Source of the DNA: Paenibacillus terrigena DSM 21567
GTDB taxonomy: Bacteria > Bacillota > Bacilli > Paenibacillales > Paenibacillaceae
NCBI RefSeq assembly: GCF_000374845.1
Contig: NZ_KB895417.1
Coordinates: forward strand, 311,661-375,660
DNA: 64,000 nucleotides
Reading direction: 5' to 3'
A model generated the notes under the pieces. The model did no database searches. It was not told where the DNA came from and saw nothing but the letters and a program-made list of their open reading frames with translations. The position numbers and the translations under genes were made by a program. Shown here piece by piece: positions 1 to 64,000 of this stretch (position 1 is its first letter; each line of letters starts with the position of its first letter).

Positions 1-715
1 ATTGGATTTGCCTTTGATCGGAACACATCATATTGCAGGGCACATTTATGCGAATCAGCTCGTACATGAGTTGGAATATCCATGTATGGCGCTCGTTGTA
101 TCCGGTGGGCATACGGAACTTGTGCTGCTCGAGAGCGAAGGTGTATTTCGTGTGATCGGGCGAACGCGAGATGATGCGGTGGGCGAAGCGTATGATAAAG
201 TCGCGCGAGCGCTGCAGTTCCCATACCCGGGGGGACCGCATGTGGACCGTCTTGCGCATGAAGCGGAAGCAGCAGTTCCATTGCCGCGTTCCTGGTTAGA
301 ACCGGATTCCTATGATTTCAGCTTCAGTGGTCTGAAGTCTGCGGTGCTGAATGTGATTAATCAGACGAAAATGAGGAACGAAGAATTAAACTTCACGCAT
401 GTTGCACGTGGATTCCAAGAGTCGGTCATTGACGTCTTGACGGAGAAAGCGATTCGCGCGGCGAAGGAGTTCGAAGTAAAGCAGCTGCTCATATGCGGTG
501 GCGTAGCCGCCAATCGGGGTTTACGTGAAGCGTTGACGGCTCGATGCGCAGCAGAAGGCTTGCCGCTCCTTATTCCGCCGTTCGCGTTATGCAGTGATAA
601 TGCGGCGATGATTGGTGCGGCGGCGTACCTGAAGTGGAAGCGCGGTGAGTTTACAGCGCTGGATCTGAAGGGGGAGCCGACATTGTCGCTCGAAGCTTGG
701 TCCGTTCAAAGCTAG
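1..715 (+). CDS. tsaD: tRNA N6-threonylcarbamoyladenosine synthase TsaD, 3' part
   Basis: This is the C-terminal 237 residues of TsaD, which transfers the threonylcarbamoyl group to A37 of ANN-decoding tRNAs, working with TsaB and TsaE. The gene enters from the left edge, so its start is not visible. The metal-binding HHIAGH motif lies near the first residues shown. It is followed by the VVSGGHTEL and DDAVGEAYDKVAR segments and, near the end, by CSDNAAMIG, all typical of the ASKHA-fold Kae1/TsaD family. The reading frame is open to its stop and closes at a strong hairpin. Identity is secure from motifs alone. Confidence 0.96.
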   Translation, partial: LDLPLIGTHHIAGHIYANQLVHELEYPCMALVVSGGHTELVLLESEGVFRVIGRTRDDAVGEAYDKVARALQFPYPGGPHVDRLAHEAEAAVPLPRSWLEPDSYDFSFSGLKSAVLNVINQTKMRNEELNFTHVARGFQESVIDVLTEKAIRAAKEFEVKQLLICGGVAANRGLREALTARCAAEGLPLLIPPFALCSDNAAMIGAAAYLKWKRGEFTALDLKGEPTLSLEAWSVQS

Positions 716-727
716 TCCATATACGAA

Positions 728-776
728 AGGCTGTATCGATTCTCTTCATGGAAGAGTGTCGATACAGCCTTTTTTG
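728..776. terminator. Bidirectional terminator between tsaD and ccdC
   Basis: A 12-bp stem (AGGCTGTATCGA with its complement) is followed by a T run on the + strand. It ends directly at the stop codon of the convergent ccdC-like gene, so it probably serves both genes. Confidence 0.85.
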
Positions 777-1265
777 TTAAATACGAACATTTGTATGCTG
801 TAGCTTACGGTACTGCATCAACATGGCGATACGCCATGGAAGCAGCATGCCGAACGCGAGAATGAAGAAGAGACCTGCGCTTTGTGGGACCGTGATGTAT
901 TTTTCAAGCACATCATGAAGGATGACGCGAAGCACAAGGAGTCCAACAATGACGAAGATGAACATATTGGAGCGTTTCAAATAGATCAGCTCATCCTTTT
1001 GCTCGAATCGTGATGTAAGGATCAGCGGATAAGAGAAGAGAATTGCCCCGACGAGAAATGAGGCTAGAGCCCAAGTTAGCGGGACTCGAAACTCAGGTAC
1101 CACGAACATGAAGAAGCCGGATACCATACCGATCGGTGGCATAATAATTTTTTTCATATTCGTAGGTTTGTTCGTAGCGCGCAGTCGTAGGAAGATAACG
1201 GCGGACCCGCCTAATATGGTTGCAAGAATGGAAAGGCCGTGCATAGAGAATAAAGAGCCAGCCAA
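777..1265 (-). CDS. ccdC: CcdC-like (DUF1453) membrane protein
   Basis: A 162-residue polytopic membrane protein with about five hydrophobic segments. The conserved phrases KKIIMPP, YLKRSNMF and FILAFGMLLPWRI match the CcdC/DUF1453 family of Bacillales. CcdC is encoded with cytochrome c maturation genes in Bacillus, but its biochemical role is not established. I chose the TTG at 1265 because GAGGTG stands six bases upstream and the length then fits the family (about 160 aa); a longer frame to 1307 has no ribosome site. It sits alone here, convergent with tsaD and upstream of the DnaA-box cluster, not beside cytochrome c genes. Confidence 0.8.
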   Translation of the reverse strand: MAGSLFSMHGLSILATILGGSAVIFLRLRATNKPTNMKKIIMPPIGMVSGFFMFVVPEFRVPLTWALASFLVGAILFSYPLILTSRFEQKDELIYLKRSNMFIFVIVGLLVLRVILHDVLEKYITVPQSAGLFFILAFGMLLPWRIAMLMQYRKLQHTNVRI

Positions 1266-1383
1266 GACAATCACCTCATTGTGGAATATAGAGTGCGTGC
1301 AATGCATTAAGTCGTATTATAGCACAAAGCATCTGGAGAAATCTCCTGTTCCTTAGAGCTGGTTTGGGGGGTGACTTTAAACT

Positions 1384-1644
1384 TGTGGACAAAGTTATCC
1401 ACATATCCGACGAGAGCTGTGCATAACCGTTGTAACGCTATGGCGCGCAGTGATGCGGGTTTTATGGAAATCGGGGATAGCTTTTTCATGTCGAATCGGT
1501 TATTTCTGTGGATAATGTGGATAAAAAAGTGAATAATTATGGAAATTGCATGTTACCCCCTCGTATATCAATAAAAAAAGCGGCCATATAGGCCGCAAGG
1601 AGGATAAAGTTATTCACTTTATTTGTGGATAAGGCTGTGTACAA
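1384..1644. promoter_or_regulatory. Cluster of DnaA boxes in the tsaD-ydiF interval
   Basis: Four perfect TTATCCACA boxes are present: 1395-1403 (+), 1507-1515 (-), 1516-1524 (-, directly abutting the previous one) and 1624-1632 (-). A further box at 1418-1426 (-) fits the looser consensus TTATNCACA. Near matches with one or two changes lie at 1384-1392, 1528-1536, 1610-1618 and 1636-1644. No dnaA or dnaN is nearby, so this is not oriC. From memory, DnaA-binding clusters outside oriC occur in B. subtilis, including one in the gcp(tsaD)-ydiF interval, so the placement here may be a conserved replication-control site. Confidence 0.8.
1573..1596 (-). terminator. Terminator of ydiF
   Basis: Stem GCGGCC / GGCCGC with a five-base loop, followed on the minus strand by seven T residues. 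It lies 57 bases beyond the ydiF stop and inside the DnaA-box cluster. Confidence 0.85.
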
Positions 1645-1652
1645 GCGTATGC

Positions 1653-3596
1653 TTAAGCCATTGTCTCTTCCCATTGCTCGTACGTTAACGCCAGACGGGA
1701 CTTTTTCTCATCGATTTGGGTCTGAGCTTCCTGTACGGCAACGTAATCTTGATAGACTTCAGGAAGCGTGAGTTTGTGCTCCAGCTCCGTAATTTCCGTT
1801 TCAAGCTGCGCGATATCGGCTTCGAGCTGTTCTTGTTTGCGCTGTCTGTTTCGTTCATCGCGTTTTACTTGTTTGTTGTCTTCGAAGGAAGAGGCACCGC
1901 CGGATGATTTGTCTCCCGATCCGTTATTTGTTACGGATTCTTTGTTAGTCGCAGCTGCAGCTTCGGCTAACATTTCAGCAATTTCTTGCTTTTTCTCGAC
2001 ATAATCATCGTAATTTCCTAGGAAATGTTGCGTGCCAGTCGGACCAAGTTCTACGATACGCTCGGCCATTTTGTTCAAGAAGTAACGGTCATGGGAGATG
2101 AATAGTAACGTTCCTTCATAATCCATGAGTGCGGATTCCAACACTTCTTTGCTGAAGAGATCCAGATGGTTCGTCGGCTCATCCAGGATCAGCATGTTAG
2201 CTTTTAAGAGCATAAGCTTAGCGAGCGAGACGCGAGCTTTCTCCCCACCGCTCAACGACATGACTTTCTTAAGCACATCTTCTCCGCTAAATAAGAAATT
2301 GCCTAACACGGTACGGATCCGTGCTTCCTCTAGATGAGGATAGGCAGACCAGAGCTCCTCGAGTACGGTATTATTCGGATTAAGTCCTGTCTGTTCTTGA
2401 TCGTAATACCCCAGTTTGACATTCGTGCCCCAGTTAAAGGATCCGCTTAACGGTTGCATCTGTCCGACAAGAGCCTTCAATAAAGTGGATTTGCCAATCC
2501 CGTTCGGACCAATGAGGGCGACCGTTTCACCCCGGCGCAAATCGAGTGAGACATTCTTGAATAGGGTTCCTTTATTCGGAAAACCCATGGCAAGATCACT
2601 AACCTGCAGCACTTCCTTCCCGGATGTGAGCTCCACTTCGAAGGTGAAGGACGCTTTCTTCATATCACCAAGCGGTTTCTCTATACGATCTATCTTCTCG
2701 AGTGCTTTACGGCGGCTCTGCGCGCGTTTGGTCGTCGTTGCGCGTACGATATTTTTACGGATGAAATCTTCCATCTTCGCGATTTCAGTCTGTTGACGTT
2801 CATAGTGCTTGCTCTCGATTTCGTAGTCTGCTGCCTTAAGCTCGATATATTTGCTGTAATTGCCGGTATATCGCTTCGATTGATGCCGCTCGATTTCGAC
2901 AATGTTCGTGACAAGAGCGTCGAGGAAGTAGCGGTCATGTGATACAACGACGATGGCGCCGGCGTATCCGCGCAAATAATCTTCAAGCCAAGTTAATGTT
3001 TCGATATCCAGATGGTTCGTTGGCTCGTCCAGCATGAGCACATCTGGGGCTTGTAGCAGGATGCGAGCAAGTGCAAGTCGGGTCCGCTGGCCGCCGCTTA
3101 ACGTATGAATGGGCGTATCGAAGGAGAAGCTCCCAAATCCCATCCCATGTAGAATAGATTTGATCTTGGTCTCAACTTCATAGCCGCCTTGTTCGCGGAA
3201 CCAATCTGAGCGTGTGGCATAGCGGTTCAACGTGTCCGCATATTTCTTATCATCTGCCATCAACGTCGGATCGGCGATTTGTTGTTCTAGATCACGCAGT
3301 TCTTTCTCTGCATCAATCAAATGCGCGAAGACCTGCAGCATTTCATCCCAGATCGACCGATCGGATTGCAGGCCGCTGTTCTGGGCAAGATACCCAAGGC
3401 GTGTCTCTTTGGCTTTGAAAATTTGCCCTTGATCTGGGCGGATTTCACCGGCGATAATCTTAAGCAGTGTAGATTTGCCCGCGCCGTTCACACCTACGAG
3501 ACCGATTCGTTCTCGATCATTGACCATCAGGTTAATATTTGACAGAATATTGGTTACACCATAATTTTTCGTTATTCCTGAAGCTTGAAGCAGCAT
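1653..3596 (-). CDS. ydiF: ABC-F family ATPase (YdiF type)
   Basis: A 647-residue soluble protein with two ABC ATPase domains and no membrane segment, the ABC-F architecture of ribosome-associated translation factors. Domain 1 has Walker A GVNGAGKST near residue 35 and signature LSGGQRTRLALA. Domain 2 has GPNGIGKST and LSGGEKARVSLA, each followed by LDEPTNHLD. An interdomain linker of charged helices and a Lys/Glu-rich coiled-coil C-terminal tail complete it. Length and order match B. subtilis YdiF, as does the neighbourhood (tsaD side). The exact ribosomal role is not known from sequence; there is no sign that it is a resistance factor. Confidence 0.9.
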   Translation of the reverse strand: MLLQASGITKNYGVTNILSNINLMVNDRERIGLVGVNGAGKSTLLKIIAGEIRPDQGQIFKAKETRLGYLAQNSGLQSDRSIWDEMLQVFAHLIDAEKELRDLEQQIADPTLMADDKKYADTLNRYATRSDWFREQGGYEVETKIKSILHGMGFGSFSFDTPIHTLSGGQRTRLALARILLQAPDVLMLDEPTNHLDIETLTWLEDYLRGYAGAIVVVSHDRYFLDALVTNIVEIERHQSKRYTGNYSKYIELKAADYEIESKHYERQQTEIAKMEDFIRKNIVRATTTKRAQSRRKALEKIDRIEKPLGDMKKASFTFEVELTSGKEVLQVSDLAMGFPNKGTLFKNVSLDLRRGETVALIGPNGIGKSTLLKALVGQMQPLSGSFNWGTNVKLGYYDQEQTGLNPNNTVLEELWSAYPHLEEARIRTVLGNFLFSGEDVLKKVMSLSGGEKARVSLAKLMLLKANMLILDEPTNHLDLFSKEVLESALMDYEGTLLFISHDRYFLNKMAERIVELGPTGTQHFLGNYDDYVEKKQEIAEMLAEAAAATNKESVTNNGSGDKSSGGASSFEDNKQVKRDERNRQRKQEQLEADIAQLETEITELEHKLTLPEVYQDYVAVQEAQTQIDEKKSRLALTYEQWEETMA

Positions 3597-3743
3597 TTCG
3601 TCGATACCTCCAACACATGTTCACGGTTTCATTAGTACATATTGTACATGAATTTTGAGGAAAGTGCGAAGAAATGGAAGGATAACGTTGAAAACTAGCG
3701 AAAGTAAATGAACAATGGTAAACTAAGGGTGTGATTTCGTTAA

Positions 3744-4382
3744 ATGAGCGAGAAACAAGAGATTCGCAAGCGAATCAGGACCTTGCGTAAGGCCCTGTCC
3801 GCGAGTGAGCATCGGGTGAAATCCGAACGAATATGTAGAGAAGCTGCGAGGTGGGTTGATCATAAGGCCCTGTCGGGAGAACAATCCGCGAATCGTAGCG
3901 TTTTCGTCTATCTTCCCTATGAACACGAGATCGATGTCATTCCTTTCATTCAGCATTGCTGGGACCGGGGATATGTGGTTTATGCACCACATGTGGATCA
4001 AGCCGCTGGACAGATGCAGTTGTTCCAGATCCGATCGTTATCCGATGTAGAAGTTGGCAGCTACGGCATTCGGGAACCGAAATTATCGCTTCCTCTACTA
4101 CCTGCGACAAGGTGGGCAATGCTTGATTGGGTTGTCGTTCCAGGGCTCGCCTTTGATCAGCATGGCGGGCGGATGGGATACGGCGGCGGCTATTACGATC
4201 GTTTTATGGCAAGAGTTGCTGCGTCACATCCAGAATCCGATCGAAGGCCGCTATGTATTGCGTTGGCATTCGGGTTACAGGTGATTGATCATGTGCCAAT
4301 GGAGGTCCATGATTTGCGTGTAGATTGCTTAATTACGGAAGACATGACACTCGTTATAGACTCAGCCAGTTATAATGGCTAG
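3744..4382 (+). CDS. 5-formyltetrahydrofolate cyclo-ligase
   Basis: This 212-residue protein should convert 5-formyl-THF to 5,10-methenyl-THF using ATP, returning a storage/inhibitory folate to the one-carbon pool. An N-terminal basic helix (KQEIRKRIRTLRKAL) is followed by LPYEHEIDVIPF. The family hallmark GRMGYGGGYYDRF, which binds ATP/Mg, lies near residue 140. Corresponds to B. subtilis YqgN. The ATG at 3744 is preceded only by a weak AAGGGTG, but the N-terminus aligns with the usual family start. It heads a short same-strand group with moaB. Confidence 0.93.
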   Translation: MSEKQEIRKRIRTLRKALSASEHRVKSERICREAARWVDHKALSGEQSANRSVFVYLPYEHEIDVIPFIQHCWDRGYVVYAPHVDQAAGQMQLFQIRSLSDVEVGSYGIREPKLSLPLLPATRWAMLDWVVVPGLAFDQHGGRMGYGGGYYDRFMARVAASHPESDRRPLCIALAFGLQVIDHVPMEVHDLRVDCLITEDMTLVIDSASYNG

Positions 4383-4488
4383 CTTGATGATGATTGATAT
4401 AATACATGAATTTTTCTTTTATATACGATAGAAGTACTACATGGAAAAACTATATATTGAAGTTCGACATTCGAGGGAGGAGTGCGAA

Positions 4489-4986
4489 ATGATCTGGAGA
4501 GTAGGAATCCTAACCGCTAGCGATAAGGGCTCAAGAGGCGAACGCGAGGATACGAGCGCGCAAGTCATTCGCGAGATGATCGAAGAGGAGCTTGGCGGTG
4601 AAATCGTCGAGTATCGCATTGTACCGGATGAGAAGGATGAGATTATGGCGGGGCTGATCGAGATGGCCGATTATTTCCAGACTCATTTGATCTTGACGAC
4701 AGGCGGGACAGGCCTAGCCGAGCGTGATGTCACACCGGAAGCAACGTTGAAGGTGGTTGACCGCGAGGTACCGGGGATGGCGGAGGCCATGCGCGCAGCA
4801 TCCATGGTGAAGACAAGACGGGCAATGTTATCGCGCGGAGTATGCGGGATTCGTGGAAAGACATTAATTCTGAACTTACCGGGGAGCCCGAAAGGCGTGC
4901 ACGAGAATCTCAATGCAGTCATGGACCAGCTTCCGCACGCACTAGACATCATCACAGGCCGTTACAAGGAACACCAAGATGAATAA
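4489..4986 (+). CDS. moaB: Molybdenum cofactor biosynthesis protein MoaB/MogA
   Basis: A 165-residue member of the MoaB/MogA family, which binds molybdopterin and, in MogA-type proteins, adenylylates it before molybdate insertion. Visible motifs are GILTASDKGSRGEREDTSA at the start, LTTGGTGLAERDVTPEA in the MPT-binding loop, and LNLPGSPKGV near the end. The ATG at 4489 is chosen because GGGAGGAG ends seven bases upstream; the same frame is open from 4441 but without a ribosome site. Downstream lies a decayed molybdopterin-binding gene, so this may be the survivor of a larger cofactor cluster. No molybdoenzyme is encoded in the window. Confidence 0.92.
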   Translation: MIWRVGILTASDKGSRGEREDTSAQVIREMIEEELGGEIVEYRIVPDEKDEIMAGLIEMADYFQTHLILTTGGTGLAERDVTPEATLKVVDREVPGMAEAMRAASMVKTRRAMLSRGVCGIRGKTLILNLPGSPKGVHENLNAVMDQLPHALDIITGRYKEHQDE

Positions 4987-5018
4987 TCGAAGTATTTCTT
5001 CTTCGCTTCTTTTCCGAA

Positions 5019-5282
5019 GCCTACCGTAGATCGCATCGATTTGTACCGGACGATATGGTGATAATTGTCACGAAAATTTCCTAATTGAAGGAACAAATGT
5101 GTGATATGATACTGCTGACAGGCGGGACGTCTGTAGATCCCGATGATCGGACGCCTGGAGCAATCCGGCAAGCAAGCGTGGAAATTATCCGCTAAGGGAC
5201 GCCAATGCTGCCAGGTTCCATGTTATTAATGGGCTATTTGGATGCTAGAACAGAATCGATATTATTTTCGCTGATGAAGTGA
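5019..5282 (+). pseudogene. Remnant of a MoeA-like molybdopterin-binding protein gene
   Basis: Reading in the frame of 5103, the sequence gives DMILLTGGTSVDPDDRTPGA, then IRQASVEIIR, an in-frame stop at 5193-5195, then GTPMLPGSMLLMGYL. This is the MPT-binding core usually found in MoeA-like proteins (LTGGMSVDPDD...YGAPVLPGAM). In the same frame upstream, after another stop (5082-5084), VPDDMVIIVTKIS resembles the preceding helix. The frame ends at 5282 without the expected LPGC segment. There is no start codon or ribosome site. It lies directly after moaB, so it is most simply a decayed neighbour in the same pathway. Confidence 0.75.
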
Positions 5283-5301
5283 ACGAAGGGGGATATGCAA
5301 G

Positions 5302-5559
5302 GTGGGAGGCATAGGCGTTACAGGCTTTATTTTGCTGATTATCGTCGCATTGTTATTGTTCGGCCCGAATAAGCTGCCTCAATTAGGTCGCGCATTTGGT
5401 CGGACATTGCGTGAGTTCAAAGAGGGAGCGCGTGATATTATCTCAGACGATGAGTATGATGATCGCAAACCCGCGAAGCAAGAAATTCGCAGTACGGACA
5501 GCACATCGCAGCCTGTACAGGATCAGAAGCACGCGAATGATAAACGTTTACCTGATTAA
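5302..5559 (+). CDS. tatA: Sec-independent translocase subunit TatA
   Basis: An 85-residue TatA/E-type protein: one N-terminal membrane helix (GFILLIIVALLLFGPNKLP), the FGPNKLPQLGR hinge, an amphipathic helix (LREFKEGARDI) and an acidic, polar tail. It forms the variable pore for export of folded twin-arginine precursors. The start is GTG at 5302 with a GGGGG ribosome site about nine bases upstream. tatC follows 18 bases downstream, giving the minimal TatAC system usual in Gram-positives. The gene begins just after the moeA-like remnant. Confidence 0.93.
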   Translation: MGGIGVTGFILLIIVALLLFGPNKLPQLGRAFGRTLREFKEGARDIISDDEYDDRKPAKQEIRSTDSTSQPVQDQKHANDKRLPD

Positions 5560-5577
5560 TATTAGCGTGGTGGTTGT

Positions 5578-6345
5578 ATGACAGAGCAGCATATCGAAGC
5601 AGACGACATGACGATATGGGAGCATATCGGCGAGCTGCGCAGACGAATCTTCTATATTCTGATTGTATTGGTCCTTGGGATGATTCTCGGGTTTGTCGTT
5701 ACAGACCCAATCTATAATTATCTAATTGCCATTGCGCCGGTAAAAGACATGAATTTTCATGCTTTTTCGATGTGGGATGCAATCGGTATCTATATGAAAT
5801 TTGCTTTTGTGATTGGTTTAATCGTAGGCCTTCCGTTCACGGTCTACCAGGTCTGGTTGTTCGTACGCCCGGGGTTACGCGATGTTGAACGCAAGGGTGC
5901 CGTGCAATACATTCCGTTTGTTCTGCTATTATTTCTAGCTGGTCTTGCTTTCTCTTATTATGTTGTATTTCCACTCGCATTCTCGTTCACGACGGAAATG
6001 ACGAAGCATATGGGACTCGTGGAGACCTATGGGGTTACACAATACTTTTCATTCTTATTCAATATTCTCATTCCGATCTCGCTCTTGTTCGAATTGCCGA
6101 TTATCATTATGTTCTTGACCAAGATTCGAATCGTGAATCCGAAGAGATTGCGTAAAATGCGAAAGTTAGCCTATTTTGTATTGATCTTCATCGGTGTAGT
6201 GATTACACCGCCGGATTTGATCTCAGACTCGCTCGTTGCTGTGCCATTGATCCTTTTGTACGAATTCAGTGTATGGTTGTCTTCGCTTGTTTATCGGAAG
6301 CAGCTTGCGCGAGAACAAGCCTGGGAAGAAGAATACGAATCGTAG
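5578..6345 (+). CDS. tatC: Sec-independent translocase subunit TatC
   Basis: A 255-residue protein with six predicted membrane segments. It carries the TatC signatures: HIGELRRRIFYI at the N-terminus, FVRPGLRDVERK in the first periplasmic-side loop region, and FELPIIIMFLTKI / ITPPDLISD near the C-terminus. TatC recognises the twin-arginine signal and recruits TatA. It is co-directional with tatA and ends at a good terminator, so the two form an operon. Nothing unusual in length or motifs. Confidence 0.95.
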   Translation: MTEQHIEADDMTIWEHIGELRRRIFYILIVLVLGMILGFVVTDPIYNYLIAIAPVKDMNFHAFSMWDAIGIYMKFAFVIGLIVGLPFTVYQVWLFVRPGLRDVERKGAVQYIPFVLLLFLAGLAFSYYVVFPLAFSFTTEMTKHMGLVETYGVTQYFSFLFNILIPISLLFELPIIIMFLTKIRIVNPKRLRKMRKLAYFVLIFIGVVITPPDLISDSLVAVPLILLYEFSVWLSSLVYRKQLAREQAWEEEYES

Positions 6346-6355
6346 GAACAATAGA

Positions 6356-6390
6356 AGACGCTTATCGGATGAACCGATAGGCGTCTTTTT
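6356..6390 (+). terminator. Terminator of tatAC
   Basis: Long stem AGACGCTTATCGG paired with CCGATAGGCGTCT (small mismatch in the middle), tetraloop ATGA, then five T residues. Confidence 0.88.
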
Positions 6391-6415
6391 GGCTAGGATC
6401 GTAAGTTTTCATATT

Positions 6416-6739
6416 TTAGAAGCATGTAAAAGATGCGATCTGTCTCAAGTCTACGCCGAAATACATCCAGAAGAAGCCATTCCAGCGGAACCCGGCTACG
6501 GAGTCGCGTCCGACGAATACAGGGAAAAACCAGAATTGCTGGCCGTTGTTCAGCCATACATACGTATTTCGGAACAGACAACGGCTAATGGCTCCTGGAT
6601 CTACAGCGAAGACACCTGCTTGCGCTTGGGGCATAGCCGGTGTGAATTGTGGTGGCGGTGAGGTTGGAGCTTGTGTTCCGGAGGGTCCTTGTGGGGAACC
6701 TCCAGGAAAGAAGGGGCCTTGAGGAGGCATAAATGCCAT
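6416..6739 (-). CDS. Small Pro/Gly-rich protein with aromatic C-terminal domain, function unknown
   Basis: A 107-residue protein. The first 45 residues are rich in Pro, Gly and Gln (PQGPFFPGGSPQGPSG). The second half is a compact, aromatic-rich segment (CLFRNTYVWLNNGQQFWFFP, then FVGRDSVAGFRWNG and WMYFGVDLRQI), beginning and ending with Cys. I believe similar small proteins exist in other sporulating Bacilli, but I cannot name the family. The ATG at 6739 is chosen over the GTG at 6748 because AAGGAG sits eight bases upstream. No signal peptide or membrane helix is visible. It is monocistronic and divergent from groESL. Confidence 0.7.
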   Translation of the reverse strand: MAFMPPQGPFFPGGSPQGPSGTQAPTSPPPQFTPAMPQAQAGVFAVDPGAISRCLFRNTYVWLNNGQQFWFFPVFVGRDSVAGFRWNGFFWMYFGVDLRQIASFTCF

Positions 6740-6945
6740 GAAGTTCACTCCTTATCGTTATTTTAGCAATCTTATCTTTAACGTATGGGGGCGGATGACT
6801 ATCGGCTTGGGCACGTGTCTTGGTATGTGTATTTATTTTTCATGCGAGTATCGATTGGCATAATTTGGTTGACATTGGATAGAATGGGTAGGTGTGCCGA
6901 AGCGGAAGAATGTTGAAAAGTTCATGTAAATTTAGAGAAAAGGAC

Positions 6946-6974
6946 TTGAAATGTTCTTCCAAAATAGGTATCAT
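6946..6974 (+). promoter_or_regulatory. Sigma-A promoter of groESL
   Basis: TTGAAA at 6946-6951 and TATCAT at 6969-6974 with a 17-bp spacer. It lies just upstream of the CIRCE operator, the usual arrangement for HrcA-controlled groE promoters. Confidence 0.78.
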
Positions 6975-6985
6975 AAAAATTGTTA

Positions 6986-7012
6986 TTAGCACTAATGGTG
7001 AACGAGTGCTAA
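6986..7012 (+). promoter_or_regulatory. CIRCE operator (HrcA site) of groESL
   Basis: TTAGCACTA, nine bases, GAGTGCTAA. This matches the CIRCE consensus TTAGCACTC-N9-GAGTGCTAA with one change, the last base of the left arm. It lies in the 5' leader 57 bases ahead of groES, so groESL is expected to be repressed by HrcA and released on heat shock. hrcA itself is outside the window. Confidence 0.95.
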
Positions 7013-7068
7013 TACATTACACATAATGGTTAATGCTTAAAAAACATATTTAAAGGAGGCTATTTTTC

Positions 7069-7350
7069 ATGATCAGACCTTTAGGTGAACGCGTATTAGT
7101 TGAAGCAGTAGAGAAAGAAGAGACAACAGCATTCGGTATCGTATTGCCAGACTCCGCGAAAGACAAACCACAAGAGGGTAAAGTTATTGCGGTAGGAATC
7201 GGCGCGGTGAAAGATGGCGTTCGTATTCCGCTTGAAGTGAAAGAAGGCGACCGCGTAATCTTCTCGAAATACGCTGGCACTGAAGTGAAATTCGAAGGTA
7301 AAGAATACTTGATTATGAAAGAAAGCGATATCCACGCGATTATCGGCTAA
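7069..7350 (+). CDS. groES: Co-chaperonin GroES
   Basis: A 93-residue Hsp10 that caps the GroEL ring. It begins [17 protein letters not shown], contains the mobile-loop region ([18 protein letters not shown]) and ends DIHAIIG, all standard. AAAGGAGG lies about ten bases before the ATG at 7069. It is the first gene of the groESL operon behind CIRCE. Length and sequence are ordinary. Confidence 0.98.
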
Positions 7351-7366
7351 TTGATCCAATCAGTGA

Positions 7367-9031
<1,665 letters not shown>

Positions 9032-9066
9032 TCATCAGGCCAAAAACCTTGATATATCAACAAAAA

Positions 9067-9091
9067 AGGACCCGCGAGGGTCCTTTTTTTT
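9067..9091 (+). terminator. Terminator of groESL
   Basis: Stem AGGACCC / GGGTCCT with loop GCGA, then nine T residues. Confidence 0.93.
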
Positions 9092-9166
9092 AATGAAAAT
9101 CACATTTGTATCACGAAAAAATGCTACAAGTCCAAGGAAGTGTCTCGGCAGAGCCAGTTATAGCCG

Positions 9167-9529
9167 TTATAGCATGCTCATACTAACGCCGATAAGATAA
9201 GGAATTAGCCACAGAATCCAGACAATCAAACTGAATCGATGGAAATTATGCTGTGATTTCGCTGTTCCTTTCCATTTGACCATAGCGGCCCAGACCGCGT
9301 GGATAAGCATAAGAATAAGTGCAGCACCTCCAGTTAAGGCATGAATAATATTCCCGCCATTCGTTGCGAGCGCACTCATCATCGTTGTGCCTGTCGTATC
9401 ACAGATGAGGCCGAGCAGAAAATAAATCAGATGTTTGTTCTGAAGCGTGCCTGAACGTTTTTCTCCCCAGACACCGATCGTGTAGAAGACAAGTGCACAA
9501 TTGATAAAAATAATTGCAGCTGTTAGCAT
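9167..9529 (-). CDS. HsmA-like membrane protein
   Basis: A 120-residue integral membrane protein with about four hydrophobic helices. It has the pattern of the HsmA/TIGR03987 family (YTIGVWGEKRSGTL, LICDTTGTTMMS, HALTGGAALILMLIHAVWA, FHRFSLIVWILWLIPY). Conserved Asp and His residues within membrane segments suggest a redox or ion-related role, but function is unassigned. GAGGTG precedes the ATG at 9529. It is a single gene, divergent from the tyrS leader. Confidence 0.75.
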   Translation of the reverse strand: MLTAAIIFINCALVFYTIGVWGEKRSGTLQNKHLIYFLLGLICDTTGTTMMSALATNGGNIIHALTGGAALILMLIHAVWAAMVKWKGTAKSQHNFHRFSLIVWILWLIPYLIGVSMSML

Positions 9530-9645
9530 GTAGGTTCACCTCGTGTTGTGATGTGCGATTTCTTTTTCAAATGTATCCTATCATGGTTAGATGAATGCAG
9601 TGTGAACAGAACATTACGGTTGCGATAGTGGAGAAGTTCGAGTTG

Positions 9646-9674
9646 TTGACAATGCAATCTGAATTCTCTATAAT
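9646..9674 (+). promoter_or_regulatory. Sigma-A promoter of the tyrS T-box leader
   Basis: Perfect TTGACA (9646-9651), 17-bp spacer, perfect TATAAT (9669-9674). Transcription would begin near 9681, just before the T-box leader. Confidence 0.92.
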
Positions 9675-9689
9675 GTCTGTAATCTTATA

Positions 9690-9945
9690 TGTTCTATACG
9701 TTGAAAGAGCGAAGTAGCAGCTTGTCCCTGTTCTCAGAAAGCTGGGGGTTGATGAGACCCAGTACACACAAATCCTGCGAATTACACTCTGGAGTATCTT
9801 AGGTGACCCTAAGCGGAGTAGCGATCGATAATATCGCTGAGAGTGGTATTTATGGCGACGTACGCGCTGTGAATACAATTTGGGTGGTAACACGGTTATT
9901 CAATCGTCCCGATGTCTAGAATAGACAGGGGACGATTTTTTGTTG
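9690..9945 (+). ncRNA. T-box riboswitch controlling tyrS
   Basis: The leader has the T-box layout: a long Stem I with AGAAAGCTGGGGGTTGATG, a specifier region GAATTACACTC whose TAC (9783-9785) fits tyrosine, the T-box core TGGGTGGTAACACGG (about 9880-9894), and an intrinsic terminator at 9902-9942 (CGTCCC / GGGACG then six T). Uncharged tRNA-Tyr pairing with the specifier and with the T-box should favour the antiterminator and allow tyrS transcription. Confidence 0.92.
9902..9942 (+). terminator. T-box terminator ahead of tyrS
   Basis: AATCGTCCC pairs with GGGACGATT around GATGTCTAGAATAGACAG, followed by a T run. Its left arm overlaps the region that would form the antiterminator with the T-box core. 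Confidence 0.88.
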
Positions 9946-9987
9946 TTTATTCGGAGAATTTTTAACGATGAAAAGGAGATGGAGAAC

Positions 9988-11253
9988 ATGACGATGAACA
10001 TTATCGACGAACTCGAATGGCGCGACGCCATTAACCAACAGACGGATGCAGAAGGATTGCGTCAATTGACGAATGAGAAATCAATCTCCTTGTACTGCGG
10101 CGTTGACCCGACAGGCGACAGTATGCATATTGGACACTTAATTCCGTTCATGATGCTAAGACGCTTCCAGCTCGCTGGACACCGTCCTGTCATTCTAATT
10201 GGTGGAGCAACAGGAACGATTGGGGATCCAAGTGGCCGCCAATCGGAGCGCTCTCTACAGACGATGGAGCAAGTACAAGCGAACGTTGAAGCGTTAACTG
10301 CACAGATGAAGAAGCTGTTCGATACGGATGGCAGCAACCAGCTTCGAATGGTGAATAACTATGATTGGACACATAAAATCAATGTCATCGACTTCTTGCG
10401 CGATTATGGGAAGAATTTCAGTATCAATGCGATGCTCGCAAAGGATGTTGTAGCAAGCCGTCTTGAGAGCGGAATTTCTTTTACGGAGTTTTCGTATCAG
10501 ATTCTTCAATCCCTCGACTTCCTTCATTTGTTCAAGGAAGAGGATGTTCAACTGCAAATTGGCGGTTCTGATCAATGGGGGAACATCACGAGTGGCTTGG
10601 ATTTGATTCGTAAGAAAGAAGGATCGGAAGCAAAAGCCTATGGCTTAACGATTCCACTTATGCTGAAATCCGATGGTACGAAATTTGGTAAAACGGCTGG
10701 TGGCGCGGTATGGCTTGATCCGAACAAAACTACCCCATTCGAATTCTACCAATTCTGGGCGAACACGGATGATCGCGATGTCATTAAGTACCTGAAATTC
10801 TTTACGTTCCTGGATAAAGAAGCGATTGATGCATTAGTGGAGAAGGTTCAGACAGAACCGCATAAACGTGAAGCGCAGAAGACGTTGGCTGAAGAAATGA
10901 CGAAGTTCGTGCACGGTGAGGAAATGCTGGAGCAAGCGAAGAAAATCACCGCAGCATTGTTCAGTGGAGATATCAAATCATTGACCGCAGACGAGATCGA
11001 GCAAGGATTCAAAGAAATGCCGACTTTCCATGCGACCAAAGAATCGAAGAATATCGTAGAATGGCTGGTCGACCTGGGCATCGAGCCTTCCAAACGCCAG
11101 GCGCGTGAGGATATTACCAAAGGCGCGATTTCCATGAATGGCGAACGCGTTACGGATCTTGAGATGGAAGTAACCGTAGAGAACTCTTTCGATGGCCGAT
11201 TCATCATTATCCGTAAAGGGAAGAAGAATTATAGTCTAGTTCGATTGACTTAA
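9988..11253 (+). CDS. tyrS: Tyrosyl-tRNA synthetase
   Basis: A 421-residue class I synthetase that charges tRNA-Tyr. The HIGH motif is at residues 47-50 (GDSMHIGHL), the tyrosine-binding stretch QIGGSDQWGNI near 190-200, and the KMSKS equivalent KFGKT follows. The C-terminal S4-like RNA-binding domain (PSKRQAREDITKGAISMNG) is complete. The ATG at 9988 follows AAAAGGAGATGGAG; the frame is open upstream to 9940, but that stretch lies over the terminator. It is the sole gene behind the T-box and ends at a terminator. Confidence 0.97.
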   Translation: MTMNIIDELEWRDAINQQTDAEGLRQLTNEKSISLYCGVDPTGDSMHIGHLIPFMMLRRFQLAGHRPVILIGGATGTIGDPSGRQSERSLQTMEQVQANVEALTAQMKKLFDTDGSNQLRMVNNYDWTHKINVIDFLRDYGKNFSINAMLAKDVVASRLESGISFTEFSYQILQSLDFLHLFKEEDVQLQIGGSDQWGNITSGLDLIRKKEGSEAKAYGLTIPLMLKSDGTKFGKTAGGAVWLDPNKTTPFEFYQFWANTDDRDVIKYLKFFTFLDKEAIDALVEKVQTEPHKREAQKTLAEEMTKFVHGEEMLEQAKKITAALFSGDIKSLTADEIEQGFKEMPTFHATKESKNIVEWLVDLGIEPSKRQAREDITKGAISMNGERVTDLEMEVTVENSFDGRFIIIRKGKKNYSLVRLT

Positions 11254-11279
11254 TAAGAACTAGGTTTGGGTTAGCAAGA

Positions 11280-11318
11280 ACTCCTCACATTTTTTTATGA
11301 ACTTGTGGGGAGTTTTTT
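11280..11318 (+). terminator. Terminator of tyrS
   Basis: Stem ACTCCTCACA / TGTGGGGAGT (one G-U pair) followed by six T residues. Confidence 0.9.
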
Positions 11319-11439
11319 GGTATCTAGTAAGGTACGGTATATTAGGGAAATATTGACGTTAAAGGCTGGAAGTCTTATAATGGCGGTAAATGATGGTAAG
11401 ACTATTGTCATTTTTAGTAATATAAAGGGGATCTATGAG

Positions 11440-12021
11440 ATGGTTTACGATGGGATTTTAATCGGGTTAATTGTTGGGTTTATAAGAGCAGGTTTTCTAA
11501 ACGGTCTCATCGCAATCTCGAATGTTCGAATAAAAGGCGGACTAATCTTTCCAGTCCTACTGATTCTTCAATTTGCTATGTTTTACATACAAGAGAAAGT
11601 TCAGTTTTTTGCTGATATTAGTGGATATTTCTATATTGTTGTTTACATAACAGGCCTCTATCTATTGTGGCTTAATCGACATGAGAAAGGTTTCGGGTTT
11701 ATTTTTGCTGGTGTAGCCTTGAATTTCGTCGTTATGATCGTGAACAATGGGCGTATGCCGGTTTCCTTAGAAGCGGCCTCAGTACTAGAACCGATATATC
11801 TACAGATGCTTCAAAGTGGTACGGCTGTAACGAAGCATTTTCTGATGGATAGTTCAACCAGTTTACCATTCCTTGGTGATATTATACCTTTATCATCACC
11901 CTACCCCAGAACGCAGGCGATCAGTGTGGGAGATGTTATTATGAATTTTGGGATGTTTATCTACCTTCAGAAGATTATGCTGGAGGAGAAAATTCGTACT
12001 TCTTTAGTCGAGACACAATGA
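11440..12021 (+). CDS. DUF5317-like membrane protein
   Basis: A 193-residue membrane protein with about five hydrophobic segments and the conserved NNGRMPVS motif of the DUF5317 family, whose function is unknown. The frame is open further upstream, but the ATG at 11440 (MVYDGILIGLIVG) is preferred because AAAGGGG lies nine bases upstream and the protein then starts at its first membrane helix. It is followed on the same strand by a 34-residue membrane peptide and a GGDEF/HD-GYP protein with short gaps, so the three are probably one operon. DUF5317 may be a sensor or accessory for that signalling protein; that is inference from position. Confidence 0.72.
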   Translation: MVYDGILIGLIVGFIRAGFLNGLIAISNVRIKGGLIFPVLLILQFAMFYIQEKVQFFADISGYFYIVVYITGLYLLWLNRHEKGFGFIFAGVALNFVVMIVNNGRMPVSLEAASVLEPIYLQMLQSGTAVTKHFLMDSSTSLPFLGDIIPLSSPYPRTQAISVGDVIMNFGMFIYLQKIMLEEKIRTSLVETQ

Positions 12022-12064
12022 CTATTAATTTTATACTAGACTAATGTGAAAGGGGATACATACG

Positions 12065-12169
12065 ATGAAAAAAATTAAAGGCATCAACGTTGCGGGCATT
12101 TTGCTAAATGTTGTGATTGTAGCATCGGTTGTTATTGCATTAACATCGGGCTTTAGAGTAGGAGATTAA
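12065..12169 (+). CDS. 34-residue single-helix membrane peptide
   Basis: Short open frame beginning MKKIKGINVAGILLNVVIVA and ending SGFRVGD: a basic N-terminus, one hydrophobic helix and a short polar tail. AAAGGGG lies ten bases before the ATG. It stands between the DUF5317-like gene and the GGDEF/HD-GYP gene on the same strand. I do not recognise a family. Its good ribosome site and compact place in the operon argue that it is real; it could be a membrane micro-protein or a processed signal. Confidence 0.6.
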   Translation: MKKIKGINVAGILLNVVIVASVVIALTSGFRVGD

Positions 12170-12248
12170 TATTAAGACGGAAAGGAGGTAGGATTGCCTG
12201 CTTCCTTTTTGTTTGAAGAGACTAAGAGAGAGAAGGTAGGGAGAATCT

Positions 12249-14087
12249 TTGTTACATAATTTTAAACTACAATTAAGACAACCTGGGTTTATTTATGCGT
12301 TGTTGGTTTCCCTAGTAGGTTTCGCACTCTTTGTCTGGAATTTTGATAAAACTCTGTTTTCTAAATCACCATCAGACTGGGTGATGTTTTACGCATTTAT
12401 TGCATCAGTATTATTGCTTCAATGTTTTATGTTTCGAGTTCCTCCTGAAGGGAACTATGAATCTATGGATTCCGCTGTACTGATGGCAGTTCTTTTTGTA
12501 TATGGTGGAGGATATGCACTTTCAGTCTTATTTATTAGTTCTATTGTTCTTGTATTTATAGATAAGAATACAACGACACTTTGGAAACATTTATTGAATT
12601 TCAGTGCTTATACGATGATGTTGCTTGGTGCTGAAGCTTTCTTTCATTTTTCAGGAGGCCATACAGGAATATTTGAATTGAATCATCTGTTTGCATATAT
12701 AGCGTCACTATCTATGTATTCATTAATTAATGTTATCTTCATGAGTTGTTATTTTTTTATTGTGTCCAAAGTTAAGCTTCATGATATCGTAGTTGGTTTT
12801 GTAAAAGATGCGATATTTGCATATGTTAGCACCATGTTGTTGTCACTTGTTTTAGTGATGCTACTGGAGAAAAACGGGTTTTTTGGATTGTTATTGATCT
12901 CAGCAATCACTCTTTTGTTATCCTTTTCCTTCAAAAAATTATATTTGATCTACAACCAAGTAACCGAAAAAGCGAACATTGACCAGCGAACAGGACTTTA
13001 TAACCATAGCTACTTCGAAGAGAAGCTGGATGAATATATTAAGCAATATCGATCACAAGAGCGTACTTTTTCACTTGCCATGCTCGACCTAGATGATTTC
13101 AAAAAATACAATGATGCTTATGGGCACCCTGAGGGAGACAAGTTGCTAAGTTTTTTTGGTAATCTCGTAAAGAAGGAGTGCGAGCCCCATCAATTCTTAG
13201 CGGCGCGATACGGCGGCGAAGAGTTCGCGATTATTATGCCAGATTATACGTTGGATCAAGCAAAGGGATTTATAAATGGCTTAAGAAAGCTCGTGAACCA
13301 TACGCCTTACGATGGTGTAGATGTGTTCCCGCATGGCTGTATATCCTTTTCGGCAGGTTTACTTGAAATTAATAAGGACCATTATGATAAGTCGCAATTA
13401 GTCGATGCAGCGGATCGTGCCTTGTATCTGGCGAAATCTAAGGGAAAGAATATGGTATCAATCTATGGAGAACAGGATGCGCCTCCACAGCGTTTGGAAT
13501 ACGACATTCACGAGCTCGAACAGCAGGTCAAGATCTTCCTATCCAAAGACATCTACACCTACAAACACTCAAAACGTGTCTACTCCTATGCGGTGGATAT
13601 GGCAGAAGTCTTGCAGCTGAATGAAGAAGATCGTCGAACACTGATTTTAGGCGCGTTGATTCATGATATCGGCAAATTAGAGATTCCACGAGATGTGCTG
13701 AATAAGAAGACGAAGCTGACTCCGGATGAATGGGAAATGGTCAAGAAGCATGTTCTATGGGGCAAAGAAATTGTGCTAGCGACGGGCAAATATAAGGAGC
13801 TTATTCCACTTATTGAGTTGCATCACGAACGTTACGACGGCAAGGGTTACCCACATGGCTTAAAAGAAAATGAGATCCCACGGCTTGCTCGAATGCTCTG
13901 TATCATCGATTCCTTTGATGCGATGACGACAGAGCGGCCTTATCAAGCAACGAAATCGTATGAGGAAGCGTTGAATGAGATCAGACGATGTACAGGCAGT
14001 CAGTTTGATCCGGAGCTTGCTGGGTATTTTATCGCTTATATTGAAAAGAAATATACCATCGACACTTCTCGAGTGCTGACTTCCTAA
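12249..14087 (+). CDS. Membrane GGDEF plus HD-GYP cyclic-di-GMP protein
   Basis: A 612-residue protein with an N-terminal block of about seven membrane helices (residues 10-230), a GGDEF domain (RYGGEEF near 322) and a C-terminal HD-GYP domain (HDIGK near 471 and HHERYDGKGYP near 524). GGDEF domains make c-di-GMP; GGEEF is an active variant. HD-GYP domains hydrolyse c-di-GMP, and all metal-ligand His/Asp residues visible here look intact. So the protein may be bifunctional, or the GGDEF part may be a GTP sensor for the HD-GYP part. The start is TTG at 12249 with GGTAGGGAG upstream. Last gene of the DUF5317 operon. Confidence 0.9.
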   Translation: MLHNFKLQLRQPGFIYALLVSLVGFALFVWNFDKTLFSKSPSDWVMFYAFIASVLLLQCFMFRVPPEGNYESMDSAVLMAVLFVYGGGYALSVLFISSIVLVFIDKNTTTLWKHLLNFSAYTMMLLGAEAFFHFSGGHTGIFELNHLFAYIASLSMYSLINVIFMSCYFFIVSKVKLHDIVVGFVKDAIFAYVSTMLLSLVLVMLLEKNGFFGLLLISAITLLLSFSFKKLYLIYNQVTEKANIDQRTGLYNHSYFEEKLDEYIKQYRSQERTFSLAMLDLDDFKKYNDAYGHPEGDKLLSFFGNLVKKECEPHQFLAARYGGEEFAIIMPDYTLDQAKGFINGLRKLVNHTPYDGVDVFPHGCISFSAGLLEINKDHYDKSQLVDAADRALYLAKSKGKNMVSIYGEQDAPPQRLEYDIHELEQQVKIFLSKDIYTYKHSKRVYSYAVDMAEVLQLNEEDRRTLILGALIHDIGKLEIPRDVLNKKTKLTPDEWEMVKKHVLWGKEIVLATGKYKELIPLIELHHERYDGKGYPHGLKENEIPRLARMLCIIDSFDAMTTERPYQATKSYEEALNEIRRCTGSQFDPELAGYFIAYIEKKYTIDTSRVLTS

Positions 14088-14112
14088 TCATGATTAGGAG
14101 TCGGCATTTTTT
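14075..14112 (+). terminator. Terminator of the GGDEF/HD-GYP operon
   Basis: Long stem GCTGACTTCCTAATCA with TGATTAGGAGTCGGC, then seven T residues; it overlaps the stop codon. Confidence 0.88.
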
Positions 14113-14195
14113 ATTTGTGTGATATGAGGTCTTCTTCGTATAATCAGAATGATGGAAGTCTATGACCTATCACCATATTAAGGGAGGGACAGGAA

Positions 14196-15242
14196 ATGAA
14201 CATTCTTGTCATCGGTGGATCACGGTTTCTTGGCAGATTTGTCGTCGAAGAGGCGCTGCGTAAAGGCTATCAGGTAACGGTATTTAATCGAGGGCAACAT
14301 AATGGAATTTTTGAAGGACAGCCTGTAGAACAGCTGATTGGAGATCGACAACAGGATCTATCACTGCTGCGTAATCGATCTTGGGATGCGGTTGTGGATA
14401 CATGCGCCTATCTCCCGGGTGATGTTACAGGGCTATTGGATATGCTCAAGGGCAATATCAAACACTATACGTTCATCTCCAGTATTTCAGTGTATCAGGA
14501 TTGGGTTCCTGTCGGCATTGATGAGTCGTATACAACGCCAACGCTATCGGAGGAGAAGTTACAAGAGCTTCTAAATGATCCCTCGGTTACTTTACCAGGA
14601 GAGCACTATGGTCACTTGAAACGAATGTGTGAGATGGAAGCGGAGCGTATCATGCCGAATCAAGTCTTGCATGTTCGTCCTGGTTTGATTGTTGGACCTC
14701 ATGATGAATCAGATCGATTGACTTATTGGGTAAGACGTGTGGGTGAAGGTGAGGCTGTGCTTGCGCCAGAATTCCCGGAGCAGCAGATTCAATTCATTGA
14801 TGGCCGTGATCTTGCTTGTTGGATTCTGCATGGCGTAGAACAACAGATTACCGGGATTTATAATGCAACAGGTCCCGCGAGACCGCTAACGATGGAGCAA
14901 TTCCTGAACACGTGCCGAGGCGTCACGAATAGCAATGCGGCATGGATATGGGCGAAGGAGCAATTTTTACTCGATCATGGGGTTCAACCATGGCGAGATT
15001 TGCCGTTATGGATACCGCATAACTTTCCGCTAGAAGAGGGAGGAGAGCCTTGGCGCGGTGCAGGTTCGGTGGATATAACATGCGCGTTGGAGGCAGGACT
15101 CACCTTTAGACCTCTGGAAGCCACGATTGCAGATTTATGGAATTGGGATCAGCAACGATTGCAGGAGGGGAAGCCGCTTAAGGCAGGATTAACCTCTGAT
15201 AGAGAAGTAGAATTGATTCGTTTATATCGTGACGAGCAGTAA
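14196..15242 (+). CDS. NAD-dependent epimerase/dehydratase-like SDR protein
   Basis: A 348-residue extended SDR protein. The nucleotide-binding GGSRFLG motif is at residues 8-14, followed by VFNRGQ, AVVDTCAYLPGDV and SSISVYQDW. The catalytic Tyr-x-x-x-Lys pattern is seen as YGHLK near residue 137. The length and the lack of a clear substrate motif leave the reaction undefined; relatives are annotated as isomerase-like or reductase-like. AGGGAGGGACAGG precedes the ATG at 14196. Monocistronic with its own terminator. Confidence 0.8.
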   Translation: MNILVIGGSRFLGRFVVEEALRKGYQVTVFNRGQHNGIFEGQPVEQLIGDRQQDLSLLRNRSWDAVVDTCAYLPGDVTGLLDMLKGNIKHYTFISSISVYQDWVPVGIDESYTTPTLSEEKLQELLNDPSVTLPGEHYGHLKRMCEMEAERIMPNQVLHVRPGLIVGPHDESDRLTYWVRRVGEGEAVLAPEFPEQQIQFIDGRDLACWILHGVEQQITGIYNATGPARPLTMEQFLNTCRGVTNSNAAWIWAKEQFLLDHGVQPWRDLPLWIPHNFPLEEGGEPWRGAGSVDITCALEAGLTFRPLEATIADLWNWDQQRLQEGKPLKAGLTSDREVELIRLYRDEQ

Positions 15243-15249
15243 TTGTTAG

Positions 15250-15273
15250 GCCTCCGTAAGGAGGCTTTTTTTA
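15250..15273 (+). terminator. Terminator of the SDR gene
   Basis: GCCTCC, loop GTAA, GGAGGC, then seven T residues. Confidence 0.88.
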
Positions 15274-15408
15274 TTGATTCATGGACGAAGATCAGCACTA
15301 TCTGTCTCAATTTGTTGATCGGACAGATGTCGAGAAATGCAGCAATAGCAAGGTTTTTAAGGGGAAAAATGACACAAAACAAAATGTATCTTTTTGGTAG
15401 ATTTTTGA

Positions 15409-15438
15409 TTGACAAGGATACATATTGTATCATAAATT
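15409..15438 (+). promoter_or_regulatory. Promoter with internal palindrome before the 15.5-kb operon
   Basis: TTGACA (15409-15414) is followed by TAAATT (15433-15438, 18-bp spacer). The spacer contains a perfect inverted repeat GATACA-TAT-TGTATC (15417-15431), and another TGTATC half-site lies at 15385-15390. The placement fits a repressor operator; the regulator is unknown. Confidence 0.5.
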
Positions 15439-15484
15439 TAATATACAAAAATTCATAGATGAGAGAGTAGAGGAGGATCTAGTC

Positions 15485-15781
15485 ATGTTGAACTTCGAAT
15501 GGTTGTACAGCAAGGTCTGGCAATCCGGATCGGTGGTAGAGGATGTCATAGATCCAATTCTATTAGGGATTCTGATTCTTAGTATCATCAGTTACGGATT
15601 ATTCCGCATCGTTCAGCGCAAGAAAGGTAGAGTCCACTCCAAATCGGCGCGTTCGGCAGCGGGATGGGGAATGATGACGCTCATGGCAATCGTCGTATTG
15701 CGAGAAGGATATATGCTGCTTAAGGTCACGGGTATGATGGTTGTTTTGGCACAAGTGATTGTATCGGTAGTGTCTGCTTGA
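15485..15781 (+). CDS. Small membrane protein of unknown function
   Basis: A 98-residue protein with two or three hydrophobic segments (IDPILLGILILSIISYGLF; GMMTLMAIVVL; VTGMMVVLAQVIVSVV) separated by a basic loop (RIVQRKKGRVHSK). AGAGGAGG lies upstream of the ATG at 15485; the frame is open earlier but without ribosome-site support. It begins a tight three-gene group with the cupin and LCP genes, overlapping the widest reading of the cupin frame. I do not recognise a family. Confidence 0.6.
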   Translation: MLNFEWLYSKVWQSGSVVEDVIDPILLGILILSIISYGLFRIVQRKKGRVHSKSARSAAGWGMMTLMAIVVLREGYMLLKVTGMMVVLAQVIVSVVSA

Positions 15782-15825
15782 AGTATTTCAGAGGCATTCG
15801 AAGAATGGGACTGGGACGGTGCAGG

Positions 15826-16227
15826 ATGGAAAGCATGAATCGCTTAACTGCTGAATATGATTTTGATGGTGGACGATATTGGATTTTGGATTGTAGACAG
15901 GAGCCCTCAGGACATATCGTGATGTCGAGCAAGTATGTGCTGGAGCCGAGCTATCAACTGGCTTATGTGAATCACTCGATGCGATCCAAAGTGTGGGTTG
16001 TTACGCATGGCGATGGTGAGTTCATACATAACGGGGAAAGCCGACAAGTACGTGCGGGTGATGTCTTGCAAATTATGGCCGGTAAACCACATTGCATTCG
16101 TGCGGTGACCGAAATGAAGTGGGCTGAAGTCCAAGTGGGAATAGGCGGTCTCAATGAAGTGGAGGAGCAGCTTAAGGTCTGGTGGGGCGAATTGGAGCTA
16201 ATGGATGAAGGGGTCTTATTACAATGA
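15826..16227 (+). CDS. Cupin-domain protein
   Basis: About 133 residues with one small-barrel cupin domain: RSKVWVVTHGDGEFIHNGE is the first cupin motif and GDVLQIMAGKPHCIRAV the second, with His in place to bind a metal. No catalytic class can be assigned; such proteins range from sugar-nucleotide isomerases to sensors. The start is uncertain: ATG at 15826, ATG at 15805 (weak AGAGG upstream) and TTG at 15778 are all in frame. The stop overlaps the start of the LCP gene by four bases (ATGA), so the two are translationally coupled. Confidence 0.75.
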   Translation: MESMNRLTAEYDFDGGRYWILDCRQEPSGHIVMSSKYVLEPSYQLAYVNHSMRSKVWVVTHGDGEFIHNGESRQVRAGDVLQIMAGKPHCIRAVTEMKWAEVQVGIGGLNEVEEQLKVWWGELELMDEGVLLQ

Positions 16228-17147
16228 AACGTTGGGTATGGATTGTCTCGATAACCGTCTTTCTGCTGCTGTGTGGCGCAGGCGGCGTTGCCTATTATGT
16301 CTACAGCTCGGTCAAAGAGACGGCGGAGCAAATGTACATCCCTGTGAAAGCCAATAAGCCGGTATATGTGAGCCAAGATACGACCGTGAAGCCAAAGACA
16401 GAACCTGTAGCTGTGGAGAAGCTCGAACCCTTCAACGTACTCGTCATGGGTGTGGATGAACGTGAACATGACCGAGGTCGGTCCGACACCATTATTGTGG
16501 TTTCTGTAAATCCGAATAAGCCATCAATGCTAATGTTCAATCTCCCTCGTGATACAAGAACCGAAATTGTAGGTCATCATTCAGTGGATAAGATGAATCA
16601 TGCTTATGCCTTTGGAGGCGTTGAGATGGCGCTTGCGACCGTAGAGAAGTTCCTCGATATGCCGATAGATTATGTCGTTAAAATTAACATGGAGGGCTTC
16701 GTGCAGCTCGTCGATTTGGTAGGTGGTGTGGAGGTCGAGAACCCGTTCGCATTTAATCAGGAAGGGGTTCATTTCAATAAAGGGACTCTGCAGCTGGACG
16801 GGGAGCATGCGCTGCTCTATACTAGGATGCGGTATGATGATCCACGCGGGGATAAGGGACGGAATGATCGTCAGCGTCAGGTATTACTTAAGCTGATGCA
16901 TACCGCGATGCAGTGGGGTAGTATCGATCGGATTCCGAGCATATTAAAGGCTCTTGGCCGAAATGTGAAGACGAACATTTCATTCGACGAGATGAAGTAT
17001 ATGTACAAGAACTATCTGCCTGCGTTTAATACCATTGATACAACCGAGGTGCAGGGGACGGGAACACGGATTAGTAACATTTACTATTACCTCGTGAATG
17101 ACAAGGAACGTAAACGGCTGCATGATCTGTTAAAATCAAATCAGTGA
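16224..17147 (+). CDS. LytR-CpsA-Psr (LCP) family cell-wall ligase
   Basis: A 307-residue protein with a short cytoplasmic N-terminus, one membrane anchor (WIVSITVFLLLCGAGGVAYYV) and an extracellular LCP domain. Typical segments are FNVLVMGVDEREHDRGRSDT, MLFNLPRDTRTEI, DKMNHAYAFGGVEMA and LYTRMRYDDPRGDKGRNDRQ, including the Arg/Asp residues that bind polyprenyl phosphate. LCP enzymes attach teichoic acids or other glycopolymers to peptidoglycan. It overlaps the upstream cupin gene by four bases, and a hairpin follows it. Confidence 0.93.
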   Translation: MKRWVWIVSITVFLLLCGAGGVAYYVYSSVKETAEQMYIPVKANKPVYVSQDTTVKPKTEPVAVEKLEPFNVLVMGVDEREHDRGRSDTIIVVSVNPNKPSMLMFNLPRDTRTEIVGHHSVDKMNHAYAFGGVEMALATVEKFLDMPIDYVVKINMEGFVQLVDLVGGVEVENPFAFNQEGVHFNKGTLQLDGEHALLYTRMRYDDPRGDKGRNDRQRQVLLKLMHTAMQWGSIDRIPSILKALGRNVKTNISFDEMKYMYKNYLPAFNTIDTTEVQGTGTRISNIYYYLVNDKERKRLHDLLKSNQ

Positions 17148-17159
17148 CGATACAGCAAA

Positions 17160-17182
17160 CCCGCCAAGTCTTTCTTGGCGGG
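17160..17182 (+). terminator. Hairpin after the LCP gene
   Basis: CCCGCCAAG / TTGGCGGG stem with a six-base loop; followed by an A/T-rich stretch but no uninterrupted T run, so efficiency is uncertain. Confidence 0.65.
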
Positions 17183-17337
17183 ATAAATTGTGTTATTTTA
17201 ACAGTATCTTATACTTTCCTTTAAAGCATGACGCGGAATAATTAGATGCGTTCGTGTCCATATTTTAGATATAGATTAACATCAAGAGACGAAAATTTTG
17301 CGACCCTATTAGACATAGAATTGTATAGTTCTAATGA

Positions 17338-17361
17338 AGTGCGTACAATTTGTGTTGTTCG
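17338..17361 (+). repeat. Left inverted repeat of the candidate invertible segment
   Basis: 24-bp arm whose inner 20 bases, CGTACAATTTGTGTTGTTCG (17342-17361), recur exactly in inverted orientation at 18420-18439; over 24 bases the match is 23/24. It lies 22 bases before the recombinase start. It contains TACAAT (17344-17349), which with TTGTAT at 17321-17326 (17-bp spacer, poor -35) could form a weak promoter for the recombinase. Confidence 0.88.
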
Positions 17362-17383
17362 CATAATAAAGGAGACCATAAGA

Positions 17384-18334
17384 TTGAAAACACAACCCAT
17401 CTTATCTCAAAGCATTATACAAATGGATCACAACAACGCTTATTCGGATGATCAAATCGTTAACATATTTCTAGCTTCGTTTCATCATTCGGCCTACACG
17501 ATACGAAATTATCGGAACGCCATTAATAAATTCAGGGATTTCCTCGGAAATAAAACGCTTAAAGAAGCGACGTGGAAAGAACTTGAGATGTATAAACTCG
17601 GGTTAATTCAGGGGTATTTAAGTAAAGGGAATAAGCCGCAAGCTCCCGCAACGGTAGCAGCTCTTATTGCACCTCTAAGATCGCTCTATAAATGGGGGAA
17701 TGATCCGAATATTGGCATTTTCGCGAACAATCCGACGACAAGTCTTCGTATTCCGAAAATAACAATCACCAGTAAGAACCACTATCTCACTGAAACGGAA
17801 TTGGTTCACCTAATCAACCAGCTTAAGAAGCAGAGTTTAAGGAATTATTTGATTGGATTGACCCTTGTCTTACTAGGGTTGCGGGTATCTGAGCTCATAT
17901 CGATTATGAAAGAGGATTTTCATACCGATCCGGGAGGAACCACCATGTGGTTGACCGTATTCGGCAAAGGCGGTAAAGAACGTGAAGTGAAAGTTCCGAA
18001 ACGATTGTGGACGATACTCTCGCAATACTTCATGATGCTGGAACAAAAATCCCCTGCTAAAGACTCGCGCATCTTCCCTATCTCTGTACGCTATATTGAG
18101 AAAATTATTCAAAATGCACGAATAGAATGCGGTCTAACCAAAGTGGTAACCCCCCACTGGCTCAGACATACGAATGCGACATTAGCCCTTCTACGCGGTG
18201 CGACCCTCCAGCAGGTACAAGAGTCCCTTGGGCATACGCATATCAATACAACACAAAGATATCTACATACTGTTCAGCAAATTCAGAAAGCAGCTCCCGA
18301 TTACGTTGAAGAATGCTTAAAAGATATCTTATAG
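17384..18334 (+). CDS. Tyrosine recombinase (candidate DNA invertase)
   Basis: A 316-residue site-specific recombinase of the XerC/D-integrase class. The N-terminal SAM-like DNA-binding domain (HHSAYTIRNYRNAINKFRDFL) is followed by a catalytic domain with all key residues: Arg in LGLRVSEL (about 167), Lys in GKGGKER (about 195), HWLRH (about 257-261), GHTHINTTQRY with the nucleophilic Tyr near 293. The TTG start at 17384 is chosen because AAAGGAG lies nine bases upstream. The gene is enclosed by 24-bp inverted repeats with an outward promoter behind it, so DNA inversion is more likely than chromosome-dimer resolution. No phage genes are adjacent. Confidence 0.9.
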   Translation: MKTQPILSQSIIQMDHNNAYSDDQIVNIFLASFHHSAYTIRNYRNAINKFRDFLGNKTLKEATWKELEMYKLGLIQGYLSKGNKPQAPATVAALIAPLRSLYKWGNDPNIGIFANNPTTSLRIPKITITSKNHYLTETELVHLINQLKKQSLRNYLIGLTLVLLGLRVSELISIMKEDFHTDPGGTTMWLTVFGKGGKEREVKVPKRLWTILSQYFMMLEQKSPAKDSRIFPISVRYIEKIIQNARIECGLTKVVTPHWLRHTNATLALLRGATLQQVQESLGHTHINTTQRYLHTVQQIQKAAPDYVEECLKDIL

Positions 18335-18344
18335 GTAAATAAGA

Positions 18345-18377
18345 CTATTATTTCGTTTAAGTCACTTGAAATAATAG
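18345..18377 (+). repeat. Inverted repeat overlapping the -35 of the outward promoter
   Basis: CTATTATTTC (18345-18354) and GAAATAATAG (18368-18377) form a perfect 10-bp inverted repeat with a 13-base loop. The right arm covers the -35 box at 18366. It may be a weak end-of-gene hairpin for the recombinase or an operator that closes the promoter. Confidence 0.6.
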
Positions 18378-18394
18378 GAAAGGTTTACTATAAT
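18366..18394 (+). promoter_or_regulatory. Strong promoter inside the inverted repeats, facing the HD-GYP gene
   Basis: TTGAAA (18366-18371), a 17-bp spacer and a perfect TATAAT (18389-18394). Transcription would start near 18401, cross the right repeat and enter the leader of the HD-GYP gene. If the 17338-18443 segment inverted, the promoter would face left, towards the end of the LCP gene, and the HD-GYP operon would lose it. Confidence 0.82.
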
Positions 18395-18419
18395 TAAATC
18401 GATATTTGTATAAAGATGT

Positions 18420-18443
18420 CGAACAACACAAATTGTACGTACT
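18420..18443 (-). repeat. Right inverted repeat of the candidate invertible segment
   Basis: Inverted copy of the 17338-17361 arm (20/20 over the inner part, 23/24 over the full arm). It lies between the outward promoter and the HD-GYP leader. Confidence 0.88.
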
Positions 18444-18475
18444 AACCATTTTACCATGTAATGGAGGTAAAGGGG

Positions 18476-18520
18476 ATGGATGCGGACAGGAATATGGGAT
18501 GGATTGTTAAAAAATGTTGA
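18476..18520 (+). CDS. 14-residue leader peptide before the HD-GYP gene
   Basis: ATG at 18476 opens MDADRNMGWIVKKC and stops at 18520. GGAGG lies eight bases upstream, a better ribosome site than that of the gene that follows. The stop codon overlaps the left arm of a hairpin at 18517-18549, the geometry of a translated leader controlling downstream expression. It is too short to assign a function. Confidence 0.5.
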   Translation: MDADRNMGWIVKKC

Positions 18521-18549
18521 AGATCCTCAATTGAGCGAGCGGTCTTCAA
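18517..18549 (+). promoter_or_regulatory. Hairpin between leader peptide and HD-GYP gene
   Basis: TTGAAGA (18517-18523) pairs with TCTTCAA (18543-18549), extended by a G-U and a G-C pair. It is followed by TTTCTT, only a partial T run, so it could be a weak attenuator or an RNA-processing stem. Confidence 0.5.
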
Positions 18550-18584
18550 TTTCTTATGCATAACATGGCGAAGAAGGTGAGGTA

Positions 18585-19271
18585 TTGCGATACGTTCACA
18601 TCTCGGAAGTGCTGCATGACTTGTTGGAGAAAGACAAGATCACGTACGAGCATAGTATCCGGGTGGGATATTTAGCGAAATGTATAGCGAAGCAATTACA
18701 ACTAACCAAGACGCAAGCGAGTCAGCTGATTATGGGTTGTTGTCTTCATGATATCGGTAAAATTCTAATTCCGACGGAGATTCTGACGAAGGATACGCAA
18801 TTGACGGCATATGAATGGGATGTCATGAGACAACACCCGATCCTTGGGGCAGAACGACTATCGTTACTCCAGCTCGGTAGTCGTACGGTTATGGATATCG
18901 TCAAATATCATCATGAACGGTGGAATGGCGAGGGTTACCCTTCCGGATTAATGTGGGATAATATCCCTCCGTTTGCACGGATATGCGCAGTCATTGATGC
19001 CTTGGACAGGATGATATCAGATCAGCCTTATCGACCGGCAATGACGCTTGAGGAGGCTAAGGCTGAATTAATTCGCAACACCAATAGTCAATTTGATAAA
19101 AAATACGTTGCAGCATGTCTACGAATCCCGGATGAAGAATTATTGAGGAAGGAGATCGATATTCTAGAGCTGCTAAAGGACATGGGAGTGAAGGAGGAAC
19201 AACATGACAATTTCAACTTTATTTCCAGTGATGCAAAGCGAGTTTCTAGACGAAGCTACAGCACAAATTAA
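18585..19271 (+). CDS. Stand-alone HD-GYP phosphodiesterase
   Basis: A 228-residue protein consisting almost only of an HD-GYP domain, expected to hydrolyse c-di-GMP. Metal ligands are visible: His in YEHSIRVG, HDIGK (HD at 55-56), HPILGAE, and HHERWNGEGYP with GYP at 117-119; the D-x-x-D region (VIDALDRM) also fits. The start is TTG at 18585 with GGTGAGG upstream. Its 3' end overlaps the next gene by 68 bases. The promoter that would drive it lies inside the adjacent inverted-repeat segment, so expression may be phase variable. Confidence 0.88.
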   Translation: MRYVHISEVLHDLLEKDKITYEHSIRVGYLAKCIAKQLQLTKTQASQLIMGCCLHDIGKILIPTEILTKDTQLTAYEWDVMRQHPILGAERLSLLQLGSRTVMDIVKYHHERWNGEGYPSGLMWDNIPPFARICAVIDALDRMISDQPYRPAMTLEEAKAELIRNTNSQFDKKYVAACLRIPDEELLRKEIDILELLKDMGVKEEQHDNFNFISSDAKRVSRRSYSTN

Positions 19272-19908
19272 TTATGTAGGTCAAGAAATCAAAAAGGTAG
19301 ATTTGTCGCACAAGTCCAATCGATTATTAGAAGTTGAGCAAATGAAACAACTCAGATATGAAATGGAACGGTTGTTGAACCTTGTACGGCATTGGAAGCT
19401 GAACATGACTCACGATATTATTAATCTGGTTTTTCGCTGTATGGATCAAATGCGAATGCTGAAGGATGCGATCCTGCTTGGATATAACGTCACAGCGGAT
19501 GTTATACCGTTGCTTCGAGAATTAAGAGGTTACGCCGAGACAAGTGAGAAGAACGCCAACATGCGTCAAGACATATTAAGCAGTATTTCAGCAGAGGCTG
19601 GCAAGGCATTCAACCTGGATGCTATCATCCATCGCATTCAGAATGAAGGAATTCGTGTGCTTCAGATTCAGGTTGGTCTCGCTTCCCGATGCATGATGAA
19701 GATGGCCTGTGCGATGGTTATACTGGATCAGATCGGCTCCTTGGTCGGGGAGGTGTTGTATATGGAGCCGTCCAGCGATGAGGCAGGAGAGGACTCCTAC
19801 AGCAAGGTTCGATACGTCGTCGTGGATCCCGTTCGCGTGGACGATATTCAGGGGTGGCTGCAATCGATGCGGGATGTTACCTATGTCGATGTTCACTTCA
19901 AGGTTTAA
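19204..19908 (+). CDS. CheA P1/P2-like protein lacking kinase domains
   Basis: A 234-residue soluble protein. Residues about 8-105 are helical and resemble the later helices of a CheA HPt (P1) domain (LLNLVRHWKLNMTHDIINLV, then FRCMDQMRMLKDAI). The HTLKG-type phosphorylation motif is absent. Residues about 146-234 resemble the CheY-binding P2 domain: IQVGLASRCMMKMACAMVIL, then LVGEVLYMEPSS, ending MRDVTYVDVHF, comparable with the DCMLKAVRVYMVFEKL...VGEV and VSEIEKVEV pattern of B. subtilis CheA. There are no dimerisation, ATPase or CheW-like domains. AAGGAGG precedes the ATG at 19204, inside the end of the HD-GYP gene. It may bind a CheY-type receiver; this is inference. Confidence 0.6.
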   Translation: MTISTLFPVMQSEFLDEATAQINYVGQEIKKVDLSHKSNRLLEVEQMKQLRYEMERLLNLVRHWKLNMTHDIINLVFRCMDQMRMLKDAILLGYNVTADVIPLLRELRGYAETSEKNANMRQDILSSISAEAGKAFNLDAIIHRIQNEGIRVLQIQVGLASRCMMKMACAMVILDQIGSLVGEVLYMEPSSDEAGEDSYSKVRYVVVDPVRVDDIQGWLQSMRDVTYVDVHFKV

Positions 19909-19934
19909 CTAATCCGTCACGGTTTCGTGTAGGA

Positions 19935-19969
19935 AAAAGCGCCGCCATCTATCAAGATGCGGCGCTTTC
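19935..19969. terminator. Terminator after the CheA-like gene
   Basis: AAAAGCGCCGC pairs with GCGGCGCTTTC, with an inner ATCT/AGAT extension. A run of A on one side and TTTCGGTTTT on the other allow use from either direction. Confidence 0.8.
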
Positions 19970-20047
19970 GGTTTTCCTCCCGCCACCAGAAACCGCAGAG
20001 AGAATCCTTGGCGGTTGATTTTTGGAGTTCGTGGGGTTGGTCAGGTT

Positions 20048-20206
20048 ATTTCAAATGAATCTAAGATGGAAGGGTAGAACTCACGGAAAAGTCTACGTCC
20101 GGTCTTTGGCAGCCCATTTCATCCATCCAATCCAATCAAGGAAATGGGCGAACAAGAACCGGTTGGAGAGAGGTCTACCGTGGAATCGGCCAAATTCATT
20201 TGAAAT
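20048..20206. repeat. 159-base nested inverted-repeat structure, unknown
   Basis: ATTTCAAATGAAT (20048-20060) is exactly inverted at 20194-20206. Nested inside are GGTAGA/TCTACC (20073-20078, 20174-20179), CCGG (20099-20102, 20159-20162) and CCCATTTC/GAAATGGG (20113-20120, 20141-20148). The last two lie ten bases apart on both sides. No credible gene is present. The stretch could fold into one long imperfect hairpin, as in a small RNA or a MITE-like relic. Confidence 0.55.
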
Positions 20207-20227
20207 CCCCCGCCTTTCCCCACAACA

Positions 20228-20268
20228 AAGAAACCGCCAGAGATTTCTCTCTGGCGGTTTCTTCTTAT
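20228..20268. terminator. Terminator at the end of the qox operon
   Basis: GAAACCGCCAGAG / CTCTGGCGGTTTC, a 13-bp perfect stem ending at the qoxD stop codon; T-rich on the + side and moderately so on the - side. Confidence 0.82.
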
Positions 20269-20555
20269 TAGTAACCCCAAATCATCGTGAACAACGTACC
20301 GAAGATCGTGACAAGACCCACGAAGAGGGCATAAGCAATGTTGAGGTAAAGGCTCGTTTTCGTATCCTTCGATTCATTGATGTGCATGAACAGGAACAGT
20401 TGCGTTCCGGCTTGCAAGATGGCACAGATAAGTAGGATTGCAAGTCCTACGGTGTAGGTGATACCATCCATCAGAACCGCCAGCGCGACGACCGAAAGGA
20501 CAAGTGAGAAGATATACCCCATGACATGCTTGATCGGGAATAGCTGCTTCATCAT
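20268..20555 (-). CDS. qoxD: Menaquinol oxidase aa3 subunit IV
   Basis: A 95-residue membrane protein with three helices, corresponding to the small subunit IV of haem-copper quinol oxidases (IKHVMGYIFSLVLSVVALAV, then AGTQLFLFMHINESKD). Subunit IV helps stabilise the complex. It starts one base after qoxC and ends at the operon terminator. It is somewhat short for QoxD, but its place in the operon makes the call firm. Confidence 0.88.
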   Translation of the reverse strand: MMKQLFPIKHVMGYIFSLVLSVVALAVLMDGITYTVGLAILLICAILQAGTQLFLFMHINESKDTKTSLYLNIAYALFVGLVTIFGTLFTMIWGY

Positions 20556-20556
20556 A

Positions 20557-21153
20557 TCACATCATTCCTTTCAAGTAGACAAAGCTGAAGATGAAGATCC
20601 AGACCACATCAAGGAAATGCCAGTACAAGGAGAAAATAAACGATTTATTCGTTGTATCTGGCGTGAAGCCTTCACGTTTGATTTGAATCATGATGGCAGC
20701 TCCCCAGAGGAAGCCCATCGTAACGTGGAGACCATGCGTACCCAGCAGGACGAATAAGCTGGATAAGAATGCGCTAGTCGATAGTGTTGCTCCATCATGT
20801 ACATACGTAACGAACTCTGTGATTTCGACGCCCAAGAATCCAAGACCCATGAGTAAGGTAATGGCGAAGAACACGAGTGTTGCTTTTTTGAAGCCGTGGC
20901 GCATTGCATGAATCGCAAGTCCACAAGTGAAACTACTCGTTAAGAGTAAGAATGTCTCAACAAGAACCCCTTTTAATTCGAAAATCTCACTGGCTGTCGG
21001 GCCGCTGCCCGAACGATTCCATAGCGTAAAATAGACGGCGAACAACGTAGAGAAGAGGGCGATTTCTGCGCCTAGGAATATCCAGAACCCGAAGATGCGG
21101 TTGCTGTTCTCTTCTGTGCCATATTCTAGCGGCACATTCGGATTTATTTTCAT
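20557..21153 (-). CDS. qoxC: Menaquinol oxidase aa3 subunit III
   Basis: A 198-residue protein with five membrane helices, subunit III of the haem-copper oxidase. Typical phrases are FGFWIFLGAEIALFSTLFAV, FVLLGTHGLHVTMGFLW and YWHFLDVVWIFIFSFVYL. The ATG overlaps the qoxB stop by four bases, and GGAGGTGAACTCGT supplies the ribosome site inside qoxB. Part of qoxABCD. Confidence 0.93.
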   Translation of the reverse strand: MKINPNVPLEYGTEENSNRIFGFWIFLGAEIALFSTLFAVYFTLWNRSGSGPTASEIFELKGVLVETFLLLTSSFTCGLAIHAMRHGFKKATLVFFAITLLMGLGFLGVEITEFVTYVHDGATLSTSAFLSSLFVLLGTHGLHVTMGFLWGAAIMIQIKREGFTPDTTNKSFIFSLYWHFLDVVWIFIFSFVYLKGMM

Positions 21154-23096
21154 ACGAGTTCACCTCCATGTTTCTCCTCTATCTCCATGATCTCTTTGAC
21201 AGGGATGTGTCGACCATGATCGCGCTCGAATGTACGAGCTGCAAGCATAATGATAACCGCGATACCCGCGATGATCGATGGAATCCACCAGCTGAAGACC
21301 AAGAAGAAACCTAAGAAGAAGAAGATTACGCCGAGAATGAACGGTTGGCCGCTGTTATTCGGCATATGAATCGGTTCAATTTTACCTTCAAATAGTGGTT
21401 GGTTTTCTTTCTTCGAATGCCAGTAAGCATCCATACCTTTAACGTTCGGTGTACGTGCAAAGTTGTATTCAGGAACTGGACTGTGTGTAGCCCATTCAAG
21501 CGTACGACCGCCACCCCATGGATCGTTTACATTTTCACGTGGTGCATAACGGAAGCTCCAATAGATGTTGTAGCATAGAACAACGAAGCCAAGTGCAAGT
21601 CCGACAGCACCGATCGATGCGACCATATTTAGCGGCCCGAATCCGGAACCTTCGGAATAGGTGTACATCCGACGCGACATTCCGTTCAATCCCAAGAAGA
21701 AGAGCGGAAGGAAAGTCACGTTGAAGAAAATCGTAATTAACCAAAATGCAAGTTTACCAAGACGTTCGTTCAGACGGAATCCGAAAACTTTCGGGAACCA
21801 GTAATGGAAACCTGCAATAACGGCAAATACTGTACCTGGAATCAATACGTAGTGGAAATGCGCAACCAGGAACATCGTATTATGATACTGATAGTCCGCG
21901 GAAGCCATAGCAAGCATAACCCCAGTAACCCCACCGATTGTAAAGATCGGAATGAACGCTAACGTGTACAGCATAGGTGTCGTGAAGGATATTCGGCCTT
22001 TCTGCAAGGTGAATAACCAGTTGAATATCTTGACCCCGGTAGGAACTGCAATGGCCATCGTTGTAATCGAGAAGACGCTGTTGACCATCGAACCATGACC
22101 CATCGTATAGAAGTGATGCGCCCATACGACGAAGGAAAGTAACGAAATGACAACCATACTCGCAACCATTGATTTATAACCGTACAAATTCTTTTTGGAG
22201 AATGTCGCGATAATTTCACTATAAATACCGAAGGCTGGCAAAATAACGATATAAACCTCTGGATGACCCCATACCCAGAACAAGTTCGCCCAGAGCATAT
22301 CCATCCCGCCATTGGCCATCGTGAAGAATTGGCCTCCGAACATCCGGTCGAACATCATTAGTGCAAGTGCTACGGTAAGAACCGGGAATGCGAACACGAT
22401 GATAACACTTGTGATCAAGATAGACCATGTGAACATTGGCATTTGCATAAGCTTCATGCCAGGCGCACGCATTTTAAGAATCGTAACGATAAAGTTAACC
22501 CCTGTTAGCAGGGTACCGATACCGGCAATCTGTAATGAAATCGAATAGAAGTTATTCCCGACGGTCGGACTGAATTCCAGACTCGCGAGCGGGAAGTACG
22601 CTGTCCATCCTGCATCTGGGGAGCCCCCGATGACGAAGGATATGTTGAATAACATCGCTCCAGCGAAGAAGAGCCAGAAGCTGACTGCATTTAGTCTTGG
22701 GAATGCAACGTCACGTGCACCAATTTGCAGTGGAACAACGACGTTCATAAGTCCGATAATGAATGGCATCGCCATGAATAGGATCATGACAACACCATGC
22801 GTTGTGAAAATTTCATTATAATGCTGTGCGTCGAGCAGTCCATTCTCAGGAACTGCAAGCTGAGCACGCATCAGTAAGGCATCGACGCCTCCACGGAATA
22901 ACATGAGGAGTGCTGCGATAATATACATGACGCCGATTCGTTTATGATCGACGGTCGTTAACCATTCTCTCCAAAGGTAGCCCCATTTCTTGAAATAGGT
23001 CAGACCGATGAGGATTGCTAGAGATGCAACGACGATACTCACCATAGCGGCGTAGATCATCGGTTCTCCAGTAACGAAAAATTCATCGAGTTTCAT
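21150..23096 (-). CDS. qoxB: Menaquinol oxidase aa3 subunit I
   Basis: A 648-residue catalytic subunit with about 14 membrane helices. It holds haem a, haem a3 and CuB. The low-spin haem His region (FTTHGVVMILFMAMPFIIG), the CuB ligand WGHPEVYIV and the His-His pair in VVWAHHFYTMG are present, as is FLVAHFHYVLIPG for the haem ligands. The GHPEVY motif with its Tyr indicates an A-type proton-pumping enzyme. Ribosome site GGAAGGAG precedes the ATG at 23096. Confidence 0.97.
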   Translation of the reverse strand: MKLDEFFVTGEPMIYAAMVSIVVASLAILIGLTYFKKWGYLWREWLTTVDHKRIGVMYIIAALLMLFRGGVDALLMRAQLAVPENGLLDAQHYNEIFTTHGVVMILFMAMPFIIGLMNVVVPLQIGARDVAFPRLNAVSFWLFFAGAMLFNISFVIGGSPDAGWTAYFPLASLEFSPTVGNNFYSISLQIAGIGTLLTGVNFIVTILKMRAPGMKLMQMPMFTWSILITSVIIVFAFPVLTVALALMMFDRMFGGQFFTMANGGMDMLWANLFWVWGHPEVYIVILPAFGIYSEIIATFSKKNLYGYKSMVASMVVISLLSFVVWAHHFYTMGHGSMVNSVFSITTMAIAVPTGVKIFNWLFTLQKGRISFTTPMLYTLAFIPIFTIGGVTGVMLAMASADYQYHNTMFLVAHFHYVLIPGTVFAVIAGFHYWFPKVFGFRLNERLGKLAFWLITIFFNVTFLPLFFLGLNGMSRRMYTYSEGSGFGPLNMVASIGAVGLALGFVVLCYNIYWSFRYAPRENVNDPWGGGRTLEWATHSPVPEYNFARTPNVKGMDAYWHSKKENQPLFEGKIEPIHMPNNSGQPFILGVIFFFLGFFLVFSWWIPSIIAGIAVIIMLAARTFERDHGRHIPVKEIMEIEEKHGGELV

Positions 23097-23125
23097 ACGG
23101 TTAATACTCCTTCCTGTCCCATCGC

Positions 23126-24088
23126 TTATTCGTGCTGCGAATGATCCATCGATCCCATATCATCCATGTTCATGCCATCCATGTCCATGTTCGAATGATC
23201 CATCGATCCTGTGTTGTTCTTGGCATCTGCATCGCCGCCGCCATGATGATGTCCACCATTTGCACCTTCAGGTGCTGGACGGAATTCAAGATGCGTAGAA
23301 GAGTATGTCTTACGTCCGACAACCGGTGTAGCCAGTAATTTATCGAACTCTTCCGGCGTTAATTTCGAAGCTGTTTTCTTAACATCGTCAACCCATTTGG
23401 TGTAATCCGCAGGGGATTGAGCCAATACTTCGAATTCCATATGTGCGAATCCTTTACCCGAGAAGTTCGAGTTCCTACCATAGAATGATCCTTCATGTTC
23501 AGCGACAAGATTGAGTTTATTCACCATATCGCTCATCGCATATTTCTGGCCGCCAAGCTGTGGAACCCAGAAGCTTGTGATCGGTCCGAATGCATAGAGA
23601 CGGAATTCGATCGGGCGGTTCGTAGGAATATTGACATAGTTAACCGTCTCAATGCCTTCTTCCGGATAACTGAAGTGCCATTTCCAATCGGAAGATGACG
23701 CATAAATAACAAGTGGTTTCTGATCTTCATACCCAACGGGTACATTCTCGACCGCGTTGGTCGAACGAACCGTTACGACGGATAGAATCACGACGATGAT
23801 GATCGGGATAATCGTCCAGATCAGCTCCAACCACTTGCTGCCTTCAATATGAGGCGGTTCATAACCTTCATTAGCTTTCGTAGCGCGATACTTCGTTAGC
23901 ATGTAAATGTACAAGACGTAGACGACAAGCAGTACGACAGCCATGATGATCATGGAGAAAATAATCGTGCTCGATTGCGTCTTCGCTACCGGCCCTTTTG
24001 GATCCAGTACCAGCAGTTTCGAACTACACCCACTTAATAGCATAATGAGTGAGATGAACAATAATAATAGCGGTCCTCTCTTTTTCAT
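23126..24088 (-). CDS. qoxA: Menaquinol oxidase aa3 subunit II (lipoprotein)
   Basis: A 320-residue subunit II with lipobox LLSGC and two membrane helices. The outside cupredoxin domain has the FWVPQLGGQKYAM phrase but no CuA cysteines, so the enzyme should oxidise quinol rather than cytochrome c. The ATG at 24088 follows GGAAGGGG. Unusual: the last 50 or so residues form a His/Met/Asp-rich tail (GGHHHGGGDADAKNN, then SMDHSNMDMDGMNMDDM) resembling copper-binding sequences. It is the first gene of the operon. Confidence 0.93.
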   Translation of the reverse strand: MKKRGPLLLLFISLIMLLSGCSSKLLVLDPKGPVAKTQSSTIIFSMIIMAVVLLVVYVLYIYMLTKYRATKANEGYEPPHIEGSKWLELIWTIIPIIIVVILSVVTVRSTNAVENVPVGYEDQKPLVIYASSSDWKWHFSYPEEGIETVNYVNIPTNRPIEFRLYAFGPITSFWVPQLGGQKYAMSDMVNKLNLVAEHEGSFYGRNSNFSGKGFAHMEFEVLAQSPADYTKWVDDVKKTASKLTPEEFDKLLATPVVGRKTYSSTHLEFRPAPEGANGGHHHGGGDADAKNNTGSMDHSNMDMDGMNMDDMGSMDHSQHE

Positions 24089-24154
24089 AAGTAACCCCTT
24101 CCTTAACAATGCAATTCACATGTTGATGTATTTCAAGAGAACTTAATTTTCTTT

Positions 24155-24169
24155 TATCTTATTAAGATA
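24155..24169. promoter_or_regulatory. Palindrome upstream of qoxA
   Basis: TATCTTATTAAGATA is a perfect 15-bp palindrome 67 bases ahead of the qoxA start. It could be an operator or a leader hairpin. I find no convincing -35/-10 pair beside it, so the qox promoter remains unplaced. Confidence 0.4.
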
Positions 24170-24601
24170 TTCAGTTAATAACAAACCCTATTGAGAACCA
24201 ATAATGGAATTTAATGGGTACATTTCTAACAAAAAAAGATGACAATTTCATATTAAAAGCCGAAAATGTGTTAAATATCACTGAAAAGCGCCAAATTCGC
24301 CGATTTTGATTTTTATTCATAAATGTGATAGAAAGTACAAATATCAAAGATTCGTCACAATTGAAAGCGGTAAATCACGGTTATTTGGAAGTAATGACCA
24401 GAAAAAATGAGGTATTCATGAGAAAATAAGCGAAAATGAGAGGAAAAAGAAGTTAAAATTTTGACTATTACGTGTCTGATCTGTGATCAAAATAAGGCGG
24501 CAGCAGGATTTGTTTGGCATTGGATGGTGTTTTCTAATAAAAGGAAATTTGGAATATCGCCTAAAATCTCCGATTTTCTTCGTTTTTCATTTTTGAATTT
24601 T

Positions 24602-24619
24602 TTGTGACGAAATTCACAA
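24602..24619. promoter_or_regulatory. Rex- or Fnr-type operator in the qoxA-cysK interval
   Basis: TTGTGACGAAATTCACAA fits the Rex consensus (TTGTGAA-N4-TTCACAA) with one change, and also the Bacillus Fnr/CRP pattern TGTGA-N6-TCACA exactly. A further TGTGAACAA half-site follows. It lies about 510 bases upstream of qoxA and just before the cysK terminator. The rest of 24089-24600 is A/T-rich with no gene. Confidence 0.55.
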
Positions 24620-24630
24620 TATGTGAACAA

Positions 24631-24668
24631 ATAAAGACCATGCCAGGCACATGCCCAGTATGGTCTCC
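24631..24668 (-). terminator. Terminator of cysK
   Basis: On the minus strand AGACCATACTGGGCA pairs with TGCCTGGCATGGTCT (two weak positions), followed by TTTATTTG. Confidence 0.8.
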
Positions 24669-24684
24669 TTCTATTTATCATTGT

Positions 24685-24743
24685 CGGGGTCCCCCGCAAA
24701 GTACCTGAATCAGCTTTGAAGTCAAGTCCTCACTTTGTGGGGT
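24685..24743 (+). repeat. Repeat family A, copy 1
   Basis: About 59 bases beginning CGGGGTCCCCCGCAAAGTAC and ending TCACTTTGTGGGG. CCCCGCAAAGT pairs with ACTTTGTGGGG. Other copies lie at 53238, 53310, 53381 and 54869. This copy stands directly beyond the cysK stop codon. Confidence 0.85.
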
Positions 24744-24749
24744 TATCTA

Positions 24750-25685
24750 TTATTCTTCATCAAATAATGGCGTGGATAGGTAACGTTCACCTGTATCTGG
24801 TAGAACCACGACGATGTTCTTGCCTTTGTTCTCAGGACGTTTAGCGACGAGCATCGCTGCATAGGCAGCAGCACCAGAAGAGATGCCGACGAGCAAGCCT
24901 TCACGTTTCGCGAGAATACGTGCGGTATTGATCGCTTCGTGATTTTTGACGGTAATGATCTCATCAACCACTTCTGCCTTGAAGTTTCCTGGAACGAATC
25001 CTGCACCAAGACCTTGAATCGCATGGAGGCCACGTTTGCCGCCAGAAAGAACAGCCGAGTCAAAGGGCTCAACAGCGATGACTTGAATGGCAGGGTTCTT
25101 GGCTTTGAGCGCTTCGCCTACACCGCTAACCGTACCTCCTGTACCCACGCCTCCAATAAAGATATCGACTTGACCATCCGTATCCCGCCAGATTTCCTCC
25201 GCCGTCGTCTTGCGATGAATGGCAGGGTTCGCAGGATTATCGAACTGCTCCGGAATGAATGCGCCGGGGATTTCCTTGGCTAGCTCATCCGCTCTGCGAA
25301 TAGCTCCGGTCATGCCTTCTGTAGCAGGGGTTAGTACGAGTTCTGCGCCAAGCGCTTTGAGCAATTTTCTCCGCTCAATACTGAACGTCTCTGGCAAAGT
25401 AATGATGAGTCTGTAACCGAGAGCGGCTGCCGCAAAAGCAAGTCCGATCCCCGTGTTCCCACTCGTGGATTCAATAATGACCGAATCGGGTTTTAACAAT
25501 CCACGCTCCTCGGCATCCTTGATCATCGCGAACCCAATGCGGTCTTTGACACTACCCGCAGGGTTGAAGTATTCGAGCTTTGCAATAATTGACGCTTCTA
25601 GTTGGTGTATTTTATTGTAGTTGGACAATTCCAACAACGGTGTATTGCCAATAAGTTCCGTTAAGTTTTTATAGATATTCGGCAA
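24750..25685 (-). CDS. cysK: O-acetylserine sulfhydrylase (cysteine synthase)
   Basis: A 311-residue PLP enzyme that makes cysteine from O-acetylserine and sulfide. The PLP lysine is in [11 protein letters not shown] near residue 42, the substrate loop is STSGNTGIG, and the phosphate-binding loop is [10 protein letters not shown]. It begins [13 protein letters not shown] as in CysK. The TTG at 25685 is chosen because GGAGGG lies six bases upstream and the length then matches the family. A copy of repeat family B occupies the leader just upstream (25711-25810), and a 14-bp palindrome lies beyond it. Confidence 0.94.
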
Positions 25686-25710
25686 TGCAATTCCCTCCAG
25701 AGATATGTTC

Positions 25711-25810
25711 AAATATAAGAATTTATAAGTTTCACGAATAAACTGTTCTTATATTTCTAGCTCAAACGCTTATTGTCCTATAGAGGACGACGAAGTCGCT
25801 TATGCTTGTT
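25711..25810. repeat. Repeat family B, copy 1
   Basis: About 100 bases that recur at 52909-53008. The first 48 bases are identical in both, including AAATATAAGAATTTATAAG and TTTCACGAATAAACTG. The second half shares GGACGACGAAGTCGCTTAT with scattered changes. AATATAAGAA / TTCTTATATT can form a long stem, and GTCCT / AGGAC a second. Here it lies between the cysK start and its upstream region. Confidence 0.85.
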
Positions 25811-25824
25811 CCTATAAGATTAAT

Positions 25825-25838
25825 CGGTTATATAACCG
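25825..25838. promoter_or_regulatory. 14-bp palindrome between cysK and the GH18-SLH gene
   Basis: CGGTTATATAACCG is a perfect palindrome about 140 bases upstream of the cysK start, between divergent genes. It is a candidate operator; it does not fit the CymR consensus that I can recall. Confidence 0.35.
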
Positions 25839-25985
25839 TATCATGAATACGTTCAAAACACAATTTTAGCGGTGCGGAGACAGGCTTTCTTCATGATTAC
25901 CATTATTTATATATTGTCCCATATCATTCACGAATGTCATGATGATTATGCGAATCTATCAAATTTTGCTAGTGAAGGAGATGAA

Positions 25986-27599
25986 GTGTGGATGAGTGTT
26001 TCAAAATACATAAAGGGTGCGGTGATTGGGCTTTCCATTGCTGCAGTCACGTTAACGAGCATACCGAAGACGGAAGCGGAAGCGGATAGTCATCGATTCG
26101 CTATGTCTTATATTTATTTTGGTAAGCCGGATCAATATCTTCAAGCCGTGAACCAGACCAAGGGCAGTCTGGATATGGTATCGCCGAGTTATTTTGATTT
26201 AAACGAGAATGGTTCCTTGAAGTTGACTGAAGCAGTGGATCCGAAGTTTGCCGCGGAGATGCACAAGCAAGGGATGAAGGTCGTCCCGTTCCTGAGCAAT
26301 CACTGGGATCGGAAGTTGGGCGTTGCTGCGCTATATAATCGAGAAGCATTAACGAAGCAAATTGCTGCGGCGATAGAGAAATATAACCTAGACGGTGTAA
26401 ATGTCGACATTGAGAATGTCACAGAGAAACAGCGTGATGATTATACTGCCCTCGTGAAGATGCTTCGTGCAGCCATTCCTGCCCATAAAGAGGTCTCGGT
26501 CGCTGTGGCGGCGAACCCGGATGGTTGGGATACGGGGTGGCATGGGTCCTACGATTATGCCGAGCTCGCGAAGGTGAGTGATTATCTCATGATCATGACA
26601 TATGATGAGAGCTATGAGGGCGGAGATCCTGGTCCTGTTGCAAGCTTACCATTTGTACAGAAATCGATTGCGTATGCGCTTAAGCATGTGCCAAGCGACA
26701 AGATTGTGATGGGGATCCCGTTCTACGGTCGTTACTGGAAATCGGATGGCAGCATTCAAGGGCTTGGAATTCAGAACACGGTTGTAACCAGTCTCATTGA
26801 GAAATACAACGGGAAAGTTGTCTTTGATTCTGCGAGTCAAACGCCGAAAGCGACCTTCACGATTCCAGCCGGTGATCCGGGAACAACGGTCCATGGGAAG
26901 CGAATCACAGCAGGCAATTATACGGTCTGGTATGAGAATGAGCAATCGATTAAGGCGAAGCTGGGTCTTGTCCAGAAGTACAATCTTAAAGGCGCGGGCA
27001 ACTGGAGTCTGAATGAAGAGTCCGGCAACACGTGGGATTATTATTCGACCTGGCTGAACAATTCTTCATATTTGGATACGATCGGCCATTGGGCAGACGA
27101 ATCTATACAATTTGTATCGGATAAAGGATGGATGACAGGGACGGGGAATCGACTGTTCCAGCCGAAAACGCCATTAACGCGCGCACAAGCGGCATCCGTA
27201 CTCGTACGAATGTCAGGCGCGAAGCTGCAAGCAGGGAGCCAGACCACCTTGTTCAAGGATGTCCCATCGAACTATTGGGCAGCAGCGGACATTCAGATTG
27301 CGAAGCAGCGCGGACTGATTAACGGCTATGAAGACGGTCGATTCCTACCTAATCAATCTGTAACACGGGAGGAACTGGCTGTAATGCTGGCTAAGGTGCT
27401 GCAGCAGAAGCCAACATCGTTGACCACTGCATCGTTCAAGGATGTGAGCAGCAGCCGCTGGTCGGCATCTGCGATCGCTAGCTTAGCACAACGCGGTGTC
27501 GTTAGCGGTTATGAAGACGGAACGTTCCGTCCGACACGTGCGGTGACACGTGCTGAAGTGGCTGTGATGCTGCAAGCTGGAGCGTCAATGCAACCATAA
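25986..27599 (+). CDS. GH18 glycosidase with three SLH domains
   Basis: About 537 residues: a signal peptide, a GH18 catalytic domain of the YaaH/chitinase-like group (DGVNVDIENVTEKQRDD with the catalytic Glu, then DYLMIMTYDESYEGG and MGIPFYGRYW), and three SLH domains at the C-terminus (HWADESIQFVSDKGWMTGTG; FKDVPSNYWAAADIQIAKQR; FKDVSSSRWSASAIASLAQR). SLH domains anchor the protein to pyruvylated wall polymer. The substrate may be chitin-like glycans or peptidoglycan. The start is GTG at 25986 (GGAG five bases upstream); ATG at 25992 is a close alternative. Own terminator. Confidence 0.9.
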   Translation: MWMSVSKYIKGAVIGLSIAAVTLTSIPKTEAEADSHRFAMSYIYFGKPDQYLQAVNQTKGSLDMVSPSYFDLNENGSLKLTEAVDPKFAAEMHKQGMKVVPFLSNHWDRKLGVAALYNREALTKQIAAAIEKYNLDGVNVDIENVTEKQRDDYTALVKMLRAAIPAHKEVSVAVAANPDGWDTGWHGSYDYAELAKVSDYLMIMTYDESYEGGDPGPVASLPFVQKSIAYALKHVPSDKIVMGIPFYGRYWKSDGSIQGLGIQNTVVTSLIEKYNGKVVFDSASQTPKATFTIPAGDPGTTVHGKRITAGNYTVWYENEQSIKAKLGLVQKYNLKGAGNWSLNEESGNTWDYYSTWLNNSSYLDTIGHWADESIQFVSDKGWMTGTGNRLFQPKTPLTRAQAASVLVRMSGAKLQAGSQTTLFKDVPSNYWAAADIQIAKQRGLINGYEDGRFLPNQSVTREELAVMLAKVLQQKPTSLTTASFKDVSSSRWSASAIASLAQRGVVSGYEDGTFRPTRAVTRAEVAVMLQAGASMQP

Positions 27600-27613
27600 A
27601 TCATGGATGAATA

Positions 27614-27639
27614 AGGGGCCTTCTAAGGCTCCTTTTTTT
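27614..27639 (+). terminator. Terminator of the GH18-SLH gene
   Basis: AGGGGCCTT / AAGGCTCCT with a two-base loop centre, then seven T residues. Confidence 0.85.
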
Positions 27640-27653
27640 CATTTTGATATGGG

Positions 27654-27683
27654 TTGACATAACGAGGAAATTGAAGTTATCAT
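27654..27683 (+). promoter_or_regulatory. Promoter of the maltodextrin importer operon
   Basis: TTGACA (27654-27659) and TATCAT (27678-27683) with an 18-bp spacer. Two LacI-type operators follow at about +7 and +23, where a bound repressor would block elongation. Confidence 0.75.
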
Positions 27684-27696
27684 ATTACTGAAGTTA

Positions 27697-27726
27697 CTTA
27701 AACGTTTCAGCACTTAAACGTTTAAG
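27697..27726. promoter_or_regulatory. Paired LacI-family operators before mdxE
   Basis: CTTAAACGTTTCAG (27697-27710, imperfect) and CTTAAACGTTTAAG (27713-27726, perfect palindrome) lie 16 bases apart centre to centre. The same perfect palindrome precedes the regulator gene at 31291-31304. Confidence 0.88.
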
Positions 27727-27749
27727 GTCCAAATGGAGGGGGCAAATAC

Positions 27750-29045
27750 ATGTCAAGACGGTTGATGATGACTGCAGTTATTGCTGTTCTTTTCAGTTTT
27801 TCATTTCTTGCTGCATGCGACAAGGCAGAGAACTCACCTGGGAAGGAAGAGCAGAGTAACGAAGCGCAACAACAAAGGAATAGCTCTGAAGGATTGCAGC
27901 CTGAACCAGGCGCAGAATTGCTTGTCTGGGAATCGAAAGGTCCTGAATTCGACTTTTTGAAAGCGATCTCAGTGGAATTTGAGAAGAAATACGGTGTGAA
28001 AGTAAAAGTCGAAGCGGTTCCGGCGATAGACAGTGTTAAGAAGCTGACGACAGACGGCCCGGCAGGAATCGGAGCCGATGTCTTCTCTGCACCGCATGAT
28101 CAATTAGGAAATGCCGTTACGGCAGGTCTCATACTGGAGAATGATGTGTTCGACGAGAAGATGACGAACGAATTTATGTCCAGTGCCATCAGCGGCGTCA
28201 AGTATCAAGGCGTACTCTATGGTTTCCCGACGGCGATCGATACGTATGCGTTATTCTATAACAAGAAGCTGATGGATAAAGCCCCTCAAACCTATGAGGA
28301 TATCATCAACTTCGCAGTGACCTATAATGATCCCGCCAATAAGAAGTTTGCCTTCATGTGGGATGTCGCACAGTTGTATCAATCCTATTCGTTCCTAGCG
28401 GGCTATGGTGGGTATGTATTCGGTAATGAGGGTACAGACGCGAACGATATTGGTTTGAACAATGTGAAAGCGATCGAAGGGGCGAAATTCCTACAGTCGC
28501 TTAAGCAAATTCTTCCGATTAACGTCAATGATATGAATGACAATATCATCACGGGTTTCTTCCAAGAGGGTAAAACGGCGGCAATCATTAACGGGCCGTG
28601 GCTGATTTCCAGTCTATCCAAAGACAACCTGGATTATGGAGTCGCGCCGCTGCCACTGCTGCCGAATGGCGAACATCCGAAGAGTTTCTCTGGGATCAGA
28701 GCATTGTATGTCAATTCCTATACGAAGTATCCAGCTGCTGCGAAGCTGTTCGCTAGCTTTGCAACGAACAAGGAGAATTTGAAATTACGTTTCGAAATGA
28801 CGACGCAGCTGCCACCGCGGAATGATCTAACGAATGATCCGATTCTGACGGAGAATCCGAATGCACTCGCATTCCTAGAGCAAGCGAAGTATTCTACTCC
28901 GATGCCTTCCATTCCGGAAATGGGGAATGTGTGGCAGCCGGCCAGCGCAGCAATTGCTTCGATCTGGAATGACAATCAAGACCCTGCGGCAGCCCTCAAT
29001 AAGGCGGTAGAACAGATCAAAACGGCAATGAAAACGAAGCATTAA
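27750..29045 (+). CDS. mdxE: Maltodextrin-type ABC transporter, solute-binding lipoprotein
   Basis: A 431-residue lipoprotein (lipobox LAAC at about residues 20-24) followed by a charged linker and a family 1 solute-binding domain. Phrases such as GADVFSAPHDQLGNAVTAGL, GVLYGFPTAIDTYALFYNK and AAIINGPWLISSL are those of MalE/MdxE-type maltose and maltodextrin binders. The sugar cannot be fixed by reading. First gene of the operon mdxEFG, under two LacI operators. No ATPase gene is in the operon; such importers in Bacilli share MsmX-type ATPases. Confidence 0.87.
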   Translation: MSRRLMMTAVIAVLFSFSFLAACDKAENSPGKEEQSNEAQQQRNSSEGLQPEPGAELLVWESKGPEFDFLKAISVEFEKKYGVKVKVEAVPAIDSVKKLTTDGPAGIGADVFSAPHDQLGNAVTAGLILENDVFDEKMTNEFMSSAISGVKYQGVLYGFPTAIDTYALFYNKKLMDKAPQTYEDIINFAVTYNDPANKKFAFMWDVAQLYQSYSFLAGYGGYVFGNEGTDANDIGLNNVKAIEGAKFLQSLKQILPINVNDMNDNIITGFFQEGKTAAIINGPWLISSLSKDNLDYGVAPLPLLPNGEHPKSFSGIRALYVNSYTKYPAAAKLFASFATNKENLKLRFEMTTQLPPRNDLTNDPILTENPNALAFLEQAKYSTPMPSIPEMGNVWQPASAAIASIWNDNQDPAAALNKAVEQIKTAMKTKH

Positions 29046-29081
29046 ATGAATTTTTAAATTATTTCTAAGGCGGTCTGCAGA

Positions 29082-30398
29082 ATGCATGTAAACCTAGACG
29101 CTCGTCGCTATCGGACCAAAGCTGCTATTTTTTCCGCACTATTTATCGGGTTAGGACAGCTTTATAATCGGCAATATGTGAAGGGCTTCCTATGGATGGT
29201 CGTGGCCCAACTGTTCTTCTGGACGTATTATCCCATTGCGTATAAAGGCATAACCGGCCTGATCACGTTAGGCGACGTGCCTTCACGAATCATTAAGGGG
29301 AAAGTAGTCCAAGGCGATCATTCGATCTTTTTGCTCATTAATGGACTTATCACCGTTGTGATCATTCTATTGTTCTTGGGCGTGTACATCATGAATATTG
29401 TTGACGCGAAGAAAAATGGCGAGATTCGGGACGAAGGGGGCCAAGTGCTCGGATTTATCGCATCCCTGAAGAGGGCTAAATTTCGGAACTTTCCTTATTT
29501 ACTCTTGCTGCCAGCCACCTTCTTCGTACTATTCGTGACAGTCATGCCATTAGTCTTCAATGTATTGATTGCATTTACGAACTATTCGGCTCCGGATCAT
29601 ATTCCTGACCGTTCATTGGTTGATTGGATCGGCTTCGCATCGTTCTACGATTTATTTACGCAAGAGGCATGGCGATCTACTTTTGTAGGCATTGCGGTAT
29701 GGAACATCATTTGGGCTACCGTGTCTACCATTTCGGTTTTCTTAAGTGGTCTGATCCTCGCGATGATGGTGAATCATCCGAGAGTTAAGTTCAAGAAGTT
29801 CTGGCGCACGGCGTTCATCCTGCCATGGGCGGTTCCACAATTTATCTCGATCCTTGTATTTCGGGTGCTTCTGAATGGGTCGTTCGGTCCGATTAATGAT
29901 CTGATAGTCAAACTTGGATTTTCGCCAGTACCTTGGCTCTCGGATCCAACCATGGCAAAAGTATCGATTATTCTTGTGAATCTGTGGTTCTCGACGCCAT
30001 TTCTCATGGCGCTTATGTCGGGCGTACTCACAACGATGCCGCGCGATCTGTACGAAGCCGCAGAGGTTGACGGTGCATCATGGAGGCAGAAGTTTAGCAA
30101 AATTACGCTTCCGCTTGTGCTCTTAGCTACTGCGCCCATATTGATTATGCAATTTGCGTTTAACTTTAATAATTTCAATTTGATTTATTTGCTAACGGAT
30201 GGTAACCCGAATCAACCGGATTACTTCTACGCCGGAAGTACGGATATTCTGATTTCGTGGATTTTCAAAATGACGCTGAATCAGAGCCAGTTCAACATGG
30301 CTTCCGCTGTATCCATCATCATGTTTATACTCATAGCAGGGTTCTCTTTATGGAACTACAAGCGAATGAAGTCAAATCAAGAAGAGGATTGGGTCTAA
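29082..30398 (+). CDS. mdxF: Maltodextrin-type ABC transporter permease, MalF/MdxF type
   Basis: A 438-residue permease. An N-terminal extension with three to four helices (FSALFIGLGQLYNRQYVKGF) precedes the six-helix transport core, as in MdxF. The cytoplasmic EAA loop is YEAAEVDGASWRQKFSKITLPL. AAGGCGG precedes the ATG at 29082. It is immediately followed by mdxG with no gap. Confidence 0.92.
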   Translation: MHVNLDARRYRTKAAIFSALFIGLGQLYNRQYVKGFLWMVVAQLFFWTYYPIAYKGITGLITLGDVPSRIIKGKVVQGDHSIFLLINGLITVVIILLFLGVYIMNIVDAKKNGEIRDEGGQVLGFIASLKRAKFRNFPYLLLLPATFFVLFVTVMPLVFNVLIAFTNYSAPDHIPDRSLVDWIGFASFYDLFTQEAWRSTFVGIAVWNIIWATVSTISVFLSGLILAMMVNHPRVKFKKFWRTAFILPWAVPQFISILVFRVLLNGSFGPINDLIVKLGFSPVPWLSDPTMAKVSIILVNLWFSTPFLMALMSGVLTTMPRDLYEAAEVDGASWRQKFSKITLPLVLLATAPILIMQFAFNFNNFNLIYLLTDGNPNQPDYFYAGSTDILISWIFKMTLNQSQFNMASAVSIIMFILIAGFSLWNYKRMKSNQEEDWV

Positions 30399-31232
30399 AT
30401 GTCTAAATTAAAAAGCAATTTAGTCGTCATAGGGATTTATATGGTATTTATCGTGCTGTTGATCACGACCATTTATCCGATGATCTGGGTTGTCGGAACC
30501 TCGCTCAATCCAGGGAATACCTTATTGGTCAGCAAGATGTTCCCTGACAATCCGTCGCTGCTGCATTATGTTGAGTTGATTCGGAATACCGATTTTATGC
30601 TGTGGTTCGGCAATACACTTAAGATTGCTGTGGCGAATGCATTTCTATCGACCATCCTCGTTGCGATGACGGCATATGCTTTCTCCAGATTTCGCTTCAA
30701 AGGGCGGCAGCAGGGGCTTATGACTTTGCTTGTTTTGCAGATGTTCCCGGGCTTCTTATCGATTATGGCGATCTTTGTGCTGCTGCTGCAGACCAAATTG
30801 CTCGATACGCATCTAGGGCTGATTCTCATCTATGTCGGCGGTTCGATTTCGATGGGGACTTGGGTGATGAAAGGTCATTTTGATACCATTCCTAGAAGTC
30901 TAGAGGAAGCTGCTTTTATCGATGGCGCGAGCAATAAAGATGCGTTTTTCCGAATTATTCTACCTTTATCCTTGCCGTCGATTACCTTTGTCGCCCTGAA
31001 TAGCTTCATTACACCGTTCATGGACTTCATACTGCCGCAAATTGTATTGCGGTCATCGGAGAAAATGACGTTAGCGCAGGGGCTATACAGCATGGTCGCG
31101 AATGAGACCAATTCGAGCTTTACGGTATTCGCTGCTGGCGCGGTATTAGTGGCTTTGCCGATCACGCTCTTGTACATGTACTTCCAGAAGTATTTAATCC
31201 ACGGCATGACAGCAGGCGCAGACAAAGGATAA
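30399..31232 (+). CDS. mdxG: Maltodextrin-type ABC transporter permease, MalG/MdxG type
   Basis: A 277-residue permease with six helices. The EAA loop (LEEAAFIDGASNKDAFFRII) contacts the ATPase, and the terminal segment ends YLIHGMTAGADKG as in MalG-type proteins. The start codon follows the mdxF stop directly. Forms the heterodimeric channel with MdxF. Confidence 0.92.
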   Translation: MSKLKSNLVVIGIYMVFIVLLITTIYPMIWVVGTSLNPGNTLLVSKMFPDNPSLLHYVELIRNTDFMLWFGNTLKIAVANAFLSTILVAMTAYAFSRFRFKGRQQGLMTLLVLQMFPGFLSIMAIFVLLLQTKLLDTHLGLILIYVGGSISMGTWVMKGHFDTIPRSLEEAAFIDGASNKDAFFRIILPLSLPSITFVALNSFITPFMDFILPQIVLRSSEKMTLAQGLYSMVANETNSSFTVFAAGAVLVALPITLLYMYFQKYLIHGMTAGADKG

Positions 31233-31258
31233 ATCTGACCCTCTCATGACTTGCAAAA

Positions 31259-31304
31259 TTGACTTTGAAAAGGCAGTATGCTTAAATTAACTTAAACGTT
31301 TAAG
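31259..31304 (+). promoter_or_regulatory. Promoter and operator of the LacI-type regulator gene
   Basis: TTGACT (31259-31264) and TTAAAT (31282-31287) with a 17-bp spacer, then a perfect CTTAAACGTTTAAG palindrome at 31291-31304. The layout implies autoregulation by the same protein that controls mdxE. Confidence 0.75.
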
Positions 31305-31327
31305 TCATGGTGAGAGGTCGGATTCAT

Positions 31328-32242
31328 ATGAAAAAAACTACGATTAAAGATATTGCGAAAGCAGCAGATGTATCCATAGCAACCGTGTCTTACATTCTGA
31401 ATGATGTGAAGACGCAATCCATCTCGGATGAAACCCGTGTCAAAGTACTAAAAGTCGCGCAGCAGTTGAAGTATGTGACGAACCGTTCTGCTCAATCGTT
31501 AAAGATCAAGAAAACAGGACTGATGGGTATTCTGTTGTTCAAGGACGCCCAGCAAAGCCCTGGATCGGCCTTGAAATATGCCAAGACGATCTACAAGCTG
31601 GAGGAGCTGTGCAGAAATCTCGGATATCATGTGATTTTTATGCAATTGGACAGCGCATCCTTATCCTATAAGGTCATTATGGAACGGAATTTGGATGGCG
31701 TGTTCTTAATTAATGCGGATCGGGAGAAATTCTATGCGATCTCGAATCAATTTGGGTTCGGGATTCCGGTATTCGTCATCGATAGCTATATCGAAGATTC
31801 GTTGTTTCACAAAATTATGCCGAACTTCGGGCAAGGTTTTGCAGCGGCCCAGACGGTACTGGGGCAAGCGCCGGAGTTTCTCGTGATGGATGCCTATAAC
31901 AATACAGAATTAAGAGAGGTCATCAAGCAGCAATCGGGATTGGACGAAGATCGAATTTATGTCTATGAGAATCGTGATGGGATGCAAGCTTTTTTATCAA
32001 AGTTTGCGGGTAAGCCTGGTATCGTAATTAACGAGTTCCTGGCGAATGAAGCATGGAAGACGCATAAGAATCTGGTGGCATGCTGTACATCCCATTGCGA
32101 GGAGTTATTCCCGGACGACATGATGAAGATATCATTTAATCTCAATGACTACACGGAAGTTGTTAATATGATGGACAGTTATATTAATGATGCGGCGTAT
32201 GTCAAAGAGGAGAAGTTTTTCTTATTGACCGCCACATCATGA
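31328..32242 (+). CDS. LacI-family regulator of the importer operon
   Basis: A 304-residue regulator. The N-terminal helix-turn-helix reads TTIKDIAKAADVSIATVSYI, then LNDVKTQSISDETRVKVLKVA with the hinge helix. The effector domain is shorter and more divergent than usual, about 245 residues. The ATG at 31328 is chosen (AGAGG about nine bases upstream) over the frame opening at 31307. A perfect operator lies just upstream and a pair precedes mdxE, so it most likely represses both itself and the operon until an oligosaccharide inducer appears. The esterase genes that follow may be co-transcribed. Confidence 0.88.
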   Translation: MKKTTIKDIAKAADVSIATVSYILNDVKTQSISDETRVKVLKVAQQLKYVTNRSAQSLKIKKTGLMGILLFKDAQQSPGSALKYAKTIYKLEELCRNLGYHVIFMQLDSASLSYKVIMERNLDGVFLINADREKFYAISNQFGFGIPVFVIDSYIEDSLFHKIMPNFGQGFAAAQTVLGQAPEFLVMDAYNNTELREVIKQQSGLDEDRIYVYENRDGMQAFLSKFAGKPGIVINEFLANEAWKTHKNLVACCTSHCEELFPDDMMKISFNLNDYTEVVNMMDSYINDAAYVKEEKFFLLTATS

Positions 32243-32268
32243 TTCTTATGTGGTGAGGAGAATGCGGA

Positions 32269-33612
32269 GTGGATGTTTCGCGGTTCATACAACTTAAAGA
32301 TTTCGAATCGAAGATATTAAATAATACGAGAGAAGTGTTCATATATTTGCCGCCAAGCTATAACCTGAATGATCAAGAGCGGTATCCAGTCTTATATATG
32401 CATGACGGTCAGCATGTTTTCTTCGCGGATCAGAAGGGCGAATCCTGGGATGTGCATACGGCCGTAGATCAGTTGGTTGCGGAAGGGAAAATGAGAGAAA
32501 TCATTGTGGTCGCGATCTCGCATATTGAAGATGCTAGAATTGCCGAATATATGCATGCGAATCCGCAAGGACATAATATTTTTGGCACAACCAATCAAGG
32601 GGAATTATACGAGGAATTTCTCGTTCGAGAAGTAAAGCCCTACATCGATACAACCTACCGTACGTTGCCAGGTAGAGAGCATACAGCGCTCATGGGCTCG
32701 TCAGCTGGAGGATTAGTGTCCTACAATATTGGATTTCGAAAATCGGATATATTCGGGATGATCGGCGCGTTATGTCCTTTCTTTGTCAGTGTTGACCCGA
32801 ATACGATGGAAGACCGCTGGTTAAGCCATGTGTACACGGAGAAGAAGGATTTGAAGATATGGATGGATGTCGGCGATGCTGAAGGCTTTACCGTGATGGA
32901 GAAGCATGTGCGCCAGGTGGCGGATGTCCTGATCAACACGGGTTATCAGCCTGGTGAGGACATGATGTATTACTATGCCGTAGACTCCGGTCATTCGCAG
33001 AAAGATTGGGCAGCTAGAGTTCACGCGCCGCTCCTTTACTTCTTCGGGGAGATTGGTAAGCCGATCCGTGTGGAATTGCATGGGCCTGAGACGGTTGGGC
33101 TGCAGGGGGCTAAGCGTAATTTAAATGCGATCGTTCACTTCGACAGTGGTTTTATGATGACCGATTTACAGGGGACCTATGAAGTGGCTGATCCTGAACT
33201 GCTGGATGTGACGGTGGATGGAAGACTCCTTGCCAAGAAAATAGGGCAGACAAAGGTGACCTATCACTATGCGCATTTAACGGCTTCGTTAGAGCTGAGC
33301 GTTATCCCGCATCTGTCCCCGACCGCTACTGTGAATGTCTTCGTGAAAGTGCCGACAACAACGCCGCAGACGGATTCCTTATATGCAGGCATTGCATTGC
33401 CGATGATTCATAATCGTCTCTTCGGAGGCACGTTCGAAGTACCGCGAGATATGTCTTTCGAATTCCGTATTTCCAGAGGACTGGGTAAGCACGAGACGGA
33501 TCGCTATGGCCACGAGGTCCCTTATCGCAAATTTACGGTCACGGATGGGTTAATCCTGAATTACGTTGTGGAGAATTGGGTGGATTGTGTACCAGCGAGG
33601 GAGGTGCAATAA
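32269..33612 (+). CDS. Esterase-D-type alpha/beta hydrolase with C-terminal accessory domains, copy 1
   Basis: A 447-residue cytoplasmic protein with no signal peptide. Residues 1-260 form an esterase-D/Fes-type alpha/beta hydrolase. The nucleophile Ser is in MGSSAGGLVSY, the acid is in MDVGDAEGF and the His in SGHSQKDWAAR. Residues 265-345 look like a bacterial Ig-like fold (LQGTYEVADPELLDVTVDGR). The end (VNVFVKVPTTTPQTDSLYAG, RISRGLGKHETD) looks like a starch-binding-type sandwich. It is about 40% identical by eye to the next gene. Start GTG at 32269 with GTGAGGAG upstream. Substrate unknown; position suggests acylated oligosaccharides. Confidence 0.78.
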   Translation: MDVSRFIQLKDFESKILNNTREVFIYLPPSYNLNDQERYPVLYMHDGQHVFFADQKGESWDVHTAVDQLVAEGKMREIIVVAISHIEDARIAEYMHANPQGHNIFGTTNQGELYEEFLVREVKPYIDTTYRTLPGREHTALMGSSAGGLVSYNIGFRKSDIFGMIGALCPFFVSVDPNTMEDRWLSHVYTEKKDLKIWMDVGDAEGFTVMEKHVRQVADVLINTGYQPGEDMMYYYAVDSGHSQKDWAARVHAPLLYFFGEIGKPIRVELHGPETVGLQGAKRNLNAIVHFDSGFMMTDLQGTYEVADPELLDVTVDGRLLAKKIGQTKVTYHYAHLTASLELSVIPHLSPTATVNVFVKVPTTTPQTDSLYAGIALPMIHNRLFGGTFEVPRDMSFEFRISRGLGKHETDRYGHEVPYRKFTVTDGLILNYVVENWVDCVPAREVQ

Positions 33613-33614
33613 AG

Positions 33615-34943
33615 ATGGAGCATCGTTCAAGCATGCTTAGAATTGAAGGTTTCTATTCGTCTTATCTAGATAATCAAAGAGATTTGTTAGTCTATCTGCC
33701 GCCTAGTTATGATCAAGACTCAAGTAGACGGTACCCGGTGCTGTATATGCATGATGGTCAGAACATTTTTCATCCGGCATTTAACGGGTATTCATGGAAC
33801 GTCCATGAGACCATCGATCAGCTGGTTCAGGATAACAAGATGGAAGAAATCATCGTTGTCGGCATCTCCAATATGGGCATGGAGCGGTCGAATGAATTTA
33901 CCCACGATATGGACGGCATACGCTATCAGGATGATAAGGTTGATATTCGGCCATTGGGCCACTTGTATGAGAAATTCCTCATCGAAGAGGTAAAACCTTA
34001 TGTCGACAGGATTTTTCGTACAAAACCAGGTGCCGAGCATACCGCATTGATGGGCTCTTCCCGTGGGGGACAGGTCACATATCATATCGGGCTTCGCCGT
34101 CCAGATATTTTCAGCAAGCTCGGCATTATTTCACCGTATTTGTATTACGTCGATCCGCTGACATTGGAGGAATTCCCGCAATATCACTCTTTTCAGAGCA
34201 AGCAGCCGATTTCCCGCATCTGGATCGATTTGGGCAGCAGCGAAGGACTGCTGATTATGGAGAAGCATGTGCGCGAAGCGGCCGAGAAGCTGGTGGAGCT
34301 CGGATATGAAGCAGACAACGAACTGCTCTATCTGTACGCGCCCGAAGCGGCTCATGTAGAGAAGGATTGGGCGGCAAGACTGATTTCACCGCTCATTCAT
34401 TTCTATGGCAATAAGGGAAAGACACGTGCAGTTGCTTTACACGGTCACGATGAAGTGGGCATGGTGGGTGCGAAGAGCCGACTCAATCCGATTGTCGAGA
34501 TGGAGAATGGGCTTCAGATGACCTTGTTGCGTGCGGATTATCAAGTCTTAAATCCTGAAATACTCGATGTTCGGGCGGATGGTACCCTTCTTCCGAAATC
34601 TACAGGAGAAACTACGGTCACCGTGCAATATCAGGGGCTTCAAGCGAGCAGAACCATTCGAGTTATTCCGGAGACCCCAGAACATGTAACGCTGGACATC
34701 ATCGTTCACGTTCCGCCGAACACGCCGGAGGTTGTTAGGATCTACGCGTGGTTCCCATTGGCTGATGCGGGTCATGGAACGTATACGAATCATTTGCGTC
34801 TTCCTCTGCACACGGAGCTTGTGTTTCAAGTGACAAGAACGGATGGGCGTATCGAGTTAGATCGGAATGGGAATCCGGTAGAGCACAAATATAAGGCTGC
34901 TGCTAATGGGACCGTCGAAATATATGTAGAGCGATGGTCTTAG
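33615..34943 (+). CDS. Esterase-D-type alpha/beta hydrolase with C-terminal accessory domains, copy 2
   Basis: A 442-residue paralogue of the preceding gene with the same layout: hydrolase domain (VLYMHDGQNIFHPAFNGYSW; nucleophile in MGSSRGGQVTY; DLGSSEGLL; AAHVEKDWAARL), then the Ig-like stretch (LRADYQVLNPEILDVRADGT) and a terminal sandwich domain (LDIIVHVPPNTPEVVRIYAW). The ATG at 33615 lies two bases after the previous stop, with GGGAGGTG upstream. The tandem pair looks like a local duplication that has diverged, perhaps for different acyl or sugar groups. Confidence 0.78.
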   Translation: MEHRSSMLRIEGFYSSYLDNQRDLLVYLPPSYDQDSSRRYPVLYMHDGQNIFHPAFNGYSWNVHETIDQLVQDNKMEEIIVVGISNMGMERSNEFTHDMDGIRYQDDKVDIRPLGHLYEKFLIEEVKPYVDRIFRTKPGAEHTALMGSSRGGQVTYHIGLRRPDIFSKLGIISPYLYYVDPLTLEEFPQYHSFQSKQPISRIWIDLGSSEGLLIMEKHVREAAEKLVELGYEADNELLYLYAPEAAHVEKDWAARLISPLIHFYGNKGKTRAVALHGHDEVGMVGAKSRLNPIVEMENGLQMTLLRADYQVLNPEILDVRADGTLLPKSTGETTVTVQYQGLQASRTIRVIPETPEHVTLDIIVHVPPNTPEVVRIYAWFPLADAGHGTYTNHLRLPLHTELVFQVTRTDGRIELDRNGNPVEHKYKAAANGTVEIYVERWS

Positions 34944-34971
34944 GTAAGCAACAGAAAAGGAAAGATAGACA

Positions 34972-35496
34972 ATGAAAAAAGTACTCATAGGATTGATTTG
35001 CAGCGTGATCTTGTTCTCAGGGGCTGCGTATGCGGCGTCGAGCTTACCGGCGAAGGGTGAACAGCCTAAAGCCAAGGTTAGCAGTAAGCAGACTAACAAT
35101 TTTCAGAAGCTACCCATCACGCAAAAAATAAACGATGTCGAGGTTACGATCCATGCCGTGAGGTTGACGGATGAGACAACGGATTTCGAAATCACGATCA
35201 AGAACAACACGGATGATGAGACGATTATACCGGAATTGGTTCATAGCATCGCAGGTGCGAATGTTCAGATCCAAGGTAAAACCAAGGAAACAGTGGGCAT
35301 ATCACAGGATAATCCCGACTTTGGCGATAGCACGATCAAACCGAACAAAGAAAAGTATGGTTGGTTAAGCTATAAAGCCCTATCAGATAAAAAGGTTAGA
35401 AATATGACGTTAAGCTTTTCTGTAGAGGGGAAAAACAAACAGAGAAAGTTCTCCTTCTATATCGATTGTAAAGATCTTAAATTCCGTACGCTATAA
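34972..35496 (+). CDS. Secreted protein of unknown function
   Basis: A 174-residue protein with a clear signal peptide (MKKVLIGLICSVILFSGAAY, cleavage near AYA-AS), a Lys/Ser-rich linker and a beta-rich domain (NDVEVTIHAVRLTDETTDFE, NNTDDETIIPELVHSIAG). The domain resembles the immunoglobulin-like, DUF4352-style extracellular domains in general pattern, but I cannot assign a family. AAAAGGAAAG precedes the ATG. It lies 28 bases after the second esterase on the same strand. Confidence 0.65.
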   Translation: MKKVLIGLICSVILFSGAAYAASSLPAKGEQPKAKVSSKQTNNFQKLPITQKINDVEVTIHAVRLTDETTDFEITIKNNTDDETIIPELVHSIAGANVQIQGKTKETVGISQDNPDFGDSTIKPNKEKYGWLSYKALSDKKVRNMTLSFSVEGKNKQRKFSFYIDCKDLKFRTL

Positions 35497-35599
35497 ATCC
35501 AATGACGAACATCTGGTAATATCTGTTTATTTCTCCGTGGTTAGGGGCATATTAGCAGCATGCTTATAAGGTAAATGAACGGGATAAGGAGAATAAGAG

Positions 35600-36307
35600 A
35601 TGAACCAGATGTTCGAGATTGTGATTCGATCAGTGGCCTCCTTTGGAATTATGATGGTTATCGCTCGGATTCTAGGCAAAGCAACGATTTCACAGATGAC
35701 CTATCACGATTTTGTTGCAGCGATCACACTCGGTGCGATAACCGCCAATCTTGCATTTAATGTGAAAATGAACGGTTGGCAGCTGCTCGTTTCGCTATTT
35801 ATTTTCGGCAGTATTGCTTATTTGTTCCTTGTGCTGGCAATGAAAAACCGGACGATTCGCAAATGGATCTCCGGTCAGCCGACCATCATTATTCAAGAAG
35901 GGCAAATATTAGAGAACAATATGCGAAAGATGAAATTCACGCTCGATACCTTAAATCAGGAGCTGCGCGAAAAAAATATATTCAATATCGAAGAAGTCGA
36001 ATATGCGGTGTTGGAACTGAACGGCAAATTGTCCGTGCTGCGCAAAGAGGAGTATCTGCCTGTCACGCGTAAAGATTTCAAGATGAAAAGTAAGAAGCAA
36101 TCCTTTCCGACTGAGCTCATCATGGATGGTGAACTTATTGACGATAATCTGAAATTGAGCGACGTAAATAAGGAATGGCTCTTGCAGCAAGTGAAGAAGC
36201 GAGGCCTTACGGTTAAAGATATCAATTACGCGGTGAAAAGCTCGAACGGCCATTTGTTCTTGGATCCTTATACGGATCAGATTAAACATATAATCGACAA
36301 GGAATAG
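35600..36307 (+). CDS. DUF421/YetF-family membrane protein
   Basis: A 235-residue protein: three membrane helices at the N-terminus (ASFGIMMVIARILGKATISQ and following), then a cytoplasmic region with the YetF-type motif GQPTIIIQEGQILENNMRKM and LREKNIFNIEEVEYAVLE. YetF-like proteins occur in spore formers and have been linked with spore germination in some species; the role here is not shown. AAGGAG precedes the ATG at 35600. Confidence 0.88.
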   Translation: MNQMFEIVIRSVASFGIMMVIARILGKATISQMTYHDFVAAITLGAITANLAFNVKMNGWQLLVSLFIFGSIAYLFLVLAMKNRTIRKWISGQPTIIIQEGQILENNMRKMKFTLDTLNQELREKNIFNIEEVEYAVLELNGKLSVLRKEEYLPVTRKDFKMKSKKQSFPTELIMDGELIDDNLKLSDVNKEWLLQQVKKRGLTVKDINYAVKSSNGHLFLDPYTDQIKHIIDKE

Positions 36308-36355
36308 CCCAAAGGAATGGAGCTTAGCGTATTCGGAATAAGCCGATCGTCGTTG

Positions 36356-37411
36356 TTACTTGCGGAATACATCCCAAATTTCTGGCGATTCTTGACCTAT
36401 AAACCAGATGGCGGTACCGCGTAACTTATATTGGTCAACAAGGCCTAGCCGCTGTTGCATCGATTGTTCATCCTCAACCCATATTTGATGTTTTTTATTC
36501 TCTTCTGTATACTCGATAACATTTTGTTTGGATTGCGGATCCCATTTCTTCTTTAATCCTTTGTCCGCAATAATCTTCTTCACTTCGATTAAAGTAAGAT
36601 CTTTTTGTTCGGTTTTCTTCGTTTTTAGATCGGTAACCCAATCTCTTGTGTAGAAGGGAACAGCAAGAATAACTTTGCGTGCAGGTACATCTCGCAATAA
36701 TAGCTGGATCCCTTTCTCTACCCAAGGTAGAGATGCAACGGAACTGACTCTCCCTCCGCCGCCTAAATCCTCATCATATCCCATCATAATGATATAATCT
36801 GCTGCTTTGCCCAGTTCATGTCGATCAAAACTGCCAGACCAGAATGGATCAGGGTTCTCACGACTGACATCGACAGAGACGAGAATGCCGTGGGGATGAA
36901 GAGTCTCTTGAAGTTCTCGGATAAAGGATACATAGATTTTTTTATCCTTGATGTCTATATTTTCGAAATCAACATTAATCCCATCGATATCGTTATGAAC
37001 GAGAATATCGCGCAGGCGATGAATCAACTTTTCACGTTTCTTTGTATTGCTTAGGACGAGATGCGTTAACTCGGGATCAAATCGATTACCGAACAATGGC
37101 CATACTTGGTGGCCTGATTGATGCGCCCAACGGATGTACTTAGGGTCAACACTTGATTGAACGAATTGCTCTGCCTCCAATCGGAACCAGCTAGGAGATA
37201 CCACATTAAGGCTGGGGGCGGTATTGTTTTGTTCTATATACTTCTCGGTTGTACCGAAGGCATTCCATCCCAAGACGATGCGATTCCCGCAGTTCGAAGC
37301 TTGTTTCTGTTTGGGTGGTTGTGTTGGTGGAGGAGGCTGTGTTGAAGCATTGCATGAGGTCAGTAGGATGACTGCGAAGATCAGCAGGGGGATGATAAAG
37401 CGTCGCATCAT
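36356..37411 (-). CDS. GH18 lipoprotein (YaaH-like)
   Basis: A 351-residue lipoprotein (lipobox LLTSC near residue 20) with a Pro/Gln-rich linker (PPPPTQPPKQKQ) and a GH18 domain. The catalytic strand reads DIDGINVDFENIDIKDKK with Glu in place. AADYIIMMGYDEDLGG and VILAVPFYTRDW follow. Related domains occur in cortex-lytic YaaH/YdhD proteins, so a wall-glycan substrate is plausible. It resembles the catalytic domain of the gene at 25986 but is a separate, anchored form. AAGGGA precedes the ATG pair at 37411/37408. Confidence 0.87.
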   Translation of the reverse strand: MMRRFIIPLLIFAVILLTSCNASTQPPPPTQPPKQKQASNCGNRIVLGWNAFGTTEKYIEQNNTAPSLNVVSPSWFRLEAEQFVQSSVDPKYIRWAHQSGHQVWPLFGNRFDPELTHLVLSNTKKREKLIHRLRDILVHNDIDGINVDFENIDIKDKKIYVSFIRELQETLHPHGILVSVDVSRENPDPFWSGSFDRHELGKAADYIIMMGYDEDLGGGGRVSSVASLPWVEKGIQLLLRDVPARKVILAVPFYTRDWVTDLKTKKTEQKDLTLIEVKKIIADKGLKKKWDPQSKQNVIEYTEENKKHQIWVEDEQSMQQRLGLVDQYKLRGTAIWFIGQESPEIWDVFRK

Positions 37412-37491
37412 ATAACAATCCCTTCATCAAATGATGTTTACGAATTGTATATTTCCCCTGCGTTCTCGTACGTACTCATTGGAATTCATTC

Positions 37492-37521
37492 GAATAAGAA
37501 GCACGGTTTCAGGCCATTCTA
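37492..37521 (+). promoter_or_regulatory. Candidate sigma-G/F promoter for the CBS-sspH operon
   Basis: GAATA (37492-37496) and CATTCTA (37515-37521) with an 18-base spacer match the sigma-G pattern GHATR-N18-CATNHTA. The expected start near 37529 lies just before the ribosome site AAGGAGG. Confidence 0.65.
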
Positions 37522-37544
37522 ACCACTGAATAAGGAGGGATCTA

Positions 37545-37976
37545 ATGAAAACTTTACGTGAGATTATGTCAACCGATGTTGAAACCGTTGCACCGGATCA
37601 AAATATTCATCAGATCGCAGTGATGATGGAGCAGAATAACATCGGGTTCGTCCCCGTAGTGAAAAATGACAAGCTGATTGGTGTCGTAACAGACCGCGAT
37701 CTTGCGGTACGTGGATATGCTGCCAAGCGACCCGGCTCTGCACAGGCGGAAGAAGTGATGACGAAGAACATTGTCACAGCAACGCCGGATACAACCATCG
37801 ATGAAGCTGCCAAGATCATGTCACAGGAAATGATTCGCCGCTTAGCGGTCGTCGAGAACGGTAATCTTGTCGGTATTGTTGCAATTGGAGATTTGGCTAC
37901 TGAGGATCATTACGATCATTTAGCCAGCGGAGCGCTAAGTGATATTTCCCAGCATACGGATGTGCCGCATCATTAA
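37545..37976 (+). CDS. CBS-domain pair protein
   Basis: A 143-residue protein made of two CBS motifs: MSTDVETVAPDQNIHQIAVM with GVVTDRDLAVRGYA, and MTKNIVTATPDTTIDEAAKI with GIVAIGDLATEDH. CBS pairs bind adenosyl nucleotides and usually sense energy state; related to B. subtilis YhcV-type proteins. AAGGAGG precedes the ATG. It is joined without a gap to sspH and shares a forespore-type promoter, so it may act in the developing spore. Confidence 0.88.
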   Translation: MKTLREIMSTDVETVAPDQNIHQIAVMMEQNNIGFVPVVKNDKLIGVVTDRDLAVRGYAAKRPGSAQAEEVMTKNIVTATPDTTIDEAAKIMSQEMIRRLAVVENGNLVGIVAIGDLATEDHYDHLASGALSDISQHTDVPHH

Positions 37977-38159
37977 ATGAATACACAAAGAGCGTTAGAA
38001 ATTTCTGTATCACCGGTCATGGCAAATGTGATCTACGAAGGGGAGCAGGTATATATTCAGCATGTGAATGAAGAAAATAATATGGCAAGAATATACCCCC
38101 TCGATCATCCGCAACATGAGCAGAATGTTCCAGTACACATGCTTATCGAGCACGAATAA
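37977..38159 (+). CDS. sspH: H-type small acid-soluble spore protein
   Basis: A 60-residue protein that starts NTQRALEISVSPVMANVIYE and continues QVYIQHVNEENNMARIYPLD, the SspH pattern. H-type SASPs are minor proteins of the dormant spore core. The ATG follows the CBS gene's stop immediately, and its own ribosome site is weak, so translation is probably coupled. A strong bidirectional terminator follows. Confidence 0.93.
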   Translation: MNTQRALEISVSPVMANVIYEGEQVYIQHVNEENNMARIYPLDHPQHEQNVPVHMLIEHE

Positions 38160-38160
38160 C

Positions 38161-38209
38161 AAAAAAGCAGGCTGACGCTATAGTATTATAGTCGTCAGTC
38201 TGCTTTTTT
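38161..38209. terminator. Bidirectional terminator between sspH and mgtA
   Basis: AAAAAAGCAG-GCTGACG pairs with CGTCAGTCTGCTTTTTT. A runs on one side and T runs on the other serve both convergent genes. Confidence 0.92.
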
Positions 38210-38212
38210 GTC

Positions 38213-40846
38213 TTATAGCCATTCGTTAAATCTACGGATATACCATTTTTTGACCCATTGCGTAAGCACGCAATAGCTGAGAAGTATGCCAACAAGCCAA
38301 GGGAAATAGCTCATTGGCAATGGTTGTAATCCGATACTGCTGCCAAAAGCGGAGAACGGGATGTAAATACCAACCATCATAATGACGCTGGTGAGCAATA
38401 TAACAGGTAAGCTCGCCTTGCTCTGAATAAATGGAATTTTCTCTGTTCGAATCATATGCACGATTAATGTCTGCGATAAGAGCCCTTCGATGAACCAGCC
38501 GGATTGGAACAAGGATTGATCCCCTACAGTGCTAGCCGAGAATACATGGAACATGACGAAGAATGTGACATAATCAAAGATAGAACTGATCGGTCCAATG
38601 AAGATCATAAATCTACCGACAGATTTGGCATCCCATTTTTTCGGCTTCGCCAAGAACTCTTTATCCATATGATCCCATGGAAGTGATAGCTGTGAGATAT
38701 CATAGAAAAGGTTCTGAATTAGCAGATGGATGGGGAGCATTGGCAAGAATGGCAAGAAAATACTAGCGCCGAGCACACTGAACATATTGCCGAAATTGGA
38801 GCTTGCGGTCATCTTGATATATTTGATGATATTGCCGAATGTTTTACGGCCTTCGATCATGCCTTTTTCCAGTACCATCAAACTTTTTTCGAGCAAAATA
38901 ATGTCTGCCGATTCTTTCGCAATATCGACAGCCGTGTCCACAGAAATCCCAACATCGGCATCTTTGAGTGAAGCGGCGTCGTTGATGCCGTCACCCATGA
39001 ACCCGACCGTATGTCCCTTGCTCTGAAGTGCTCTGACGATTCGCGATTTTTGCATCGGATTGAGCTTGGCGAACACGGTTGCCTGCTCAGCCAAATTGGC
39101 GAGCTGGTCCTCGGAGAGCTGATCGATATCGTTTCCTAGGATGATTTGGCCAGTCTCCAGTCCTACTTCTTGACACACTCTGCGTGTGACCGCGGCATTA
39201 TCGCCTGTAAGCACCTTGACGGCAACGCCGTTTTCTTGTAACGCCCGAATTGCAGTTGCGGCACTTTCCTTTGGCGGATCCAGGAACCCGATGTAACCGA
39301 CAAGGGTCATATCACTCTCATCCTGTACGCCATACGGATCCTGCTTTGGTGCAGTTTTCTTCATCGCCACAGCAATAACGCGCAGTCCATCCATATTTAA
39401 ATTATCTACGAGCTGCTTGACATTTGCATTCATCTCCGCTGTGAGAGGCACAATTTGATTATGATCCATCGCATGGGTACAGTGGTGTAGGATTTCTTCC
39501 ATCGCGCCTTTGCAGATTAAGATATGTCCATTGCCGTTCTTCTCTAATACGACAGACATCCGGCGCCGATTGAAATCGAATGGGATTTCATCGATTTTCG
39601 TGTAATTTTCCGCTACACCAAGCACGTCAGACAACTCCGCATGTTCCAGCACGGCGACATCAAGCAAATTTTTCAATCCCGTCTGATGGTAGCTGTTCAA
39701 ATAGGCGTACTTCAATACTTCATCATCATCATTGCCATAAATATCGAGATGCCGTTTGAGAATAATTTTGTCCTTCGTCAGGGTGCCTGTTTTGTCTGTA
39801 CATAGAATATTCATCGCGCCTAAGTTCTGAATGGCGTTGAGCTTTTTAACAACAACCTGATTGCGTGCCATAACGGCAGCACCTTTCGCTAGATTGGCCG
39901 TTACAATCATCGGCAGCATTTCAGGTGTTAAGCCGACGGCGACGGATAGACCGAAGAAGAAGGCCTCCATCCAATCGCCTTTGGTAAAGCCGTTGATGAA
40001 GAAGATAATAGGGACCATCACGAGCATAAAACGAATGATGACGAAGGTTACACTATTGACCCCTTTATCAAAGCTAGTCAACGGGCGCTTGCCGACTAAA
40101 GTTTTCGTCATCGAGCCAAAATAGGTGGATGTGCCTGTCGATACGACGATAGCTGATGCAGTACCACTTATAATGTTCGTTCCCATATAGCACATATTCG
40201 GAAGTTCAAGCGCATTAATGGGACGATGTGTCCGTTTCTTGATGATATTTCCCCGTGACAGGGAATCTTGTTTCTCAACGGGTAGGGCTTCTCCCGTCAG
40301 TGCAGATTCGGCAACGAACAAATCTTTAGAAGCAATCAGTCTAACATCCGCTGGAACCAGATCTCCTGCCGAGAAGTGAATCAAATCGCCGGGCACGAGC
40401 AGCTCCATATCGATTTCTTGTTTGACGTGATCCCGTGTGACGGTAACCGTTGTTTTGACCATGGCTTTCAGTTTCTCAGCCGTTCGAATCGAGCGGAATT
40501 CTTGCGTGAACGTGATAAGGACACTGATCGATACCATGATGCTGATAATGAGGACGGCTACAGTATCATTCGTACAATATGAGAAAAGATCAAGGCCGAG
40601 CAGAATGAGAATGAATGGGTTTTTGAAGCAGGATAGCAGCTGAATGAACCATGCAGGTGGCTTATCATGCGCAATTTGATTTTTGCCGATCTGTTCTAAT
40701 TTAAGTGAAGCCTCGGATTCTCTGAGTCCTTGTGTATTTGAATTCAGATCCTCCATTAAGTCGTCCAAGTGGCATGTTGATGCCTCGATAAGCCGTGATG
40801 CGATTTCTTTGTTCCATGTTTCTACATTTGTTTTTTGTTGTTTCAT
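38213..40846 (-). CDS. mgtA: Magnesium-importing P-type ATPase
   Basis: An 877-residue P3B-type ATPase. The phosphorylation motif is CTDKTGTLTKDK, with TGE in SALTGEALPVEK and the hinge GDGINDAASLKDADVGISVD. About ten membrane helices are present, including GLSVAVGLTPEMLPMIVTANLAKGA. This is the MgtA/MgtB pattern for Mg2+ uptake. GGAGGG precedes the ATG at 40846. It is controlled by an M-box riboswitch about 370 bases upstream, with a second leader and terminator in between. Confidence 0.95.
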   Translation of the reverse strand: MKQQKTNVETWNKEIASRLIEASTCHLDDLMEDLNSNTQGLRESEASLKLEQIGKNQIAHDKPPAWFIQLLSCFKNPFILILLGLDLFSYCTNDTVAVLIISIMVSISVLITFTQEFRSIRTAEKLKAMVKTTVTVTRDHVKQEIDMELLVPGDLIHFSAGDLVPADVRLIASKDLFVAESALTGEALPVEKQDSLSRGNIIKKRTHRPINALELPNMCYMGTNIISGTASAIVVSTGTSTYFGSMTKTLVGKRPLTSFDKGVNSVTFVIIRFMLVMVPIIFFINGFTKGDWMEAFFFGLSVAVGLTPEMLPMIVTANLAKGAAVMARNQVVVKKLNAIQNLGAMNILCTDKTGTLTKDKIILKRHLDIYGNDDDEVLKYAYLNSYHQTGLKNLLDVAVLEHAELSDVLGVAENYTKIDEIPFDFNRRRMSVVLEKNGNGHILICKGAMEEILHHCTHAMDHNQIVPLTAEMNANVKQLVDNLNMDGLRVIAVAMKKTAPKQDPYGVQDESDMTLVGYIGFLDPPKESAATAIRALQENGVAVKVLTGDNAAVTRRVCQEVGLETGQIILGNDIDQLSEDQLANLAEQATVFAKLNPMQKSRIVRALQSKGHTVGFMGDGINDAASLKDADVGISVDTAVDIAKESADIILLEKSLMVLEKGMIEGRKTFGNIIKYIKMTASSNFGNMFSVLGASIFLPFLPMLPIHLLIQNLFYDISQLSLPWDHMDKEFLAKPKKWDAKSVGRFMIFIGPISSIFDYVTFFVMFHVFSASTVGDQSLFQSGWFIEGLLSQTLIVHMIRTEKIPFIQSKASLPVILLTSVIMMVGIYIPFSAFGSSIGLQPLPMSYFPWLVGILLSYCVLTQWVKKWYIRRFNEWL

Positions 40847-40902
40847 CGGTCATCCCTCCAATTACTGCACAATGATTGATGATTGTGCTATACATAGGCA
40901 TT

Positions 40903-40933
40903 AAAAAAGCTCTCCCCGGGATGAGGGAGAGCT
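40903..40933 (-). terminator. Second terminator in the mgtA leader
   Basis: On the minus strand AGCTCTCCCTC pairs with GGGGAGAGCT (small internal loop) followed by six T residues. It lies between the leader peptide gene and mgtA. Confidence 0.85.
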
Positions 40934-40966
40934 GCCCGATTAAGCGTGATGTCATTCGTTCACAGC

Positions 40967-41116
40967 TCACGTACGCATCGTTAAATAGACCTGCCCTAAT
41001 GCTAGGGAACGCCGAGAACGAACGCATGGAGTATGCATGTGAGCGATGAGAACATCGTTCTCCCTCATTGTACGAAGATTATGACTGTAACAATTACAAC
41101 TCGGACTACCGTCCAT
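40967..41116 (-). CDS. 49-residue leader peptide in the mgtA leader
   Basis: ATG at 41116 opens a frame starting MDGSPSCNCYSHNLRTMREN and ending ALGQVYLTMRT, with GGGGGG eight bases upstream. It lies between the M-box terminator and a second terminator. It is Arg/His/Ser-rich and has no hydrophobic segment. The RNA is also highly structured: GAGAACGA/TCGTTCTC (41014-41021, 41055-41062) encloses two hairpins, and CCCTA/TAGGG lies next to it. It could be a regulatory leader peptide or a non-coding structured RNA in which the open frame is incidental. Confidence 0.4.
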   Translation of the reverse strand: MDGSPSCNCYSHNLRTMRENDVLIAHMHTPCVRSRRSLALGQVYLTMRT

Positions 41117-41147
41117 GTGGAAGTTCCCCCCTAATTTCAAATGAAAA

Positions 41148-41180
41148 CAAAAAACCCTCTAGCAGGACTAGAGGGTTTAA
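41148..41180 (-). terminator. Terminator of the M-box riboswitch
   Basis: On the minus strand AAACCCTCTAG pairs with CTAGAGGGTTT, then a T run. This is the expression platform just after the M-box. Confidence 0.88.
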
Positions 41181-41214
41181 GGACGCGCAAATAAACATCC
41201 GTTCCCCCTAGTCG

Positions 41215-41400
41215 AGTTTTGGCACTATACAACGTAAAGAGATGGATGCATCTCTTAGCCACCTTATGAAAAGCCTTAATCCGGCAATCCCTGTTCTACC
41301 CATTGGCATCTTTCGATGTTTCCGGGCAGTGGCCTGTATTTGTATAGGAGCCTCACCTAACGAGGACATATGAATACTTCCGCATGATACTCCCGATGAA
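41215..41400 (-). ncRNA. M-box (ykoK) magnesium riboswitch
   Basis: The minus strand carries the M-box core CGTTAGGTGAGGCTCCTATA, then ACAGGCCACTGCCCGG, GAAAGATGCCAATGGG and GGATTAAGGC, in the known order. High Mg2+ should stabilise the aptamer and favour the downstream terminator at 41148-41180, shutting off mgtA. Confidence 0.93.
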
Positions 41401-41511
41401 AGGAAGTGTCAAACCTTTTTTTTGCTTCATACTGCTCATTTAACATCATCTTATGTTGCATGGTAGAACTTGCTACGTGAAATAAGCCTATCTTATTAAG
41501 TCTGCCTTTGC

Positions 41512-42444
41512 TTACGAATGCAAATCTTCTATAGACTCGATATTCATATAGGCTGGTACAACAAATCCCGTCTTCACACCTGTCATATTCGGTCCGAGAT
41601 CATCGAGCTTATCCTTATACTTCGCCCAGTAATCCGCATGCGTTAATGGCAGCCATGCAGCAGCCGAGACATCGACATCGCCATTCGCTACACCCGTGAA
41701 CATGGGTCCAGCCTCGACTTGTAAGGCGTTAACCTTATATCCAAGCTTGGTCTCAAGCACATATTTGAGTAGATTCGTGCTGGCAATCTCTGAATCCCAT
41801 GCGACATATCCGATTTTGATCGAATCGCCTTTGACCGGCTGAAGCCCTTCAATCCATGGTTTAATGCGTGCTGGATTGGCTTCGGCCCAAGTTTTTGCTG
41901 CGTCAGCAGGTGAGACCCCTTCTTGAATGGCAGTCATGATCTGACCCATCTCTTCCGGTGTCCATTCGAATCGATCCAGGAAGGTATACGCGACAGGATG
42001 ATCCTTCTTTAAGCCTTTACGGGCAATGGTATGGATTTCTTCAGCTTCTCCAAAAGATTTTTTTGGATCCTCCAAATATTTGAGCTTATATTTCGAGAAC
42101 ATCCAATGTGGTGTCCATCCTGTAATGATGATGGGGCTCTGTTGCTTAATGGCTTTATCAAGCGTAGCAGTCATGGCTGCACCTGATCCTTCCACGAGAC
42201 TCCAATCCGTCAATTGATAATCCTGAAGGGCTTTGTGCGCCGCCTTCATAATCCCTGCACCGGGATCAATCCCAATAATCTGATAGTTCGTCTGTGCCCC
42301 TACAGATTCATCGGAAGTTATTGATTTATTGCTCTTCGGTATCGTCTCACCTAATGTTCGGCGGTCTGGATTGAGACAACCCGATAGCAATGTGATCATC
42401 AGGAGACTAACCAGAACGACTTGGATCGTTTTCAAATTACGCAA
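41512..42444 (-). CDS. opuAC: Glycine betaine/proline ABC transporter, substrate-binding lipoprotein
   Basis: A 310-residue lipoprotein (lipobox LLSGC) with an OpuAC-type binding domain: TNYQIIGIDPGAGIMKAAHK, IIITGWTPHWMFSKYKLKYL and KIGYVAWDSEIASTNLLKYV. The Trp residues that would form the aromatic cage for the quaternary ammonium group are visible. The TTG start at 42444 has AAAGGAG ten bases upstream. Third gene of the opuA-type operon. Confidence 0.9.
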   Translation of the reverse strand: MRNLKTIQVVLVSLLMITLLSGCLNPDRRTLGETIPKSNKSITSDESVGAQTNYQIIGIDPGAGIMKAAHKALQDYQLTDWSLVEGSGAAMTATLDKAIKQQSPIIITGWTPHWMFSKYKLKYLEDPKKSFGEAEEIHTIARKGLKKDHPVAYTFLDRFEWTPEEMGQIMTAIQEGVSPADAAKTWAEANPARIKPWIEGLQPVKGDSIKIGYVAWDSEIASTNLLKYVLETKLGYKVNALQVEAGPMFTGVANGDVDVSAAAWLPLTHADYWAKYKDKLDDLGPNMTGVKTGFVVPAYMNIESIEDLHS

Positions 42445-42481
42445 TTCTGTTCACTCCTTTCGTGAATAGGGAGAGTGTTAC

Positions 42482-43309
42482 TTATCTCTTCTTCGTCTTG
42501 AATATATTCTGACTCAGACGGTCAAGCACAATCGCTAGAATAACCACGACAAGACCTGCCTCGAAGCCTTTACCGATCTGGAGCTGCGTAACGGCGCGAT
42601 AGACTTCCGCTCCGATCCCTTGTGCTCCGATCATGGATGCGATGACGACCATAGATAGCGAGAGCATGATGGTCTGGTTCACACCGGCCATGAGCGTTGG
42701 CATCGCCAAAGGCAATTGAACCTTGAATAACTTCTGGAATGCAGTCGATCCAAAGGCGTTCGATGCCTCGACCAGTTCCTCCGGTACCTGTTTGATTCCA
42801 AGCTGCGTTAACCGAATGGTAGGGGGGATGGAGAAAATAACCGATGCAATAACCCCAGGCACGACGCCAAGGCTGAAAAAGGTAACCGCAGGCAACAAGT
42901 ATACAAAGGCAGGCATCGTCTGCATAAAATCCAGAATCGGAATGATAATGCGAGATGCTGTACGATTGTAGGCTGTCAGAATGCCGATCGGTACACCGAG
43001 TAAAATGGAGACGAGCCCGGACGTAATGACAAGGGCGAGACTATCCATCGTTTGAGTCCAATAGTCTAGGTTATAGATCAATAGGAATCCGATCATGGAG
43101 AACAGTGCAAGCGGAATGCGGCCAGCCCAGTACGCAATGACCCCTAGAATGAGAATGAAAATAATCGGATGCGGGAGCAAGAACAGCCACGCAATAAAAT
43201 CGACGACGGTTGCAATGATAAGCGAGATGGCATCGAATAGCACGGAGAGATGATCGCTCATCCATTCCACAAGACTCTGTACCCACTCCGCTATAGGAAT
43301 TTTAGGCAT
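42482..43309 (-). CDS. opuAB: Glycine betaine/proline ABC transporter permease
   Basis: A 275-residue permease with about six helices; the EAA-loop region is QVPEELVEASNAFGSTAFQK, and LGVPIGILTAYNRTA plus MVVIASMIGAQGIGAEVYRA are typical of OpuAB/ProW. Its ATG overlaps the opuAA stop by eight bases. Confidence 0.92.
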   Translation of the reverse strand: MPKIPIAEWVQSLVEWMSDHLSVLFDAISLIIATVVDFIAWLFLLPHPIIFILILGVIAYWAGRIPLALFSMIGFLLIYNLDYWTQTMDSLALVITSGLVSILLGVPIGILTAYNRTASRIIIPILDFMQTMPAFVYLLPAVTFFSLGVVPGVIASVIFSIPPTIRLTQLGIKQVPEELVEASNAFGSTAFQKLFKVQLPLAMPTLMAGVNQTIMLSLSMVVIASMIGAQGIGAEVYRAVTQLQIGKGFEAGLVVVILAIVLDRLSQNIFKTKKR

Positions 43310-44504
43310 GATCGGTCACCTCCTTGAAGTCGATATCGCCGGCTAATGCACCGAGAAGCGCCCCACGGACAATGACGCCGAGTAATCGGTTATCACTGTC
43401 TACAACGGCCAGCGGTACTTTCGCAGAGCTGGTAATTTCGAATAACTCGCCAATCAAGCGTTCAGGCGTGACCTTCGGGCCATCGGTGATCAGAATATCT
43501 TGGAGAGACTGATGATGCTTATAAGCGTTCGACGCATCTTCGGCCGTAATGACGCCGAGCAGATGCTTAGAGCGGTCAATGACGAAGAGGTTGGAGATAC
43601 CGCGTTCACGCATGAGCTGTAGTGCCGTTCTTGGACCCCGATCGAGCGTGATTGTCTCGGGACGTCGCATGACATGGGAGGCGGTTAAGACTTTGGACAA
43701 GTCTACGTCTTCCACGAAACGTTCTACGAATCGGTTCGCCGGCTGCATCAGAATTTCCTCGGGCGTACCCACTTGGACGACCGAACCTTCACGCATAAGC
43801 GCAATCCGATCACCGATACGCAAGGCCTCATCGAGGTCATGCGTGATGAAGATAATCGTCTTCTTCATGCGAAGCTGCAGCTCGAGCAGCTCATCCTGCA
43901 TATCCCGGCGGATGAGGGGGTCAAGCGCGCTGAAGGCTTCATCCATGAGCAGCACTTCGGGATCGTTGGCGAGCGCCCGTGCGAGACCGACACGCTGCTG
44001 CATCCCGCCGCTGAGCTCATCTGGCTTCTTGTCTCCCCAACCTTTAAGACCGACGAGTTCTAGCGACTGTAATGCTTTTTCTCGGCGTGTCTTTTTATCG
44101 ACCTTCTGGATTTCTAGCCCGTACTCCACATTCTCTATAACGGAGCGATGCGGAAAGAGTGCGAATTTCTGGAACACCATACTGATCGTCTTGCGGCGAA
44201 CATGGCGGAGTTGTTCTTTGTTCATCTTCATCAGGTCCTTGCCATGCACGAGGATTTGACCGGATGTCGGCTCGATAAGACGGTTGAACATCCGTACGAG
44301 CGTCGATTTACCACTGCCGGAGAGACCCATAATAACGAAGATCTCACCTTGCTGAATATCGAGATTGACGCGATTGACCCCGACCGTAATCTGTTTTTCT
44401 TTGGCTAGCTGTTGTTTGGTATAGCCTTGCTTCAGGAGAGCAACGCCTTGCTCTTGGTTAGGTCCGAACAGTTTAATCACATCTTTGATTTCTAATATAG
44501 CCAT
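43302..44504 (-). CDS. opuAA: Glycine betaine/proline ABC transporter ATPase with CBS pair
   Basis: A 400-residue ATPase. Walker A is GLSGSGKSTL, the signature LSGGMQQRVGLARAL, Walker B LLMDEAFSALDPL. The C-terminal 120 residues form two CBS motifs (VMRRPETITLDRGPRTALQL; DGPKVTPERLIGELFEIT), which in OpuA-type importers sense ionic strength. The ATG at 44504 is chosen because AAAGGGG is seven bases upstream. First gene of the operon, divergent from gbsR. Confidence 0.93.
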   Translation of the reverse strand: MAILEIKDVIKLFGPNQEQGVALLKQGYTKQQLAKEKQITVGVNRVNLDIQQGEIFVIMGLSGSGKSTLVRMFNRLIEPTSGQILVHGKDLMKMNKEQLRHVRRKTISMVFQKFALFPHRSVIENVEYGLEIQKVDKKTRREKALQSLELVGLKGWGDKKPDELSGGMQQRVGLARALANDPEVLLMDEAFSALDPLIRRDMQDELLELQLRMKKTIIFITHDLDEALRIGDRIALMREGSVVQVGTPEEILMQPANRFVERFVEDVDLSKVLTASHVMRRPETITLDRGPRTALQLMRERGISNLFVIDRSKHLLGVITAEDASNAYKHHQSLQDILITDGPKVTPERLIGELFEITSSAKVPLAVVDSDNRLLGVIVRGALLGALAGDIDFKEVTDHA

Positions 44505-44614
44505 ACGATTCACCCCTTTGAGTTGATAGGTAGCTTCGGTGCATGTATAATGTGCTACCCATTGTAACAGAGATAGTCACAATTGATCAACCGTAAATTC
44601 TGTATATTTGGTAT

Positions 44615-44632
44615 GTACAGAAAAAACTGTAC
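44615..44632. promoter_or_regulatory. Palindromic operator between opuA and gbsR
   Basis: GTACAG-AAAAAA-CTGTAC is a perfect 18-bp inverted repeat, followed by AAGTATACTT (44634-44643), another palindrome, and preceded by TGTATA. It lies 110 bases upstream of opuAA in the divergent interval and is a good candidate site for the GbsR-like protein. The rest of 44505-44865 shows no gene. Confidence 0.55.
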
Positions 44633-44865
44633 AAAGTATACTTACGTGATATTCCCTGATTTTTCTTGATCTAATGCACACTTGCGGTCCTTTACATTTA
44701 ATTTCCCTTTCCTTAAAATAGACAATGATCTGCCGCTTGGCATAAATCACAAACGGTACGGTATAACTATAATTACCAATATCATTCATAATAATGTAGC
44801 GAGATCATTGCAGGACGGAGAACGGCCCTGCTTTATGATGGATTGAGAATAGGAGGTTACAAGCA

Positions 44866-45417
44866 ATGAGCTTGGACCAGTTAAGTCAAGAGGAACAAAG
44901 CACTGTGCTTCGCGTACGCAAACGTGTCATCGAGGCGATCGGGCGCAATATGGATTTATACGGCGTTACGTTATCTACCGGGCATTTGTACGGCCTTCTT
45001 TTTTTCGCGGACAAGCCGATGACCCTCGATGAGATGGGTCGGGAAATGAGTATGAGTAAAACAAGCATGAGTACCAGTATGCGTACGCTGCTTGATTTGA
45101 ATATGGTGAATAAAGTGTGGGAGAAAGGCTCCCGCAAGGACCTCTATGAGGTGGAATATGATTGGTACCAGACGTTTACGGACTATTTTGCCATCGAGTG
45201 GCGCAAAGCGGTGGAGACGAACATCCAGATCATTCGGCGTTCGATTGAAGAGATCAGTCGGATGATGCGGGAGATTCCTGAAGATACGGCTATTCGCGGA
45301 GTGCTCGAAGTGGACAAGCGGAAGATGGAAGGTGCGGTTCGGTACTATTCCTGGTTGAATCGATTGATTGACTGCCTAGAGAATGGGGACATCTATCAGT
45401 TGGTGCCGAAGGAGTAG
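44866..45417 (+). CDS. gbsR: GbsR/OpcR-family transcriptional regulator
   Basis: A 183-residue MarR-fold regulator of the GbsR family. The winged helix region is YGLLFFADKPMTLDEMGREM, then SMSKTSMSTSMRTLLDLNMV; the rest is helical dimerisation. GbsR-type proteins repress choline/betaine uptake and synthesis genes and sense choline. Divergent from opuA, with palindromes between, so it probably controls that operon. AGGAGG precedes the ATG. Confidence 0.9.
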   Translation: MSLDQLSQEEQSTVLRVRKRVIEAIGRNMDLYGVTLSTGHLYGLLFFADKPMTLDEMGREMSMSKTSMSTSMRTLLDLNMVNKVWEKGSRKDLYEVEYDWYQTFTDYFAIEWRKAVETNIQIIRRSIEEISRMMREIPEDTAIRGVLEVDKRKMEGAVRYYSWLNRLIDCLENGDIYQLVPKE

Positions 45418-45480
45418 TGGTGATACGACGGAACGCGGCGCGTATGCGGAAGGACATCGCATGGCGGATAAGGCGAAGAG

Positions 45481-45509
45481 CGTCTCTGCTGAACAGCAGA
45501 GACGTTTTT
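45481..45509 (+). terminator. Terminator of gbsR
   Basis: CGTCTCTGCT / AGCAGAGACG, a perfect 10-bp stem with loop GAAC, then five T residues. Confidence 0.93.
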
Positions 45510-45565
45510 GTGTATTTCGGGCGCGGCTGGGTTGGCGCTAACCTGTGGCTGCAGTGCGTAATGCC

Positions 45566-45849
45566 GAAATAACTGCTAAATAGCAGTTATTTGGTTCACC
45601 GTGCCGCGTCTGGAGCGAAATAACTGTCAAAAAGCAGTTAAATGGCTCGCTATGCTGCGTCATGGCAGAAATAACTGCTAAAAAGCAGTTATTTGGATCG
45701 CTATGCCGAGTCCAGGTCGAAATAACTGCTAAAAAGCAGTTAAATGGCCCGCTATGCTGCGTCACGGTAGAAATAACTGCTTAAAAGCAATTATTTGGTT
45801 CGCTATGCCGAGTCCAGACCGAAATAACTGCTAAAAAGCAGTTATTTCG
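45566..45849. repeat. Array A: six 51-bp hairpin repeats
   Basis: Units begin at 45566, 45617, 45668, 45719, 45770 and 45821, exactly 51 bases apart. Each holds a hairpin such as GAAATAACTGC-TAAAAA-GCAGTTATTT and a 22-base spacer like TCGCTATGCCGAGTCCAGGT. Units alternate (right arm TTATTT or TTAAAT; spacer GCCGAGTCCAG or GCTGCGTCA), so a 102-base higher-order period is visible. Related array B lies at 46698. Confidence 0.93.
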
Positions 45850-45947
45850 CCCACCGCCCGCAGGATTCCAAACCTTGCACTCTGCGTCTTGATATCACGC
45901 ACTGGAGTGGGTATGATGAGAGAAATGGAATATTTCACATGACGAAG

Positions 45948-45990
45948 AACGTCTCTGCTTATCGTTAGATAAGAACAGGGGCGTTTTTTT
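45948..45990 (+). terminator. Terminator between array A and the nuclease-like gene
   Basis: AACGTCTCTG pairs with CAGGGGCGTT, with CTTATC/GATAAG inside, then seven T residues. Its left arm repeats the CGTCTCTGCT of the gbsR terminator, suggesting an old duplication. Confidence 0.82.
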
Positions 45991-46002
45991 GTTGTGTACT
46001 GA

Positions 46003-46692
46003 ATGGAGATGATGACGTTGGAATATGAGAAAGCGCATGAGGTTTGGATCAATTCCCATATGAAAAGGAGATCGGGCGAGCGAAAAGGTCGGTTGGAACG
46101 CGGACATCAGCACGGGGAGGAGCTTTTTGTGCGCTATGTTTGGTGGCCTGTGGTAGGCAGTTTTGCGCAGCTACATCCGGAATATGAGGTGGCGGACTGG
46201 CGGGGACGGTCATATTTTGCGGACTTTGCATGGATAACGGGAGATCTCAGATTGATCATAGAGATCAAAGGCTATGGCCCCCATGTTCGGGATATGGATC
46301 GCAAACGTTATTGTCATGAGCTGAATCGAGACACATTTCTGCAAGCGATGGGTTATCGGATCATCTCATTTGCTTACGATGATGTGGCTGATCGCCCGGA
46401 GTTATGTATAACACTGCTGAGGATGGTTATGAGTCGATACCACAGCATTGGAGAGTCTGATGGACTTGCTTCGCGCGATGAGCGGGAGGCTATGCGATTG
46501 GCTTATCAAATGGCGCAGCCCCTCCGCCCGAAGGATATTGAGACGCATTTGTGCCTGGGTCACCGCACGGCAGTTCGTTTATTGCAGGAGTTGTGCACAA
46601 AAGGTTACCTTACACCGATTCATAGTGGGAATGGTGTCCGAGTAACAAAGTATGGCTTAGGAGGGAAGCCAATGGGCGAGATGATATGGTGA
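46003..46692 (+). CDS. Small nuclease-like (DUF559/Vsr-fold-like) protein between repeat arrays
   Basis: A 229-residue soluble protein. Its middle has the pattern of the PD-(D/E)xK/DUF559-type endonuclease fold: YFADFAWITGDLRLIIEIKG, with Asp and Glu-x-Lys in the right order, then RDMDRKRYCHELNRDTFLQA and GYRIISFAYDDV. The C-terminal third (KDIETHLCLGHRTAVRLLQE and GNGVRVTKYGLG) looks like a winged helix. Its DNA target is unknown. The start is uncertain: ATG at 46003 follows a T run without a ribosome site; TTG at 46018 has GGAG nine bases upstream. The gene stands alone between two 51-bp repeat arrays. Confidence 0.65.
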   Translation: MEMMTLEYEKAHEVWINSHMKRRSGERKGRLERGHQHGEELFVRYVWWPVVGSFAQLHPEYEVADWRGRSYFADFAWITGDLRLIIEIKGYGPHVRDMDRKRYCHELNRDTFLQAMGYRIISFAYDDVADRPELCITLLRMVMSRYHSIGESDGLASRDEREAMRLAYQMAQPLRPKDIETHLCLGHRTAVRLLQELCTKGYLTPIHSGNGVRVTKYGLGGKPMGEMIW

Positions 46693-46697
46693 TTGAC

Positions 46698-47032
46698 GAA
46701 TAAACTGCCTATTAGCAGTTAATCAGACCGCTGTGCAGCATACCGTCCGGAATAGCTGCCCAGAAGCAGTTAAATGGCCAGCCCTGTGGCGTCCCGTCCG
46801 AAATAACTGCACAAATGCAGTTAAATGTCCTGAACGGCAGCGGAACGTCCGAAATAACTGCACAAATGCAGTTAAATGTCCTGAACGGCAGCGGAACGAG
46901 CGAAATAACTGCATAAATGCAGTTAAATGGCCGGACCAGCGGTGAAACGAGTTAAATAACTGCACAAATGCAGTTAAATGTCCCGCCATGCTGCGTCCCG
47001 TCCGAAATAACTGCTTAAAAGCAGTTATTTCC
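46698..47032. repeat. Array B: seven 51-bp hairpin repeats
   Basis: Units begin at 46698, 46749, 46800, 46851, 46902, 46953 and 47004, again exactly 51 bases apart. Hairpins read GAAATAACTGC-ACAAAT-GCAGTTAAAT and variants; spacers such as GTCCTGAACGGCAGCGGAAC differ from array A. Loops change while the CTGC/GCAG arms remain paired. The first two units are the most degenerate. Confidence 0.93.
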
Positions 47033-47179
47033 CTCGTCGCCGCGCACACCACCAGCCCCCTCCCCCGGACAAGCTCAACAAAGAGGTTGTCACGCTTGTC
47101 ATGCTAGTCTGCATAATTGGCCAAGATCCCTCATAGACATGTATCAATGAATTAACAATTGTGCAGAGGGGATGATTTC

Positions 47180-48265
47180 ATGCGTCGGATCACATGGATA
47201 ACGGCCATAGTGATGTGTGTAACATTTTTGCTATCAGGGTGTGGGACAAAAGATGCAGCAGCGATTGTCAAGGATTTGGATCATGTGGTCAGCAAACTAT
47301 CGAGTTATCAAGGATCAGGTACGATGACACTGCATACGGGACAGCAGCCGCAGGAGTATCAGGTTGAAGTGTGGTATCAGAATCCATCGTACTACCGCAT
47401 TGCGCTCAAAAATGCCAAGAAAGATATTACTCAAATCGTCTTGCGCAACGATGAAGGCGTGTTCGTCTTGACGCCTAGCTTGAACAAGAGCTTCCGCTTC
47501 CAGAGCGATTGGCCGGAGAAACAAGGTCAGGTCTACCTTTACCAAACCTTGGTACATAGCATCCTTCAAGACAATACGCGCCAGTTCGCATCGGAGAAGG
47601 AATCTTACGTGTTCGATGTGCTAGCGAATTACCAGACGAGTGCGCTGGTTCGCCAGAAGATTTGGTTAAATAAAGAGACGTATGCGCCTAAACAAGTCCA
47701 AGTGACCGATGCGAATTCGAATGTCGTAGTCGAGGTGAAATTCGACCAATTCGATTTCAATGCGAAATTCGAGAAGGACTCCTTCGAGATGCAGCGCAAC
47801 ATGACAACAGGTATGAACATCGAGGTCTTGCCTACGACGGGTGATCCAGCAGCTTCCACGAAGGAAGGAGAACCATCCACGGAGCCGAGCAAGGAGACAA
47901 CGGCTGAACCAACACAAGATTTGGGTCCATTCGGTATGATTGAGCCAGGTTATATTCCAGCAAACGTGACGCTGCAGGATGCCAAAGAAATTTCGGATGC
48001 GCCAGATTATGCCGTGCTTCTCAGATATTCAGGTGATTATAACTTCACCCTTCGCGAATCTAGACCTCAAGATCGTAAAGTGGCGATTATGAACGGCGAG
48101 AGCGTTGACCTTGGTTTTACAATCGGTCATCTGACAGGCACAGAACAGCGCACATTAACTTGGATGACGGATGAAGGTATCGAATACCGTCTCTCCAGTG
48201 CAGACCTGCCGCAGTCCGAGATGGTCAGCATTGCAACTTCCCTGATCGATCAATCCGGTAAATAA
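47180..48265 (+). CDS. ydcC: LolA-like sporulation lipoprotein (YdcC type)
   Basis: A 361-residue lipoprotein (lipobox LLSGC) with a LolA/GerS-like fold: KLSSYQGSGTMTLHTGQQPQ, VWYQNPSYYRIALKN, IWLNKETYAPKQVQVTDANS. A Thr/Glu/Pro-rich linker (STKEGEPSTEPSKETT) leads to a C-terminal DUF4367-like domain (DYAVLLRYSGDYNFTLRESR). Matches B. subtilis YdcC in position directly before alr. The ATG at 47180 follows AGAGGGG. Likely acts on the outside of the membrane, perhaps in sporulation. Confidence 0.85.
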   Translation: MRRITWITAIVMCVTFLLSGCGTKDAAAIVKDLDHVVSKLSSYQGSGTMTLHTGQQPQEYQVEVWYQNPSYYRIALKNAKKDITQIVLRNDEGVFVLTPSLNKSFRFQSDWPEKQGQVYLYQTLVHSILQDNTRQFASEKESYVFDVLANYQTSALVRQKIWLNKETYAPKQVQVTDANSNVVVEVKFDQFDFNAKFEKDSFEMQRNMTTGMNIEVLPTTGDPAASTKEGEPSTEPSKETTAEPTQDLGPFGMIEPGYIPANVTLQDAKEISDAPDYAVLLRYSGDYNFTLRESRPQDRKVAIMNGESVDLGFTIGHLTGTEQRTLTWMTDEGIEYRLSSADLPQSEMVSIATSLIDQSGK

Positions 48266-48280
48266 GAACCTAATAGGATG

Positions 48281-48328
48281 AAGCTGTGCGAAGGGTAGAA
48301 CAATGCCCGCAAGCACAGCTTTTTCTTT
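48281..48328 (+). terminator. Terminator of ydcC
   Basis: AAGCTGTGC pairs with GCACAGCTT, long loop, then TTTTCTTTT. Confidence 0.78.
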
Positions 48329-48463
48329 TCGAACCTATTTAATTGGAAAAAAATATATTAAATTCCATGATTAAGTGCATTGCATTGACAGTTCCAGGCC
48401 GTTAGGATTAAATAATGTGTATTAGAATCGGACTTTGTGACGCTTGAAGAGAAGGTGGAGTTA

Positions 48464-49642
48464 TTGAATTCATATTATCGCCCGACACGGGCTGAGATTT
48501 CATTAAACGCATTGCGGCATAACATCGAGGCATTCCGCAGCTTGATTCCAGCAGACACGAAGCTTCTCGCTTGTGTCAAAGCGAATGCGTATGGACATGG
48601 AGCGGTTGGCGTTTCACGCGAAGCGGAGCGGCTCGGTATCGATTATTTGAGCGTAGCGTTTTTGGATGAAGCCCTTCAACTGCGTGATGCAGGAATACAG
48701 ACGCCAATACTCGTCCTAGGATATACAGGCCCCGAAGGGGTTGCTGTTGCAAGACAACATGGTGTTACACTAACCGTGTTCAGTGAAGAGGTTGCAGCGG
48801 CAATTGCAGCCTTACCTCAAGACCCGCAGCAGCTTAAGGTTCACATCAAAGTGGACTCAGGAATGGGCAGACTCGGACTTTTATATGGTAAGGAAGCAGC
48901 AGATTTTGTGGAACAGATGCTTGCTTTGCCGCAGGTTGAAGTCGAAGGCATGTACACACATTTCTCCTGTGCAGACGAGGTAGATAAGGAATATACAATG
49001 GGGCAGCATCGGCGTTTTCAAGCAACGGTTGATATGTTGCAAGCGCGCGGCATCACGCTTCCCATCATTCATACAGGGAATAGTGCAACAGGGATTGATC
49101 TGCCTGAATTGACAGGTAATATGCTGCGTCTAGGAATTAGCTTATACGGACTTTATCCTTCCGAAGAAGTGCTCAAGGAGCGGGTAGAGCTCGAGCCGAT
49201 ATTGACGGTGCGGACGAGTCTCACACGCGTGAAACGGCTGCCGAAAGATATCGGGATTAGTTATGGCAAACGATATATCACCGAGCAGGAAGATGAGTGC
49301 ATCGGAACGTTGCCTGTCGGTTATGCTGACGGATTTTCACGCATGATGAGCGGTAAAGTGGAAGTATTGATCCGAGGTCAACGTGTACCTGTCGTAGGTA
49401 CGATTTGTATGGATCAATGCATGGTGCAGTTAAGCAATCTGGGAGCTGATGTAGAGGAGATTCAGGCTGGGGAAGATGTTGTCCTGATCGGCTCACAAGG
49501 CGAAGAACAGATTCGTGTTGAAGAAATTGCAGTACATACAGGTACAATCAATTATGAGATCATCTGTATGCTGGCCAATCGTGTACCGCGTATCTATATG
49601 CGTGACGGTGTGCCAGTTGAAATTGACAATCGATTGATATAA
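48464..49642 (+). CDS. alr: Alanine racemase
   Basis: A 392-residue PLP enzyme that makes D-alanine for peptidoglycan and, in spores, can affect germination. The PLP lysine lies in LLACVKANAYGHGAVG near residue 38; KVDSGMGRLG and the catalytic Tyr region GISYGKRYIT are present, as is VGTICMDQCMV. The TTG at 48464 fits the family start (NSYYRPTRAEISL) and has AGAAGG eight bases upstream; a GTG at 48437 is in frame but less likely. Confidence 0.95.
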   Translation: MNSYYRPTRAEISLNALRHNIEAFRSLIPADTKLLACVKANAYGHGAVGVSREAERLGIDYLSVAFLDEALQLRDAGIQTPILVLGYTGPEGVAVARQHGVTLTVFSEEVAAAIAALPQDPQQLKVHIKVDSGMGRLGLLYGKEAADFVEQMLALPQVEVEGMYTHFSCADEVDKEYTMGQHRRFQATVDMLQARGITLPIIHTGNSATGIDLPELTGNMLRLGISLYGLYPSEEVLKERVELEPILTVRTSLTRVKRLPKDIGISYGKRYITEQEDECIGTLPVGYADGFSRMMSGKVEVLIRGQRVPVVGTICMDQCMVQLSNLGADVEEIQAGEDVVLIGSQGEEQIRVEEIAVHTGTINYEIICMLANRVPRIYMRDGVPVEIDNRLI

Positions 49643-49881
49643 AAGTGAACTACAGCAATATTTACCAATAATTTCATTGTCGTATTTAAAGGGTTTTCGC
49701 ATCCTATTCTCGAATAAGTACATGAGTATAGCAGCCGATAACACCCGATTCGCGGGCATATGCTAATCCAGTGATCATACTTGGTATATATCAAGCATAT
49801 ATATTCTTTTGTATAAATTTCCTCGGTTATCGACATACTGGTATTAATTGTTGTTGAAAGTTTGTGGGGGTGCGAGTAAAA

Positions 49882-50163
49882 GTGTCCAATGTTCAGAACA
49901 CGAAAAGGATCATGATCAGTCTGCCGGACAATCTGCTGCAAGAAGTGGATGGGATCGTGGCAAAGGAAAATTCCAACCGAAGTGAATTTATTCGGCAAGC
50001 AATGAAGTTGTATTTAATGGATCGGAAGAAACGGTATATCCGGGAATCGATGCAACGTGGCTATATGGAGATGGCCAAAATTAATTTGACCATGGCATCG
50101 GAAGCATTTTACGCGGAGGAAGATGCGGAGGGCACTCTTGGTCGTCTAGTGAGCGGGGTGTAA
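49882..50163 (+). CDS. ndoAI: Antitoxin EndoAI (MazE-like)
   Basis: A 93-residue antitoxin: N-terminal ribbon-helix-helix (TKRIMISLPDNLLQEVDGIV, then SNRSEFIRQAMKLYL) and a C-terminal toxin-binding segment ending MEMAKINLTMASEAFYAEED and LGRLVSGV, as in B. subtilis EndoAI. The GTG at 49882 gives the family length; two further GTGs upstream are in frame. It is followed after three bases by the toxin gene. Confidence 0.93.
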   Translation: MSNVQNTKRIMISLPDNLLQEVDGIVAKENSNRSEFIRQAMKLYLMDRKKRYIRESMQRGYMEMAKINLTMASEAFYAEEDAEGTLGRLVSGV

Positions 50164-50166
50164 CCA

Positions 50167-50517
50167 TTGATAGTGAAGCGTGGCGACGTATTTTTTGCGG
50201 ATCTCTCGCCTGTCGTCGGTTCGGAGCAAGGTGGGGTAAGACCTGTATTGATTATCCAGAATGACATCGGCAATCGCTTCAGCCCAACCGTCATCGTCGC
50301 GGCTATTACAGCGCAAATTCAGAAGGCAAAGCTGCCGACGCATGTGGAAATTGATGCAGAGACCCACGGATTTGACAGGGACTCTGTTATTTTGCTCGAA
50401 CAGATTCGAACCATCGATAAGCAGCGGCTTACCGATAAGATCACTCATCTTGATGAGGAAACGATGCGTAAGGTAGACGACGGTCTCCAGATCAGCATTG
50501 GATTAATCGAATTTTGA
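50167..50517 (+). CDS. ndoA: mRNA interferase EndoA (MazF)
   Basis: A 116-residue toxin, nearly standard throughout: [55 protein letters not shown] and [20 protein letters not shown]. EndoA cuts mRNA at UACAU in B. subtilis. TTG start at 50167. In B. subtilis the rsbR-sigB stress module follows; here it is missing and tex comes next. Confidence 0.96.
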
Positions 50518-50530
50518 AGTACTAGACTTG

Positions 50531-50562
50531 CGAGGGTTCTTCGAGAGCCCTTGTTTTTTTTT
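50531..50562 (+). terminator. Terminator of ndoAI-ndoA
   Basis: GAGGGTTCT / AGAGCCCTT around TCG, then nine T residues after a G. Confidence 0.8.
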
Positions 50563-50612
50563 GTCATTTTGAGACAATAGAAGAAGTATGTTAACAAAGT
50601 GAGGGATTGTGA

Positions 50613-52817
50613 ATGACGGAACAGACAACGGTGGCTGGAACAGCAGAAGAAGCAATGAAGGCCGCGGAACTCGAACGTATAATGAAGCAGATGGCGAAGG
50701 AGATTGGGCTCGCGCTGAAGCAGGTGCGGACGACCGTCCAATTGCTTGACGAAGGGAATACAATCCCGTTCATAGCACGTTACCGAAAAGAAATGACGGG
50801 AGAGCTGGATGAGAATCAGCTTCGCTCCATTGAAGATCGATTGCATTATTTGCGTAACTTAGAAGAGCGGAAGCGTGAAGTGATCCGTATCATTGATGAA
50901 CAAGGGAAGTTGACGGAAGAGCTGCAGAAGGCGATTGTAAGCGCAGAGAAGCTGCAAGAGGTTGAAGATTTATATCGTCCATACCGTCAGAAGCGGAAGA
51001 CGAGAGCGAGTGTGGCGAAGGAGAAAGGGCTAGAGCCTTTGTCTGCATGGATATGGGTACAGCCGAAACAAGGGGATGCCCTGCAAGAGGCTGCTGCATA
51101 CGTAGACGCCGAAAAAGGGGTAGCAAGCGCGGAGGAAGCATTACAAGGCGCGATGGATATCCTGGCAGAAATCATTGCGGATGATGCGAAAATTCGAGCG
51201 TGGGTGCGTCAATACACAGTAGATCAAGGACTTCTTCGTACGGAAGCGAAGGATGCGGAGCAGGAATCGGTCTATGAAATGTATTATGCCTATCAGGAAC
51301 CGATCAAGAAGCTGCCGCCGCACCGTACACTCGCTATTAACCGTGGAGAACGAGAAGATATCCTCAAAGTATCGATTGATGTGCAGACAGATCGTATACA
51401 TCAGTACATTGGCAAGCAGATTCTTCGGGGCGCCTCCGTCGTTCAAGATATTTTGACGGCGATGATTGAGGATGCATACAAGCGACTCATTGCACCGTCG
51501 ATTGAGCGTGAGGTACGTAATGAATTAACCGTGAAGGCGGAGGAGCAAGCGATTCAAATCTTCGCAGGCAATCTTCGGAACTTACTCTTGCAGCCCCCTG
51601 TCAAAGGGAAATGCGTGTTAGGCGTCGATCCGGCATTCCGGACAGGCTGCAAGCTGGCAGTCGTGGATGAGACGGGCAAGCTGCTTGAGGTAGCGGTGAC
51701 GTATCCGACAGCACCGAATAATAAGGTTGCAGAAGCGGAAGTGATCTTCAACCGATTGATTAGCAAATATGACATCGAACTCATTGTCATAGGTAACGGT
51801 ACAGCATCGCGGGAGACGGAGCAGTTCGTCGTGGATGTGATGAGCAAGAACAAAGGACGCGGATTGCAATATCTGATCGTTAGTGAAGCGGGTGCCAGTG
51901 TGTATTCCGCATCGAAGATTGCCCAGGAAGAGTTCCCGGATCTGGATGTCGCTGAGCGCAGCGCCGTATCGATTGCACGTCGGATGCAAGATCCACTCGC
52001 GGAATTGGTGAAGATTGATCCGAAGGCAATTGGGGTCGGACAATATCAGCATGATGTAACGCAGAAACGATTAGAAGAGAGCTTGGGCGCAGTCGTCGAG
52101 TCAGCCGTGAACCATGTCGGTGTCGATGTGAATACGGCGTCACCTTCCCTCCTGTCGTACGTCGCAGGCGTGAACAGCACGATTGCGAAGAATATCGTGA
52201 AGTACCGTGAAGAGAATGGCAAATTCACCTCACGGAAGCAATTGCAGAAGGTACCACGTCTCGGGGCGAAAACGTATGAGCAGTGTATTGGCTTCATGCG
52301 AATTAGTGATGGAGAGAATCCACTCGATCGGACGCCGATTCACCCGGAATCCTACAATGTCGTAGATCAATTGTTCAAAGAGCTGCGTTATGAGCTTGAT
52401 CAAGTGGGCTCGAAGGAGCTTGCAGCGGCGCTCTCGACCGTTGATCCATCGGGTGTAGCGGATCAACTCGGGGTTGGTGTTCCGACGCTCCGTGATATTC
52501 TAGACAGCTTGCAGCGCCCAGGCCGAGATCCGCGTGAGGAGCTGTCGCCGCCGATTTTCCGTACGGACGTGCTCAAGCTGGAAGATCTAACGCCAGGGAT
52601 GGAGCTTGCCGGAACGGTTCGCAATGTAATCGACTTCGGAGCCTTCGTGGATATCGGGATCAAGAATGACGGGCTTGTCCATATTTCACAGCTCAGCGAC
52701 AAGTTCGTGAAGCATCCGATGGACGTGGTCTCGGTCGGTGATAACGTGACGGTATGGGTCCTTAATGTGGATGAGAAGAAGGGGCGTGTTGGGTTAACGA
52801 TGCGCAAACCATCTTAA
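50613..52817 (+). CDS. tex: Tex family transcription accessory protein
   Basis: A 734-residue Tex protein. An N-terminal helical region (LLDEGNTIPFIARYRKEMTG) is followed by the YqgF-like domain (CVLGVDPAFRTGCKLAVVDE), helix-hairpin-helix motifs (VNTASPSLLSYVAGVNSTIA) and a C-terminal S1 RNA-binding domain (LAGTVRNVIDFGAFVDIGIK). Corresponds to B. subtilis YdcI. It binds nucleic acid and affects expression under stress in other bacteria. Starts at ATG 50613. Confidence 0.95.
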   Translation: MTEQTTVAGTAEEAMKAAELERIMKQMAKEIGLALKQVRTTVQLLDEGNTIPFIARYRKEMTGELDENQLRSIEDRLHYLRNLEERKREVIRIIDEQGKLTEELQKAIVSAEKLQEVEDLYRPYRQKRKTRASVAKEKGLEPLSAWIWVQPKQGDALQEAAAYVDAEKGVASAEEALQGAMDILAEIIADDAKIRAWVRQYTVDQGLLRTEAKDAEQESVYEMYYAYQEPIKKLPPHRTLAINRGEREDILKVSIDVQTDRIHQYIGKQILRGASVVQDILTAMIEDAYKRLIAPSIEREVRNELTVKAEEQAIQIFAGNLRNLLLQPPVKGKCVLGVDPAFRTGCKLAVVDETGKLLEVAVTYPTAPNNKVAEAEVIFNRLISKYDIELIVIGNGTASRETEQFVVDVMSKNKGRGLQYLIVSEAGASVYSASKIAQEEFPDLDVAERSAVSIARRMQDPLAELVKIDPKAIGVGQYQHDVTQKRLEESLGAVVESAVNHVGVDVNTASPSLLSYVAGVNSTIAKNIVKYREENGKFTSRKQLQKVPRLGAKTYEQCIGFMRISDGENPLDRTPIHPESYNVVDQLFKELRYELDQVGSKELAAALSTVDPSGVADQLGVGVPTLRDILDSLQRPGRDPREELSPPIFRTDVLKLEDLTPGMELAGTVRNVIDFGAFVDIGIKNDGLVHISQLSDKFVKHPMDVVSVGDNVTVWVLNVDEKKGRVGLTMRKPS

Positions 52818-52843
52818 CCATTACAGAGCGCTTATAGCATAAA

Positions 52844-52897
52844 ACAGGGTAGCGGCCCGTGGGACTTCAGTAGATGATGTCCTGGGCGCTACCCTGT
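52844..52897 (+). terminator. Long hairpin after tex
   Basis: ACAGGGTAGCG pairs with CGCTACCCTGT around a 32-base loop with its own CCC/GGG pairs; TTACATTTT follows, a weak T run. Confidence 0.65.
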
Positions 52898-52908
52898 TAC
52901 ATTTTCGA

Positions 52909-53008
52909 AAATATAAGAATTTATAAGTTTCACGAATAAACTGTTCTTATATTTCTCGCTTATACGTTTCCCGTCCTTACAAGGACGACGAAGTCGCTTA
53001 TCCTTGTG
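52909..53008. repeat. Repeat family B, copy 2
   Basis: Second copy of the 100-base element at 25711. The first 48 bases are identical; the rest diverges but keeps GGACGACGAAGTCGCTTAT and the pairing GTCCT/AGGAC. The element covers the stop codon and last codons of cmpA. Confidence 0.85.
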
Positions 53009-53132
53009 TCTCTTCGTGAGTGGACATGGATCTTCGTGAATAGAAGAACCAACAATCATTTAATAACTTGATTTGCCGACGGTCTTTTTTGTGGAAGGCT
53101 TTCATGAGTTGATTGCACAGCCATTGCGGCAT
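52998..53132 (-). CDS. cmpA: Cortex morphogenetic protein CmpA
   Basis: A 44-residue protein, MPQWLCNQLMKAFHKKDRRQ then IKLLNDCWFFYSRRSMS, matching the known small CmpA of Bacillales (PNWLKNQMQKAF pattern). CmpA is an adaptor that promotes degradation of SpoIVA through ClpXP in cells that assemble the coat wrongly, coordinating coat and cortex. GGAGGAGG precedes the ATG at 53132. Its last residues (HEETQG) and stop come from repeat family B, making it longer than B. subtilis CmpA (37 aa). B. subtilis also has cmpA next to ydcI/ydcK. Confidence 0.85.
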   Translation of the reverse strand: MPQWLCNQLMKAFHKKDRRQIKLLNDCWFFYSRRSMSTHEETQG

Positions 53133-53237
53133 TGCCCTTCCTCCTCCCAAACCTGGTGTAATATTACCATATGGGCGGAAAGGCGATCCTGTGCACGTCC
53201 TGTTGCAGATGACAAGGAATAAAACTTATATGCCTTT

Positions 53238-53295
53238 GGGGTCCCCGCAAAGCAACTGAATTGACATCACAGCCAAGGCCTCACTTTGTGAGTTG
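53238..53295 (+). repeat. Repeat family A, copy 2 (divergent)
   Basis: GGGGTCCCCGCAAAGCAACT ... CTCACTTTGTGAG. The right arm of the hairpin is altered (TTTGTGAG), and the centre differs from the other copies. Confidence 0.75.
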
Positions 53296-53309
53296 TTTTG
53301 TATGTTCCC

Positions 53310-53372
53310 GGGGTCCCCGCAAAGTACCTGATTCCGCTTCGAAGCCATTACTCCACTTTGTGGGGCTTTTTT
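53310..53372 (+). repeat. Repeat family A, copy 3
   Basis: GGGGTCCCCGCAAAGTACCT, central GCTTCGAAGC palindrome, then CCACTTTGTGGGGCTTTTTT. Ends in a T run, so it can act as a terminator on the + strand. Confidence 0.88.
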
Positions 53373-53380
53373 ATGTGTTC

Positions 53381-53442
53381 GGGGCTCCCCGCAAAGTATC
53401 TGAATCCGCTTCGAAGCCATTGCTCCACTTTGTGGGGCTTTT
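53381..53442 (+). repeat. Repeat family A, copy 4
   Basis: GGGGCTCCCCGCAAAGTATC, the same GCTTCGAAGC centre and CCACTTTGTGGGGCTTTTTT. The stop codon of the convergent gene at 53443 lies at its end. Confidence 0.88.
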
Positions 53443-53790
53443 TTATGCTTCCTCTTCGTACCATTGTTCTAATTGCGCTTGCAAGGCGCGGATTTCTGTA
53501 AGCAGCGAGATGAGCGGATAGCTCTTCTCTTGAATGGATGCGAAGGATTGCTCCAGACGATTCAAATAATCAAGGCCGCCCTCGATTGTTGAAGTCTCTT
53601 GCAGCAGCTCCAGCGAATCGCATTCTGCAATCGCTAATGGAAGAACGGGAACCTCTTCGGCGGTAAGTTTGCTTACTTCTTTGTTCAGGCGTAGATTCAA
53701 TGCACTAAGTTGATAAGCATAATCGCTAGGCATCTCGATGAATTCAAGGCTGCTCTCATGCTGTAGAATAATGTAACGCATCTTTGACAT
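53443..53790 (-). CDS. Small protein of unknown function
   Basis: A 115-residue acidic soluble protein. It starts SKMRYIILQHESSLEFIEMP and ends ALQAQLEQWYEEEA; most of it is predicted helical, with heptad-like leucines (LISLLTEIRALQAQLEQW), so a coiled coil is likely. I cannot name a family. The ATG at 53790 follows GAGGGGAG at about 11 bases. Its stop lies at the edge of a family A repeat. Confidence 0.6.
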   Translation of the reverse strand: MSKMRYIILQHESSLEFIEMPSDYAYQLSALNLRLNKEVSKLTAEEVPVLPLAIAECDSLELLQETSTIEGGLDYLNRLEQSFASIQEKSYPLISLLTEIRALQAQLEQWYEEEA

Positions 53791-53824
53791 CTGTAGTAAA
53801 TCTCCCCTCAATTTACGATCCTAA

Positions 53825-54030
53825 TTGACAGTGTAGCCTAAGTAGGCGTTACAATTCAAGCATTAGAGGGAGGGCATGCGGAAGGGAAAAGGACGGTAGA
53901 ATGACTCGGAAATACAGGCATTTGGATTGACGGCGCTGATCGGTATATCCGCCATTCTTACGTGCGAATTGATCTGGCGTGTGCTGCTCTCACGGATGGG
54001 ATATATCCAGAGAATTCCAAGCAATCACAA
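53825..54030 (+). pseudogene. Decayed partial duplicate of the sprT promoter and 5' end
   Basis: 53825-53950 matches 54032-54145: both have TTGACAGTG-AGCCTAAGTAGG-GTTACAATT, GGAAGGG, then GGAC-GT-GA-TGAC-CGGAA-TACA-GC, then TTGGATTGA. In the first copy one extra T (GCATTTGG instead of GCTTGG) shifts the frame and there is no usable start. The rest (to about 54030) encodes only scraps such as DRYIRHS. It is a dead copy in tandem with the live sprT. Confidence 0.65.
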
Positions 54031-54031
54031 C

Positions 54032-54062
54032 TTGACAGTGCAGCCTAAGTAGGGGTTACAAT
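54032..54062 (+). promoter_or_regulatory. Putative promoter of sprT
   Basis: TTGACA (54032-54037) and TACAAT (54057-54062), with a 19-bp spacer that contains the near-palindrome CCTAAGTAGG. The same element is duplicated at 53825-53855. The long spacer may mean an activator or an operator acts here. Confidence 0.5.
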
Positions 54063-54102
54063 TTAAGAGTTGGCGGACGAGCATTGGAAGGGGAGATGGA
54101 CA

Positions 54103-54579
54103 GTGGATGACGCGGAATTACAAGCTTGGATTGAACGCATTTCATTAGAGTTTTTCGGGATCCCATTCCGGCATCGCGCCAGATTCAACCCCAGGCTGCG
54201 TTCGACGGGCGGGCGTTATTTTCTGAAGAGCCACGATATTGAGATCAGTCCCCATCAACTGGAGGCCCATGGAGCGGATGAGGTCGAGAAGATCATTAAG
54301 CATGAGTTATGCCACTATCATCTGCATATTCAGAAGCGCGGTTATCAGCATCGAGATGCAGAGTTTAAGACTTTACTCGAGCAGGTTGGCGGGAGTCGAT
54401 TCTGCAGTCATCTACCGACGACAATGAAGCCAAAGCGACGTGTTGAGCCCTATCGATATGAGCTGCGATGTGGACGGTGCGGGATGTCGTACAAGCGCAA
54501 ACGGCGTATGGATCCGCGAAAATATGCTTGTGGAAAGTGTAGAGGGAGGCTTGAACTTTTTTTACTTGAAGTGACTTGA
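54103..54579 (+). CDS. SprT-like zinc metalloprotease-fold protein
   Basis: A 158-residue SprT family protein (B. subtilis YdcK). The zinc motif is HELCHYHLH near residue 68, preceded by STGGRYFLKSHDIEIS. The C-terminus has a zinc ribbon with two Cys pairs (CGRCG and CGKC). The GTG at 54103 is chosen because AAGGGGAG lies seven bases upstream and the N-terminus (DDAELQAWIERISLEFFG) then agrees with relatives; the frame is open to 54070. tRNA genes follow, as in B. subtilis. Confidence 0.9.
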   Translation: MDDAELQAWIERISLEFFGIPFRHRARFNPRLRSTGGRYFLKSHDIEISPHQLEAHGADEVEKIIKHELCHYHLHIQKRGYQHRDAEFKTLLEQVGGSRFCSHLPTTMKPKRRVEPYRYELRCGRCGMSYKRKRRMDPRKYACGKCRGRLELFLLEVT

Positions 54580-54626
54580 CTTCGCTTACATTTCGTGATA
54601 AATTAAATCATGTCACTTTTGAATAT

Positions 54627-54702
54627 TCCCTGATAGCTCAGTTGGTAGAGCACTCGACTGTTAATCGAGTTGTCACAGGTTCGAGTCCTGTTCGGGGAGC
54701 CA
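54627..54702 (+). tRNA. tRNA-Asn (anticodon GTT)
   Basis: 76 bases with CCA encoded. Acceptor TCCCTGA pairs with TCGGGGA, D-arm GCTCAGTTGGTAGAGC, anticodon loop CTGTTAA, T-arm CAGGTTCGAGTCCTG. Confidence 0.97.
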
Positions 54703-54711
54703 TTCTTATCT

Positions 54712-54803
54712 GGAGAGATACCCAAGTGGCTATAAGGGGACCCTCTGCTAAGGGGTTAGACTGCGTAAGCGGTGCGAGGGTTCGAATCCCTCTCTCTCCG
54801 CCA
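54712..54803 (+). tRNA. tRNA-Ser (anticodon GCT)
   Basis: 92 bases with a long variable arm and CCA encoded. Acceptor GGAGAGA / TCTCTCC, anticodon loop CTGCTAA, T-arm GAGGGTTCGAATCCCTC. Confidence 0.96.
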
Positions 54804-54819
54804 TACATAACAATTAGAA

Positions 54820-54843
54820 AGAGCCTGTGAAGGCTCTTTTTTT
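54820..54843 (+). terminator. Terminator after tRNA-Asn/Ser
   Basis: AGAGCCT, loop GTGA, AGGCTCT, then seven T residues. Confidence 0.92.
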
Positions 54844-54868
54844 CATTAGAATTGATAAAGTTTCGTGC

Positions 54869-54921
54869 TTCCCACAAAGTACCTGAATCACCTCGAAGCC
54901 AATCCATCACTTTGTGGGGGT
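54869..54921 (+). repeat. Repeat family A, copy 5
   Basis: TTCCCACAAAGTACCTGAAT ... CATCACTTTGTGGGGG. The leading GGGGTCCC block is lost but the hairpin CCCACAAAGT / ACTTTGTGGG is perfect. Confidence 0.82.
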
Positions 54922-54937
54922 ATTTTTCATACGCTCA

Positions 54938-55147
54938 TTATTGTTCGTCTTGCAGCTCATCAGCCAGTCCACGGATCGCGGCTTTACGCTTCTCATTTTT
55001 ATGCTCTAACTGACGGTTCTCCTTGCCGGAAATCTCGTCGGCATGCTCGTCGAGATATTGATTCGTCTCAGCCATGTTTTGTTTCGTGTTCTGAATTGCG
55101 TTTTGAATTTTCTCTGCGTTATCAGAACGATCATCTGGTTTAGCCAT
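54938..55147 (-). CDS. tlp: Small acid-soluble spore protein Tlp
   Basis: A 69-residue helical, charged protein: AKPDDRSDNAEKIQNAIQNT, then NEKRKAAIRGLADELQDEQ, the Tlp pattern. Tlp is a forespore SASP-like protein. The ATG at 55147 follows GAGGAGG by eight bases; the frame is open to 55216 but has no start signal there. A sigma-G-like promoter lies upstream. Confidence 0.92.
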   Translation of the reverse strand: MAKPDDRSDNAEKIQNAIQNTKQNMAETNQYLDEHADEISGKENRQLEHKNEKRKAAIRGLADELQDEQ

Positions 55148-55184
55148 GTGGTGTGCCTCCTCATTGTTTATTGAATCCATCCTA

Positions 55185-55214
55185 TAAGATACCTTCGACG
55201 GAGGATTCTCATGC
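55185..55214 (-). promoter_or_regulatory. Candidate sigma-G promoter of tlp
   Basis: On the minus strand GCATG (55214-55210), 18 bases, TATCTTA (55191-55185). This fits GHATR-N18-CATNHTA with one change in the -10, as expected for a forespore gene. Confidence 0.6.
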
Positions 55215-55257
55215 ATTGGATTATTATTCTGTACATTTGAAAGGCGGTTCGTAATGA

Positions 55258-56187
55258 ATGGAGAGATTGATCTACGAAATGGAGCCTCGTGCGCCCTATG
55301 ATTTTGGTAAAATGATTCGTCGTCTGCAAGGTGTGAATCACGAAATGTTCCGTTTCCAAGGTGATCGACTATTGCGAACGATTCGGATCGATGATCAGGT
55401 CCTTGTGCTTGCGGTCGATTCGATTGGAAGTATCGAGAACCCGAAGCTGCAAATTGCGTTGTATGGGGAGGGGCTTAGACATATCAACGATGTGGAGGGG
55501 CTCAAGCAATACATTCGTGTTATGTTATCGGCGGATTTGGATATCCAGTCTTTTTACGACCAGCTGGCAGCGGATGCGCTATATCAACCTTTAGTGGAAC
55601 GCTTCTATGGCTTACGATTCATTCTTGAAGCAGACTTGTTCGAATGCATGACGAAGACGATTATTGGACAGCAGTTGAATTTGGCGTTCGCATCGACGCT
55701 TAATCGGCGAATGATGGAGCTGACAGCGAAACCCGTCATGTGGGAGGGGCTTGAGCTGCCTGTGTTTCCTTCGGCACAAGATGTGGCGCGTCTTGATTAC
55801 GGTCAGCTTCGCGAATTGCAGTATAGCCAGCGTAAAGCAGAGTACGTTATTGATCTTGCACGATTGGTGGCAGAGGGACAGATTGATTTGAACGGACTCT
55901 TCACGAAGACAAATGATGAGATTGTTACGGAGCTTAGTCGTCTGCGCGGGATTGGACGTTGGACCGTTGAATGCTTCCTGATGTTCGGGATGGGGCGGAC
56001 GGATCTGCTACCTGCAGCCGACATCGGTCTTCGCAATGGGGTGAAGAAGCTCTACGGGATGGAGGACAAACCGACCGAAGCGGAAGTGCGTCGGATCGGA
56101 GCCGCTTGGGCTCCGTGGTCCAGTTATGTCACGTTCTATCTGTGGGAGACGCTCAATGATAAGTTGAAGGAACGGGCCGGCAGTTAG
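55258..56187 (+). CDS. AlkA-type DNA-3-methyladenine glycosylase
   Basis: A 309-residue HhH-GPD glycosylase that removes alkylated bases. The AlkA-type N-terminal domain leads to the HhH motif LSRLRGIGRWTVECFLMFGM, followed by the catalytic Asp in LLPAADIGLRNGV. AAAGGCGG is about ten bases before the ATG at 55258. The stop overlaps the convergent corA stop by four bases, so no separate terminator lies between them. Confidence 0.9.
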   Translation: MERLIYEMEPRAPYDFGKMIRRLQGVNHEMFRFQGDRLLRTIRIDDQVLVLAVDSIGSIENPKLQIALYGEGLRHINDVEGLKQYIRVMLSADLDIQSFYDQLAADALYQPLVERFYGLRFILEADLFECMTKTIIGQQLNLAFASTLNRRMMELTAKPVMWEGLELPVFPSAQDVARLDYGQLRELQYSQRKAEYVIDLARLVAEGQIDLNGLFTKTNDEIVTELSRLRGIGRWTVECFLMFGMGRTDLLPAADIGLRNGVKKLYGMEDKPTEAEVRRIGAAWAPWSSYVTFYLWETLNDKLKERAGS

Positions 56188-57113
56188 AGCCATTTCTTTC
56201 TTTTGAAATAAATATAGAGGCTTCCGGCAATGATCGCCATGATCATGAGAATAATCGGGTAGCTGAGCTTGAACTTCAATTCGGGCATATATTCGAAATT
56301 CATGCCGTATAAGCTAGACATGAACATGAGAGGCAGGAAAATGGCGCTGAAAATCGTCAACGTCTTCATGATCTCATTCATCCGGTCAGATTTCATACTC
56401 ATTTGCATTTCCACCAGGCTGTTAAGCGATTCACGGTAGATATCAATTGAATCAATTGCCCGGGAGATATGATCGTATATGTCCATATAGTAGGCGTTCG
56501 ATTCTTCCTTCGTATAAGGGAACTGACGGTGGCTGATCGTGCTAATCAAGGTCTTCTGATCAGCGAGCACTTGGCGAATATGATGGAGCGCGCGTTTTTG
56601 TTTGAAGACCTGCTGCGATATACGGACATAGGGGTCCTTGTACACGGCTTCTTCGTAACTCTCCAACTTATTTTCAATGACAGAGATACTATCTACGAAT
56701 TGGTCTACGCATCGATCGAGAATGAAGTACAGAATCCGACCGGTATGGTCGATTCGTCCTTCAATTTGTTGAAGCTTCTCGTATAGCTCGTGCAGCAAGG
56801 GCAGTGGTGTCTGACAGATGGTAATAATGTAATTCGCACCGATGACAATATCGAGTTCAATCAGCTTGAGTGGGTTCACTAGCGTATAGAATGTGATGAG
56901 TACATTATCGCGATATTGATCGATCTTGGGACGTTGGTTCTGTTTGATACAGTCTTCAATCAATAGCGGGTGGCAATTGAACATATTTTGGAGCACATGG
57001 TGAATCTCTTCACTCGAAGGTTGAATCATATTAATCCATACGATTTCGTGGTCCTCCGGCATGCGGAGGGGGGCTTTTGAGACTTGGTGTGTTGCTTGAT
57101 TGTAAATTAGCAT
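56184..57113 (-). CDS. corA: CorA-type divalent metal ion channel
   Basis: A 309-residue CorA family protein. A long cytoplasmic N-terminal domain (EEIHHVLQNMFNCHPLLIED) and coiled helices precede two C-terminal membrane helices. The signature is YGMNFEYMPEL at the end of the first helix, followed by the second helix and a basic tail (YFKRKKWL). It carries Mg2+ (or Co2+/Ni2+). The ATG at 57113 follows AGGAGGTG by ten bases; the frame opens earlier, inside the tRNA-Glu region. Confidence 0.92.
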   Translation of the reverse strand: MLIYNQATHQVSKAPLRMPEDHEIVWINMIQPSSEEIHHVLQNMFNCHPLLIEDCIKQNQRPKIDQYRDNVLITFYTLVNPLKLIELDIVIGANYIITICQTPLPLLHELYEKLQQIEGRIDHTGRILYFILDRCVDQFVDSISVIENKLESYEEAVYKDPYVRISQQVFKQKRALHHIRQVLADQKTLISTISHRQFPYTKEESNAYYMDIYDHISRAIDSIDIYRESLNSLVEMQMSMKSDRMNEIMKTLTIFSAIFLPLMFMSSLYGMNFEYMPELKFKLSYPIILMIMAIIAGSLYIYFKRKKWL

Positions 57114-57261
57114 GATGCTTGTACACCTCCTGGAATTGGAATAATTATACCATATCGACTGTTCATGAAAAAAAGTTAAAAAAAACACTTGCCATGTCCA
57201 AGAATATCTGATAATATAAATTCTGTTGTCACGGAAGATCGTGATCGAAATTAATAAGCAA

Positions 57262-57336
57262 GGCCCGTTGGTCAAGGGGTTAAGACACCTCCCTTTCACG
57301 GAGGTAACAGGGGTTCGAATCCCCTACGGGTCACCA
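57262..57336 (+). tRNA. tRNA-Glu (anticodon TTC)
   Basis: 75 bases with CCA encoded. Acceptor GGCCCGT / ACGGGTC (one G-T pair), anticodon loop CTTTCAC, T-arm GGGGTTCGAATCCCC. Confidence 0.97.
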
Positions 57337-57371
57337 TTTCTTATACTGAGCTCATCATGTTCAGTCAGTAA

Positions 57372-57447
57372 GAGCCATTAGCTCAGTTGGTAGAGCACCT
57401 GACTTTTAATCAGGGTGTCGAAGGTTCGAGTCCTTCATGGCTCACCA
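57372..57447 (+). tRNA. tRNA-Lys (anticodon TTT)
   Basis: 76 bases with CCA. Acceptor GAGCCAT / ATGGCTC, D-arm GCTCAGTTGGTAGAGC, anticodon loop CTTTTAA, T-arm AAGGTTCGAGTCCTT. Confidence 0.97.
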
Positions 57448-57468
57448 GTTTTATATCCCTCGTAACAT

Positions 57469-57553
57469 GCGGTCGTGGTGGAACGGCAGACACACCATCT
57501 TGAGGGGGTGGCGCCCATAGGGTGTGCGGGTTCAAATCCCGCCGACCGCACCA
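57469..57553 (+). tRNA. tRNA-Leu (anticodon GAG)
   Basis: 85 bases with a long variable arm and CCA. Acceptor GCGGTCG / CGACCGC, anticodon loop TTGAGGG, T-arm GCGGGTTCAAATCCCGC. Confidence 0.96.
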
Positions 57554-57570
57554 TACATATGTAAATTTGA

Positions 57571-57596
57571 AACCCTTCATATTGAAGGGTTTTTTT
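57571..57596 (+). terminator. Terminator of the tRNA cluster
   Basis: AACCCTTCA / TGAAGGGTT around TAT, then T residues; strong. Confidence 0.9.
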
Positions 57597-57640
57597 GATG
57601 TTCATCTAGCTTGAGTAAATTGTGAACGAAATACGTAGAA

Positions 57641-57667
57641 GCCCTTGGTATCCAAGGGTTATTTTTG
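57641..57667 (+). terminator. Second terminator before the metallophore operon
   Basis: CCCTTGG / CCAAGGG around TAT, followed by TTATTTTTG. It insulates the next operon. Confidence 0.78.
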
Positions 57668-57704
57668 TTGTCTTTTGTGCTTAAGAAAAAGGTGAAAAAA
57701 AAGC

Positions 57705-57733
57705 TTGTGTTATTTTAAGGAATATTGTAAGAT
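57705..57733 (+). promoter_or_regulatory. Promoter of the Fur-controlled operon
   Basis: TTGTGT (57705-57710), 17-bp spacer, TAAGAT (57728-57733). The Fur box lies just beyond, over the expected start site. Confidence 0.6.
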
Positions 57734-57746
57734 TTGTTCGTTGATG

Positions 57747-57763
57747 TTGATAATCATTATCAA
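57747..57763. promoter_or_regulatory. Fur box
   Basis: TTGATAATCATTATCAA is a perfect 17-bp palindrome that contains the 7-1-7 Fur consensus TGATAATNATTATCA with no mismatch. It lies 40 bases upstream of the first gene of the operon. The related Zur consensus (TCGTAAT-N-ATTACGA) fits worse. Confidence 0.93.
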
Positions 57764-57802
57764 TCGAAGAGATGATGTATATTACTAGGGGGATTTCATA
57801 GA

Positions 57803-59443
57803 ATGGGTCGCATAAGAAACAGGCGGATGGTTTCAATTATTTTGGTGCTAATAATTTCAATTGTGATGGCTGGGTGTCAATCTACCAATCAAGCTAGTCC
57901 TGATACAACGAAGGAATCCGCAACAACAGATAAGGCTAATACGGAGAAAACGTTAACGATCTCGTGGCCTAAAGATATTGGACCGCTTAACCCGCATCAA
58001 TACACGCCAAATGAGTTTTTTGCACAGGGAATGTATTATGAGCCTCTTATTGGTTATGGCGAAGGCGGCAAGCTGGTGCCTAAGTTAGCTGAGTCATGGG
58101 ATATTTCCGAAGATGGAAAAGTGTATACGTTTCACTTACGTAAAAATGTAAAGTTTACAGACGGGTCCGACTTTGACGCGAATGTAGTACAAAAAAACTT
58201 TGACACGATCCTTGCGAATAAAGATATGCACTCATGGTTAGGTGTAATCAGCCAAATTGAGAAAACGAAAGTCATCGATGCCAATACGTTTGCCGTGACA
58301 TTGAAAAACCGCTATTACCCGGCGCTGCAAGAATTTGCGGTCGTGAGACCTCTTCGTTTTCTTGGTGCAGCAGGTTTTCCAGATGACGGAAATACAGCTG
58401 AAAGCATAAAGAGTCCGATTACAACGGGACCTTGGGTATTAAGTGAGTATCAGAAAGATAAAGTCGCGGTATTCACGCGTAACGATAACTATTGGGGAAC
58501 AAAGCCTAAGATCAATAAGCTGATCGTAAAGGTTATCCCTGATGGGGAAGCAAGAGTACTGGCACTAGAGAAAGGCGATATTGATCTGATTTATGGAGAA
58601 GGCGTCATTAGTCTTGATTCCTTCGTTGCGCTCAGAGATTCAGGCAAGTTCGAAACATCCATCTCGGATGCCGTAGCGAGCCGTGCGTTAATTGTAAATA
58701 CAGCGAAGGGTCCTTTTGCTGACTTAAACGTTCGTCTAGCATTGCAGCATGCTGTAAACAAGACTGCGTTAGTAGATGGGGTAACCAACGGCGTTGAGAA
58801 AGTCGCAGATACGATTATTTCGAGCAATTTCCCATATGCGAACGTAGGTTTGAAGCCTTATGACTATAATGTCGAAACAGCGAAATCATTATTGGATGCT
58901 GCAGGGTGGAAGCTTCCAGAAGGTAAAGATGTGCGTGAGAAGGACGGCAAGAAGCTTGAAATCGAAATGGTCTACATGGGGCCGGATCAGGTTGAACAAC
59001 CGATGGCAGCCGCCATCCAATCCGATTTGAAGCAAGTCGGCATCAACCTTAAATTAACGGGTCTAGAACGCGAACTGCGCAATAAACGGATGGAAACGGC
59101 CGATTTTGACCTGTTGTTCTGGGGAACGTACGGCGCACCGTATGATCCGCATAACTTTGTATCGACAAACTATGAACCAGGATACGGCATTTTTGAATCA
59201 CAGCAAGGGCTATCGATGAAGGACGAATTGCATCAGCAAATGAAAGACGTTCTGCTTACAACAGATGAGACAGAGAGACAAAAACTGTACACATCGATTT
59301 TTACAACCTTACATGAACAAGCGGTATACTTGCCAATTTCATACTTGACGAACATTGCGGTCTATCCAAATTATGTTAAGGATTTGAAATTCCCGGCTCA
59401 CCGCGATGAGACACCGTTCGATACGCTGGATATTCAAAAATAG
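57803..59443 (+). CDS. Metal/metallophore-type ABC transporter, binding lipoprotein (CntA/NikA-like)
   Basis: A 546-residue lipoprotein (lipobox VMAGC) with a family 5 solute-binding domain: LNPHQYTPNEFFAQGMYYEP, SWDISEDGKVYTFHLRKNVK, SPITTGPWVLSEYQKDKVAV, TADFDLLFWGTYGAPYDPHN. The last, with RxxR-type residues nearby (ERELRNKRME), is typical of the NikA/CntA group that binds metal complexes. GGGGG is about ten bases before the ATG. First gene of a six-gene operon under a Fur box. Confidence 0.82.
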   Translation: MGRIRNRRMVSIILVLIISIVMAGCQSTNQASPDTTKESATTDKANTEKTLTISWPKDIGPLNPHQYTPNEFFAQGMYYEPLIGYGEGGKLVPKLAESWDISEDGKVYTFHLRKNVKFTDGSDFDANVVQKNFDTILANKDMHSWLGVISQIEKTKVIDANTFAVTLKNRYYPALQEFAVVRPLRFLGAAGFPDDGNTAESIKSPITTGPWVLSEYQKDKVAVFTRNDNYWGTKPKINKLIVKVIPDGEARVLALEKGDIDLIYGEGVISLDSFVALRDSGKFETSISDAVASRALIVNTAKGPFADLNVRLALQHAVNKTALVDGVTNGVEKVADTIISSNFPYANVGLKPYDYNVETAKSLLDAAGWKLPEGKDVREKDGKKLEIEMVYMGPDQVEQPMAAAIQSDLKQVGINLKLTGLERELRNKRMETADFDLLFWGTYGAPYDPHNFVSTNYEPGYGIFESQQGLSMKDELHQQMKDVLLTTDETERQKLYTSIFTTLHEQAVYLPISYLTNIAVYPNYVKDLKFPAHRDETPFDTLDIQK

Positions 59444-59461
59444 ATAAGGTGCTGCTCTGAG

Positions 59462-60412
59462 ATGAAGATGTCCAAATATCTATTAAGAAGAGTACTGACG
59501 ATGGTCCCCGTTTTATTGGGGGCCTCGTTCGTATGTTTTTTACTTTTACGGTTAACGCCGGTTGACCCGGCTAAAGCTTACTTATCGGTATCCAACATCA
59601 TCCCTACGGAAGAGACGTTAAGAGCCGTACGGGAGCAATTGGGACTTGATAGGCCTTTCTGGAGTCAATATGTACACTGGTTGTGGCAGTTGTGTCAGTT
59701 AGACTTTGGTGTATCCTTTTTTACCAAACTCCCCGTGGCTAGTGAGGTCGCAGCAAGGCTGCCTGTGACGGCCATGCTTGCCTTCTCCAGTCTTGCAATC
59801 GCATTGATTGTCAGCATTCCGCTAGGGATTGCCGCGGCACTTCGTAAAAATCGGGCAATGGATCATATTAGCCGAGTCCTTGCCTTTCTTGGTGCATCTG
59901 TACCGCAATTTTGGCTGGCCTATTTACTCATTTATTTTATGGCGGTGAAAATGGATTGGTTTCCTCTTCAAGGCGCGGATACCTGGATTCATTATGTTCT
60001 GCCATCCATCACGTTAGCCTTCGCACTTATCGCTACGTATTCACGGTTACTTCGAAGAGGGTTGCTGGAATGCTTGGAGCAGCCATTTGTCTTATATGCA
60101 AATGCAAGAGGATTAAGATCGTTCACCGTGATTGGACGCCATGTTCTTCGGCATGCGATACGTCCTGTTGTCACCGCAGCAGGAATGAACCTGGGTAAGT
60201 TATTTGCGGGAACGGTTATCGTAGAACAAATTTTCGCAATGCCTGGCATGGGAGGTTTTTTCCTGGAAGCTGTTTTTCATCGTGATTATCCCGTTATTCA
60301 GGGCTATGTCCTTATCATGGCATTTGTTTTTATCCTGGGAAGTCTAACAGCGGATATGATTCAGGCGTATTTGGATCCAAGGTTAAGACAATCGATGGGT
60401 AAGGAGGGCTAG
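59462..60412 (+). CDS. ABC transporter permease (CntB/NikB-like)
   Basis: A 316-residue Dpp/Opp-type permease with six helices. It has the N-terminal LLRRVLTMVPVLLGASFVCF, the coupling loop RGLRSFTVIGRHVLRHAIRP and the C-terminal IFAMPGMGGFFLEAVFHRDY. Forms the channel with the next gene. AAGGTG is 11 bases before the ATG at 59462. Confidence 0.87.
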   Translation: MKMSKYLLRRVLTMVPVLLGASFVCFLLLRLTPVDPAKAYLSVSNIIPTEETLRAVREQLGLDRPFWSQYVHWLWQLCQLDFGVSFFTKLPVASEVAARLPVTAMLAFSSLAIALIVSIPLGIAAALRKNRAMDHISRVLAFLGASVPQFWLAYLLIYFMAVKMDWFPLQGADTWIHYVLPSITLAFALIATYSRLLRRGLLECLEQPFVLYANARGLRSFTVIGRHVLRHAIRPVVTAAGMNLGKLFAGTVIVEQIFAMPGMGGFFLEAVFHRDYPVIQGYVLIMAFVFILGSLTADMIQAYLDPRLRQSMGKEG

Positions 60413-60415
60413 CCA

Positions 60416-61324
60416 ATGGGTGTGATACGTAACATTCAATGGATTGTAGGGCGGCAACGAGTCACCACCGTGATTCCAGTCGTATTGTTGTTGATTATCG
60501 TGCTTGCGGGAATTTTTGCACCACTGCTGGCCCCGAATGATCCAAATTTTGTTGATCTATCACATAAGCTGCAAGGACCCTCACCACAATTTCCATTAGG
60601 GACGGATCAACTTGGACGCTGCTTGCTTTCTCGTCTTTTGTACGGAACACAAGTATCGCTTAGCTTGGCATTATTGATCGTCACAGCCTGCGTTTCGATC
60701 GGACTTGTAATAGGCAGTTTGGCAGGATATACAGGCGGCAAAGTAGACGGCATCATCATGCGTATATGCGATGCCATTCTTGCGATTCCATCCCTTATCC
60801 TTGCGATCAGTTTAATTGCGATTTGGGGCGCCGGTTGGAAGCAGATGGCCATCGCGTTGATTATTGTTCAATCGGTGTATTATACGAGGTTCATTCGAGG
60901 CATGGTGGTCAACTTGAAACAGCAAACGTATGTCGTTGCAGCTCGTATTATGGGTACTTCACCTGTTCGCATGGTTACGCGCCACATCATACCGAACTTG
61001 CTTCCTTCTTTATTCATCGTCGTTACGCTCGAGATCGGTTGGGTCATTATGGATATTTCTGCATTATCGTTTTTAGGACTTGGTGTACAGGCGCCGACGC
61101 CAGAATGGGGAGCCATGATCAATGAGGGAAAAACGTTTATTCGTAGTCATCCAAGACTGATTATTGCACCTGGTGTCATCATTTTGTGTGTGGTGGCATT
61201 GTTGAATATTATAGGCGAAACGCTTGGCGATAAGAATGGTAAGGCTATTCCAATGCGCAAGGCAGCCAAACATTCCAATAAACTCAAGGGGGGACAACAT
61301 GAAAGAGAGGGAAATCATTCTTGA
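60416..61324 (+). CDS. ABC transporter permease (CntC/NikC-like)
   Basis: A 302-residue permease with the Dpp/Nik C pattern: FPLGTDQLGRCLLSRLLYGT, RIMGTSPVRMVTRHIIPNLL and LSFLGLGVQAPTPEWGAMIN. AAGGAGG precedes the ATG at 60416. Its 3' end overlaps the next gene by 26 bases. Confidence 0.88.
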   Translation: MGVIRNIQWIVGRQRVTTVIPVVLLLIIVLAGIFAPLLAPNDPNFVDLSHKLQGPSPQFPLGTDQLGRCLLSRLLYGTQVSLSLALLIVTACVSIGLVIGSLAGYTGGKVDGIIMRICDAILAIPSLILAISLIAIWGAGWKQMAIALIIVQSVYYTRFIRGMVVNLKQQTYVVAARIMGTSPVRMVTRHIIPNLLPSLFIVVTLEIGWVIMDISALSFLGLGVQAPTPEWGAMINEGKTFIRSHPRLIIAPGVIILCVVALLNIIGETLGDKNGKAIPMRKAAKHSNKLKGGQHEREGNHS

Positions 61325-62108
61325 TGTGCAGCGCTTAAGTATTAGTGTACAGACGGAACGAGGAATAACCCAAGCGGTCCAAGAGGTTTCTTTTCAAATT
61401 GAGGCGGGGAAGGTACTTGGGATTGTGGGCGAGAGCGGCTGCGGAAAATCAATGACATGTATGTCCATCCTTGGATTGCTGCCTTTATCAGCTAGAATGG
61501 ACCATGGCAGCATGAAGCTGCGCGGGCAGGGTTTAACGGATATGACCGCCAATCAATTACGCCATATACGGGGACGCGAGCTATCGCTTGTTCTGCAAAA
61601 TCCGATGACCGCTTTTAATCCTGCATTAACAATCGGTAAACAATTTATCGAAACGTTGAGAACACATGCCAAGCTGTCGCAACAACGAGCGAAAGAGATG
61701 GCTATAGACTGCTTGAAGCAGATGAATCTAGCGGAACCAGAACGTATCCTGAAGCAATATCCCTTTGAATTAAGCGGAGGGATGCTGCAGCGTATTATGA
61801 TTGCGTTATCCCTATCGATGAAGCCCTCTCTCATTATTGCGGATGAACCGACAACGGCGCTCGATAATGTTAACCGACACCATGTCATGGAGGCCTTTCG
61901 CTCGATAAAAGCAGCCGGCCATACATCCATACTCCTTGTATCGCATGATTTGAGCGTGATTGCCGGCCTTGCGGATCATATCATAGTTATGAAGGACGGG
62001 CTTATTGTGGAGCAAGGGGATGCAGATCGTCTCATGGCAGATCCGAAACATGAATATACCAAGATGTTATGGGATGCAAGACTTACCGTGAACAGTAGGA
62101 ATGAATAG
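61299..62108 (+). CDS. ABC transporter ATPase (CntD/NikD-like)
   Basis: A 269-residue ATPase. Walker A GESGCGKSM, Q-loop LVLQNPMTAFNPALT, signature ELSGGMLQRIMIALSL, Walker B LIIADEPTTAL followed by DNVNRH (in place of the usual DVTVQ). The ATG at 61299 has GGGGGG upstream; the frame opens earlier at 61224 inside the permease gene. Pairs with the truncated ATPase at the right edge. Confidence 0.87.
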   Translation: MKEREIILDVQRLSISVQTERGITQAVQEVSFQIEAGKVLGIVGESGCGKSMTCMSILGLLPLSARMDHGSMKLRGQGLTDMTANQLRHIRGRELSLVLQNPMTAFNPALTIGKQFIETLRTHAKLSQQRAKEMAIDCLKQMNLAEPERILKQYPFELSGGMLQRIMIALSLSMKPSLIIADEPTTALDNVNRHHVMEAFRSIKAAGHTSILLVSHDLSVIAGLADHIIVMKDGLIVEQGDADRLMADPKHEYTKMLWDARLTVNSRNE

Positions 62109-62121
62109 GAGTCGACTTGAA

Positions 62122-63321
62122 ATGAATGCTATGCGCACTGAAAATCCTTTAAGCAATCGAGCCGTTTGGTTGTATGCGGTTGCTTTTATCTTTTACGCCA
62201 CCAATCATATGCTCATTATTGGGCTTCCGTTTTTTTCTCAGACGCTTGGTGCAGGAAGTACAGAAATTGGTATAATCATGGGTTCTTATATGTTTGTGTC
62301 GATGTTTTTACGGCCTGTCGCAGGTGCGATTGTCGATCGGTTTGGTTCAAGGAACATATTCATCATCGCGTTAGTGCTGAATGCTATCGTGCTTCTTAGC
62401 TATACGATAGAGAACCTGTGGGTGTTTGCGGTCATGCGAGCGCTGCAAGGGGCCATCCTTGCCTTTTTCTCGATGACCATTCATTTGCTGATTATCGATT
62501 TATTGTCGGATAAAGAACGGGGACAAGGCCTGTCGCTGCTCTCGTTATCCTCCATGCTGCCATATACTTTTGTACCTGCACTTGTTCTCTTCATGAAGGA
62601 TCAGGTTACGATGACTACCATGCTGCTTATGTTTGCTGGACTTGGATTTTTTAATATTTTACTCGGGATCCGTTTGTTCCGCATCATGCGAGATACTTCT
62701 TCTGATGATACCCAGGCAAAGAAGGAGAAGGGGGAGAAAGAGTTCGATAAAGGGAACAAGCGTATCGGGAAAGATATATTTTTTCCATCGCTTGTTATGC
62801 TCCTCGCTTCGATTGTCTTTAGTGTTTCGCCCACGTTCCTTCCTCTTTATTTGGAGAGTCAAGGGCAACAGACAGCACCGCTTTATTTTCTGACGGAGAC
62901 GGGCGTGCTGATCTTGATCCGGTTTTTTGGCCGAAAATATATTCCTTCTTCTGATTCGTATCCCAAGTGGCTGCTTGTTGCGCTTGTAGCCTGCTTCACA
63001 TGTTCTCCAGCGCTTCTTTCATTGTCATTCTCTTTACCTGTACTGCTTACCGCGGCGGTGTGTAATGGACTGGCTTTATCTTTGTTATATCCGACGCTTA
63101 TGACGTATATTACGTTCATCGTCCCTGAGAAAGTTCGCGGGTATTCCATCGGCTGGTTTATTGCTGCAGCGGACCTCGGCACGTCATCAGGCGCATTACT
63201 CATGGGATTTCTGGCAGACTTCTATTCGTATCGAGGAATGCTTATCACGGCAGCGGTATTAGGGGCTGTTACCTTGCTGCTCTCCTTGTTGCATCGTGGA
63301 CAAAAGGCGGTGAATCCATGA
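62122..63321 (+). CDS. MFS exporter, CntE-like
   Basis: A 399-residue major facilitator protein with 12 helices. Motif A-like GAIVDRFGSRNIFI lies between helices 2 and 3, and the central cytoplasmic loop is highly charged (SSDDTQAKKEKGEKEFDKGN). Embedded between the two ATPase genes of a NikA-type importer, it matches the arrangement of the staphylopine exporter CntE. AGGAG lies ten bases before the ATG at 62122. The export of a nicotianamine-like metallophore is inferred from the operon. Confidence 0.75.
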   Translation: MNAMRTENPLSNRAVWLYAVAFIFYATNHMLIIGLPFFSQTLGAGSTEIGIIMGSYMFVSMFLRPVAGAIVDRFGSRNIFIIALVLNAIVLLSYTIENLWVFAVMRALQGAILAFFSMTIHLLIIDLLSDKERGQGLSLLSLSSMLPYTFVPALVLFMKDQVTMTTMLLMFAGLGFFNILLGIRLFRIMRDTSSDDTQAKKEKGEKEFDKGNKRIGKDIFFPSLVMLLASIVFSVSPTFLPLYLESQGQQTAPLYFLTETGVLILIRFFGRKYIPSSDSYPKWLLVALVACFTCSPALLSLSFSLPVLLTAAVCNGLALSLLYPTLMTYITFIVPEKVRGYSIGWFIAAADLGTSSGALLMGFLADFYSYRGMLITAAVLGAVTLLLSLLHRGQKAVNP

Positions 63322-64000
63322 GTCTGCTTGTAGCCGATCAATTATCCAAAACTTATAAGTCAACAGGTTGGTTTCGTTCAGATCAGTCCGCTGATCAAGG
63401 CGTGCATCATATCTCTTTTACGATTGAAAGCGGAAGTTGTCTTGGATTATTAGGGGAGAGCGGCGCAGGCAAAAGCACCATCGGTAAGATCATTTTGGGG
63501 CTGCTTGCGCCAGATAGCGGGAAAGTGCTGTTTCAAGGCGTTGATTTATATGCTGCATCCCGAAGTCAGAGAAAGGAATTACGACGTGATTTACAGGTTG
63601 TTTTTCAGGATAGTTATTCCGCTGTGAATCCCCGTATGACGATCAAACAAATTATTGGTGAGCCTTTGCGAAATTATGAACGGTTATCGGCAAAGGAAGA
63701 GATTCGTGTGATTTCCGAATTGCTGGAGATGATGGGGCTCCGAGCTGATGATATGTATAAAATGCCAAGCCAAATGAGCGGCGGACAATTACAACGTGTC
63801 AATATTGCGAGAGCCATTGCATTAAAACCGAAGCTCGTCGTGCTTGATGAACCTGTTAGCAGCTTAGATATGATCGTGCAAAAACAAATTTTACTTCACC
63901 TGAAAGAATTAAAAGAGAAGCACGGATTCTCATATTTGTTTATTTCCCACGATGTCATGGCCATTCATACCCTCTCCGATCAAGTTGCTGTCCTGGACAA
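63318..64000 (+). CDS. ABC transporter ATPase (CntF/NikE-like), 5' part
   Basis: The first 227 residues of an ATPase that continues past the right edge. Walker A GESGAGKSTIGK, Q-loop VVFQDSYSAVNPRMT, signature QMSGGQLQRVNIARAI, Walker B LVVLDEPVSSLD. Its ATG overlaps the MFS stop by four bases. With the gene at 61299 it would form the ATPase heterodimer. Confidence 0.87.
   Translation, partial: MSLLVADQLSKTYKSTGWFRSDQSADQGVHHISFTIESGSCLGLLGESGAGKSTIGKIILGLLAPDSGKVLFQGVDLYAASRSQRKELRRDLQVVFQDSYSAVNPRMTIKQIIGEPLRNYERLSAKEEIRVISELLEMMGLRADDMYKMPSQMSGGQLQRVNIARAIALKPKLVVLDEPVSSLDMIVQKQILLHLKELKEKHGFSYLFISHDVMAIHTLSDQVAVLD

Follow-up and report, generated by a model that had tools for sequence, protein, structure and literature searches.

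The segment at positions 17338-18443 raises the question of whether Paenibacillus terrigena DSM 21567 carries a piece of DNA that encodes the enzyme for its own inversion and that, by turning a promoter towards or away from the neighbouring genes, switches a predicted c-di-GMP phosphodiesterase on and off. We analysed a stretch of 64,000 nucleotides, here called the window, in whose coordinates all positions are given unless a locus is prefixed; the source genome comprises 6.36 Mb in 40 contigs. An initial annotation made from the letters alone had proposed an invertible promoter with its own recombinase at this place. Our comparison with related genomes supports this proposal by swapped flanks, assemblies containing two states, matched spacers and a conserved promoter, although inversion is not shown in the strain itself. 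We assign a probability of about 0.88 to the reading that the segment would act as a self-encoded phase-variation on/off switch of an HD-GYP/chemotaxis operon, with the window presenting the putative ON state.

Arms, recombinase and recombination sites

The segment spans 1.1 kb and is bounded by inverted recombination sites, between which lie the recombinase gene and an outward-directed promoter (Table 1). We were able to reproduce the arms of the initial annotation in their positions and in their identity of 23/24 nt overall and 20/20 nt in the inner core; 1058 nt separate them, and the remaining inverted pairs spanning the region within 16500-19500 are just 12-13 nt long. The same scan revealed an imperfect 20-nt palindrome at 18543-18574, i.e. 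beyond the arms. Neither the segment nor the leader contains an Rfam match above the gathering score; elsewhere in the window, a T-box leader (9692-9914, forward strand) and an M-box magnesium riboswitch (41197-41371, reverse strand) exceed it. Searching the genome with the 17-base arm core and allowing up to three mismatches resulted in 22 matches compared to 9 for the reversed control. Exact copies of this core in the window's own assembly are restricted to the two arms, and no inverted junction was found there.

Table 1. Features of the segment and of the adjoining genes in window coordinates.
Feature	Position	Strand	Remarks
Left arm	17338..17361	+	recombination site 17339-17364; 6-bp spacer TTTGTG at 17349-17354
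Likely ribosome-binding site AAGGAG of the recombinase	17369..17374	+	from sequence; same in relative L010
Tyrosine recombinase (invertase)	17384..18334	+	316 aa; probable TTG start; intact; PF00589 7.4e-22
Outward sigma-A-type promoter TTGAAA-17-TATAAT	18366..18394	+	11/12; conserved in the family
Right arm	18420..18443	-	recombination site 18417-18442; spacer 18427-18432
Leader outside the segment	18444..18584	+	best sigma-A-like match only 6/12
HD-GYP domain protein, predicted c-di-GMP phosphodiesterase; proposed controlled gene	18585..19271	+	PF13487 1.2e-32
CheA-fragment protein, P2 (CheY-binding) domain	19204..19908	+	overlaps the HD-GYP gene; Pfam 1.5e-5

The longest open reading frame of the recombinase begins at 17246, beyond the left arm, and it is the TTG codon with AAGGAG upstream which places the coding sequence within the segment, an assignment of the start that rests on sequence only. 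The residues R167, H258, R261, H284 and Y293, which we take to be the catalytic ones, are invariant. The gene is present in a single copy in its genome, in which eight further matches show 28-38% identity. Among named families and solved structures, XerA, XerC and XerD are closest (XerA 5hxy, 9.2e-28) and share the dif-like site, whereas the recombinase scores below their curated cut-offs (XerA 149.8 vs 220, XerC 137 vs 335, XerD 120 vs 330) and, unlike them, has paired inverted sites around its own gene. A function in chromosome-dimer resolution by Xer was rejected based on these scores, the arm architecture and the spacers.

Only one other genome of the genus, which is represented by three genomes including the window's own, carries the element; this locus, L010, shows 97% protein identity, conserved arms and the same orientation. 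The single orientation in the window and L010 would also be expected if the switch were a locked, degenerate relic in this strain and worked in its relatives only. We regard this as unlikely, as the gene is intact, both sites are intact with identical spacers, and the recombinase differs from that of L010 by 79 synonymous compared to 10 nonsynonymous codons; judged from these codon differences, the recombinase is under purifying selection. Outside the left arm, at 17245-17303, 59 bases are identical to L010, whereas similarity in the neighbouring flanks is about 85-90%. For a core of 30 bases in this stretch, the fetched loci beyond the genomes of the window and L010 contain no exact match, and the stretch possibly serves to control the recombinase.

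When the arms of the family are aligned by their centre, they follow the dif-like pattern TGTCGYACAA-N6-TTRTNCGACA. Within a locus the 6-bp spacer is the same on the left and on the right in 79/79 rows (78 loci and the window; L103 was left out due to its low score), and there are 32 different spacers among them. Mismatches between left and right sites amount to 0% at site positions 8-17, to up to 15% at positions 1-23 and to 25-30% at the site edges, and from two bases outside the 26-mer they mostly exceed 50%. The arms were picked as the best inverted repeats, which favours matches and partly helps the spacer identity but does not create the hard central core. Tyrosine recombination demands constant half-sites and a spacer that matches within the locus, and the spacer identity within loci fits this demand of site-specific recombination. 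A chance repeat as the source of the arms was rejected, since arms recur across the family and spacers match within loci. Spacers differ between those copies in the same genome that were compared by eye, approximately as expected by chance given 32 spacers, and we do not count this in favour of insulation between copies.

Three Cohnella loci show peculiarities of their sites. In Cohnella laeviribosi (L080) the inverted repeat is extended to 73 nt (7914-7986 and 9049-9121), taking in the apparent ribosome-binding site and the start codon of the recombinase at both interior ends. In Cohnella thermotolerans, the exact site core is present three times at L121, the additional copy lying in the left flank (L121:7809), and this may permit larger or different inversions as well as a deletion. 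The C. thermotolerans locus L103 has lost the outer half of its right site, being either locked or affected by an assembly error near the contig end.

Distribution and orientation in relatives

Of 394 genomes in the family, 84 encode a recombinase relative at E≤1e-50. A scan of named genomes yielded 103 relatives, and we retained the best 80; these belong mostly to Paenibacillus and also to Cohnella, Brevibacillus, Aneurinibacillus, Tepidibacillus, Fontibacillus and Gorillibacterium, with two or three copies of the element in some genomes. The sister genome G002 has no recombinase match at E≤1e-40, and its HD-GYP gene is missing, too; between syntenic flanks it holds other DNA at the place of the module (L143:8128-11305, corresponding to about 17147-20065 of the window), with an ORF of 495 aa and another of 189 aa, the latter resembling a sigma factor on visual inspection. 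Arms enclose the recombinase gene in 79/79 assessable loci of the best 80 of 103, in L103 only partly (15 nt); L067 is masked by N and L108 is cut by a contig end. The same holds for 29/30 loci from the genus and family searches, 13 of which are identical to named loci and one of which, L009, is the window's own. In the exception, L020 (L154:7194-7430 of genome G047), the inverted sites bound a 237-bp segment beside the recombinase gene with a CheW-MCP gene pair on the opposite side, showing that the recombinase lies outside its switch there.

The initial annotation had suggested comparing the orientation of the segment between strains. Opposite orientations do occur between close relatives, while the window and its nearest relative L010 are alike. 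In the pairs L087/L118, L106/L110, L119/L116 and L076/L079, which represent close species, the flanks are swapped and the interior is aligned unchanged. The flank alignments stop at most 2 bases from the arms in L087/L118 and at most about 5 bases from them in L119/L116; the swap is just as clear in L106/L110, with small gaps, and in L076/L079 one flank alignment ends about 50 bases short. Where two loci share 300 nt of flank or more, their orientation is the same in 227 pairs and opposite in 93, many of these pairs being non-independent. At least 14 orientation changes are required by a quick tree that comprises 81 recombinases, 76 of them labelled; 32/78 inner branches of this tree are weak and it lacks a shuffle control.

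Signs of both states are also present within single assemblies. Contig ends lie within 100 nt outside an arm in five cases compared to 0.18 expected, and junctions of both orientations were found in 3/3 inspected assemblies of the five with such contig ends, i.e. P. sabuli IB182496, P. brevis MSJ-6 and P. daejeonensis DSM 15491. In P. sabuli, the HD-side flank joins both interior ends, over 92 nt at a contig start. In P. brevis, the left end of the interior joins the HD-side flank in one contig, and a second contig ends with its junction to a different flank. P. daejeonensis follows the pattern of P. brevis, the second junction preceding a 100-N gap; in this case, a second copy collapsed in the assembly is still possible.

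Outward promoter and proposed controlled genes

The initial annotation had assigned a near-consensus promoter directed at the HD-GYP gene, and this assignment holds on the basis of the sequence pattern: it is the best sigma-70-like match in 17100-18700 (11/12), and an outward promoter is conserved in 60/73 loci compared to 12% in dinucleotide shuffles of the interval from the recombinase stop to the right arm. The inward strand of the same interval yields 7/73 compared to 9.5% in shuffles. The five sigma-70-like matches in 17100-18700 are not above shuffles (4.6, sd 2.4), and the weight of the promoter therefore rests on its conservation in the family. In the HD-side leader outside the arm, a sigma-A promoter was found in 1/60 loci compared to 4.7% in shuffles, i.e. 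none above chance. A promoter was defined as a 17-spaced, sigma-A-like match of at least 9/12, leaving other sigma factors outside the scope; 73 of 80 loci entered the promoter count (7 dropped for length or N) and 60 of 65 the leader count (5 dropped for length or N). A separate count with spacers of 16-18 agrees.

A TACAAT in the left arm had been proposed as a possible means of expressing the recombinase in either orientation; this finds no support in the family. The window's left arm does contain TTGTAT-17-TACAAT. Outside the arms, a -35 element with at least 4/6 matches occurs in 9/19, 4/19, 7/55 and 4/52 rows of four flank classes (74 rows) compared to 14% in shuffles, the 9/19 class being left flanks of loci with HD-GYP on the right. 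Considering the other three classes and the lack of enrichment in the distal flank when located on the right, we did not accept a left-arm promoter. A terminator or attenuator in the HD-GYP leader was likewise dropped as a family feature, with terminator-like hairpins in 5/64 leaders (7.8%) compared to 5.3% in shuffles; the window's leader stretch folds with z = -2.57 and is not among these five.

The HD-GYP gene was named correctly as the target in the initial annotation, and HD-GYP genes are the most frequent partners across the family. The encoded protein has the HDxGK, HHE and GxGYP residues, presumably the motif of HD-GYP phosphodiesterases, which are 97-100% conserved across 58 aligned proteins. 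The second gene, described before as CheA-like, is related to CheA by its P2 domain; this is the only domain detected by Pfam, with no HPt, dimerisation or kinase domain found, so the product looks like a CheA fragment and not like a kinase. We infer that it is probably co-transcribed with the HD-GYP gene. A further gene for a GGDEF and HD-GYP protein is located at 12249-14087, upstream of the switch by about 3.3 kb.

In all 74/74 loci with a match to an HD-GYP, CheW, CheA or MCP model within 1500 nt of an arm, the nearest match points away from the segment. Among the best 80 of 103 relatives the nearest partner is HD-GYP in 64 loci, CheW in 7 and MCP in 3, and counting all chemotaxis or c-di-GMP partners pointing away adds 13 loci to the 64 with HD-GYP. 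The partner lies on the 5' side of the recombinase in 56 loci and on the 3' side in 18; taking all model matches within 1500 nt, 121 point away and 4 toward the segment. The neighbour models were made from the commonest neighbours themselves. Six loci lack a model match. Three of them have another gene pointing away, namely EAL in L073 and L086 and GGDEF-EAL in L114. Of the rest, L067 is masked, the contig of L075 stops 100 nt beyond the arm, and a SecA-like gene accompanies L065. This SecA-like partner is present in L065 (P. dendritiformis) and in three relatives (L127-L129), showing that the link to c-di-GMP is not absolute. Past it lie a gene for an SLH-domain protein (L127) or a repeat-rich 670-aa ORF (L129), and element and SecA-like gene in L065 and L127-L129 are a candidate for a phase-variable surface-protein secretion operon. 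A gene for PilZ, a c-di-GMP receptor domain, comes after the HD-GYP partner in L131 and L132.

The distal gene likewise points away in 32/68 loci with a gene called, examples being TatD-like and HI0933-like flavoprotein genes, suggesting that it may be a second target of the switch in some species and that the OFF state may turn on something else there. These distal genes and the absence of expression data leave room for a model according to which the segment inverts while another promoter drives the HD-GYP operon, the inversion having little regulatory effect or acting mainly on the distal gene. We consider this very unlikely, because outward promoters are present in 60/73 loci compared to 1/60 HD-side leaders, albeit for the sigma-A pattern only, and because the kind of partner is constant whereas the distal gene varies.

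The least likely alternative is a small, transposon-like mobile element that encodes its own recombinase, is bounded by terminal inverted repeats and came to lie beside the HD-GYP gene by chance. For this, the sporadic spread in the family, the absence in G002 and the multiple copies in some genomes could be put forward, but it is disfavoured by a partner that is nearly always a c-di-GMP/chemotaxis gene pointing away, by arms that are palindromic recombination sites with locus-specific spacers, by related loci differing through in-place inversion and by G002, the sole segment-less genome inspected, being without HD-GYP as well.

A model of the switch and its relation to known systems

Comparison of the loci shows the site architecture, the inversion in relatives, the direction of the promoter and the type of partner being conserved. 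This supports a model of a self-encoded switch according to which the recombinase made inside the segment would bind both arms at the half-sites TGTCGNACAA/TTNTNCGACA and exchange strands across the 6-bp spacer; the two sites being inverted, this exchange would flip the 1.06-kb interior. In the orientation of the window, the promoter behind the recombinase gene would read through the right arm into the genes for HD-GYP and the CheA-P2 fragment (ON). After the flip it would face the other flank, leaving the HD-GYP operon without a recognisable promoter (OFF). With a conserved outward promoter and none above chance in the HD-side leader, the arrangement with the partner on the 3' side (window, L010 and 18 named loci) is predicted to be ON and that with the partner on the 5' side (56 loci) to be OFF. 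Together with the level of HD-GYP, that of c-di-GMP would thereby vary between cells of one clone, with probable consequences for their motility or their attachment to surfaces. Strand exchange by the recombinase, the effect on transcription, the phosphodiesterase activity and the phenotype are inferred.

We lean only slightly towards the wider interpretation of a switch family across the Paenibacillaceae and some neighbouring Bacilli that is dedicated to phase-variable c-di-GMP/chemotaxis operons, with its own recombinase and spacer at each locus so that copies flip independently.

In the Hin switch of Salmonella, the recombinase gene lies inside the flipping segment together with an outward promoter; Hin belongs to the serine recombinases, and its target is flagellin. 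The proposed Paenibacillus switch resembles it in its mode of action, i.e. in the enclosed recombinase gene and the outward promoter, and differs in class, with a tyrosine (PF00589) instead of a serine recombinase. As far as the accessible parts of the report go, the pdcB switch (Cdi2) and the pdcC switch of C. difficile combine an invertible promoter and short inverted repeats with a c-di-GMP phosphodiesterase as target (PMC9286219), and these traits are shared by the switch proposed here, whose phosphodiesterase is a predicted one. The pdcB switch comprises 174 bp, lies 840 bp upstream of its gene and controls an EAL enzyme, the recombinase being unidentified there (PMC9286219, in part); in contrast to this segment, which is too short for a recombinase gene, the Paenibacillus switch encloses its recombinase and has an HD-GYP partner. 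According to portions of another paper, Desulfitobacterium, C. thermocellum and Anaerotignum possess invertible sites close to genes for chemotaxis or for an HD-type phosphodiesterase, similar in the kinds of partner genes, and an 844-bp segment near fimbriae of Providencia stuartii encloses a recombinase as in our case (PMC5903667). The Hin switch is named there as well. Within the limits of these portions, partner kind and enclosed recombinase are separate in those other lineages, whereas the Paenibacillaceae combine both in one recurring module. We found no description for Paenibacillus in the open-access literature that was searched; Cohnella, Brevibacillus and other genera were outside this search. 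Precedents are known with Hin and C. difficile pdcB.

For P. polymyxa, phase variation with two colony types is described, the mechanism of which is yet to be elucidated according to the portion of the report available (PMC3694910). The switch provides a candidate mechanism of phase variation in the wider Paenibacillus group with defined sites, enzyme, promoter and target, its presence in P. polymyxa not being shown. DNA inversion coupled to c-di-GMP/chemotaxis genes, as described in Clostridia, recurs in the Paenibacillaceae as a compact module. If the copies of a switch family do flip independently, the two or three copies per genome would give a combinatorial set of motile and sessile states.
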